Shown piece by piece: positions 1 to 36,260 of a stretch of 36,260 bases of DNA. Source of the stretch: an uncultured Ignavibacteriales bacterium (GTDB lineage Bacteria > Bacteroidota > Ignavibacteria > Ignavibacteriales > Ignavibacteriaceae); assembly GCA_903929035.1 (NCBI GenBank), contig CAIYTF010000168.1, positions 1 through 36,260 of the forward strand, written 5' to 3'. Under the pieces are notes generated by a model. That model searched no databases. It was not told the origin of the DNA and worked only from the letters and a program-made list of their open reading frames with translations. Made by a program: the position numbers and the translations under genes. Numbering within the stretch: the first letter of the stretch is position 1; each line of letters begins with the position of its first letter.

Positions 1-2275
1 ACCTTAGTTCTATAGGAGTAAAATCGACCATATTTTTTTGAACCATAGCCCATTCCAATAGATTTTCCAACAACTGATAAACATTTACCACCGATTCACG
101 CAATAAGTTACTCATTTGATCGTATTCCTCAATTGACATTTTGTTGCCTTCAGCTGTCATCAATTCGGTCAATCCCAATAATCCGGTGAAAGGACTTCTC
201 AAGTCGTGAGCGATGATTGAAAAGAATTTGTCTTTTTCGGAATTTCTTCGTTGAAGTTCTAAATTAGTTCTGGATATTTCATCTTCCAAGTGCTTACGTT
301 CCGTGATGTCATTGACAACCGTGTAACGCAATATTTTATTATTTACAGTAATATTTTCTGCCGACATAAGTACTTGCCTGATGCTGCCATCCTTGGTTCT
401 TAAAGTAGCATCGATATTATAAAGTTGGTTGAAAGAATTGGTTTTCTCCAATACGGACTTTATGTCACTTTCGGTTAAAATACCCAGCTCAATCGGTGTT
501 TTACCGATTACTTCATCTTTATCAAATCCCAGCACCTTGTAAAAGGCTTCATTAACTTCGACATATTCGCCTGTAGCCAAATCGGTTAAACCGCAAATTG
601 ATGGATTGAGATAAAACACTTTGGAAAATTTGTCATTACTCTCTCTCAACATTGTTTCTGCCAGCTTACGTTTGGTTATGTCGTGAGTGACTGACAACAT
701 ACCTATCGGTTTCCCATCTGTATCGTACAAGGTGGAACAACTGAATTCACCGATATATGATGTCCCGTTTTTTCCCAAGAACGAATACTCGGCATTTCTA
801 ACCATTCCCTCGATAGAAATTTGTTGAAGCATTTCAAAGGCTTTTATTCGCTCTTCCATAATGAATAAGTCCAAAACGCTATGTCCAATCATTTGCAGAA
901 CGGATTCGTATCCGAATAATTGACACGCGGCAGGATTTGCCAATATAATAGTCGCGTTGATGTCTAATAAAACAATCGCGTCCGGCGAAGTATTATTAAT
1001 TGCACGAAATAATTGCTCGCTTTCACGCAAAAGGGACTCCTCCGATTTCCGCAAAGTTATGTCACGCGCGGAAGCACAAAGGCGCTTATGGCTTCCCATA
1101 GCGATGCCGACAGCATTAATTTCGACATCCCGTAAACCACCACCGCGAATGCGGTGTTTTGTTGTAAAAACTTCGGGATTATAGATTAATTTACCTATCT
1201 TTATCAATAACTCTTCCTTGGAAAATTTAGCATCCCAATCAGCCACGTTCATATTCAAAACCTCTTCGCGTGTATATCCCAATAATTTACAAAACGAATC
1301 ATTTGTTTCTACGACATTGCCGTTCTCGTCAATGATATGAATGCCATCGCTTGTCATTTGAAGCAAGGTTTGGTTTTGTAAGCTTAACGCGTCAATAGAT
1401 TCTTGTTTTTTCTTGAGTTCGGTGATGTCCTGAGACGAAAATAACACGCACGGTTCTTTGTTTATTGTAATCACGTCCGCCGACATCAGAATATGTTTTA
1501 CCTGACCTAATTTTCCTTGCAATTCGGCTTCCACATTGCGCAGCAAACCTGATTTGAAAAGCTTTGAATATACTTCTGTTCTCTTTTCCGGATGCACCCA
1601 AAAGTTCAAAGTACTTGCTTTTTGCCCGACTACTTCTTCTCGCGCATATCCGCTGGATATCAAAAATTCATTGTTTACATCTATTACGCGTTCATCCTCG
1701 AGAGAAGTGATCATCATAGCACCGGGATTTGAATAGAATGCTTTTTGAAATTTTTCTTCGCTTTCACCAGCAGCTTTTTCGGATTGCTTTTGCGCGGTAA
1801 TAACATCGAATATGGCAATAAAATATTCTTTCTCCGGACTACACACGAAAACGGAAAACCACTTATCCAAAGATTTTAGCGGACTTTCAAATTGCTCAGA
1901 TTGTCCTGTCAAAGCCACCCGCGAATAAATTTCAAACAATTCAGGTTCTGATTCTCTGACCCCCGGAAAAACTTCTGATGCTCTTTTCCCTGCAATATTT
2001 TTTACACCCCTTAAAGATTCGAGTGCAGGATTTACTTTTATAAACAGAACATCCCACGGAATACCGTCAACATATATCATCTTGCAATAGGCATATCCCT
2101 TGGACATATTGTCGATGAGGAATTGATTAACGTCTTTGCAGTTTTCGCGAGGCAGCACGGTTCCTGCATTTTCGCATAAATCATTATTACAAGTGGTTTT
2201 CAGAGATTGGTAATGTTGTTTTAGCTGTTCAAATTCATTTAGAAGTTCTTGGTAGGAATTGAAATTATTATCCAT
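1..2275 (-). CDS. Multi-PAS sensor histidine kinase, C-terminus cut by window edge
   Basis: An uninterrupted reading frame runs from an ATG at 2275 to the left edge, giving 758 residues with no stop. There is no signal peptide or membrane segment, so the protein is probably cytoplasmic. After a ~45-residue lead come five PAS-type units at roughly residues 45-160, 168-288, 292-412, 415-540 and 543-668. Each ends in the usual D-I-T-x-R/K or similar junction (for example SVTHDITKRK and VVNDITERK). A HisKA dimerisation domain follows, with the H-box AHDLRSP; the phospho-accepting histidine is residue 690. The ATP-binding HATPase domain is expected beyond position 1, so a hybrid receiver cannot be excluded. 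No response regulator gene is visible beside it. The histidine kinase call is secure; the stimulus is unknown. Confidence 0.93.
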   Translation of the reverse strand, partial: MDNNFNSYQELLNEFEQLKQHYQSLKTTCNNDLCENAGTVLPRENCKDVNQFLIDNMSKGYAYCKMIYVDGIPWDVLFIKVNPALESLRGVKNIAGKRASEVFPGVRESEPELFEIYSRVALTGQSEQFESPLKSLDKWFSVFVCSPEKEYFIAIFDVITAQKQSEKAAGESEEKFQKAFYSNPGAMMITSLEDERVIDVNNEFLISSGYAREEVVGQKASTLNFWVHPEKRTEVYSKLFKSGLLRNVEAELQGKLGQVKHILMSADVITINKEPCVLFSSQDITELKKKQESIDALSLQNQTLLQMTSDGIHIIDENGNVVETNDSFCKLLGYTREEVLNMNVADWDAKFSKEELLIKIGKLIYNPEVFTTKHRIRGGGLRDVEINAVGIAMGSHKRLCASARDITLRKSEESLLRESEQLFRAINNTSPDAIVLLDINATIILANPAACQLFGYESVLQMIGHSVLDLFIMEERIKAFEMLQQISIEGMVRNAEYSFLGKNGTSYIGEFSCSTLYDTDGKPIGMLSVTHDITKRKLAETMLRESNDKFSKVFYLNPSICGLTDLATGEYVEVNEAFYKVLGFDKDEVIGKTPIELGILTESDIKSVLEKTNSFNQLYNIDATLRTKDGSIRQVLMSAENITVNNKILRYTVVNDITERKHLEDEISRTNLELQRRNSEKDKFFSIIAHDLRSPFTGLLGLTELMTAEGNKMSIEEYDQMSNLLRESVVNVYQLLENLLEWAMVQKNMVDFTPIELR

Positions 2276-2390
2276 ACATAACTTTCAGGATGTATTTTAT
2301 CAAAATTTAGTTATAATAGTTGTAAACGCTAATAATAATATAATGTATTTTTAAAAATAAATATCGAGTATCGATAAATTATTTTTTTTG
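2276..2390. other. AT-rich leader of the PAS kinase
   Basis: This very AT-rich spacer should hold the promoter of the minus-strand PAS kinase. A short inverted repeat ATCGA-GTA-TCGAT lies at 2363-2375. No convincing -35/-10 pair or sigma-54 site was seen. Confidence 0.3.
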
Positions 2391-2661
2391 GTAACTACTC
2401 AGCCTGTTCTTGAATTTGTCCCAAAGGGACTAAATCTGAATAACCGTGAGTGCTAACTCACGGAAAAGTAAGCCCAAACCAATAACGTCCCCGAAGGGGG
2501 GCGAACTAACTACGCGGCGTGAATTTGCCCCCTTCGGGGACATAGATGCTTTTTATCATACTCCCGTGAGTTGTCACTCACGGTTATTTAGATTTAGTCC
2601 CATTGGGACATAATTTAAGTACCGTATATTTTCTTGATTTCAGGAGACTAAAAGTAGTTAC
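2391..2661 (-). repeat. Nested-hairpin element, copy 1 (reverse orientation)
   Basis: A 271-bp palindromic element bounded by GTAACTACTCAGCC at the left and a degenerate AGTAGTTAC at the right. Inside are six short hairpins in mirror order: GTCCCAAAGGGAC, CCGTGAGT-N4-ACTCACGG (2444-2463), a CCCCGAAGGGG type, then the same three reversed. It is the reverse complement of the copies at 31966 and 36087. The right-hand terminal repeat and the last GTCCC hairpin (CATT in place of CTTT) have diverged. No transposase lies inside it. It resembles a REP/MITE-type non-autonomous repeat. Confidence 0.93.
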
Positions 2662-2825
2662 GGGCAATGAAAGACTATTATCGTTTTAGCTACCCACGCA
2701 AACCGTTAAAGATTCCTTTTCTTATTCATCATTTTGGGAAAACTCAAATTAAAGTTTTTTACTTAACTATTTTCATTATTTTTCGATAATGAATTTAAGG
2801 CAATTTTTATTAACAAGATTAAAAT
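2662..2825. other. Leader region of the TPR gene
   Basis: This non-coding spacer contains a perfect 8-bp hairpin, TTCATTAT-TTTTCG-ATAATGAA, at 2772-2793, about 30 bases before the ATG. It could be an operator or a 5'-UTR structure. It is not followed by a T-run, so it is unlikely to be a terminator. No other element was recognised. Confidence 0.35.
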
Positions 2826-4454
2826 ATGAAATTTATTAAAAACCTTATCCCTGATAAATGGGAACAGCTTCTTGAGGAAGGACTTGCCAGCTATCGGGAT
2901 AATCAATATACTGACGCGATTAAGTTATTAACTGAATCAATTACACTTGATCCAAATAATCCCGAGGCATATTTTTTTCGCGGACTTAGCTACCAGCAAG
3001 TTCCCGAGCACAGTCTTGCTATTAAAGATTTCCAGAAAACAAAAGAAATTGATCCCGAATTTCGCAGTATAGTCCATTATGCACTTGCACTTTCTTATAA
3101 GGAAATAGGAGATGAAGACCAAGCACTCGAAGAGTTAAACGTATTTCTTGCCCTAAAAAGTAATTATGCCAATGCTCTTATGCACCGGAGTAAAATACTC
3201 CTGCGAAAAAAGAAATATGATGAAGCTCTCAAAGATGTGATGCAGCTGCTATCCTCCTCTGCCGACAATTTTGAAGGCTATATTCTCAGTGCCCTCATAC
3301 GGATAGAAACGGATGATTTTAAAAGAGCTATCATTGATTTGAATGCCGCTATTCGATTAAGGCCTTCCGGCGAAGAAGCCTGGATTCTACGCGGAGAAGC
3401 AAAGTGCAAACTTAAACTCTACCACGAGGCAGTTTTTGATTTGAGAAAGGCTCTTTCAATTAATCCTAAAAGTTATAAAGGACTTTGCTCTCTTGCAAAA
3501 ATTTATTTTGCTATGAATAGTTTCTCTGATTCTTTAAGGGAATTAAACAACTGTCTTAAAATTAATCCCGAGTATCCGGAAGCTCTTCACCTTCGTTCCG
3601 AGTGCTACATCAAACTCGAACGATTTGATGACGCGCTAAATGATTTTGGCGAGATTTTAAAAATTGACCCTGACAATAAAGATATCCGCGAACGCCGCGG
3701 ACATCTGAAGAAACTGCTCAATGACACCGAAAGCGCACGCGATGACTTTTACAAAGTTTTGGAACTTAACCCCGATGAATCTAATTCATATTTTCTTCTT
3801 AGCGATATCGAAATAGCTTTCAGTAATTTTGATAAGTCTTTGGAATTGATTGAACGCGCGATTGAAATAGAACCAAATAACGCGAAATATTATAATCAAC
3901 GCGGATTAATAAAATATAAACTTAAAAACTTCGGTGAGTCTGTTACCGACTATTCCAAGGCGATCCAGCTCACTCACGATAATTATATGTACTACTATAA
4001 TCGGGCACTCGCGAAGATTGAACTAGTTGATTTTACAGGCGCACTTACAGACTTTACTAAGGCACTTGTTAAACCCGATTTTATTAATGCTTATACCGCC
4101 CGTGCCGAATTGAAAATTAAGATGGAAGACTATAGTAGTGCAATAATGGATTACGACAGAATTCTCCATATTGACGGGATGAACAAAAAAGCTTTTTTTA
4201 TGAAATCATTTTGCTACAATATACTTGGTGAGCACGACAATGCTCTACGCGAAATTAATCGGGCTATTAAAATAGACCCCCGCTATGGCGACGCGTATTA
4301 CATCAGGGCTATTATAAATCTTAGTCTTCTATATTATAAAGCCGCGAAAAGCGACTGCGAAAATGCCATTCGCTATGGTTCAGTTGATTATCAACCCCAC
4401 GCTCTCACCTTACTGCGCGAACTAAATAAAAAAACGACTCTGCTTAGTGAATAG
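2826..4454 (+). CDS. TPR repeat protein (about 15 repeats)
   Basis: A 542-residue protein built almost wholly of ~34-residue tetratricopeptide repeats, about fifteen in register from residue 14 to 530. Many carry the typical ending D/N-P (for example LDPNNPEAYFFRG, INPEYPEALHLRS, IDPRYGDAYYIRA). There is no signal peptide or membrane segment, so it is expected to be a cytoplasmic scaffold for protein-protein contacts. No catalytic domain is fused to it and the partner cannot be read from the sequence. The downstream TonB/MORN-like gene is on the same strand, with a dispersed repeat in the spacer, so co-transcription is possible. The start is the first in-frame ATG. The family is certain; the specific function is unknown. 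Confidence 0.92.
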   Translation: MKFIKNLIPDKWEQLLEEGLASYRDNQYTDAIKLLTESITLDPNNPEAYFFRGLSYQQVPEHSLAIKDFQKTKEIDPEFRSIVHYALALSYKEIGDEDQALEELNVFLALKSNYANALMHRSKILLRKKKYDEALKDVMQLLSSSADNFEGYILSALIRIETDDFKRAIIDLNAAIRLRPSGEEAWILRGEAKCKLKLYHEAVFDLRKALSINPKSYKGLCSLAKIYFAMNSFSDSLRELNNCLKINPEYPEALHLRSECYIKLERFDDALNDFGEILKIDPDNKDIRERRGHLKKLLNDTESARDDFYKVLELNPDESNSYFLLSDIEIAFSNFDKSLELIERAIEIEPNNAKYYNQRGLIKYKLKNFGESVTDYSKAIQLTHDNYMYYYNRALAKIELVDFTGALTDFTKALVKPDFINAYTARAELKIKMEDYSSAIMDYDRILHIDGMNKKAFFMKSFCYNILGEHDNALREINRAIKIDPRYGDAYYIRAIINLSLLYYKAAKSDCENAIRYGSVDYQPHALTLLRELNKKTTLLSE

Positions 4455-4472
4455 CATTGCTGACCAAAAGGG

Positions 4473-4553
4473 TAGGACTCGTTCAGAAATAACATTAACA
4501 CTTTCTCACGCGAAGACGCGAAGATCGCAAAGGTTATCTTTAGAAGATGTAAA
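4473..4553 (+). repeat. 81-bp dispersed repeat, copy 1
   Basis: An 81-bp block running from TAGGACTCGTT to AGAAGATGTAAA, with the core CACGCGAAGACGCGAAGATC and then GCAAAG. It is nearly identical to the reverse complement of 12536-12616. It sits between the TPR gene and the MORN/TonB-domain gene, inside an open frame that would otherwise extend the latter upstream. Confidence 0.9.
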
Positions 4554-4614
4554 AGTTATTTGCGGGCAAACACTTACCTTTTCTTATCGGGACAATACAA
4601 TATACAAGTGTTTA

Positions 4615-5484
4615 ATGCCTGAACTTACAATCGGCAATAAAAAAATATTGAGACTGTTATTTCTTTGCATCATTTCCGCGACAAACCTTTTGGCTCAATA
4701 TGACACTGCAAGAATATTTTATGATACAGGGAATATTAAAGCTGTTATTCCAACCTATGGGAAAGTTCCTGAAGGCATAGCGCGATATTATTATCAAGAT
4801 GGTATCCTGCAGGAAGAGCGGACATACATTGCAGGCAAAATTGAAGGAACAGTAAAACACTTTCGTCCTAACGGAAAATTACTTGACGTATTTACGATTG
4901 AAAATGGAAAACGCGAAGGACCTCTTTCGCGGTATGATGAAAACGGCAATTTTGCCGATGAGCAATATTACAGCGGCGGCATACTCCAGCCGCTTCCTCC
5001 GGCGGATACGATGGATGCTCCTGATGTTGCCGCGGCTAAAGATGGTCCTCCGCCGGCAATAACATCTGTACCTATTCCGGCAGAGATTGAAAACCGAACT
5101 CCTCCGGTTGAAGAAAAGGCGTTTATTATCAGTACAAAAGATACACTTGTTCTTGACTTAGTTCATCCCGATAATGATTTAGTAAAACGATTTGAACAAG
5201 TGCCGATACCGGCGCGGGGGATGGAATATTTTTACAAAAAACTTATTATTCCGGACTTTGCAGTAAAGAATAATATACAAGGCACAGTGGTCGTGAAAGC
5301 ACTTATTAATGAAAATGGTGACGTGGCTGCCTGCGATGTGCAAAAAGGTATTGGCTATGCCTGCGATGAATCGGCAGCTATTGCAGTGAACTATACAAAA
5401 TTCAAGCCCGCCTTATTTAAAGGAACAACTTTGAGAGTATATATACTTTTCCCTGTTGAGTTTAAAACCCCTATACAACAGTAA
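4615..5484 (+). CDS. YwqK/MORN-like repeat protein with TonB C-terminal domain
   Basis: The frame is open from a GTG at 4447, but its first 56 codons lie across a dispersed repeat and look unnatural. The ATG at 4615 places a good signal peptide or membrane anchor (residues ~8-28, ending NLLAQ) at the N-terminus and gives 289 residues. Residues ~45-125 are short F/Y-x-x-N/D-G-x-L repeats of the MORN_2/YwqK kind. Residues ~125-165 form a Pro-rich linker. Residues ~205-285 match a TonB C-terminal domain (IQGTVVVKALINENGDV, then ESAAIAVNYTKFKPA). It is presumably periplasmic; it may couple to outer-membrane receptors or be a structural relative that does not energise transport. Its 3' end overlaps the convergent pdxB gene by 14 bp. 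There is no clear ribosome-binding site. Confidence 0.8.
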   Translation: MPELTIGNKKILRLLFLCIISATNLLAQYDTARIFYDTGNIKAVIPTYGKVPEGIARYYYQDGILQEERTYIAGKIEGTVKHFRPNGKLLDVFTIENGKREGPLSRYDENGNFADEQYYSGGILQPLPPADTMDAPDVAAAKDGPPPAITSVPIPAEIENRTPPVEEKAFIISTKDTLVLDLVHPDNDLVKRFEQVPIPARGMEYFYKKLIIPDFAVKNNIQGTVVVKALINENGDVAACDVQKGIGYACDESAAIAVNYTKFKPALFKGTTLRVYILFPVEFKTPIQQ

Positions 5485-6604
5485 ACCGAAAAGCCCGCAA
5501 TACTATTGCCTTTTCTTGATTATATGGCTCTAATTCTATCATATAGCTGCTAAATTCGCGGCGAAGGCTGTAATTTTTTCGTAGTTTGTCGAAATATTTT
5601 CCGCGGGCCATTTGCTCCATTTCCACTCCTTTCTTTAACGCGATAGTATCAGTTTCAATTTTATATACATACCGTGTTGCTTCATAGAGAAGTTCAATTA
5701 TCGACTTTTCTGATTGGAGAACAACGCGGTTATTTTCAACTTTAGGCACTGTTATATTAAATTTGGCGGTATTCATAAAAAAACTATCCATCGCCTGCCG
5801 CATCATCAAAGTGCCATTTATTTTTCCCTCCAATGAATATCCGGCTATATGCGGTGTTGCAAATTTGGCTGACTCCAATAAACGAGCATTTATAAAAGGT
5901 TCATTTTCCCAAACATCCAGGCAGAGCGGCACCTTACGCTCGGTGGCGATAGATAATAATGCTGCCGTTTCCGCGGTTTCTCCCCGCGAGGTGTTTATAA
6001 AAAATTTCAGCTTTTTGGCACTGTCGATATTTTCCCGCGAAATTAAATTATGTGTTTTATATTCTCCGGTCATTGTCAACGGGGTATGGATAGTTAAAAT
6101 ATCTGCCTGTAATGTTTGTGCCAATTTGGAAAACGGATATCGAACTCCTGAACGTTTTAAAGGCGGATCATTTACTAATAACTTAAATCCTAAATACCGT
6201 GCAAGTTTTGCAATTCGTCCTCCAATGTTGCCGCGCCCGATAATTCCAAGCGTTGTTTCATTTGGCGATAAATCGTTCTCAACCAAAAATTTGGCAATGA
6301 CCGTATATACATATTCAGTAACTGCATTGGCATTGCTTCCTTTTGCATCCGCGAAACCAATACCCGCGTGTTTTAAATAATTCAAATCAATATGATTCAC
6401 CCCTATGGTTGCTGTGCCTACGAATTTTACCGCGGTGTTCCGCAGCAGTTCCTCGTTCACTTCGGTAATGGAACGCGCGATCAATGCATCGGCATCAAAT
6501 AAAATTTCATTGGAAATATTTCTGCCGTGCACGAGCACAACATCACCATATCCTGAAAATGCCTGCTCAGCGTATGTTATGTTTTCGTCAACTACAATTT
6601 TCAT
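5471..6604 (-). CDS. pdxB: Erythronate-4-phosphate dehydrogenase
   Basis: A 377-residue D-2-hydroxyacid dehydrogenase-fold enzyme of the PdxB type, which oxidises 4-phosphoerythronate in the DXP-dependent pyridoxal 5'-phosphate pathway. The Rossmann motif GIIGRGNIGGR lies at residues 120-130 and the following VNDPP (144-148) matches the family. The likely catalytic residues are Arg207 (NTSRGE), Glu235 (VWENEP) and His252 (PHIAGYSLEGK). Both the length and the C-terminal extension after residue ~285 fit the PdxB dimerisation domain better than SerA or GhrA relatives. It is transcribed alone, divergently from the MFS gene and convergently with the TonB-domain gene. No other pdx gene is in the window. 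Confidence 0.92.
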   Translation of the reverse strand: MKIVVDENITYAEQAFSGYGDVVLVHGRNISNEILFDADALIARSITEVNEELLRNTAVKFVGTATIGVNHIDLNYLKHAGIGFADAKGSNANAVTEYVYTVIAKFLVENDLSPNETTLGIIGRGNIGGRIAKLARYLGFKLLVNDPPLKRSGVRYPFSKLAQTLQADILTIHTPLTMTGEYKTHNLISRENIDSAKKLKFFINTSRGETAETAALLSIATERKVPLCLDVWENEPFINARLLESAKFATPHIAGYSLEGKINGTLMMRQAMDSFFMNTAKFNITVPKVENNRVVLQSEKSIIELLYEATRYVYKIETDTIALKKGVEMEQMARGKYFDKLRKNYSLRREFSSYMIELEPYNQEKAIVLRAFRFTVV

Positions 6605-6750
6605 TTTCTTCGATCAAATTTAAGCATATTCATTTTCCGGTAAAAAGATAAAATGCAATCTGCAAGATATAGGTTTTCATAAATTTTTATTTGGCGGTTT
6701 TTTTTCTATTTTGCAATTGTTTAATCAATTTATTCATCAAAGATAAGAAT

Positions 6751-7986
6751 ATGCACGAAGAAAAAATTAGTATAAAAGAGTTATTTAATCTTACGGTCAT
6801 TGTTTCGGCACTTGGTTATTTTGTTGACATTTATGACCTAATTCTTTTCGGCATTGTTCGTATTCCGAGTCTAAAAGCAATAGGTGTGAATGGGGCAGAC
6901 TTGGTTACTGTTGGTGTGTTTCTGCTCAATATGCAAATGGCGGGAATGCTCATTGGCGGAATATTCTGGGGAATACTTGGTGACAAAAAAGGTAGATTAT
7001 CGGTGCTTTTTGGGTCTATTCTAATATACTCTATCGCGAATTTTGCCAACGCGTTCGTGCACACTACAGAACAGTATGCCGCGCTTCGCTTTATCGCTGG
7101 GTTTGGTCTTGCCGGCGAACTCGGGGCAGCCATTACATTAGTCAGTGAAGTGATGCGTAAGGAAACACGCGGGTATGGCGCGGCTATTGTTGCATCAATC
7201 GGTGTCAGCGGGGCAATATTCGCCGCGGTTATCGGCGAATACTTTGACTGGACTATTGCATATATTATTGGCGGAATTATCGGATTCCTTCTCCTTATTC
7301 TTCGAATTAAAATGTCTGAATCCGGAATGTTTCACTCTGTTAAACAAACGGAAACTAAACGCGGCGATTTTTTGGCTCTCTTCACTTCATTCAAACGGCT
7401 GAAAAGATATTTCAACAGTATCGCGATTGGTTTCCCGATATGGTTTGTAGTAGGTGTACTCATAACTTTCTCACCCGAGTTTGCAAAAGAATTAGGCTAT
7501 ACAGAAGCTATTATTGCAGGCAGAGCAATAATGTTCACATATACAGGATTGATATTCGGCGATTTCATCAGCGGTTTCGTGAGTCAGATTCTGCGCAGCC
7601 GCAAAAAAGTTGTGCTGATCTTCATTATTGCTACAACTGCATTAGTTGTTGTTTATACAATTTTTCCCGGCAAATCAGCATTCTATTTTTATACATTGTG
7701 CGTGCTTCTTGGCTTTAGCATTGGTTATTGGGCGGTATTCACAACTATTGCATCGGAACAGTTTGGCACAAACCTTCGGGCTACCGTCACGACAACGGTT
7801 CCCAACTTTGTACGCGGGGCAGTAGTTCCAATTACGCTCGGCTTCACATTTTTCAGAGGAATCTTTCATTCAATGACGAGTGCCGCGCTTGCTGTCGGCA
7901 TTATTGTTCTTGTCATTTCTCTTTTCGCTCTATTTCATCTGAAAGAAACATTTGGTGATGACCTTAATTTTCTTGAAGATATTTAA
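6751..7986 (+). CDS. Major facilitator superfamily transporter (MHS/sugar-porter type)
   Basis: A 411-residue membrane protein with about 12 hydrophobic segments, starting at the ATG at 6751. The frame continues upstream to a TTG at 6691, but that extra stretch is low-complexity and unlikely to be translated. The TM2-TM3 loop carries the MFS signature GILGDKKGRL (residues 74-83). TM1 has the acidic pattern GYFVDIYDL typical of metabolite:H+ symporters, and a second arginine-rich loop follows TM4 (RKETRGYG). The substrate cannot be read from sequence; organic acids or sugars are the usual cargo of this branch. The gene stands alone, divergent from pdxB and convergent with the cytochrome operon. 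Confidence 0.87.
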   Translation: MHEEKISIKELFNLTVIVSALGYFVDIYDLILFGIVRIPSLKAIGVNGADLVTVGVFLLNMQMAGMLIGGIFWGILGDKKGRLSVLFGSILIYSIANFANAFVHTTEQYAALRFIAGFGLAGELGAAITLVSEVMRKETRGYGAAIVASIGVSGAIFAAVIGEYFDWTIAYIIGGIIGFLLLILRIKMSESGMFHSVKQTETKRGDFLALFTSFKRLKRYFNSIAIGFPIWFVVGVLITFSPEFAKELGYTEAIIAGRAIMFTYTGLIFGDFISGFVSQILRSRKKVVLIFIIATTALVVVYTIFPGKSAFYFYTLCVLLGFSIGYWAVFTTIASEQFGTNLRATVTTTVPNFVRGAVVPITLGFTFFRGIFHSMTSAALAVGIIVLVISLFALFHLKETFGDDLNFLEDI

Positions 7987-7987
7987 A

Positions 7988-8002
7988 AGATGCTTTGCAT
8001 CT
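7988..8002 (-). terminator. Weak terminator-like hairpin at the end of the cytochrome operon
   Basis: AGATGC-AAA-GCATCT followed by TTTTAAAT, read on the minus strand, lies 56 bp beyond the stop of the last cytochrome gene. The stem has only six base pairs, so it would be a weak intrinsic terminator. On the plus strand it lies just after the MFS stop codon but without a T-run. Confidence 0.4.
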
Positions 8003-8058
8003 CAGGGAGATCATCAAATGGGAAAAAATAGGATATATTTTTGCTATAAATTTTACCC

Positions 8059-9573
8059 CTACTCTTTCACCGCGACCACCTTTTTCACCCCGTGGCAATC
8101 CGTGCATTTTTGAGAAAGCACCGAATTTGAGAGTTCACCCGGATGCGTGAACGGCATTCCTGATACGTTGCTTTGCTTGCCGATTCGTGCTGTTTCCTGT
8201 GCTATAATCGTATGGCAGCTTTCACATTTATTGCCGATTACATTGCCGCTTGCTGATTTATGCTTGCCATCGTGGCACCGGAAACATCCGTCATAATATA
8301 GATGCCCGATATTATTCGGATAGTTTTTCCAGTTTGCTTTCATTTCAGGGAAATAGTTTCGTGAATATAACCGTTGAACCGCGGCAATGGCTGAATCAAT
8401 CACAACTGATTTTTGCTTTGAAATGCCCGGATAATTTCCGGCATAAAAAGTCCGTATGGTGTTGGTGATTTCGTTTGCAGCTTCTGCTTTATCTCTATAA
8501 TCTTTTTCTAAAGCATCCACTGCCACCGTCTTTATATAAGGAAGCGATGCATCTATCGCGCCGGTTGATATGGCGTGGTTTACTTCCATATCAGGTTCGC
8601 GATAAATATGCGATGGGCGGTTATGGCAATCGATACAATCCATACGGCGCAGTTCTTCTTTTGATTTCTCGATCACGCTCTTATCAACATCAGTTGCATA
8701 AAATACTTCTTCGGTGCCGTCTTTTTTCACCCATTTGATATATGGAATTGATTGTCTCCTTTTATCGGAAAACCCGTAGAATACCGCGTTAGCCTCGTTA
8801 ACGTGCCAATGGATACCGCTTGCCACTCCCCCGTCATTTTTGCTTTGCCCGATTTTCACGAGCATTGTCATAGATTCGCGCGAGTTATTCTCATCAGGGA
8901 GGTAGTAATTTCGCTCAAGTTTTTTTTCGGTATAGAAATGTTTGGGCCAGTGGCACTGCTCGCAGGTTTGCTGGGCAGGGCGCAAGTTTTCAATCGGCGT
9001 GGGAATCGGACGTGAATATTTATTAAACATAACGGAATACATTTGATACGAACCCGATATTTTTGCCCGCACGAACCAGTCCGCTCCTGAACCTATATGA
9101 CATTTAACACACCCCACCCGCGAGTGCGGTGAATCTTTATAAGCAGTGTATTCAGGGGTCATAACTGAATGACAAATAGTACCGCAAAACTCATCTGAAT
9201 CCGTATATTCATAAGCCTTAAAACTGCCGAATGCCGATCCAACCAGCAAACCTATTGTTCCTGCCGTGAAAACAATTATTGTTCTTCTCTTTACCGGATC
9301 GTTAAAATCTATTACGGGGAGATGTTTACCTCTGACGATACCTGTCTTTTTTCTAATGTAATCTCTATATGCGCCATAGCCGATAAGTACAAGTCCGCTT
9401 ATCATTATCGATGGCAGAATAATGAATGCAATAATTCCCATATAGGGCTTTGGCTCTTTTGTAAAAAACTCGAGGATAATCAAAAAAGCAATCAGCCCCG
9501 CGCAAATTGCAGCAATTACAGAACCTGCTACTGATATCGGATTATAGAACTCATCAGGAAATTTTCTTTTCAT
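8059..9573 (-). CDS. Seven-haem NapC/NrfH-family inner-membrane cytochrome, ImcH-like
   Basis: A 504-residue protein with three hydrophobic segments (residues ~14-36, 45-67, 98-117) followed by a periplasmic cytochrome domain. Haem sites start at Cys130, 155, 204, 313, 430, 450 and 490. The first is CGTICH (three residues between the cysteines) and the other six are CXXCH. The block FCGTICHSVMTPEYTAY and the motif VGCVKCHIGSGADWFV are the NapC/NirT quinol-oxidising module. The seven haems and three TM segments resemble ImcH of Geobacter, which passes electrons from menaquinol to periplasmic cytochromes; that match is from memory of the family. No NrfA or NapA partner is present, which argues against a nitrite or nitrate role. 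It is the last gene of the operon, 27 bp after the cytochrome b gene. Confidence 0.88.
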   Translation of the reverse strand: MKRKFPDEFYNPISVAGSVIAAICAGLIAFLIILEFFTKEPKPYMGIIAFIILPSIMISGLVLIGYGAYRDYIRKKTGIVRGKHLPVIDFNDPVKRRTIIVFTAGTIGLLVGSAFGSFKAYEYTDSDEFCGTICHSVMTPEYTAYKDSPHSRVGCVKCHIGSGADWFVRAKISGSYQMYSVMFNKYSRPIPTPIENLRPAQQTCEQCHWPKHFYTEKKLERNYYLPDENNSRESMTMLVKIGQSKNDGGVASGIHWHVNEANAVFYGFSDKRRQSIPYIKWVKKDGTEEVFYATDVDKSVIEKSKEELRRMDCIDCHNRPSHIYREPDMEVNHAISTGAIDASLPYIKTVAVDALEKDYRDKAEAANEITNTIRTFYAGNYPGISKQKSVVIDSAIAAVQRLYSRNYFPEMKANWKNYPNNIGHLYYDGCFRCHDGKHKSASGNVIGNKCESCHTIIAQETARIGKQSNVSGMPFTHPGELSNSVLSQKCTDCHGVKKVVAVKE

Positions 9574-9600
9574 AATATATCTTAATTATATCTTTCAGTT

Positions 9601-10440
9601 TTAACGGTATGCAAAAATCATCGCGTATATTATCCATATAACGATGAAAAGACCAAGTGAGAGGGCAGTCCACCCGAAAATTTTAATTGTCCGAATGACA
9701 ATTGGCTGATAAGGTTCCACGAGGTAATTTTCCAGTTCGCCTTTTTCTACAAGCTCTTTATATTCGGCCGGACGGTCGAGCTTAAATTCTTCAAGAGGAA
9801 TACGCCCTGTAAAAATAACTATATCCATCGGAAATTTTTCAGGTCTGAGGTGCGTGTTGAAAAAATGCACGGTAAATATAAATCCCGTGGCAAGCAGTGC
9901 CTCATCGCTATGGATTATTGTTGCCACGTTCAATGCCCATCCGGGAAGGAATTGTGTGAAAAAAACCGGAAACCATAGCGTTGCACCTGTTGAGCCGATA
10001 ACGAATATACCCCAAAAAACTGCAAAGTAGTCAAACTTTTCCCAATAAGTCCATCTCCCGTATAGCGGACGTTCGCCCCTGAAAGCGAACCACTTCATTG
10101 ATGCTTTGAAATCATCCCAATCTTTCCTGTTAAATAGCATTGAATCCGGACCTAAAATAAGAGATTTCCAAGAATGAAATATTTTCCGTTTCATCCTGAT
10201 AATGTCGAAAATATGGGTGATAAAAACAATTATCATTATTATTGCCGCGAAGCGGTGAATATTTCCTGCAGTTTCAAATCCGCCGAGCAGATGCGAAAGA
10301 AAGTATGCCCAGCTTGTATATGCGAATTTTAATGACATACCCGTCAGTGCCAAACTAATAAAACTAACTATCATCAGGATATGCAATAGCCGCTGAAGGC
10401 GGGTGAATCGCTGAAACTGTAATTTTGGCTTTTTAGTCAT
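9601..10440 (-). CDS. Membrane cytochrome b subunit (FdnI/HydC-like)
   Basis: A 279-residue integral membrane protein with about five hydrophobic segments (roughly 18-36, 63-80, 136-158, 181-196, 252-277). Likely b-haem ligands are His20, His62, His76, His177 and His192, in the arrangement seen in formate dehydrogenase/hydrogenase cytochrome b subunits. It resembles the membrane half of the 13-haem fusion encoded upstream: both have HI or HR pairs, a W-x-Y/S-x-x-E-K-x-x-Y/Y-W region and a conserved FN-x-x-P/YPM tail. It lies 4 bp after the 19-haem gene, so the two are probably translated together. The 19-haem protein with this b subunit would form a split version of the fused c-b protein. Confidence 0.85.
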   Translation of the reverse strand: MTKKPKLQFQRFTRLQRLLHILMIVSFISLALTGMSLKFAYTSWAYFLSHLLGGFETAGNIHRFAAIIMIIVFITHIFDIIRMKRKIFHSWKSLILGPDSMLFNRKDWDDFKASMKWFAFRGERPLYGRWTYWEKFDYFAVFWGIFVIGSTGATLWFPVFFTQFLPGWALNVATIIHSDEALLATGFIFTVHFFNTHLRPEKFPMDIVIFTGRIPLEEFKLDRPAEYKELVEKGELENYLVEPYQPIVIRTIKIFGWTALSLGLFIVIWIIYAMIFAYR

Positions 10441-10444
10441 ATTA

Positions 10445-12433
10445 TTACTCCTTTCCCTGTTCGTTTTGTTTTATAGTATCCGGTTCTTCGGCTGAATCAA
10501 GTTTTTCTTTTTCTTCCAACTCTTTAAGTTTTTTCTTCCATTGAAATGATCGCGGCAGCCACAGCAAAGTGTGGGCACCGGCTATAATAAAAGTGCTGAC
10601 CAGAAGCCCCGTCATACCCCAGAATACCCAAAATAACCAAGGATATCTTTGTGGATCGTGATGGGTGGCGTGGGTAAGGTATCCCGCGAATCTTCGCGTG
10701 GCTCCCGGGTGGCATTTTTGGCAGGTTTGCGCGACATTCTGCCTGCTTAAATGTGAAGCAGGGTTAGTCGGGGGAAGAATATCGTGCGAACCGTGGCAAT
10801 CGTAACATTTTGCCGTTTTTGAATAGCCAAGCTGCGAAACTTTACCGTGGTAGGTTTCAAAATATGTTTTAGCAATTTCTTCGTGACACTTTCCGCACAT
10901 CGTCATCACGCCAAGTTTAAAATTATCTCCATCGGTGCGGGTGATAGTATGCGATGAATGGCAGTCGTTGCATTTTGGCAGTTTTTTATCAGTCTTTGTA
11001 ATATCAGGCGAATGGATGCTTTTTGCAAATTTTTCCTCGATACCGCTGTGACAATTACCGCAGGTCGCGGCAATATTCTTCGGGTTAATACTTGAAAGTG
11101 CATCAGAACTCGGTAATTCGCGATGTGCCGTGTGGCAGTCGGTGCATTTGGCGGTAACGGTAAGCCCGCTTTTCAAAAGCCCTTTGCCGTGAACACTTTC
11201 CCTGTATTCTTCTATAATGTTGTCGGCTTTGTTCTTTATTCTTTGGGCGGCAACCTGTCCGGGACGATGGCATTGAGCGCAAAGTTTTGGGATGTTGGTG
11301 GCGAAAATAGGAGATCGGCTGTCGCGCCTGCCAAGAATATGATGAGTTCCGTGGCATTCAGAGCAGATAGGGGCGTTTTCATCATTCTTTGCAAATAATT
11401 TTCCGTGAGTGCTGAGTTTATATTCCTCGCCGACTGCCGCGTGGCACGACGCGCATTCAACTTTCTTTGTAATAGATTCACACGGTCTAAGTTTCGATGG
11501 ATTAACAGTGGAATGGCATTGGCTGCAAGCAACCTTATTATGCCGCGAGTCTTTAGCTTCTGCAATATCAACAAACATTGAATGCCCGTCTTTCGATGAT
11601 TTCAATCCTTGGTTAGCGTGACATTTCATACAATCGCTGTCAGCCATACCTTGGTCATAGAATACTTTTCTTGCTTTATGGGGCTGATGACAGTCAACAC
11701 AAGCCGGCAGAACGTGGGCTTCTTTTTCCCAAAGTTCACCTTTTATTATTTTCCGGTGAACATTCTCTATACCCATATGGCATTGAGTGCAGGTAGCGGC
11801 AATATTTTTTCGCGCGATGCTTGAACGCGGATCGGTGTGCGGAAGAATACGGTGCGGTGTATGGCAGGAAGCACAGGTGGCCGATACGGTAAGACCCTTC
11901 TTTAATAATCCTTCGCCGTGAATACTCTCTGAATAATTTTCAATAATATGGTCCTGCGGAATATCGCGTTGTAATTGAACAGGCGAGCCTTCTCTATGGC
12001 ATTTCCCGCACAGGAAAGGAACTTTAAGAGCAAAGGTCATCGAGCGTGGGTCTTTTTTCTTGAGAATATCGTGATTTCCGTGGCAGTCAACACAGCCGGG
12101 AGCTAAGGGGTCGCCCTTGGCTTTTGCTTTCCCGTGCAAACCTTCAGAATATAGTTTTTGAGCTTCATCGTGGCAGGCTCCGCATTGGGCACGTTTCAGT
12201 TTTTCCTCGTGCGGAAAATCGGCACCTTTTAAGTCAACGTGACAGTCTATACATTTGTTTTTAATGTGGACAGAGCCTTTGAGCTTTTTTTCATCCACGT
12301 AAACGGAAAACGATTTCCCGTTTCGGGAGCCTTTGGCGGTTTTGTCATCGTGGCAGGAAAGACAGTCGCCGTTTTCCTGAGCAAAGGTGTAAAACCGTAA
12401 AAACAGGATTACTAAAAGAATAAGCCTTTTCAT
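10445..12433 (-). CDS. 19-haem c-type cytochrome with C-terminal membrane anchor
   Basis: A 662-residue exported protein: signal peptide at residues 1-18, nineteen CXXCH motifs between residues 24 and 574, then one membrane segment (~598-626) and a charged Glu/Lys-rich cytoplasmic tail. The haem region contains an internal duplication. Residues ~100-220 and ~343-462 align with an offset of about 242 residues; compare ESIHGEGLLKKGLTV at 169 with ESVHGKGLLKSGLTV at 412, each followed by a CXXCH and KNIAATC. Many H-G-x-x and C-x-x-C-H-G-x-H pairs suggest bis-His haem ligation. It probably acts as a periplasmic electron store or wire, paired with the cytochrome b encoded 4 bp downstream. No porin or extracellular partner is nearby. 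Confidence 0.92.
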   Translation of the reverse strand: MKRLILLVILFLRFYTFAQENGDCLSCHDDKTAKGSRNGKSFSVYVDEKKLKGSVHIKNKCIDCHVDLKGADFPHEEKLKRAQCGACHDEAQKLYSEGLHGKAKAKGDPLAPGCVDCHGNHDILKKKDPRSMTFALKVPFLCGKCHREGSPVQLQRDIPQDHIIENYSESIHGEGLLKKGLTVSATCASCHTPHRILPHTDPRSSIARKNIAATCTQCHMGIENVHRKIIKGELWEKEAHVLPACVDCHQPHKARKVFYDQGMADSDCMKCHANQGLKSSKDGHSMFVDIAEAKDSRHNKVACSQCHSTVNPSKLRPCESITKKVECASCHAAVGEEYKLSTHGKLFAKNDENAPICSECHGTHHILGRRDSRSPIFATNIPKLCAQCHRPGQVAAQRIKNKADNIIEEYRESVHGKGLLKSGLTVTAKCTDCHTAHRELPSSDALSSINPKNIAATCGNCHSGIEEKFAKSIHSPDITKTDKKLPKCNDCHSSHTITRTDGDNFKLGVMTMCGKCHEEIAKTYFETYHGKVSQLGYSKTAKCYDCHGSHDILPPTNPASHLSRQNVAQTCQKCHPGATRRFAGYLTHATHHDPQRYPWLFWVFWGMTGLLVSTFIIAGAHTLLWLPRSFQWKKKLKELEEKEKLDSAEEPDTIKQNEQGKE

Positions 12434-12647
12434 TTTTAAGCCTTGTGTAAATTTTTAAAGGTGCGTCTTATATGCCGCAAAATTTCTGAATCACAGTTTA
12501 AAAGTTAGGAAATTGTTTTTCTATTAAAGAAACCCTTTACATCTTCTAAATCTTACCTTTGCGATCTTCGCGTCTTCGCGTGAAAAATTGTTTATGTTAT
12601 TTCTTAACGAGTCCTAACGCGCTTCAAGAATCCGGTTAATCCGTGAT
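12434..12647. repeat. Spacer carrying the second 81-bp repeat and a GAATCACGG repeat
   Basis: This 214-bp gap inside the cytochrome operon holds the reverse copy of the 81-bp repeat at 12536-12616. Next to it is GAATCACGGATTAACCGGATT (minus strand, about 12633-12654), which begins inside the stop codon of the upstream 13-haem gene and recurs near 27650-27678. It is the only long gap in the operon, so it could contain a secondary promoter or a processing site. No promoter motif was recognised. Confidence 0.75.
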
Positions 12648-14804
12648 TCAGACAGTTTTGTTTTCTTCAGAAGCTGACTGCTCTTTTATTCTTTCCAGCT
12701 CAAGCGGGTGCTCATCTGCCATCTCTTCTTCGGTGATTGTGCCCTTTATCCAAGCTAAGTTCATCGGGTAAATGTCAGGATTAAATAAAACAAAATAAAA
12801 ATGCCAAACAAGGACAGCGAGGAATGCTAACCAAGCTTCGTAATAGTGTATTGTCCTGGCAACATCCCATCCTAATTTGGTGAAAAGACCAATAAAAGTA
12901 TTATCAAACCACAAAATAAATCCCGTTGCTGTCATTACAATTGTGCCCCATATCAAAGCCCAATATTCGGATTTTTCAATATAGCTGAATCGGTCGAGTT
13001 TTGGTTTTTCGGAACTCAACCCAATGTTATACTTTAAAACGCCAATTGCATCGGTAATATCTTTCAGCCTTGGCAGCAGATCAAAGAATAATTGCCGACC
13101 GCTCTGACTGAAAGCAAGATAGTATATATGGAACAAACTTGTGGTTACCAATATAACAGCCGCGATACGGTGGAGGATGCTTCTTAATTCAAAAGCATAA
13201 GGACTAATGTCTCTTATTGTACGCACCCACCAAGAATCTGGGAAATGCAGCATAAATCCGGTAAGTATCAACGTGAAGAAACCGACTGTAAGCAAAATAT
13301 GCTGTATTCTTTCGTTGAGTGTCATACGAAGGTATAGCGAGTGACCGTGATGTTCATAAGGGATAAGACCGCGCTGCCTCATCTTTTTGATTTTAGCTTT
13401 TTTGATAAAATCAATGAAATTATGGATAAACATACTGCCGATAGTAACACCGATAATAATCATATAGATGCTGACAATCCAATATAACAGCGGCTCTTCT
13501 TTTTCTTTTAACGTGATATGAACACTGCCAACGGTAAAATTCCTGTTGGCACCCGGATGACATTTGCCGCAGGTCTTTACCAAGTTCCGTTTATTTACTG
13601 TTGAAGTTGTATCTGCTGAAGCCTTAATATTGTGAATTCCGTGACAACTGCCGCAATTCGCTATGGTTACAGAACCACCTTTCAATGCCAATCCGTGGTA
13701 TGAGTCGGAAAATGTCTTGAAACGGTTTGCCTGCATTCCATACTTATCAGTGAGCGTCATAGAACTGTGGCACTTGGAACAAATTTGTTCTGCTACATTC
13801 CTGAATGCTACTGCCGCGTTCGGGTCATTATGCTTTAATATGGTATGTTCGCCGTGGCAATCGGTGCAGACAGGTGCATCATTGCTTCCTTTGGCGACTG
13901 CCAATCCGTGAACACTTGCCGCGTATTGCCGTGCTATTTCGGTATGACATTTTCCGCAGGTTGATGGAATATTCTTTTTAGCAATAGAAGCACTTTTGTC
14001 TTCGGTGCCTTGAATTGTATGAACTGTATGGCAGTCAACACAGCCGGCGGCAGCACCTTTTCCTGCACGCAATGCTTTCCCGTGCACGCTTTGGTCGTAG
14101 GACTGAATAAAACTTTTTTTGTAAGAAAACTTTTCACGCACGGCAGGGTCATCAAGATGGCAGGCAAGGCACAGTTTTTCTTGAGCTAATTTTGCTTTTA
14201 CCGTATCACCGCCAAAACCTTTAGTGGTAATTTGTTGGTTGTGGCAGGTTAAACAGGAAGGAGCTTCTTTTTCTCCTGATTGACCGGCTCTAAAATGCGA
14301 TGATTGAGCAAATTGATCTGCCTGCTCTTTATGACAATTCGCACAAATCGGGGCAGCTTTGGAAGTGCTGCTAAGTTTAATCTGCTTTGCATTGTGCGTG
14401 CCGTGACAGCCTTTACAATCTGTGCCTGCAGAAATTTCGCCGCCTTTCATCATTCGCGGGTGGAACTGGTGTTTTACAGGTGCGTTTTTGTGGCAGCTTT
14501 GGCAGTTAATGGGCTGGATATTTTCTTTGTGGGGAACATTGCTAATATCAAATCCGGTATGACAGGAAGCGCATTGCAATTTTTTATGAACAGAAACTGC
14601 TAAAACTTTATCGTCAACAAAGAGTTTTACTGTTTTTCCTTTCCGATCCAAAGAAAGGGTTTCATCACTATGGCAGCTCAGGCAATCTTCATTTGTTTGC
14701 GCTTTGTAAGAGGGAGCGATAGTTAAAGAAATTACAAAAAATAAGAAAGAACATTTCCTTAACCAGCCGGTAAGCCCGGCACAAAATTTAAAGTGAACTG
14801 CCAT
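12648..14804 (-). CDS. 13-haem cytochrome c fused to membrane cytochrome b, CbcL-like
   Basis: A 718-residue fusion. Residues 1-35 form an export signal. Thirteen CXXCH motifs lie between Cys41 and Cys412 in the periplasmic part. One hydrophobic segment (~438-462) then leads into a b-type cytochrome domain (~495-680) with His502, His545, His559, His653 and His668 as probable haem ligands. The same architecture, multihaem c plus HydC/FdnI-like b in one chain, is known from CbcL of Geobacter, a menaquinol oxidase used with low-potential acceptors; CbcL as recalled has nine c haems, so this one is larger. It is preceded by the small cytochrome c gene (27 bp) and followed by the 19-haem gene after a repeat-bearing spacer. 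The direction of electron flow is inferred. Confidence 0.88.
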   Translation of the reverse strand: MAVHFKFCAGLTGWLRKCSFLFFVISLTIAPSYKAQTNEDCLSCHSDETLSLDRKGKTVKLFVDDKVLAVSVHKKLQCASCHTGFDISNVPHKENIQPINCQSCHKNAPVKHQFHPRMMKGGEISAGTDCKGCHGTHNAKQIKLSSTSKAAPICANCHKEQADQFAQSSHFRAGQSGEKEAPSCLTCHNQQITTKGFGGDTVKAKLAQEKLCLACHLDDPAVREKFSYKKSFIQSYDQSVHGKALRAGKGAAAGCVDCHTVHTIQGTEDKSASIAKKNIPSTCGKCHTEIARQYAASVHGLAVAKGSNDAPVCTDCHGEHTILKHNDPNAAVAFRNVAEQICSKCHSSMTLTDKYGMQANRFKTFSDSYHGLALKGGSVTIANCGSCHGIHNIKASADTTSTVNKRNLVKTCGKCHPGANRNFTVGSVHITLKEKEEPLLYWIVSIYMIIIGVTIGSMFIHNFIDFIKKAKIKKMRQRGLIPYEHHGHSLYLRMTLNERIQHILLTVGFFTLILTGFMLHFPDSWWVRTIRDISPYAFELRSILHRIAAVILVTTSLFHIYYLAFSQSGRQLFFDLLPRLKDITDAIGVLKYNIGLSSEKPKLDRFSYIEKSEYWALIWGTIVMTATGFILWFDNTFIGLFTKLGWDVARTIHYYEAWLAFLAVLVWHFYFVLFNPDIYPMNLAWIKGTITEEEMADEHPLELERIKEQSASEENKTV

Positions 14805-14831
14805 ATATGATTTTTATTTCTGCTCGATATG

Positions 14832-15179
14832 TTATTTTTTTGCTGACTTTAAGGTGCCAAGCCAATCTGCCAGCTTCTTCAAGTCTTCATCAGGTCCTTT
14901 GAAAGAGACAGGATGAGCTTTCCCTTCCATTTTTTCTTGTTTTACTAAATATTTTTTTAAAAAGTCAGCGTTTTTCACAGAACCGATAGTTGAAAGATCG
15001 GGAGCCGGTTTTTTCGACTTAGTTTCGAGTTTAGCTGACTGAACCGCGTGGCAGGTTCCGCATTTTGAAGCAACAAACACTTTTTTACCTGGAGATTCTT
15101 CACCAGCACTTGCAAATGCAGCTCCGTAAAGAGCGATAATAAAAAACAGGAATAAAATATAAGCGAGTACATTTTTCAT
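14832..15179 (-). CDS. Small monohaem cytochrome c
   Basis: A 115-residue exported protein with a signal peptide (residues ~1-24, ending FASA) and a single haem site CGTCHAV near residue 40. A Met in the KMEGKAHPV segment near residue 84 is a plausible sixth ligand. It ends in the KKLADWLGTLK helix common in class I cytochromes c. It is probably a soluble periplasmic shuttle for the larger membrane-bound cytochromes. It is the first gene after the sigma-54-type promoter, with the putative -12 element about 44 bp from its ATG and an AAAGGA Shine-Dalgarno-like stretch just upstream. Confidence 0.9.
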   Translation of the reverse strand: MKNVLAYILFLFFIIALYGAAFASAGEESPGKKVFVASKCGTCHAVQSAKLETKSKKPAPDLSTIGSVKNADFLKKYLVKQEKMEGKAHPVSFKGPDEDLKKLADWLGTLKSAKK

Positions 15180-15223
15180 TTGATTTTTCCTTTAAAGAAA
15201 TATTGTCATAGGCTTGCTAAAGG

Positions 15224-15238
15224 GCAAATATAGTGCCA
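15224..15238 (-). promoter_or_regulatory. Sigma-54 (-24/-12) promoter of the cytochrome operon
   Basis: Read on the minus strand the sequence is TGGCAC-TATAT-TTGC, followed by CC. This matches the RpoN consensus TGGCAC-N5-TTGC exactly, with the GG and GC dinucleotides at the required spacing. The site lies ~45 bp before the ATG of the first cytochrome gene, in a 324-bp intergenic region. An NtrC-type activator with the sigma-54 contact motif GAFTGA is encoded at 34168-35514. No obvious paired enhancer site was found. Confidence 0.75.
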
Positions 15239-15503
15239 AAACAAAAAACTTACTTAATTGTAAGCATTCACGTTAAATAGGCTTTATTCTCTCAATCTTG
15301 GGAAACCAAAGCAGAGGCATTTTCACTTTTTAGAATTGCCTGAATCAGAAACGCTAAAGAGGCTATTTTGACTTAAAATTTAATTCGCTATATTACACTT
15401 GTAGGTGGGGGAATAAGATGGTTATTTATTATGGCAGTGCATTTTATGTTCCCGTTTTATAAAATGGTGCCTATTCGATTTAAAAATAAAATTTATTTCT
15501 CAT
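15239..15503. other. Upstream region of the cytochrome operon
   Basis: This non-coding stretch lies between the sigma-54 site and the stop codon of the MNT gene. It is the expected place for enhancer-binding sites of an NtrC-family activator. No clear long inverted repeat and no gene was seen. Confidence 0.3.
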
Positions 15504-15824
15504 TTATGCCACTACTTCTACGCCTTCCTCTTTTACTACCGCTATGATAGGAGAAGACTCATCGGTTAAAAACTTTTGCTCGCCAACAGGATAGGGTTCA
15601 ATTCTGTATTCACAACGCTTTTTTCCACCCCATAATAATGAAGCGTACTTATCTTTTTGTATGTCAAATTGTGGCGATACAATCATAACGTCAATATCGC
15701 TTTCAGAAGTAGCAGTACCTCGTGCCTGACTACCATAGATAAATGCTTTGGAAATTGTAATTCCTTCGGAAGTAATTATTTCCAGGTATTCTTTTACTTT
15801 CGCTAAAACTTCGTCAGTAACCAT
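15504..15824 (-). CDS. MNT-type minimal nucleotidyltransferase (partner of HEPN)
   Basis: A 106-residue protein of the DNA polymerase-beta-like nucleotidyltransferase superfamily. The motif GSQARG at residues 31-36 followed by SDIDVMIV (Asp43, Asp45) is the nucleotide- and metal-binding signature. Such small proteins are usually paired with a HEPN protein, either as a toxin-antitoxin pair in which MNT modifies HEPN or as a related housekeeping pair. The HEPN gene lies immediately upstream; in its unshifted form its stop would overlap this start by about 20 bp, as is normal for the pair. The third acidic residue of the fold is not obvious by eye. Confidence 0.85.
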   Translation of the reverse strand: MVTDEVLAKVKEYLEIITSEGITISKAFIYGSQARGTATSESDIDVMIVSPQFDIQKDKYASLLWGGKKRCEYRIEPYPVGEQKFLTDESSPIIAVVKEEGVEVVA

Positions 15825-16190
15825 TCCAACAAGTCCTTTGATTCCATAAAATAATTTTTCGCTGCCTTTTTGCTTGGCGGGACTGCTTTATCTTCAGGGT
15901 ATCTTCACCTCCAACTGATAGAGCATAAGAAAATCCAATAATTTAGATTGTTCCAGACTTAATAATAAATCAGTATTTTGAAAGAGATATTCAAGGTCGT
16001 GTGTTTTTGGAGCCAGTTTTTCAGTACAACGTATATAATGTGCTTTCAATATTTTTTCAATCGCCAGATGGCAGAAGAAAAGTCCAAAAGAAATCTTGTT
16101 CTTCTCAATCAAAAGATCAGCCGTTTCCAAAGCCTCAGTTGCGCCGCCTTTCCATTGGTCAATTTGCTTTTGAATATTAAATCCGGGCAT
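15803..16190 (-). pseudogene. HEPN-domain protein gene with a one-base frameshift
   Basis: From the ATG at 16190 the frame gives a HEPN-type helical protein (FFCHLAIEKILKAHYI, then KTHDLEYLF) that stops after 98 residues with the odd ending LEVKIP. Removing one base near 15907 restores GRYPEDKAVPPSKKAAKNYF and a helical C-terminus ending in LLEWLLTKF, with a stop at 15803. That gives 128 residues, the usual length and C-terminus for the family. So the gene carries a +1 frameshift, or the assembly has an error there. The conserved His64 is present, but a clean RX4-6H motif is not (Arg54 lies ten residues upstream), so RNase activity is uncertain even in the restored form. Confidence 0.8.
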
Positions 16191-16424
16191 ATTAATTTTT
16201 TATTATGATAAATTGTCAAGTTTCACAAGATTGTTTTAAGAAAACTTGAATAATAATTTTGTTGTAATAATAATAATTTTAATTTAAACCCCCAAGGGGT
16301 TTGTAAAAAAAAGTTTTGGCTTTAACTCATACCTATAAAATTACCCCAGCATCTAAAGGCTGGGGTAAAAAATGTAAATCAGAACCCGGGCTTTAGCCCA
16401 AATTTTGCTTAAATCGAGAGTATG
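16191..16424. repeat. Cluster of three hairpins between HEPN and beta-propeller genes
   Basis: This non-coding spacer has three perfect hairpins: AAACCCC-CAA-GGGGTTT (16286-16302), TACCCCAGC-N8-GCTGGGGTA (16342-16367) and GGGCT-TT-AGCCC (16388-16399). Read on the minus strand, the middle one is followed by ATTTTATAG and could end the peptidase-cluster transcript. The GC-rich hairpins look like interspersed REP-type elements. The 50 bp before the HEPN start include TTGACA on the minus strand, too weak a match to call a promoter. Confidence 0.6.
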
Positions 16425-17420
16425 TCATTCTTTCTTGCCAAGATTCAACGAAGATATGTCCATTAAATATTGCTTCAAGGTTCTTTCGCCCGGTTTAGCG
16501 TCCCGGGAAGATGAAAATGTTAATAATTTACCATCGGGAGAAATTGCCGGAAACCCGTCAAATGAATCGTTAAAGGTCAATTGCTTCAATTCAGGCGTTT
16601 TTAAATTACCAAGGAATATCTCGAAATTTCTTTGCGGGAGAACTTTTACGAATACGAAATGTTCCCCGTCCGGTGCAGGATGCGGAGCCCAATTTGTTCC
16701 GGGTTCGCGCGTGATTTGCTTGAGATCAGTTCCGTCATCTTTTATCGTGTAGATTGACATAGGCATTCCACGCTGACCTTGATCTTTGATATTCCACGCG
16801 CGGAAAATTATAGTATGTTCATCAATATAGAATGATCCGCCTTCCTGAAAATCTTTTGTTTTAGTAATTTGGGTTTCTTCCGTTCCATCGGGTCTTATCT
16901 TCCACAAATCCAATTGACCGTCAATCTGGCGGGTGAATAATATCCATTTACCGTCCGGTGATACTGAAACCTCCGCATCGTAGTATTTATTCTTCGTCAG
17001 TCTTTGAACATTATTCCCCAAGAGATCGCTGATATATAATTCGGGACTTTGCGGATAATTATTTGGATCGGAAAAATTTCCGCCGGGCAAATCCGGATTG
17101 TCCTTGGTCGAGGTATATATAAGTTTTTTACCGTCAGGAAAATAAAATGAGCAGGCATCCTCTCCATTATCGTTTATTTTTCTAATTTCTTTGCCGTCAA
17201 TGCTTACCGTGTAAACGTAAAATGTCGTATCTCCCGGCTGCTTTGCATTACCGATCAGACTTTTCCCGTCAGGGGAGAAATAAAATTCGGCACCCTGCTC
17301 AATATTTGGCACCTGCCATACTTTGAACTGTTCGGTTTCCTTAGCCTGCGCGAACACGATTACACCCGTGATCAACTTGATGATAATTGCCGCGCGGGCA
17401 ATTTTCGAGAATATTCTCAT
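16425..17420 (-). CDS. Exported TolB-like PD40 beta-propeller protein
   Basis: A 331-residue protein with a signal peptide (residues ~1-26, ending VFAQA). At least five WD40-like beta-propeller (PD40) blades are marked by SPDGK/PDGK turns (SPDGKSLIG, FPDGKKLIY, SPDGKWILF, APDGEHFVF, SPDGKLLTF). It resembles the propeller half of TolB and of the DPP/acylaminoacyl-peptidase family, but it has neither the TolB N-terminal domain nor a hydrolase domain. It is probably a periplasmic or surface binding protein. It follows the M1-M28-PDZ peptidase gene by 27 bp and is the last gene of that cluster; its spacer is followed by a possible terminator. Confidence 0.85.
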   Translation of the reverse strand: MRIFSKIARAAIIIKLITGVIVFAQAKETEQFKVWQVPNIEQGAEFYFSPDGKSLIGNAKQPGDTTFYVYTVSIDGKEIRKINDNGEDACSFYFPDGKKLIYTSTKDNPDLPGGNFSDPNNYPQSPELYISDLLGNNVQRLTKNKYYDAEVSVSPDGKWILFTRQIDGQLDLWKIRPDGTEETQITKTKDFQEGGSFYIDEHTIIFRAWNIKDQGQRGMPMSIYTIKDDGTDLKQITREPGTNWAPHPAPDGEHFVFVKVLPQRNFEIFLGNLKTPELKQLTFNDSFDGFPAISPDGKLLTFSSSRDAKPGERTLKQYLMDISSLNLGKKE

Positions 17421-17447
17421 AACTACTATCCTTTTTTTATTTTGTGT

Positions 17448-20400
17448 TTATTTTGCGATTAATTCAATTTTGGTTCTATTTTCTTGTTCGCCGCGCAGGA
17501 AAACAACTTCAACAATATCCCCCGGTTTAAAACTCTTCAGCGCATCGGAATATGCACGGAGGTTTGTTATCGCGGTCAGTCCCAGTTTAACAACAATATC
17601 ACCTTGTTGTAATCCGGCTTTTGCCGCGGGTGAATCCGGAGTAAGGTCTGCAACGCGGACACCCTGACCTTCAAACGCGAAATCAGGAATAGTTCCTGTT
17701 GATACTTTTCGCTCGCCGGCGGACTGAGGTTTTGCTGCAGCGGCAGCCTGTCCCTGAAATTCAAGCGGTTCAATTCTATCAGCTAAATACAGAAGTGCTT
17801 CCCGCCCGAGTGCTGCAACTTTAACTAACCCCGCGGCATCAATTTTATCGGGAGTATCGCTTGGACGATGATAATCCGCATTAACTCCTGAAAAGAATTG
17901 AACCCCTGGCACTCCGATTTCTATGAAACTACGCTGGTCACTCGCGTCAAGTTCCTGTGAGATTATATTCGATTCAACTCCCGTAACATAACTTGCCCCT
18001 TGAAAAATGAATCGCCATTCCCTCGCGCTTGATGCACTGAGGATAGAACCTTTTTTATTCTCCAATCTGCCAACCACATCAAAATTCAAATCCCCGATAA
18101 CTTTTTTCGCGGGAAACCGCCGCGTGTTTTTTACATAATATTTTGAACCAAGCAATCCGGTTTCTTCAGATGCAAATGCAGCAAAAACAATAGTCCGCTG
18201 AGGCTTTAGCGACTTTCCCAAAGTTTGCGCTAATTCGAGCAAAACCGAAACACCGCTTGCATTATCATCCGCACCGTAATGGATTTTCCCATCGTTGCCT
18301 TTGTATACACCGGGCCACCCAAGACCGAGATGATCATAATGCGCGCTGATAACTACCGACTCATCTTTCAGTTTTGGATTTGTTCCGGGAATAATGCCGA
18401 TAATATTTTTTACAATCGACTTGGTTCCCAGCGAATCGACAACCTCGCGCCAGCTTTGAAAATAAGTAGTGTCATCTGCACCGGGAAGCAGTCCCGCCGA
18501 TTTGAAATTGTTTTCTATAAATTCCGCTGCCTTGGAAATTCCAGCTGTGCCCGGTGCGCGTCCCGCGAGTTCTTCACTCGCGAGGAAGTCAACCGATTTC
18601 TTCAGCCTTTCCGGAGAAAAGACAGGGTCAAGTGTCGCGAGTGCTTTTCTTTTTGGCAAATCGGAAGCCGGTTTTCCGGATGCACCTGATGATGTAATGG
18701 TTATATCAAGCGGTGAACCGATCGGCTGCCACTCTCCCTTAGCAATATTTGTCGGATCAGCTCCTTCAAAAACAAGATAGCTATACTTACCGTAGTGAGG
18801 TATTTTTTTCGCGAGTCCCTGTATCGCGCTCTTGTTATCTGTTGACAGCAAGGCAATAACCCCTGACTGGTTATTAGGATTTCGTGTTGTAATTACAAAA
18901 CTTCGGCTACGAGATTGGAATACCGCCTTATCTAATTGAACAGAATCTCTTGTTATGTATGCTCCGTATTTCTGCAGTTCAGAATTAACGGCAGCTGCAA
19001 AAAAATTTTCAGTGCCAAGTATCCATACGCTTTTATTAGCAGGAAGTTCCGTTATCGCGCTGTCATAAGCTGTCGTTATTTTCTTTGATGCATCTCCAGA
19101 CCAGCGAGCTGCAAACTCCTTATAAAGCTCTATCTGTTCATTGCCGGCTTTTGACGGAAGCAGAATGAGTATTTCCCGCGCTCCCAATATTTTGGTCAAT
19201 GACGGGGGAATCTCATTAAAATGAAGTTTACGGAAGACATTAAATTGCGGATCGACTTGAACCCGAATCGGTTTTTCAGCAAAAGTAAATTCAATTAATG
19301 TCTCCCGCTGATCAAGCGATACCTTTTTAACTTCAACATTATTTTCAAATGAAAAAGCGACAGGCACAGTCAAAGAAAATACGTCTTCTTTCTGAATCTG
19401 TCTGAGTATAGCTTTAAGCCGGTATCCTGAAGAATCCTTTTTCACATCAACATCGGAAAGTTGCAATTGCGGTGCTCCTGTCCGCTCGACCCACCGCGAA
19501 AAAAAAGGCTGAAGTTTTTTACCTGTTGTTGATTCAAATGCCCCGCGAATATCATCAAAAGAGGCTTTCTTAAATTTATTTTCTTTGTAAAATCTCTGCA
19601 GTGCTTTTACAAACAGTTCATCACCAACTTCATCGCGAAGCATATTCCAGACAAATGAAGTTTTACCGTATCCGATAGCCTCGGAAGCACCATTAAACCT
19701 TGAGCGGAATTTGCTCAAGGGAAAATCATTTTCAGGAGTGACAAAATCCGTATATTTTTGAAGTGTCGCTCGGCGGTAATCTTCCGCCTGTCCGCGCTGC
19801 TCTGCAATTAGATGGTCCGCCAGATAGGCGGTTAAGCCTTCACACCAATTCCCTGATTTTGAATCAACATAAACACTGTTTCCCCAATAATTATGCAAAA
19901 GTTCGTGAGGATAGGATGAATTGAGAATGAACGGGAACCTGATTATTTGTTCACCAAGCAGAGTGAATGAAGGCATCCCGTATCCTGTTTCCCAAAAGTT
20001 TTCGACAAGCGCGAATTTTGAATACGGGTATGGTCCGATTAATTTTCGATATAGTTCAAGATACTGCGCGGTTGTTTCAAGATATTTGCTGGCGAGTGCT
20101 TCATCGGGTGTCCGCAGAAAGGCAAGCACATCTATCGCGCCGGCAGTACGCGAATACTCGGTAAATTTCGCGGCAATCAGATATATTTCTTCTGTCGGTT
20201 CAGGGGCATCCCAGATAACAGCGCGATAGCCGTCTTTTACTTCATTGAATGTTCTTTTACCCTGACTAACCACATTCCATTTCTCGGGAACTTTTACTTC
20301 CAACTCAAAACTAATCAGTTCATCATCGAATTTCGGAACCCATATTGATGAACCGGCAAGATATACACCCTTTTCATCAATGATACCCGGCGTTTGGCTG

Positions 20401-20825
20401 AACCCTCTCGCGTATTCTTCTCCTGCCTGACTAATAGGGTAATTTAATACACCGCTGATATTAAGCACAAAGGCCGTATCTAACTTCTTTTTGTTTTTGA
20501 ATGTAACCTTATATTTATTTTGGTTGAGTCCAATAGATGAATCAAATTCTTCGCGATCTATACCAACATCTTCCGGTTTTTGATTCCCTGCAATTAACTT
20601 TACAATAACATCGCGAGTTTTTGAAATAACCTGCAAATTGTTATTCAACACAAAAGTAATTCCTGCTTTCGCTTGCTTGGAGCTAAGAGTAATCTTATCA
20701 ACAGCTTCAATCGTATGTTTTTCCGGATTAAGCGTGACAGATAATTTATGATGAATTATTGGACCCGGATATACAGGAAATATTCCTGCAAAGACAAAGA
20801 CCGCGATTAGAAATATTTTAAGCAT
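17448..20825 (-). CDS. M1-like / M28 double metallopeptidase with C-terminal PDZ domain
   Basis: The frame opens at a TTG at 20855, but the ATG at 20825 has GGAG six bases upstream and begins a clean signal peptide, giving 1125 residues. Residues ~22-540 form an M1 aminopeptidase-like module with HELLH (His307, Glu308, His311) and a distal Glu329 in NWCEGLTAY. The spacing to this glutamate is 17 rather than 18 residues. The GxMEN substrate motif is not evident. Residues ~735-1015 form an M28 aminopeptidase with the ligand set HYDHLG, GADDNASG, SEETG, NFDVVGR and DYHRPSD. Residues ~1045-1120 form a PDZ domain (APGT-like loop, AGLQQGDIVVKLG). It is probably a periplasmic or outer-surface peptide-degrading enzyme, 16 bp downstream of the M16 peptidase gene. 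Confidence 0.9.
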   Translation of the reverse strand: MLKIFLIAVFVFAGIFPVYPGPIIHHKLSVTLNPEKHTIEAVDKITLSSKQAKAGITFVLNNNLQVISKTRDVIVKLIAGNQKPEDVGIDREEFDSSIGLNQNKYKVTFKNKKKLDTAFVLNISGVLNYPISQAGEEYARGFSQTPGIIDEKGVYLAGSSIWVPKFDDELISFELEVKVPEKWNVVSQGKRTFNEVKDGYRAVIWDAPEPTEEIYLIAAKFTEYSRTAGAIDVLAFLRTPDEALASKYLETTAQYLELYRKLIGPYPYSKFALVENFWETGYGMPSFTLLGEQIIRFPFILNSSYPHELLHNYWGNSVYVDSKSGNWCEGLTAYLADHLIAEQRGQAEDYRRATLQKYTDFVTPENDFPLSKFRSRFNGASEAIGYGKTSFVWNMLRDEVGDELFVKALQRFYKENKFKKASFDDIRGAFESTTGKKLQPFFSRWVERTGAPQLQLSDVDVKKDSSGYRLKAILRQIQKEDVFSLTVPVAFSFENNVEVKKVSLDQRETLIEFTFAEKPIRVQVDPQFNVFRKLHFNEIPPSLTKILGAREILILLPSKAGNEQIELYKEFAARWSGDASKKITTAYDSAITELPANKSVWILGTENFFAAAVNSELQKYGAYITRDSVQLDKAVFQSRSRSFVITTRNPNNQSGVIALLSTDNKSAIQGLAKKIPHYGKYSYLVFEGADPTNIAKGEWQPIGSPLDITITSSGASGKPASDLPKRKALATLDPVFSPERLKKSVDFLASEELAGRAPGTAGISKAAEFIENNFKSAGLLPGADDTTYFQSWREVVDSLGTKSIVKNIIGIIPGTNPKLKDESVVISAHYDHLGLGWPGVYKGNDGKIHYGADDNASGVSVLLELAQTLGKSLKPQRTIVFAAFASEETGLLGSKYYVKNTRRFPAKKVIGDLNFDVVGRLENKKGSILSASSAREWRFIFQGASYVTGVESNIISQELDASDQRSFIEIGVPGVQFFSGVNADYHRPSDTPDKIDAAGLVKVAALGREALLYLADRIEPLEFQGQAAAAAKPQSAGERKVSTGTIPDFAFEGQGVRVADLTPDSPAAKAGLQQGDIVVKLGLTAITNLRAYSDALKSFKPGDIVEVVFLRGEQENRTKIELIAK

Positions 20826-20841
20826 AGTATTCTCCATAGTT

Positions 20842-23460
20842 TTATCGTATAACAATTGAAATCGGGTTCGTGATGTTCAAATATTTTTGGGCTGCCGATT
20901 TAACATCAGCGACTGTTACCTTTCGTAAATCATCCAAATATTTTTTATCGTGTTCATAATCATTATCAAGATAAAGTGAGCTTCCAAGATAAAAAGCCTT
21001 GTTGATACTTGACAGTCTTCGGAAAATCATTTTTCCGAAATATTGATTAATCGATATTTCTAATTGATCCTGCGTCAATGAATCGATTACAGAACTTTTG
21101 AAAAAACGCGGATACTGTGCAATTAATGTATCAACATTTTTAGGACGGGTTCCCTGATTGATATAGAACAATGCCTTATCGCTTATAACTTCGACACCCG
21201 CGCTAATTGTATAAGCAAGTCCCTGCTTTTCCCGTATATCAAATACTATTTGATTATTCAGTATTAAGGATAACGCCTGCAGGGAAGGTGCATCTTTAGG
21301 TTCAATTTGTTTGACAAATCCCCAAAATAAATATGAACGCTCACCACCGCCGGATTTTTCAATCGTAACAGGTTTACTTGGCAGCTGTAACGCGGGAATG
21401 AATACCGCGGGCTGTTCTTTTATTGGCGAAAATCCATAGTTGTTAAATGCGGTATTTACAGAATCAGGATTGACGGGAGATACCGCTGAAATGATAATAT
21501 TTGAGGGATTAAAATATTCTTTGGCGAATGCAGCAATATTCTCATAAGTCAGGTCAGGTTGATTTTGTAAATATGGATTTGGTTCATATACAACGGACTT
21601 ATAAGTTTCTTCAAACAGTTTTTTCCCCTTATCACCGCCTGCCAATGCTTGTTCAATCCCTTTATACTTTTGGACTGCCTTATTAAACTCATCTTTTGTG
21701 GGTACAAAATCTTTGAATTGTGAATTTAAAAATTGAATCGCACCCGGGACATCATCCGCTAATCCTTCAACCCGGAGATATCCGAAATCAGGATGCAGAT
21801 ATATATCATCCATCGGAATATATGGATTATCGTTGACGGTAAATGTAAATCCGAACCTGCCCGATATTTTTTTATTTTTATCGGAAGACAGCCGCTGTTC
21901 TACTGCATCGTGCAATATCTTCGATGCATCCTTACCATATTTTAATTCATACGCGGCTTTGTGTTTTACTAAATAATGAATCGCGAGCAGGTTATTAGCT
22001 TCGTTTTGAACAACAATCAGTTTTTTGCCATTTGTTGTATCTTCAAAATATTTTGTGACCGCAGAAGATTCCGGTTTATCTTTTTCACCTTTCGCGGACG
22101 GTGTTTGAATAATAGTAAACCGATAAGCGGGTATCTTTAATGTTTCAAGTTCCTTCGCGGCAGATATATATCCGGCACCGGAAAACGAGGCAAGCAGGGA
22201 TTCTATCCCGTTTTTCACAATCACGCTTGAATAATAAATTCCAAACATATGCGGTTTCTCAAGATTCTTGACAAATTCTGTCTGCGCTTTTATCGCCTCT
22301 GTTATTACAACATCCGCGGGCAATTTGAATGCAAGTTTTTCGACCATCGAGGAAAGAGATTTTGCAATATTATCAAGATCGGTTTCTGCATTAAGTGTTA
22401 CTTTTCCTTCGAGATAATTTCCCAGATGAGATGATCGTGTTGAAAAACTTACGGATTTAGCCTGCGGGAACCGGGACTTGAGCGAAGATTGAATCGAGTC
22501 TTTGTTTTTATTAAGAACAAATTCAAGCAGGTGAAAATATTCCGATGTCTTATCGGACGGCAACCGGAAAAACAATTGCAGGACATTTTCCTTGCCGTCA
22601 TAAAAACGATTATAAACAGCCCCTTTCAGAATTGAATCTCCATCGAGTGTTTGGGATCCTGTTTTCCAATCTGAATTTACTTCACGAGTTACTTGTCCCG
22701 GCCGGCCCTTGCCGTATATTTCTTTAATCAAAGGGAGCAGTTTAGCTGTCTGAAAATTACCAATAACTGTTAAAATCATATTATTGGGAACATAGTTGTT
22801 TTTGTAAAATGCAAAAACATCGTCACGTGTCAGTGATTCAATTGTTGAATATGTTCCCAATGCAGGCAGAGAAAGCGCGTGCCCGTTATACAATATAGAG
22901 ATAGTGTTTCGTTCCAATTGTTCATTGGGATTCGCCAGACTTTTTGAAATCTCTTCAAGAACGATTCCTTTTTCTTTCTCAAATTTTTCTATCGGCAGAG
23001 TTGAATTGAAAAGCATATCCGCCTGAATTTCCAAGCCTTTTTTTGCATTCTCAACCGGAACGACAAACATATAATCGGTAAAGAAATCTTCCGTGGTTGC
23101 ATTATTATATCCCCCGATGCGGTCAACATCATCATAGAGTTGCTTCTGATTTCGTGATGTTGTTCCGTTGAATAAAAGATGTTCCAAATAATGGCTCGCC
23201 CCGCTTGTATGGAAAGATTCATACGCGGAACCTGCCTTAACGATAACATTGGCTCCGATAACCGGCAATGCCGGATTTTCAATTAATAATACCTCTAAGC
23301 CGTTGTCTAACCGGTAAATGGAAACTCCTTTCGGCAATGATTTTATTTGAAGAGATAACTCATCCTGTGATTTCTTTTCGGAGGCAAAAGTTAGCGTTGA
23401 GACAACTATCGCGATCAGCAAAAAGATGATTCTTATTTTAAGTAATCGAATATTTTTCAT
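20842..23460 (-). CDS. M16 (pitrilysin-family) zinc peptidase, exported
   Basis: About 872 residues from the ATG at 23460; the frame extends five codons further to a TTG at 23475. There is a signal peptide (residues ~1-26, ending LTFA). The inverted zinc motif HYLEH lies at residues 90-94, with the second glutamate in VLEEIS about 75 residues later, as expected for an active N-terminal M16 domain. A second M16-like domain follows (~480-860) without a zinc motif and with the usual R-x-Y-like substrate region near the KQGLAYT segment. It is a single-chain processing peptidase like PqqL. It sits between a PorV-like gene (16 bp upstream) and the M1-M28 peptidase gene. Confidence 0.92.
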   Translation of the reverse strand: MKNIRLLKIRIIFLLIAIVVSTLTFASEKKSQDELSLQIKSLPKGVSIYRLDNGLEVLLIENPALPVIGANVIVKAGSAYESFHTSGASHYLEHLLFNGTTSRNQKQLYDDVDRIGGYNNATTEDFFTDYMFVVPVENAKKGLEIQADMLFNSTLPIEKFEKEKGIVLEEISKSLANPNEQLERNTISILYNGHALSLPALGTYSTIESLTRDDVFAFYKNNYVPNNMILTVIGNFQTAKLLPLIKEIYGKGRPGQVTREVNSDWKTGSQTLDGDSILKGAVYNRFYDGKENVLQLFFRLPSDKTSEYFHLLEFVLNKNKDSIQSSLKSRFPQAKSVSFSTRSSHLGNYLEGKVTLNAETDLDNIAKSLSSMVEKLAFKLPADVVITEAIKAQTEFVKNLEKPHMFGIYYSSVIVKNGIESLLASFSGAGYISAAKELETLKIPAYRFTIIQTPSAKGEKDKPESSAVTKYFEDTTNGKKLIVVQNEANNLLAIHYLVKHKAAYELKYGKDASKILHDAVEQRLSSDKNKKISGRFGFTFTVNDNPYIPMDDIYLHPDFGYLRVEGLADDVPGAIQFLNSQFKDFVPTKDEFNKAVQKYKGIEQALAGGDKGKKLFEETYKSVVYEPNPYLQNQPDLTYENIAAFAKEYFNPSNIIISAVSPVNPDSVNTAFNNYGFSPIKEQPAVFIPALQLPSKPVTIEKSGGGERSYLFWGFVKQIEPKDAPSLQALSLILNNQIVFDIREKQGLAYTISAGVEVISDKALFYINQGTRPKNVDTLIAQYPRFFKSSVIDSLTQDQLEISINQYFGKMIFRRLSSINKAFYLGSSLYLDNDYEHDKKYLDDLRKVTVADVKSAAQKYLNITNPISIVIR

Positions 23461-23476
23461 AATAGGCACTTTCAAT

Positions 23477-24517
23477 TTAAAATTTCAACCCGACAGAAAA
23501 TCGGGATACTTTTCCAAGATCGTTATAATCTACATACGCGTAGTCGAAAATAAATTGTGTCTCAGCAAAATTTACTTTTACACCGGCACCAAATGTCCAC
23601 TTCTCAACATCATAATTAATCTTATATCCCGATCTAAGGAATATGGTTTCATCCCAGCTATATTCGCCGCCGATATTCGCGCGTTCAACATTATCATTGG
23701 GATGGTTTCCGTCAATAGCTAAAGTAAAGCGATGTTCATCTGATAAAAACACCGGATCATTTTTCCCGACAATATCTAACGCGGCTCCTATTCTGAAATT
23801 CAAAGGTAAAGACCACTGTTCGGTCGATAAATCTGAACTCGGATTATAGTCGCCTGAGATATTCCGGTTAATGTCCGATGTTGAAATCAGATCTCTTCCT
23901 TCGAGCTTCAGGTTTCCTCCAAAATTAGAAATAGCCATTGCTATTACCAATCCGTGAAAACCCGTTTGCAGCAGCGACCCAAAATCTATTGCTATTGTAT
24001 TTGCAGATTCGTTATAAAGATTCTGCTGAATATATTTGGCGGTTACTCCCACCGAAAAACGATCTGTCAATTTCCGCGAATATGAAATACCTATTGCCAA
24101 GTCGCTTACCTGATAATAGACTCCTGTTCCTTCCGGCTTTTCAATAGTTGTAACTTCCTGTTCAGGAACACTTAACTCTGTTACACTAAGTCCGATATAA
24201 TCACTTTCGCTAAGCGGTGCAACAAATCCGGCGTAATTGTGTGCTATATCCGCAAACCATCGGGAATTGCTGACGCCCAATGAAATAGAACTTAATTTTG
24301 TTATGCCCGCGGGGTTCCAATACAGGGCATCAACATCGTTTGCTGCCGCGGCAAGCGCGTCACCCATTGCCGCGCCGCGGGCACCCGCGCTGATTTTCAG
24401 GAATTGCGCTGCCGCTGTTCCAACTTTTGAGAAATCTCCTCCGAACACCGCTAACGGTATAAATATCAAAACAAGTAATATTTTTTTCATATCTGTTCTT
24501 AATAGCTTTATCATCAT
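23477..24517 (-). CDS. PorV/PorQ-family outer-membrane protein
   Basis: A 346-residue exported beta-barrel protein of the PorV/UPF0164 family, which has a FadL-like fold. The N-terminal mature block KVGTAAAQFLKISAGARGAAM followed by GDALAAAANDVDALYWNPAG is diagnostic. Alternating beta-strand patterns run to the terminal phenylalanine (VSRFSVGLKF). PorV acts as a shuttle for T9SS cargo between the translocon and the attachment complex; relatives may have other cargo. The ATG at 24517 overlaps the stop codon of the preceding gene (ATGA), suggesting coupling. An ATG at 24490 would give a more standard signal peptide (MKKILLVLIF). Confidence 0.88.
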   Translation of the reverse strand: MMIKLLRTDMKKILLVLIFIPLAVFGGDFSKVGTAAAQFLKISAGARGAAMGDALAAAANDVDALYWNPAGITKLSSISLGVSNSRWFADIAHNYAGFVAPLSESDYIGLSVTELSVPEQEVTTIEKPEGTGVYYQVSDLAIGISYSRKLTDRFSVGVTAKYIQQNLYNESANTIAIDFGSLLQTGFHGLVIAMAISNFGGNLKLEGRDLISTSDINRNISGDYNPSSDLSTEQWSLPLNFRIGAALDIVGKNDPVFLSDEHRFTLAIDGNHPNDNVERANIGGEYSWDETIFLRSGYKINYDVEKWTFGAGVKVNFAETQFIFDYAYVDYNDLGKVSRFSVGLKF

Positions 24518-27500
24518 TTGATTACCAAAAATCTTCCTACTTTTTTCTGTCCGTTTGGAATCGAGACAACATATACATATAATCCATAGGATATATACTG
24601 ACTGTTAAATGTTTTCATATCCCAAAATTCATAGCCGTTGACATCGTTATGATTTACATCCGACACGTGGTCTCCGGCTACTGTATAAATCGAAATCCTG
24701 CACTCTTTCGGAAGATTTGTAAACATTAGTTTTTTCCCAAATTGATTTGTTTCGAAAGCATTCGCGACAATATATGGATCCGGTACAACCCTGATTTTAT
24801 CAAGCTCAATGTTTTGCTTTGCAGAGATAGATGACTGCCGCGTGCTGAATTGATACCAAATATCTTTCCTGAACGGTTTATATGTGCGAATGGTAAATTG
24901 GTCGCCATTTGACGGAGCAACAGCCGGTCGAGTTATCGTGTTGCCATCGGCGTTTATATATGTATCCGGGAAATTATTTGTCTGCAGCCATAGTCCGTTA
25001 TTGGTAGTATCCTTAGTGACAGGGTTAATTTTGGGTTGTTCAAAAACCAGAATATCAACATATTTTTCATAATAACCCGGGCTGCCCATAGTGTAACCTT
25101 TCCCGCCCGGAATAATATCCCAGCCTAACGGACTGTAATAATTTATTCTATATGAGTCCCAAGGTGCAAAAACTGAAAAATCGTACAGCCACGTATTGCT
25201 GCTGATATCAACAGGGTTTGCCGGATCGGTTATTATTTCAACTTTTAGCGGCAAATGCTGAAGAGTATCAATTTCTTTATTCTTAACAAAATCATACCAG
25301 CGTGCTTTCAAGCCGCCGGAAGTCGCGGTATCTATCGTGATTCGTATATCATCAACTGAATAAATATTTTCCTGAACAATTTGATTGCCCAAACTTTTGT
25401 ATTTCGGTATAGGTCCTGTCCGCCAGTCAAAATTTGAAGTATCACCGTTCACTTTTGTCCATCCAATCGATCGGATACCGGCAGCTGAGTTTTTTACCGT
25501 CAGCCTGAAACCATCCACTATCGGCAGGTTATCGCCGCTTTCATCTGTAAATGTTTGCCTGTTCAATACTAATATTGTATCTCCGGTGGTTTTTGAAATC
25601 CGGTATAGATTAAATCCGAGTGTATAAGTAATTTTAGTCCCGACTATCTGTTTAGCTGAATCGACAAAGGTGATATAATAGTTATCACCTGTTATTTTTT
25701 CAGGCTGCACGATATCAAGCTTTACTAATCCGTCCGATATCCCGCCTTCAGCAGGTATCGCGCCGGCAATTGTGGTTTGCGGTGTATATTGAGGCTGATT
25801 ATAATTCTGAGCTTTGGCTCCCGGAATCACAGCGACAGTATTTGACTGCAGCAATGAACGACCGAGTGAAGATTGATATGACTGCTCCAAACTATCTTTG
25901 GTCTGATTTCCTTTGTCATAAGATGTTACACAATACCAATACTCAACTCCATTATACACTGTTGAGTCAATAAAACTGTGCTTTAATCCTGTATCCTCGC
26001 CCAGTGATTGATTAAAAGCAGGGTCTTGTCCTTTTATTCCGTCAACAAGATCATATATCTTCAGCGGTTTATACCCGATAACACTGCCTGATGCATCAGT
26101 AATTGATGTTCCCCAGGTCTTACCCTGATCATCGCTTCGATATATTTTATATCCTTCAAAATCGTTTTTGCCGGTTAATACATCAACTGAACTTTCGGCA
26201 TCTGAATCCCAAGACAGCAAAACATTCTTGTTACCCGGGGCTGCAGTTACCTTTGGAGTTTTTGGCGCACCGGAACCCTGAAAGTTTCTTTTATACATTT
26301 GTTGAGCGATGCGGACATTCTTCATCAGATCACTCGTATCAGGAGCATTTGGAACACTGCCCGAATTTCCCATAACTAATGCTGCAGAAGATTTAACTGT
26401 TTCATTCGGCTGCAAACTAAACGGACCGGAAACAACGAAATAATTGATTGGCGCGCCATCCGGAAAATATTTCTTCAAACTATCCGGATGCGACTCATCA
26501 ATTCGGTGATTGCTTCCGTGAAAAAATGCCCGCGGTATCGCGAGATGTGAATCGTCAGGATTGCTGCTAATGACAGGCCAGAACTCTTCATCAACTTTGG
26601 GAGCAACATCCCTCGTGAAGTAATGAAAATCTGTCACCCCTAAATTTTTGGGTGTTGCTAAAATATTTAATCCAACTATTCCCAGCGGACTGTTATCTAC
26701 AGCCCAGGCACCGTCTCTCGTATTATTAATATCATATAAATAAACAAAGTCTTTGTTTGGAGAAGAAGGAACAGACTTAATGAAATTGACATAATCCTTG
26801 TTATCGTAATCAGCCCTAAAGATTGCATAGTATCCCACATATACACTATCAAGCTGTTTATCGCTTGTATTATGAATTGTAAAATCCCAGAATAGCAGGT
26901 CTTCAGCGTATGGTCTTCCAAAACTATAACCTGTTTGTTCCACTTCAATCCCGAGAGAGCCTTGCGGATTAGTATTGTTTTTGTCATCAAAGACACTGTA
27001 AATATCTCTATCTGAAACAAACTCGCCGTCAATCTCTTTCCCGTAAGTCGGGGAAGCAGGATCAATATCAATTCTAAAATGCCCTGGCCAATGCCGCGCG
27101 CCGGATGTACTTACCCAATTTTTATCCTTATCATAATATCCACGCGGCCAAGTCTGCGGGTTGTCACTGCTTGCAAGAAAAGGCGTTTCATCGGACGAAC
27201 TTACCTTTACATCACCCGAGTACAGTTTCCCACGCGATTCAGCTTTGGGAGACCAGTCAACTTTTTCGGATATTCCTCCGAGTACCGAAGTAATCACATT
27301 TCCTTTTGAAGCAACTACAAGACCTAATCCAAAGGAATATTGCCGTTCAGTATTTGCATTCGCAGGCCAATGAATTGCATCATTGAAATACTCCAAGTAG
27401 TTTGATAACACACCATAATTTCCTAAGTAATTAGAGACCTGTCCTTTATCCTGAATTCCCAATCCTCTCTCGGTTGACAACGAATGTACTTTCAATAATC

Positions 27501-27624
27501 GGTTTGGTATTGCCGCGGTCTTCAAATCATTATGGCAATTTGAGCAGTTTTTGTTTTGCGCTGATAAATTTGATCCTGCAATAATCAAAACTATTATGAG
27601 ATAAATAATGTTTTTTAAAATCAT
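24514..27624 (-). CDS. Large secreted protein with N-terminal haem-type CXXCH and T9SS-like C-terminus
   Basis: A 1036-residue protein. A signal peptide (residues 1-22, ending NLSAQ) is followed at once by CSNCH (Cys27-His31), a typical covalent haem attachment motif. The rest is beta-rich and extracellular in character. It includes a fibronectin type III-like stretch near 470-600 (LLSWDSD, then DFEGYKIYRSDD) and ends in a ~90-residue beta-sandwich (NGYEFWDMKTFN, then YGLYVYVV, ending GRFLVIK) that resembles a T9SS type A sorting domain. The family is known to me only as large hypothetical proteins of Ignavibacteria-like genomes. The gene lies between the TonB receptor and PorV genes, as expected for T9SS cargo. 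The specific function is unknown. Confidence 0.8.
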   Translation of the reverse strand: MILKNIIYLIIVLIIAGSNLSAQNKNCSNCHNDLKTAAIPNRLLKVHSLSTERGLGIQDKGQVSNYLGNYGVLSNYLEYFNDAIHWPANANTERQYSFGLGLVVASKGNVITSVLGGISEKVDWSPKAESRGKLYSGDVKVSSSDETPFLASSDNPQTWPRGYYDKDKNWVSTSGARHWPGHFRIDIDPASPTYGKEIDGEFVSDRDIYSVFDDKNNTNPQGSLGIEVEQTGYSFGRPYAEDLLFWDFTIHNTSDKQLDSVYVGYYAIFRADYDNKDYVNFIKSVPSSPNKDFVYLYDINNTRDGAWAVDNSPLGIVGLNILATPKNLGVTDFHYFTRDVAPKVDEEFWPVISSNPDDSHLAIPRAFFHGSNHRIDESHPDSLKKYFPDGAPINYFVVSGPFSLQPNETVKSSAALVMGNSGSVPNAPDTSDLMKNVRIAQQMYKRNFQGSGAPKTPKVTAAPGNKNVLLSWDSDAESSVDVLTGKNDFEGYKIYRSDDQGKTWGTSITDASGSVIGYKPLKIYDLVDGIKGQDPAFNQSLGEDTGLKHSFIDSTVYNGVEYWYCVTSYDKGNQTKDSLEQSYQSSLGRSLLQSNTVAVIPGAKAQNYNQPQYTPQTTIAGAIPAEGGISDGLVKLDIVQPEKITGDNYYITFVDSAKQIVGTKITYTLGFNLYRISKTTGDTILVLNRQTFTDESGDNLPIVDGFRLTVKNSAAGIRSIGWTKVNGDTSNFDWRTGPIPKYKSLGNQIVQENIYSVDDIRITIDTATSGGLKARWYDFVKNKEIDTLQHLPLKVEIITDPANPVDISSNTWLYDFSVFAPWDSYRINYYSPLGWDIIPGGKGYTMGSPGYYEKYVDILVFEQPKINPVTKDTTNNGLWLQTNNFPDTYINADGNTITRPAVAPSNGDQFTIRTYKPFRKDIWYQFSTRQSSISAKQNIELDKIRVVPDPYIVANAFETNQFGKKLMFTNLPKECRISIYTVAGDHVSDVNHNDVNGYEFWDMKTFNSQYISYGLYVYVVSIPNGQKKVGRFLVIK

Positions 27625-27691
27625 ATTATTATTTCCTTAAATCTGTGTAATCCTTTAATCCGCTTAATCCGTGATTCATACAATTTCCCTG
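27625..27691. repeat. GAATCACGGATTAA repeat between TonB receptor and T9SS cargo genes
   Basis: On the minus strand this spacer reads GAATCACGGATTAAGCGGATT followed by AAAGGATTACACAGATTTAAG, a short quasi-tandem series of ~10-bp units. The same 15-bp start occurs at the 3' end of the 13-haem cytochrome gene (~12640-12654). It looks like a piece of a short dispersed repeat. Confidence 0.6.
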
Positions 27692-30292
27692 TTACCAACT
27701 GAATTGAACTCCTGCTTTAATAATTCTTGGCGGACCTACATTTGCAGGATTATGATCGGCATCCGGAGATGAACCCACAAGTCCTTCTACACCCGTATCA
27801 AATGGTTTTCCGGTGCGTGAATAGACATTACGAACATTTTCAACATTTAGCAGATTCGTAATCTCCAAGAAAACATTTGCCGAATATTCTGAACTCCATA
27901 TTTTTTTAAGTAACCGAAGATCAACAGTTGATGTCCACGGTTTGCGTGCCGAATTAATATCGACACGAACTGACGGATCAACATACGGAGTATAGGGCAG
28001 TCCGCTTGATGCCTGAATCAAAATACTGAGGTTGATATCCGCAAAAGGATAAATACCTAGAAATTCTAATCCTCTATCCTTGGGAATATATACGCTCAAA
28101 TTCACTGCAAACGTGTGCGTCTGATCGAAATCCAAATAATATTCCCTATGTGGTATATCTTCTTTTGAATAAGCACTGACATAACCGCCAAGTGGTTGAG
28201 AATTGTTTCCTTTGGCAGCCATATAAGTGTAATTGATTGACCCTGAGAAATAATTGCCGTAGCGTTTATTCAATGTTATATCAATTCCTTTCACGCTTGC
28301 ATAATCTGAATTGTAGTAAACAACATAATCGTGCGAAAGATAGCTGACCTGCAATGTTGAAAGGAGATCGGTGATGTCTTTATACCAGCCTGAAACCTCA
28401 AGCGCATAGTCATCATTTAATTTGTATTTAATGCCTGACTCATACGCCACTGTTTTCTGTGCCTTGACGGAAGGGTTCCCCAGCAATGGCAACGAAGTAG
28501 TCAAATCCTTATTATGATTATAATATAGCGCGTTATAGTCGGGATTTTGGAAAAACCAGCCATAAGAAAAATGCAGGACTGCCCGCTCTGTAACCGGATG
28601 GGCAAACCCGATGCGCGGACTCAGCTGAGTCTTCGCGGCAGCTTTTTGCTCAGGTGCCGGAATCCATTTATTGTTTTCATCATAATAACCAAAACGCCTT
28701 ATATCAGACCATCCCGATGCTTTCGGATCAGCATAATCAAAACGTAATCCAAGATTAGCTATCAGATACTCATATTCTACTTTGTCTTGAACATAAAATG
28801 CGCCTTCAAGCGGCGAGCGTGAATATACATCTTTATAATGCGCACCTCCTGCCCAAGGCTCTGACTCTTCGTGAACCCTGATATTATGACTCTTTACTTC
28901 AATACCGGATTTTAGTAAGTTATAGTGATCCCATTGATAAGTGAGGTCAAACTTTCCGCTGTTTGTAGATGTTTTGTTATCTGAATATGGAGAATCATCT
29001 CCGTTTACATAAAAATATACACTCGAACCGGTTTGTCCGCGAACATATTGTGACGGCAATAAATTTCCGACTTGTACCTTATAAGAATAGTCAAAGCGGG
29101 AAAGTTGTATTGTGTAGAACAAATCACCACTAACCGTGCGCGTTAAAATTGCCGCGTACCTGTCTGTTGTTTTATTCACGTGACTTTGATTCTCGCTCAA
29201 GTATTTCCAAGCGTGGTCGTAGTTTTGATAATTGTTCTTACTGCTCTGGGCAGATAGAGAGAGTTTAATAACAGAACTGATTCTGTATGTCAGTTTTGAA
29301 AAGGCATCTCTTTCTAAATTATATCCGTGAGGAAGATAACTATCCTCGTTTTTTGTTTTCGCGGATATGAAAAATGAAATATCATTGGCAAACGGCAGAG
29401 GTCCGCTGAAAGATGCGTTAATCATTCCTGCAATAGGAACATCTAACTGTAAAGGTTTTAATGGAATGTCTTTTATATTAGATTTATTGGAATAAGTATT
29501 TAAATCCTGAACACCGCTAAAAGGATTAGATTTCCTATAAATTGACTGATTGAGCATTGATGATGTATATTCAGCTTTGCCGTGAAACGATTCACCCCCT
29601 TCTTTCGTGACAACATTCACGATACTTGACATTGCTTCTCCGTACTCTGCATTGAATGAGCCGCTGACAATCGAGAGTTCCTGCACCGCATCTTTATTTA
29701 TTGTATTATTAAAATCGCCATACAACGGGTCTTTCACGTATTGCCCGTCTATCAAGTATGCAATCTCACCGTTGCGTCCTCCGCGGGCGTGGATTTCGCC
29801 GTCCGCGCCTTTCGTAAACCCTGCTTTAGTGGATAGAACATCCTGAATAGAACTTACGGGCAGATTGTTAAATTCTTCCGATGTAATAACGGATAGTTTA
29901 GCTGTATTATCTTTTTGAAAAAGCGGACGTTCAGCAGTTATGACATTTTCTGTCAGCCAGACTGCTGTCGGTTCCAATTGAAAATAGACTCGCGTTGTCA
30001 GATCTGCCGAAACAACCACATTTATAATCTTTGTTGGTTTATAACCAACCATTGACGCGCGTGCTGTATAAGTTCCGGGAAGAATGTTAAGAATAAAATA
30101 TTTACCATCAACATCGCTGACCGATCCCAATTTTGTCTCTTCTAAAACAATTGTCGCGCCAATGAGAGATTCACCGGTCACCTTGTTTTTCACTATTCCT
30201 GATAGTTTTCCTGTTGTGCCGGCTAAGAGAAAAGATAAGTTCATTAAAATAGCCAATGACAAACCAACTGTTTTTCGTAATGTAATATTCAA
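27692..30292 (-). CDS. TonB-dependent outer-membrane receptor with carboxypeptidase-regulatory-like domain
   Basis: An 866-residue protein with a signal peptide (residues ~1-24), a carboxypeptidase regulatory-like beta-sandwich at ~28-112 (GKLSGIVKNKVTGESLIGAT and the DVDGKYFILNILPGTY turn) and a TonB plug at ~125-235. A long outer-membrane barrel follows and ends with an aromatic residue (AGVQFSW). The plug has the usual VSSIQDVLSTKAGF and IHARGGRNGEIAYLIDG motifs. It belongs to the SusC/CirA-like class common in Bacteroidota. No SusD partner is adjacent, so a glycan-specific role is not indicated. Neighbouring secreted and peptidase genes suggest peptide or protein-derived substrates. Confidence 0.92.
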   Translation of the reverse strand: MNITLRKTVGLSLAILMNLSFLLAGTTGKLSGIVKNKVTGESLIGATIVLEETKLGSVSDVDGKYFILNILPGTYTARASMVGYKPTKIINVVVSADLTTRVYFQLEPTAVWLTENVITAERPLFQKDNTAKLSVITSEEFNNLPVSSIQDVLSTKAGFTKGADGEIHARGGRNGEIAYLIDGQYVKDPLYGDFNNTINKDAVQELSIVSGSFNAEYGEAMSSIVNVVTKEGGESFHGKAEYTSSMLNQSIYRKSNPFSGVQDLNTYSNKSNIKDIPLKPLQLDVPIAGMINASFSGPLPFANDISFFISAKTKNEDSYLPHGYNLERDAFSKLTYRISSVIKLSLSAQSSKNNYQNYDHAWKYLSENQSHVNKTTDRYAAILTRTVSGDLFYTIQLSRFDYSYKVQVGNLLPSQYVRGQTGSSVYFYVNGDDSPYSDNKTSTNSGKFDLTYQWDHYNLLKSGIEVKSHNIRVHEESEPWAGGAHYKDVYSRSPLEGAFYVQDKVEYEYLIANLGLRFDYADPKASGWSDIRRFGYYDENNKWIPAPEQKAAAKTQLSPRIGFAHPVTERAVLHFSYGWFFQNPDYNALYYNHNKDLTTSLPLLGNPSVKAQKTVAYESGIKYKLNDDYALEVSGWYKDITDLLSTLQVSYLSHDYVVYYNSDYASVKGIDITLNKRYGNYFSGSINYTYMAAKGNNSQPLGGYVSAYSKEDIPHREYYLDFDQTHTFAVNLSVYIPKDRGLEFLGIYPFADINLSILIQASSGLPYTPYVDPSVRVDINSARKPWTSTVDLRLLKKIWSSEYSANVFLEITNLLNVENVRNVYSRTGKPFDTGVEGLVGSSPDADHNPANVGPPRIIKAGVQFSW

Positions 30293-30327
30293 TTATTATT
30301 CCGGGAATATTGTTAATAAATAGAACC

Positions 30328-30349
30328 CCCCGGTGCCTATCCACCGGGG
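30328..30349 (-). terminator. Strong hairpin between the two first genes of the secretion cluster
   Basis: The perfect stem CCCCGGTG-N6-CACCGGGG lies 19 bp beyond the stop of the secreted-protein gene. On the minus strand it is followed by GGTTCTATTTATT, a partial T-run. It could attenuate or terminate transcription before the TonB receptor gene, allowing the first gene to be expressed at a higher level. Confidence 0.6.
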
Positions 30350-30368
30350 AATTTAACTCTTCTCTATA

Positions 30369-31427
30369 TTACTTTAAGAGGATCATTTTTTTGTTTTGCG
30401 CACTATTGCCGGATTTCAGCGAATAGATATATACACTCGAAGGAACTGCTTTACCGCTTGCATCTTTACCGTTCCAATTGACGGAATGCTGTCCCGCGGT
30501 CTGATCGCGTGATACCAATGTTTTTATTTCTCTGCCCAATTGGTCATATATTGTCAATGTAACAAATCCGGCTGAAGCAAGGTTATAAGAAATTTTTGTT
30601 TCAGGATTAAATGGATTCGGGTAATTCTGTTCCAAAGCAAAATCTTTGGGAATGCTCTGAATACTTTTATCATTAACACTTGTTAAAGCCGGCAATGTTT
30701 TTACAACAATATTATCGAAGTAGGCAGGAACTCCGTCAGCGTCAGATTGAAAGCTATAAAGACCAAATTGACCTGCAGTCAGGCGGGTTGACAAAGTATC
30801 GACTGTCGGACTAACATTCAGCAAAACATCGTCCAGATAGCTCCAAATTGTGTTTTGCGTAGCGCTTGTCGAACGTACTTCTATCTTTAGCTTATGCCAT
30901 CCATCCACGGTCGGAAATAGTCTGGGGTTATTCGCTCCCTTGTAATCTTTGTTAAAAAACGGCGCGAAAGTGTTTGTATCGGCTTTCAATCCTGAAAGAT
31001 TGATTCGGTCGCTTGCATCAAAGTCTGCACGGAGTTTATAAAAATCTTTTTTTGAACTGTCGGCATATACGACTAATCCTGTATATGCAGAGAGGGGTTG
31101 ATTAACATAAACATAGACATCTGCTTCGATGGAATAGTCTTTTAGGTTTAGTGCTCCTGCAACAGCAACTGCAGAGCCGGAATAAGAGCCATTTATGTCT
31201 TGAAGCCACCCAACATAATTTCCCCCGGTCGCTAATGGTTTGGGAGCCTGTGCAATTGGTACAGCCTTTAATGAATCCTCATTATTATAATATGTTGTCC
31301 ATTGGGAGTTTGGACTGCCGGATTCAAAATCTTCCTTGAAGATTATTGTTTGAGAAAACGTGTTTTGAGAAAATAAAGCCAAAGAACTAATAATGACAAA
31401 TAACAATTTTGAAAATAACTTTTTCAT
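30369..31427 (-). CDS. Secreted protein with T9SS type A sorting domain
   Basis: A 352-residue protein with a signal peptide (residues ~1-25, ending NTFSQ). A beta-sandwich of the LamG / 3-keto-disaccharide-hydrolase-like kind occupies ~28-245 (KEDFESG, then DGWHKLKIEVRS and PAYFDNIVVKT). A classic T9SS type A domain follows at ~262-352, with LEQNYPNPFNPETKISYNL, TIYDQLGREI and a final KKMILLK. The N-terminal part may bind a carbohydrate or other surface ligand; no catalytic residues are evident. It is the first gene of the minus-strand cluster and is separated from the TonB receptor gene by a strong hairpin. Confidence 0.9.
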   Translation of the reverse strand: MKKLFSKLLFVIISSLALFSQNTFSQTIIFKEDFESGSPNSQWTTYYNNEDSLKAVPIAQAPKPLATGGNYVGWLQDINGSYSGSAVAVAGALNLKDYSIEADVYVYVNQPLSAYTGLVVYADSSKKDFYKLRADFDASDRINLSGLKADTNTFAPFFNKDYKGANNPRLFPTVDGWHKLKIEVRSTSATQNTIWSYLDDVLLNVSPTVDTLSTRLTAGQFGLYSFQSDADGVPAYFDNIVVKTLPALTSVNDKSIQSIPKDFALEQNYPNPFNPETKISYNLASAGFVTLTIYDQLGREIKTLVSRDQTAGQHSVNWNGKDASGKAVPSSVYIYSLKSGNSAQNKKMILLK

Positions 31428-31965
31428 AGTTTTTCCTAAGATTACTTAAAATAAATATTTATTGAATTAAAATTTTTGACATAGTATTCGAATCATCATC
31501 CAATCGAAAAGGGCATAAGTATCCCTGCCGCGAATGTGACTATTAAAAAAATTATGTCAGGATTAAGGACTATCTGTACCTACAACAGAGAAAATTTCCG
31601 TTGGAGTAAGATGAGAGATGTTTTAATGTCTGTTTATTTGAGTAAAATGAATTTGTATCTGTAAAAATTTTCATTGCTGTTGATTTCTGTAATAAAACAT
31701 AATGACTGCAATGGATTTCATTGCATCATAAAAAAAATATGTTTGGGTTTAAAAAAAGGTATTACAGAGAACAACAACAACGGCAGTCACCGCTGAAGTC
31801 GATAGAGGTATTCCGCGGAACTTGCCTGCCGGAATAAAAAAGGGATGTGTTAGAAATATCTAACAAATTTGAGAAAATCATAAACACAATATAATAAAAA
31901 TATTTCATTTGTCAATACATTTTTTCCATAAAATAATTTAACTGTTTAGTACTTCACCAAAAATA
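31428..31965. other. Long upstream region of the secretion cluster with an operator-like inverted repeat
   Basis: About 540 bp without a convincing gene. It contains a perfect inverted repeat TGCAATG-N5-CATTGCA at 31707-31725 and a palindrome TTCCGCGGAA at 31811-31820. This is where the promoter of the minus-strand cluster should lie, but no sigma-54 match and no clear -35/-10 pair was found. Confidence 0.45.
31707..31725. promoter_or_regulatory. Perfect 7-bp inverted repeat, possible operator
   Basis: TGCAATG-GATTT-CATTGCA has a two-fold symmetric form with centre-to-centre spacing of about 12 bp, near one helical turn. This is a common shape for a dimeric helix-turn-helix repressor site. 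It lies 280 bp upstream of the first gene of the secretion cluster. Confidence 0.4.
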
Positions 31966-32230
31966 GTAACTACTCAGCCTCCTGAAATCAAGAAAATATA
32001 TGGTATGGATATTATGTCCCAAAGGGACTAAATTTGAATAACCGTGAGTGACAACTCACGGGAGAATGATAAAAAGCATCTATGTCCCCGAAGGGGGCAA
32101 ATTCACGCCGCATTAGTTCGCCCCCTTCGGGGACATTATTTGTTTGGGCTTACTTTTCCGTGAGTTAGCACTCACGGTTATTCAAATTTAGTCCCTTTGG
32201 GACAAATTCAAGAACAGGCTGAGTAGTTAC
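31966..32230 (+). repeat. Nested-hairpin element, copy 2 (complete)
   Basis: A 265-bp element with perfect 15-bp terminal inverted repeats, GTAACTACTCAGCCT at the left and its complement at the right. Six hairpins lie inside in mirror order: GTCCCAAAGGGAC (32016-32028), CCGTGAGT-N4-ACTCACGG (32042-32061), GTCCCCGAAGGGGGC (32084-32098), its complement (32120-32134), a second CCGTGAGT hairpin (32158-32177) and GTCCCTTTGGGAC (32191-32203). It has no open reading frame. This is the best-preserved copy; its left half matches copy 3 almost exactly. Confidence 0.95.
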
Positions 32231-32427
32231 ATTTTCTTTTAAATTATTATTGTGAAAATGGAAATTCTTTTCTATCATTGTTACACAATTAGGCAAATTA
32301 AATAATGCATAATGGAAAACTACTTGGGAAGCTGTTTAAGTGGTATTACTAACCCCCATAAATAAACTTCCTCGCGTTTTTACCTTATAATTAAATTATT
32401 GAGCTTACAACAATTCAAGAAGAAATC
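32231..32427. other. Upstream region of the sensor-kinase operon
   Basis: An AT-rich spacer between the hairpin element and the first small ORF of the operon. The operon promoter should be here. No clear consensus was seen. Confidence 0.3.
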
Positions 32428-32568
32428 GTGAAAAATATTGATAAAGAATCAAAATTTGCAGCCCTTCGCCCAAAAGCTGAAAGGTTCCTTAAAACAGGCA
32501 GTGAAAAACCGGATTTACCCCTTTCCGAATCCGATATGCTCAAACTCATTCACAAATTAATTAAATAG
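32428..32568 (+). CDS. Small protein resembling the N-terminal segment of PAS sensor kinases
   Basis: A 46-codon frame with a GTG start (AAGAAG a few bases upstream), ending 10 bp before the histidine kinase ATG. Its product contains FAALRPKAERFLKTG and PLSESDMLKLIHKLIK. This matches the segment LRxKAEExL...LSEADxLKLIHEL that, as I recall it, stands at the N-terminus of many PAS-containing kinases. Here it stops just where those proteins continue with HQIELEMQNEEL. It could be a free-standing small partner of a kinase or the remnant of a larger gene. Translation is unproven. Confidence 0.5.
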   Translation: MKNIDKESKFAALRPKAERFLKTGSEKPDLPLSESDMLKLIHKLIK

Positions 32569-32578
32569 CGTAACCCTG

Positions 32579-34171
32579 ATGAGGAAATACTTGAATCGTG
32601 TCAGCATTAAATTAGTATTTGTTATTACAGGGGTATTATTTATCACGCTGCTTATTTATACTGTAGTAACTGCAAATCGTACTCGTGAGCAAATTGTCAG
32701 TTCATCAGCAACCAACGCGTATGCTATGAGCGATATTATTAAAAAATCTGCCCGTTACAGTATGCTCTTGAACCGAAGTGAAGATGTAAAAGAGATAGTC
32801 AAAACTGTTGGCGGGGAACAAAACGTGAAGAAAATACGCATCTATAATAAGTTCGGTGCAATTTCGTATTCCACGGACAGCACCGAAATCGGGAGGAAAA
32901 TCGCTCTGTCCTCTGACGAGTGCAAGACCTGCCACGTTGAAAATCAAATGACCGCGGAAACGCCGCGCGACAAAATGATTCGAATCTTCAGAAATGAGAA
33001 TAATGAAAAAGTACTTGGACTAATTAACCCTATCCGAAATGAAAAGGATTGTTCGGTCGGCGGCTGCCACGATGCGGATAAAAAATTGCTGGGAGTTTTG
33101 GATGTAGTGCTATCAATGGAATCAATTGACCGGAGCGTTGCTGGCAACATCGAGACTGTTGTTATAAGTTCCGTGCTGATAATGATTATTATCGCGTTAA
33201 GTTCAGGATTTGCAATTGCAGTAATAGTGAACCGCCCGATGCGGCGCATAGATTCAGGAATGCGGGAAATAGCAAACGGCAATCTTAATTATCGGATTGA
33301 TGTTCATACAAATGACGATCTCGGCTCAATGGCGCAGCGGTTTAATGATATGTCACACCGGCTGAATGAGGCACACCGCGAAATTAAACAATGGAATGAA
33401 ACACTCAACAAAAAAGTTGATGACAAAAATGAAGAACTGAAAAAAATATACGAGCAAATAGTGCAGGTTGAAAAGCTCGCCTCATTAGGAAAGCTTTCCG
33501 CGACGGTCGCGCACGAACTGAATAACCCGCTCGAAGGTATATTAACATACAGTAAATTAATATCTAAAATTCTGACTAAAGACAACACCTCCGGAAAGCA
33601 CGACAAGATTTTACAATACCTTGAGCTTATCTCGAGTGAATCTTCGCGCTGCGGGAGAATTGTAAAAGACTTGCTTATTTTTTCGCGGTCTTCCGATACT
33701 CAATTCAGTCAGCACGATTTGCGCGATGTAGTTGACAAAAACATACTAATGATTAAACATCATTTAGAAATGCATAACATAATCCTTTCAAAGTTTTATG
33801 ACAAAACCCCGATTACTATTTATTGCGATGCGCAGCGCATTGAACAGGCAGTTCTCACGGTGCTAATAAATGCCATTGAATCTATGCAGGATAGCTGTAA
33901 ACTTACAATTGTTGCCTCTAAAAATGACGGTATGGGTACACTGCTTGTAAAGGATGAAGGAACAGGAATTGCCCCTGATGTTTTGCCGCACATTTTTGAA
34001 CCTTTCTTCAGCACGAAGCAAGATAAAAAAGGCACCGGATTGGGACTTTCAGTCGCCTATGGAATTATTTCGCAGCACAAAGGCTCCATCAATGTTATGG
34101 AAACTTCAGAAAAAGGAACAGTATTTAAAATTCAATTGCCGCTATTTTCAAAGGAGACTTTACCCGTATGA
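32579..34171 (+). CDS. Sensor histidine kinase with c-haem motifs in its extracytoplasmic domain
   Basis: A 530-residue membrane kinase. TM1 (~12-30) and TM2 (~194-217) flank a periplasmic sensor of about 160 residues. This sensor holds CKTCH (Cys115-His119) and CSVGGCH (Cys158-His164, four residues between the cysteines), both suited to covalent haem. A HAMP domain (~215-267), a coiled coil (~268-297), HisKA with AHELNNP (His312), an N-box at Asn431, DEGTGIA and GTGLGL (485-490) follow. It is the NtrB-like class that pairs with NtrC regulators, and the regulator gene overlaps its stop by 4 bp. It is likely to sense redox state or a haem ligand such as NO, CO or oxygen. The kinase call is firm; haem binding is inferred. 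Confidence 0.92.
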   Translation: MRKYLNRVSIKLVFVITGVLFITLLIYTVVTANRTREQIVSSSATNAYAMSDIIKKSARYSMLLNRSEDVKEIVKTVGGEQNVKKIRIYNKFGAISYSTDSTEIGRKIALSSDECKTCHVENQMTAETPRDKMIRIFRNENNEKVLGLINPIRNEKDCSVGGCHDADKKLLGVLDVVLSMESIDRSVAGNIETVVISSVLIMIIIALSSGFAIAVIVNRPMRRIDSGMREIANGNLNYRIDVHTNDDLGSMAQRFNDMSHRLNEAHREIKQWNETLNKKVDDKNEELKKIYEQIVQVEKLASLGKLSATVAHELNNPLEGILTYSKLISKILTKDNTSGKHDKILQYLELISSESSRCGRIVKDLLIFSRSSDTQFSQHDLRDVVDKNILMIKHHLEMHNIILSKFYDKTPITIYCDAQRIEQAVLTVLINAIESMQDSCKLTIVASKNDGMGTLLVKDEGTGIAPDVLPHIFEPFFSTKQDKKGTGLGLSVAYGIISQHKGSINVMETSEKGTVFKIQLPLFSKETLPV

Positions 34172-35514
34172 ACACTAAAGGTTCGATATTAATTGTTGAT
34201 GATGAAGAAATTGTCAGGCAGTCTTTGTTTGATTGGTTTGAAGAGGATAATTACGAAACAGTAGCGGCTGAGACCGCGGAAATAGCACTAAAGAAATACA
34301 GGGAAAAGAAATTCGACCTCATTCTTGCAGATATGAAAATGCCCGGGATGAGCGGATTGCAGCTGCTGGAAAAAATTAAGGAAATTGACGGTGACGCGTT
34401 CGTGATAATCATTACCGCGTTCGCCTCTGTTTCAACTGCTATTCAGGCATTGAAAGACGGTGCTTATGACTACATAACCAAACCCGTTGACCCCGATGAA
34501 CTTACACATCTTGTTGAAAAGGCATTCAGGCAAATACATCTGAAGAAAGAGAACTTTCAGCTAAAATCAAGTTACGATGAAATGATTCGTCCCGATAACC
34601 TTGTCGGTGACAGCGAGCAGATGCAAAAAGTGTTTTCACTCATTCAAACAGTCGCGCCGGCTAACACCACTGTAATGATTCGCGGTGAAAGCGGAACCGG
34701 CAAGGAATTAGTCGCGCGCGCGATTCACATTAACAGCGCGAGAAAATATTTTCCGATTGTAACAGTAAACTGCGGCGCACTTGCAGAATCAATTTTAGAA
34801 AGCGAATTATTCGGTCACGAAAAAGGGGCATTCACCGGCGCGCATTACAAACGCAAAGGAAAATTTGAGCTTGCCGATGGCGGTACTATCTTTCTTGACG
34901 AAATCGGCTCTGTCACGCCCAAAACGCAAGTTGAGCTATTGCGCGTTCTGGATACAAAACAATTTACAAGGCTTGGAGGAAACGATGTTATTAACAGCGA
35001 TTTCCGAATTATCACGGCTACAAATGAATCGTTAGAGGCAATGGTGAAAGACGGGCGTTTCAGGGAAGACCTTTACTACCGGTTAAACGTGTTCACGATA
35101 TTTATTCCGCCGCTCCGCGAACGTGCAGAAGATATTCCCGCCCTCGCGTTTTATTTCTTGAAGAAATTTTCAACCGCTATGAACAAGCGTATTCACGACA
35201 TAGACTGCGAAGCAATTGACTTTATGACCCGGTACTCCTGGCCCGGCAACATTCGCGAATTAGAAAATGCCATCGAGCGGGCAGTGGTTATTTGTAAAGA
35301 ATCGTCTATAGGTATTCAGGATTTGCCTATCACTCGGGACAGATTTACAGTATCCGGCGCGGAGGATAAATCGCTGGCTGCCCTTGAAAAAAGATACATT
35401 GCAGCAATGCTATCGGAAAATTCTTGGAATATTTCAAAAACCGCGGAACAATTGGCAATTGACAGGGTTACATTGTATAATAAAATCAACAAATACAATC
35501 TGCAAAAGCCCTGA
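34168..35514 (+). CDS. NtrC-family sigma-54-dependent response regulator
   Basis: A 448-residue three-domain regulator. The receiver (1-120) has the acidic pair Asp11/Asp12, phosphorylation site Asp55 (ILADMKMPG) and switch residues Thr83 and Lys105. The AAA+ domain (145-385) has Walker A GESGTGKE (173-180), the sigma-54 contact loop GAFTGA (220-225), Walker B TIFLDEIG (240-247) and the arginine-finger region FREDLYYRLNV. The Fis-type helix-turn-helix (405-445) has NISKTAEQLAIDRVTLYNKI. All functional motifs are intact, so it should open sigma-54 promoters when phosphorylated by the upstream kinase. Its start overlaps the kinase stop (ATGA). The near-perfect sigma-54 site at 15224-15238 is a candidate target. 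Confidence 0.95.
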   Translation: MNTKGSILIVDDEEIVRQSLFDWFEEDNYETVAAETAEIALKKYREKKFDLILADMKMPGMSGLQLLEKIKEIDGDAFVIIITAFASVSTAIQALKDGAYDYITKPVDPDELTHLVEKAFRQIHLKKENFQLKSSYDEMIRPDNLVGDSEQMQKVFSLIQTVAPANTTVMIRGESGTGKELVARAIHINSARKYFPIVTVNCGALAESILESELFGHEKGAFTGAHYKRKGKFELADGGTIFLDEIGSVTPKTQVELLRVLDTKQFTRLGGNDVINSDFRIITATNESLEAMVKDGRFREDLYYRLNVFTIFIPPLRERAEDIPALAFYFLKKFSTAMNKRIHDIDCEAIDFMTRYSWPGNIRELENAIERAVVICKESSIGIQDLPITRDRFTVSGAEDKSLAALEKRYIAAMLSENSWNISKTAEQLAIDRVTLYNKINKYNLQKP

Positions 35515-36047
35515 TGACCTCGATGGTTTTTATCGCGCCCCTGCAGCTTTCCAATATAGATATTCTGCCGGATATTCAACAACATATTGTTAACCGCCTG
35601 CAGTGTGATACGCGATATATTGACCTGCCGTTAGATGTTGAGTCAGTAAAATCACCGGAACGAAATCAGTATTACTCAACAAAGCTGATAGCACAGGCTT
35701 TGAAACTGACCAATGAATATGAAGGGACAGTGCTGCTGCTTGTTGATGTGGACATATACATACCAATATTTACATTCCTGTTTGGCGAGGCGCAGCTGCG
35801 CGGAAAACATTCTATTGTTTCGCTATGCCGGCTGCACGAAGAATTTTACACCGGCAAAAGCGACAACAAACTGCTCTTCCGGCGCGCGATGAAAGAAATC
35901 TATCACGAGCTCGGGCACAACTTCGGATTATTGCACTGCAACAATTGGGAATGTGTTATGCACTCTTCATCGGCAATAGAAGAAGTGGATTTGAAAGGGG
36001 ACTTTTATTGCAAGCAATGCAGAGCAGCAGCCGGAATCGCGGATTAA
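35514..36047 (+). CDS. amzA: Archaemetzincin-family zinc metallopeptidase
   Basis: A 177-residue protein without a signal peptide, so probably cytoplasmic. It has the archaemetzincin signature HELGHNFGLLHC (His131, Glu132, His135, Gly138, His141, Cys142). The second structural zinc site follows: Cys147 in CVMHSS and the CKQC pair (Cys166, Cys169). The extended metzincin helix, Met-turn region (VMH) and length are typical of the archaeal/bacterial family. Substrates of this family are poorly known; aminopeptidase-like activity has been reported for human members. The ATG overlaps the regulator stop codon by one base (TGATG), so it belongs to the kinase/regulator operon. Confidence 0.92.
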   Translation: MTSMVFIAPLQLSNIDILPDIQQHIVNRLQCDTRYIDLPLDVESVKSPERNQYYSTKLIAQALKLTNEYEGTVLLLVDVDIYIPIFTFLFGEAQLRGKHSIVSLCRLHEEFYTGKSDNKLLFRRAMKEIYHELGHNFGLLHCNNWECVMHSSSAIEEVDLKGDFYCKQCRAAAGIAD

Positions 36048-36086
36048 GTCCTTGTAAAAGAAATAACTTTTTCATCTTCTAAAATC

Positions 36087-36260
36087 GTAACTACTCAGCC
36101 TCCTGAAATCAAGAAAATATACGGTGCTAATATTATGTCCCAAAGGGACTAAATTTGAATAACCGTGAGTGACAACTCACGGGAGAATGATAAAAAGCAT
36201 CTATGTCCCCGAAGGGGGCAAATTCACGCCGCATTAGTTCGCCCCCTTTCGGGGACGTTA
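36087..36260 (+). repeat. Nested-hairpin element, copy 3 (truncated by window end)
   Basis: It begins with the same terminal repeat GTAACTACTCAGCCT and follows copy 2 nearly base for base through the GTCCC, CCGTGAGT and both GTCCCC-type hairpins, then leaves the window. It has the same orientation as copy 2 and begins 40 bp after the archaemetzincin stop codon. Confidence 0.93.

What the first reader, a model, noticed from the sequence alone, without database searches (positions are those of the whole stretch)
15224..15238. Sigma-54 promoter in front of a multihaem respiratory operon, with a candidate haem-sensing NtrB/NtrC pair in the same window
TGGCAC-TATAT-TTGC matches the RpoN consensus exactly and lies ~45 bp before the first cytochrome gene. 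The window also encodes an NtrC-type activator with an intact GAFTGA loop and a kinase whose sensor domain has two c-haem-like sites. This suggests a circuit in which the redox or ligand state of a periplasmic haem controls the electron-transfer operon. The promoter and motifs are seen directly; the link between them is inference.
Basis: partly seen in the sequence, partly recalled or inferred. Interest (0 to 1): 0.72.

Follow-up and report, generated by a model that had tools for sequence, protein, structure and literature searches.

The report
Sigma-54 switch for electron-export operon
A promoter for the nitrogen-type sigma factor, with two upstream enhancer sites, really does sit in front of a respiratory cytochrome operon and is conserved across many related bacteria, but the evidence says it is driven by a different regulator than the haem-bearing pair in the same window.

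Summary
The promoter observation holds. TGGCAC-N5-TTGC lies at 15238-15224 (-), 44 nt before a monohaem gene that heads a CbcL/ImcH-type multihaem operon. The genome has one RpoN. The site is conserved: 27 of 29 same-family operon loci carry [TC]GGYAY-N5-TTG (null mean 0.43, maximum 5), and 41 of 64 further species do (null 1.2). The -12 C is not conserved. I also found two enhancer palindromes (TTCTCA-N4-TGAGAA) about 66 and 97 nt upstream, in register across relatives (24/27 versus 0.77 expected).

The proposed regulator is not supported. All but one of the activator genes found beside orthologous operons are orthologous to a different NtrC-type protein (contig C40, paired with a soluble PAS kinase); that clade has support 1.0 and excludes the window's regulator. 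Eight operon-bearing relatives have the promoter but lack the window-type regulator. In relatives the window-type dihaem-kinase/activator pair sits beside an NrfD/ferredoxin module whose sigma-54 promoter carries a different palindrome (TTCAACA-N7-TGTTGAA). G000 has one perfect copy of it, at that module.

The C40-type enhancer pair recurs before an unlinked porin-cytochrome-like cluster. Likely picture: one sigma-54 activator coordinates inner- and outer-membrane parts of an electron-export chain in Ignavibacteria. No step has been tested experimentally.

The parts
15224..15238 (-). sigma-54 -24/-12 promoter element TGGCACTATATTTGC
   Evidence: conserved in 27/29 family loci and 41/64 further species
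15289..15304 (-). proximal enhancer palindrome TTCCCAAGATTGAGAG (10/12 to TTCTCA-N4-TGAGAA), starting 66 nt 5' of TGG
15320..15335 (-). distal enhancer palindrome TTCTAAAAAGTGAAAA (10/12), starting 97 nt 5' of TGG
14832..15179 (-). monohaem cytochrome c, first gene of the operon
12648..14804 (-). 13-haem cytochrome fused to a b-type (cytochrome b561) membrane domain, CbcL-type architecture
   Evidence: PMC6295460
10445..12433 (-). 19-haem cytochrome with a C-terminal hydrophobic segment
9601..10440 (-). b-type cytochrome
8059..9573 (-). NapC-type cytochrome (six CxxCH and one CxxxCH motif), ImcH-like
   Evidence: PMC6295460
32579..34171 (+). histidine kinase with a periplasmic dihaem-c-motif sensor domain (CX2CH + CX4CH); probably not the regulator of this operon
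34168..35514 (+). NtrC-type activator with GAFTGA, partner of the haem kinase; probably targets the GcvH-like/NrfD module, whose remnant in this genome is on contig C153
35514..36047 (+). archaemetzincin-like protein, conserved third gene of the haem kinase/activator unit

Best explanation
The cytochrome operon (15179 to 8059) is transcribed by RpoN-RNA polymerase from a -24/-12 promoter at 15238-15224 (predicted start near 15212). It is activated from two phased palindromic enhancer sites (15304-15289 and 15335-15320). The activator is most likely the NtrC-type response regulator on contig C40 (G000:C40:6499-7854), phosphorylated by its adjacent soluble PAS-domain kinase (7876-9330). The same enhancer pair precedes a tetrahaem / outer-membrane-like protein / 14-haem / 9-haem cluster on contig C2. 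One activator would therefore switch on both the inner-membrane quinol-oxidising cytochromes and an outer-membrane porin-cytochrome conduit. The window's dihaem kinase/activator pair belongs to a separate circuit, aimed at the GcvH-like/ferredoxin/NrfD module. Shown here: sequence conservation of promoter and enhancers, orthology and gene neighbourhood. Inferred: binding, phosphorylation, direction of control and signal.
For: Site conserved in 27/29 loci (null mean 0.43, maximum 5 of 1000; spacing variants 0-1; reverse strand 0), and in 41/64 non-overlapping species (null 1.2). Two in-register palindromes: at least one copy with 10/12 in 24/27 regions (null 0.77), again in 19/64 (null 0). The C40-type EBP lies directly upstream of the operon in 7 family genomes (63-66% identity versus 43-47% to the window regulator), and every NtrC-type EBP found upstream of the operon in the second set matches C40 best. 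Tree: operon-adjacent EBPs plus C40 form a clade with support 1.0, the haem-linked EBPs a separate clade at 0.95, with different recognition helices. Haem-linked module: its own promoters and palindrome TTCAACA-N7-TGTTGAA (TGTTGAA in 12/13 versus 1.2 expected), one perfect copy in G000 at C153. Second C40-type enhancer pair, 32 bp apart, at the C2 tetrahaem cluster, with homologues in L266 and L289.
Against: In G000 the C40 pair is not next to the operon. G021 keeps promoter and enhancers but has no C40 orthologue (best 43%). G008 and G033 have the promoter without enhancers, although G008 has the C40 orthologue. One G011 operon copy has a different EBP (C157-type) downstream. In G001 the C40-type pair lies about 1 kb from the NrfD module. 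The window's two enhancer copies are imperfect (10/12). The C2 -24 element is TGGAAT, a weak match. The haem pair lies 17 kb from the operon here and about 19 and 10 kb away in G008 and G057, a loose physical link.
Confidence: 0.76

Rival explanations
1. One reading: the window's dihaem kinase and its NtrC-type partner activate the operon through this promoter in response to the periplasmic haem state.
For: Both lie on the same contig 17 kb apart; the kinase sensor is a plausible redox sensor. In family f2 a paralogous haem kinase is next to the homologous operon, but with response regulators that lack GAFTGA. From my own knowledge, not found in the library: the Geobacter sigma-54 regulator BccR acts on bc-type cytochromes and is encoded next to the dihaem kinase GSU0599.
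Against: EBPs beside orthologous operons are C40-type. The promoter persists in 8 genomes without the window-type regulator. The pair's own neighbourhood has another promoter and another palindrome, and no close copy of that palindrome lies by the operon promoter.
Confidence: 0.1
2. The site is a Bacteroidota-type primary-sigma -7 element (TAnnTTTG, here TATATTTG) that happens to look like sigma-54.
For: TATATTTG fits that consensus (recalled, not looked up), and the TTTG end is the part conserved instead of TTGC.
Against: GG with exact 10-nt spacing to the final G is invariant in 27 loci, while the TA of TAnnTTTG is not conserved. Phased distal palindromes are typical of EBP-activated promoters.
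Confidence: 0.06
3. The operon is driven by sigma-54 with the conserved enhancers, but the activator is another of the ten EBPs in the genome, or several act together.
For: Ten EBPs in G000; G021 has the enhancers without a C40 orthologue; in G011 a C157-type EBP is adjacent.
Against: C40-type EBPs are the recurring operon neighbour across many genera.
Confidence: 0.15

Closest known systems
RpoN regulon of Geobacter sulfurreducens (PMC2725144)
   Same: Sigma-54 control of genes for extracellular electron transfer, including cytochromes; consensus TTGGCACGGTTTTTGCT.
   Different: Different phylum; here the -12 C is not conserved in most orthologues, and the operon and enhancer pair belong to this lineage.
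CbcL/MtrH/MtoC and ImcH quinol-oxidising cytochromes (PMC6295460)
   Same: Multihaem domain fused to a b-type membrane domain (13-haem protein) and a NapC-type multihaem protein; homologues already listed in Ignavibacteriae.
   Different: Here both types lie in one operon, together with a 19-haem cytochrome and a separate cytochrome b.
c-haem periplasmic PAS sensors GSU0582/GSU0935 and dihaem-motif proteins GSU0599/GSU0591, Adeh_2011/Adeh_3383 (PMC3831638, PMC8396549)
   Same: One CX4CH and one CX2CH motif in a periplasmic sensor; the CX4CH motif aligns with the CXXCH of 3b42.
   Different: Sequence similarity is low (profile E 0.001); haem attachment and redox behaviour are untested; here the kinase partners an NtrC-type regulator and an archaemetzincin-like protein.
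Porin-cytochrome (Pcc) clusters, including Ignavibacterium album (PMC4245776, PMC7399161)
   Same: The C2 cluster has an outer-membrane-like protein with multihaem cytochromes on either side.
   Different: The 422-aa protein has no Pfam match; assignment as porin rests on gene context; its regulation has not been described in what I read.

Membership tests
sigma-54-dependent promoter | GG at -24 and GC at -12 with fixed spacing | tested here: met
   Exact in the window. Across relatives GG and the G of the -12 GC are invariant, while the C varies (A9 C4 T14).
sigma-54-dependent promoter | RpoN in the genome | tested here: met
   One RpoN, E 2.3e-56, RpoN box intact
sigma-54-dependent promoter | Upstream enhancer sites for an AAA+ activator | tested here: met
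   In-register palindromes in 24/27 loci; sequence only
sigma-54-dependent promoter | Transcription depends on RpoN and starts 11-13 nt downstream | not testable with these tools
   Needs RNA mapping and mutants
NtrC-type two-component activator (window regulator and C40 EBP) | Receiver, AAA+ with GAFTGA, Fis-type helix-turn-helix | tested here: met
Regulator of this operon = window regulator | Co-occurrence or adjacency with orthologous operons | tested here: not met
   Absent from 8 operon-bearing genomes and not found adjacent in any locus examined
c-haem PAS sensor (Mcp40H-20_sensor, GSU0582 type) | Periplasmic PAS-like domain with c-haem motif | tested here: inconclusive
   Pfam PF21563 E 5.5e-5 but 23.9 bits, below its 27-bit cut-off; profile match to 3b42 E 0.0011; motifs invariant in homologues
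c-haem PAS sensor (Mcp40H-20_sensor, GSU0582 type) | Covalent haem and redox or ligand switching | not testable with these tools
   Needs purified protein
CbcL-type cytochrome | N-terminal multihaem region fused to a HydC/FdnI-like b-type membrane domain | tested here: met
   13 CxxCH plus Ni_hydr_CYTB domain

The most novel reading that the evidence does not exclude
Ignavibacteria run a dedicated sigma-54 regulon for extracellular electron transfer in which one PAS-kinase/NtrC-type pair, through a phased double palindrome, co-activates an inner-membrane CbcL/ImcH operon and an unlinked outer-membrane porin-cytochrome cluster, while a second, haem-sensing sigma-54 pair controls a parallel NrfD-type quinone module. 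The two circuits are kept apart by different enhancer sequences and recognition helices.
Probability: 0.5. Interest if true: 0.62.

Novelty: new member of a known kind. Interest (0 to 1): 0.5.

Why it matters
Ignavibacteria are common in electrode biofilms and aquifers and carry many multihaem cytochromes, but I found no description of how these genes are regulated. This gives a specific promoter, operator sequence and regulator pair that can be tested. It also corrects a tempting but probably wrong link between a haem-sensing kinase and the nearest cytochrome operon, and offers the haem kinase a more likely target.

Tried and rejected
Genome-wide consensus counts: not clearly enriched over reversed controls, so counts alone were not used. 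A TTAGCAA element near the promoter was seen in some loci, but its position varies. The small membrane-protein gene downstream of the haem pair in relatives has sigma-54-like sites but not the TTCAACA palindrome, so I did not assign it to the haem regulator. A Bacteroidota -7 element was considered and disfavoured. Sigma-70-type and terminator-like matches in the operon region are at chance level. Structure prediction was not run: fold was not the deciding question.

Full report
Observation. The minus strand carries TGGCACTATATTTGC at 15238-15224, 44 nt before the ATG of a monohaem cytochrome gene. It is the only exact consensus match in the window; 0.045 such matches are expected in a Markov model of the window. 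Consensus matches in the whole genome are not clearly enriched over a reversed-pattern control, so the string by itself is weak evidence. The operon encodes a monohaem cytochrome, a 13-haem cytochrome fused to a b-type membrane domain, a 19-haem cytochrome, a b-type cytochrome and a NapC-type multihaem cytochrome. The second and fifth correspond in architecture to CbcL and ImcH (PMC6295460). A 214-nt gap (12434-12647) lies between the second and third genes, so one transcript is assumed, not shown. The genome has one RpoN with an intact RpoN box and ten sigma-54 activators that align over most of the domain. The closest named relatives are metagenome-assembled or environmental Ignavibacteria and Bacteroidota records.

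Conservation of the promoter. I took the 700 nt upstream of the 13-haem gene in 29 loci (the window and 28 loci of the same family). In 27 of them [TC]GGYAY-N5-TTG occurs on the coding strand; random sequence of the same composition gives 0.43 on average and never more than 5 in 1000 trials. Spacings of 3, 4, 6 or 7 give 0-1 and the reverse strand gives 0. The aligned sites form an island: GG, A, TT and G are fixed (partly by the pattern used to find them) and the flanks are close to background. A second set from named genome records gave 54 of 79 (null 1.4); after removing 15 loci already seen, 41 of 64 (null 1.2).

Enhancers. A search for over-represented words upstream of the conserved site found TGAGAA in 25 of 27 regions against 5.7 expected, as part of the palindrome TTCTCA-N4-TGAGAA. 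In most loci there are two copies, starting about 64-78 and 93-110 nt before the TGG; a copy with at least 10 of 12 matches is found in 24 of 27 regions against 0.77 expected. In the window they are 15304-15289 and 15335-15320. Two sites about 31 bp (three helical turns) apart fit two activator dimers on one face of the helix; this is inference from sequence.

Which activator. In seven family genomes a kinase and an NtrC-type activator lie directly upstream of the operon on the same strand. That activator is 63-66% identical to the G000 protein on contig C40 and 43-47% identical to the window regulator. In the second set, every NtrC-type activator gene found upstream of the operon has C40 as best match. 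In a tree, the operon-adjacent activators plus C40 form a clade with support 1.0 that excludes all other G000 activators, and the haem-linked activators plus the window regulator form another at 0.95; the recognition helices differ (VGLSTLYRKLKEL-like versus IDRVTLYNKINKY). The one exception is a C157-type activator downstream of one G011 copy. The C40 partner kinase has PAS sequence and no obvious membrane segment. The C40 orthologue is present in most operon-bearing genomes; G031, which has only a 48% relative, has also lost the promoter. The window regulator is absent from G004, G005, G012, G016, G017, G029, G030 and G034, all of which keep operon and promoter.

What the haem pair does. Orthologues of the window kinase occur in most relatives, almost always followed by the window-type activator and usually by an archaemetzincin-like protein, and often preceded by a GcvH-like protein, a ferredoxin, an NrfD-type membrane protein and a further conserved protein. 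That module has its own sigma-54-like promoter in most loci examined. Upstream lies a different palindrome, TTCAACA-N7-TGTTGAA: TGTTGAA is found in 12 of 13 regions against 1.2 expected, although only G000 and its congener have it perfect. G000 has exactly one perfect copy (C153:4072-4092), about 100 nt before TGGCACATCGTTTGC and the GcvH-like gene. In G000 the ferredoxin and NrfD genes are missing from that site. The kinase sensor has invariant CX2CH and CX4CH motifs; the second aligns with the haem motif of GSU0582 (3b42; profile E 0.0011), and dihaem-motif sensors are known in Geobacter and Anaeromyxobacter (PMC3831638, PMC8396549). So it is a plausible redox or ligand sensor, but probably for another target.

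A second target for the C40 activator. A scan of G000 for the operon's palindrome found one other intergenic pair with the same geometry (32 bp apart), on contig C2. A -24/-12-like TGGAAT-N5-TTG starts 65 nt from the proximal copy, upstream of a tetrahaem cytochrome, a 422-aa outer-membrane-like protein, a 14-haem and a 9-haem cytochrome. Tetrahaem genes in L266 and L289 also have the site with an enhancer match of 11/12. In sister families these genes lie in one cluster with the 13-haem-type gene. Porin-cytochrome clusters are known in Ignavibacterium (PMC4245776).

Limits. No expression or binding data exist. The C40 pair is not linked to the operon in G000; the assignment rests on synteny in relatives and on operator sharing. 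G021 has the enhancers without a C40 orthologue, and G008 and G033 have the promoter without the enhancers. In G001 the C40-type pair lies near the NrfD module. The haem pair is loosely linked to the operon in three genomes. The signal for the C40 kinase is unknown.

Verdict. Promoter real and conserved (about 0.93). Control by the C40 pair likely (about 0.76 for the whole explanation). Control by the window's haem pair unlikely (about 0.1). This is a new member of a known kind of system, in a phylum for which I found no regulatory description; a term search of a 2025 survey of sigma-54 regulons found neither Ignavibacteria nor cytochromes in its text (PMC12316311).

Noticed in passing
G000:C153:3970-4092 (L209): Sigma-54 consensus site and perfect TTCAACA-N7-TGTTGAA palindrome before a GcvH-like gene and a second module gene; the ferredoxin and NrfD genes found between them in relatives are missing here.
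   Followed up: partly
G000:C58:21296-21309 and G000:C132:3396-3409 (L183, L192): Sigma-54-like sites 57 and 25 nt before genes resembling pyruvate:ferredoxin oxidoreductase and a KorD-type ferredoxin; sigma-54 may control ferredoxin metabolism too.
   Followed up: no
35514-36047: Archaemetzincin-like (Pfam M54) protein conserved as the third gene after the dihaem kinase and activator in most relatives; role unknown.
   Followed up: partly
31970-32230: A roughly 260-bp element with long inverted ends (gtaactactcagcc ... ggctgagtagttac) in the 1.15-kb gap upstream of the haem kinase.
   Followed up: no
L091, L092, L093: In a sister family a paralogous haem-motif kinase (about 630 aa) sits beside the homologous 19-haem/cytochrome b operon, followed by two receiver proteins lacking GAFTGA; a different output for a similar sensor.
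   Followed up: partly
L066:11848-12207 (-): A 119-aa degenerate receiver-like protein lies between the activator and the operon in several relatives.
   Followed up: no

Follow-up and report, generated by a model that had tools for sequence, protein, structure and literature searches.

The window analyzed here is a stretch of 36,260 bp that makes up one whole contig (C168 of 222) in the 3.36-Mb genome of an uncultured Ignavibacteriales bacterium, and its right end lies inside a copy of the element described below. It carries a multiheme cytochrome c gene cluster (8059-15179), in which the two genes tested match Cytochrome_C7 and NapC/NirT, and a gene for a peptidase of family M54 (archaemetzincin-like; 35514-36047) just upstream of the third element copy. 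Two further hairpins, ACCCCAGCATCTAAAGGCTGGGGT and GGGCTTTAGCCC, stand at 16343-16399, and hairpin GGGCTTTAGCCC is also found as cargo of a 224-bp element with type-a ends (see below) at C36:16752-16975.

At 31966-32230 lies a 265-bp palindrome bounded by terminal inverted repeats (TIRs), which serves as the reference copy. The three copies that the original prediction had placed in the window are all present, and in agreement with it we found no open reading frame (ORF) of at least 100 aa within the element. The features are as follows.

31966..32230, + strand: full element copy, reference, 265 bp, without target-site duplication (TSD)
31966..31980, + strand: left TIR, type a, GTAACTACTCAGCCT, from inverted-repeat analysis
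32216..32230, - strand: right TIR, type a, from inverted-repeat analysis
32016..32028, no strand assigned: hairpin A, GTCCCAAAGGGAC, with a tip that differs among copies
32042..32061, no strand assigned: hairpin B, CCGTGAGTGACAACTCACGG
32084..32098, no strand assigned: hairpin C, GTCCCCGAAGGGGGC
32120..32134, no strand assigned: hairpin C', GCCCCCTTCGGGGAC, with arm and tip lengths that differ among copies
32158..32177, no strand assigned: hairpin B'
32191..32203, no strand assigned: hairpin A'
2391..2661, - strand: second copy, reverse, with an intact TIR at 2391-2405 and a degenerate one at the other end, without TSD
36087..36260, + strand: third copy, ended by the contig end, with one terminus visible

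The 15-bp TIRs, which had been attributed to all three copies, are perfect in the reference copy, but one TIR of the copy at 2391 is degenerate and the third copy shows a single end. Inside the reference TIRs are inverted arms of 47 bp (96%) and an inner pair of 27 bp (85%), and six local hairpins stand in the order A-B-C-C'-B'-A', just as predicted. The fold is exceptionally stable both as single-stranded DNA (-87.7 kcal/mol, z = -16.8) and as RNA (-153.3, z = -16.4), with none of 200 dinucleotide shuffles equaling it in either case.

Copy number, distribution, and target-site duplications

Three copies is the correct count for the window, but the genome holds many more. When the whole genome and its relatives were searched, as the original prediction had proposed, left ends (GTAACTACTCAGCCTCCTGAAATCAAG, at most 3 mismatches) were found 53 times and right ends (GTAACTACTCAGCCTGTTCTTGAAT) 74 times genome-wide, with no match to either reversed-pattern control. 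Pairing of these ends gave 18 full copies and left 35 left and 56 right ends alone, many of them at contig ends. We put the number of element copies at approximately 65 to 75, which is only an estimate because short forms are counted among the ends. The element occupies many contig ends and partly explains the fragmentation of the assembly.

Among the genomes searched, the element is restricted to one species. None of 58 other genomes (1 from the same genus, 35 from the same family, and 22 from the same order) contained it, and the left end had no match in 84,980 named genomes, a set that may omit the window's own genome and very near ones. Matches to GTAACTRYTYAGSY occurred once or twice in 21 of the 58 relatives, a frequency close to that of the reversed control, except for a convergent pair in G001, a sister species in the same genus. 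An exact 14-mer of the type-a TIR in G018, located inside an ORF and with no partner in the 7 kb examined, was treated as a chance match, as was a single match of the A/B hairpin string in a viral contig, around which there was no element.

The original prediction saw no clear TSD, and this is right for both readable copies in the window: the sequences flanking the copy at 31966 (CAAAAATA and ATTTTCTT) do not match, nor do those flanking the copy at 2391, as judged by eye. The family as a whole, however, transposes with duplication of exactly 8 bp of target. Both flanks were readable in 17 of the 18 full copies (one was dropped for an unreadable flank), and of these, 7 have an exact 8-bp TSD, 1 more matches at 7 of 8 positions, and 9, including the window copy, have none. 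Among the lone ends, 15 of the 35 left ends have an exact 8-mer partner among the 56 right ends, for a total of 17 matches between contigs at offset 0, compared with none at 11 control offsets; 4 of the 17 are ambiguous, as two left ends and two right ends carry CTCTTTTT and yield four matches instead of the two expected. Such TSDs could guide scaffolding of the assembly by pairing contig ends. In three of the full copies without a TSD, the flanking 8-mer recurs at an element end located on a different contig. This suggests intercopy recombination or the misjoining of repeats, and we assume that the TSD-less full copies in general arose by such recombination or by misassembly.

Termini and a probable IS66-family transposase

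The termini of the element are GTAACTACTCAGCC, and identical termini also bound fragments of IS66-family transposase genes. Genome-wide, 138 sites lie within one mismatch of GTAACTACTCAGCCT and 254 within one mismatch of GTAACTRYTYAG (control, 7), and most such sites fall into two types, type a (GTAACTACTCAG) and type b (GTAACTGTTTAG). Exact 8-bp repeats flank 8 of 21 type-a pairs and 5 of 17 type-b pairs at other elements, with chance pairs included in these counts.

At two loci (L041 and L042), a type-a TIR is followed by an IS66-like N terminus. The N-terminal piece at L041 contains an SKPPSSD motif and shares 31% identity with the intact IS66 protein across 52 aa (E = 2e-5), while L042 is a shortened version whose C-terminal peptide matches positions 354 to 380 of 387 in the IS66 transposase model NF033517 (E = 0.0018). 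A C terminus similar to that of L042 stands ahead of a type-a TIR at L040. For type b, the IS66 C terminus (PF03050) at L056 is followed directly by a type-b TIR (GTAACTGTTTAGG), with a type-a TIR 48 bp further on. The assignment of type a to the IS66 family thus draws on short, partly frame-broken pieces, and a Pfam search with the 90-aa type-a N terminus alone returned no IS66 model. IS66 TIRs typically start with GTAA.

An intact relative is present in G001 (MAG CAIWTC010000648.1), where a 1,610-bp IS66-family IS with perfect TIRs (GTAACTATTTAGGT), and with no TSD at its site, encodes a 465-aa IS66 transposase (NF033517, E = 1e-76; PF03050, E = 8e-38). Its ends are similar to the type-a termini, and the type-b transposase fragments of the window's genome are 72 to 81% identical to it. 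Within the assembly, PF03050 recovered four C-terminal fragments and an N-terminal query three fragments, with no intact transposase of type a or b among them; IS copies may be missing from the 222 contigs. A table in PMC3281130 gives 8-bp repeats for the published IS66-family elements ISPpa5a and ISPpa7.

The element is less than 500 bp long, non-coding, and bounded by TIRs, and it occurs in high copy number at unrelated sites with a TSD of fixed length, as bacterial MITEs do; it also has termini in common with IS66 fragments and an 8-bp TSD, as expected of an IS66-derived MITE. We therefore consider it highly likely that it is an IS66-type MITE, recently spread to some 65 to 75 copies in one lineage by an IS66-family transposase supplied in trans. 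An IS66-family IS with GTAACTACTCAGCC termini would once have been present in this genome and would have been the source of the MITE ends. Its DDE transposase, acting in trans, would have moved the MITE, or a copy of it, into intergenic sites rich in AT, each insertion duplicating 8 bp of target. Amplification would have been recent and confined to one Ignavibacteriales-related lineage, and the parent IS would afterwards have been lost or have escaped assembly. Mobilization in trans had been among the original suggestions, and the 8-bp TSDs and the GTAACT termini on IS66 fragments lend it support, although the supply in trans is our inference. The same two features point to an IS66-family DDE enzyme and not to the Y1 enzyme of IS200/IS605. 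As to whether the element might be merely the end of a known IS, this is half the case, as it has the ends of an IS66-family IS but not the interior of one.

An alternative is that the element is of the REP/REPIN or TIRtron type and was spread in single-stranded form by a hairpin-recognizing Y1 transposase (IS200/IS605-like, RAYT, or TIRYT). Its interior of inverted hairpin pairs does resemble BIMEs and REPINs, two Y1 transposase genes are present in the genome, one of them adjoining GTAG-tagged hairpins of a kind that type-b elements contain as well, and PMC3733652 describes RAYT genes with long TIRs on either side. For the whole element, this explanation is contradicted by the exact 8-bp TSDs. 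Y1 enzymes are not expected to create target duplications. Moreover, mobility tracks the TIR and not the hairpins, since exact 8-bp repeats also flank two forms, of 91 bp (C127:35090) and 200 bp (C6:240), that have the same TIRs and lack hairpins B and C. The search for transposases that had been advised turned up both kinds; at the loci inspected the A/B/C hairpins flank neither Y1 gene, and IS66 fragments stand at the very same TIRs. Movement of the element by Y1 is therefore improbable, and a Y1 enzyme is possible as the route by which cargo entered.

Hairpin conservation and neighboring genes

The element might instead be a selected transcription boundary (a terminator or insulator) or an mRNA-stabilizing hairpin array, the first of which had also been proposed. 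Its positions are compatible with this, since 64 of 65 copies overlap no ORF of at least 100 aa and the remaining one merely touches an ORF, and so is its pattern of variation. Of 39 copies that span 200 bp or more of the 265-bp element, 37 were aligned after exclusion of the C56 chimera and the C89 family-c element (see below), and the mean minor fraction was 0.015 in stems, 0.033 in other core columns, and 0.080 in loop tips; only 2 of 208 circular shifts gave loop-tip variability as high. Stem pairing across these 37 copies is 97.7%. However, covariation did not exceed that of shuffles (112 to 122 of 500 were as high), and compensatory change was seen in only 1 of 58 pairs. Covariation is not expected in copies this young, and its absence neither proves nor excludes a role.

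Other evidence also argues against a boundary. The element contains no terminator-like site and is absent from all 58 relatives. Its neighbors were assessed in 65 of 82 copies (those below 100 bits were left out), 16 of which had both neighboring genes within 700 bp; these were divergent in 6 cases, tandem in 7, and convergent in 3, and so there is no preference for convergent sites. We regard a selected boundary or stabilizing array as very improbable, and the element may influence transcription as a side effect. A structured non-coding RNA family at many loci is hardly credible: the predicted RNA fold is very stable, but there is neither covariation nor an Rfam match anywhere in the window, TIRs and TSDs are present, and deletion forms are repeated as well.

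Hairpin cargo shared between terminal frames

Elements with the same ends carry different interiors. Type-a TIRs whose subterminal arms are alike surround the six-hairpin block of the 265-bp element, a single hairpin in a 91-bp form found in five copies (L033, L034, L035, L039, and L047), and a different long hairpin in a 125-bp form (C218). Two further type-a elements differ throughout, the 224-bp element of C36, which contains GGGCTAAAGCCC and CTCCGCCAT hairpins, and the 200-bp element of C6, which has no such hairpins. Because type-a elements move with other interiors or almost none, the A-B-C-C'-B'-A' interior is cargo and not transposition apparatus. Type-b TIRs enclose GTAG-tagged hairpins (TTCCCGTTAGGGAAT...TTTGTAGAAAA) resembling those beside a Y1 transposase gene at L032 (C219, ~10030-11043) and, at C64, CCCCTCCCTTATAAGGGAGGGG-like hairpins with a TSD matching at 8 of 8 positions. 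The L032 gene itself has an unpaired type-b TIR on one side and, on the other, a type-b MITE of 237 bp flanked by an exact 8-bp TSD (ATTTTTTC).

A third frame, family c, has an unrelated TIR (TACCAAACCGAYAACAAGTT; 94 ends genome-wide, control 0) and measures ~356 to 385 bp when full, with examples at L154 (225-597) and L153 (197-573). Its ends adjoin TNA in 52 of 61 cases. A 27-bp match to this family in G054 (E = 6e-4) was set aside; hairpins lie nearby, and the family-c TIR was not seen in the 451 bases there. Family c has its own block of A-B-C-C'-B'-A'-type architecture, including the same AAATTTGAATAACCGTGAG unit as the window element. In a chimera at C56:6342-6672, positions 2 to 236 resemble family c (86%) and positions 216 to 331 the window element (96%), with the crossover in hairpin C', and a hybrid at C46:16686-16950 has family-c ends around the hairpin cargo of type b, of which 107 bp and 53 bp each match C34 at 92%. 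Together with the varied interiors under the same TIRs, the chimera and the hybrid establish that different TIR frames have hairpin cargo in common.

Frames are also nested. On C35, C50, and C55 (L187, L071, and L191), an identical 29 bp of type-b end (GTAACTGTTTAGGTCAAAAAACAAATATG) precedes a type-a element while the sequence further out differs, and so a type-a element and the type-b frame around it appear to have spread together. In the window, TTAACTGTTTAG at 31938-31949, 28 bp left of the reference copy, differs from a type-b terminus by one mismatch and is possibly a remnant of such nesting.

These patterns invite comparison with known systems. With single-ORF IS66-family ISs, the element shares GTAACT-type termini, the 8-bp TSD, transposase remnants at identical termini, and an intact relative within the same genus, but it is non-coding and most of its 265 bp is not IS66 sequence. 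Like the MITEs Nezha, Chunjie, MITEPsy1, and QMITE, it is short, TIR-bounded, non-coding, intergenic, and high in copy number, with a TSD (sections of PMC10969869 and PMC3189936; MITEs in general are also treated in a portion of PMC9769881), whereas here the interior consists of nested hairpins shared among different TIR frames. The word IS66 is absent from the bacterial MITE review PMC10969869, and in the open-access literature searched no title dealt with MITEs derived from IS66 or with the exchange of cargo among MITE frames, which is weak evidence of novelty.

The likeness to REP/BIME/REPIN repeats and their RAYTs (REPINs are described in part of PMC3116915) lies in the inverted pairs of short hairpins, the intergenic location, and the GTAG-tagged hairpins that type-b elements hold in common with the surroundings of the resident Y1 gene. 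In contrast, the A/B/C hairpins have no clear GTAG tag, the whole element moves with 8-bp TSDs, and the A/B/C hairpins, where inspected, are confined to TIR elements. In 308 kb of loci, the A/B string has 142 matches, 89 of which are not enclosed by a TIR on each side; 40 of these were inspected and, as far as compared, belong to copies that are truncated by a contig end or have a degenerate TIR. Many copies have a CGTC-like string ahead of hairpin C', as read on the opposite strand, with a stem unlike the published REP description. REP dimers inside longer palindromes, namely, GTAG-15 of Anabaena variabilis and CGTC-1 of Halothiobacillus neapolitanus, likewise place hairpins within an outer inverted repeat (PMC3733652), but section 7 of that paper describes no transposon, TSD, or exchange between outer repeats.

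The original prediction judged the element to be more complex than an ordinary REP or MITE. It is a MITE, common in kind and very probably of the IS66 type, but with an interior of REP/BIME-like hairpin cargo shared with other elements; this shared cargo and the nested frames are its new aspect. We tentatively propose that the hairpin blocks may be cassettes exchangeable among type-a and type-b (IS66-like) TIRs and the unrelated family-c TIRs at TNA sites, either by recombination at shared palindromes or by Y1-mediated single-strand hairpin insertion, such that REP-like palindromes would ride on DDE ends and frames of type b enclosing type a would amplify as units. MITEs and REP/REPIN repeats are usually treated apart, each with its own enzymes (DDE versus Y1). 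Here, MITE-type TIR frames carry REP-like palindromes that recur under different termini, and a nested compound has apparently spread, making this genome a test case for cargo exchange among short mobile repeats.
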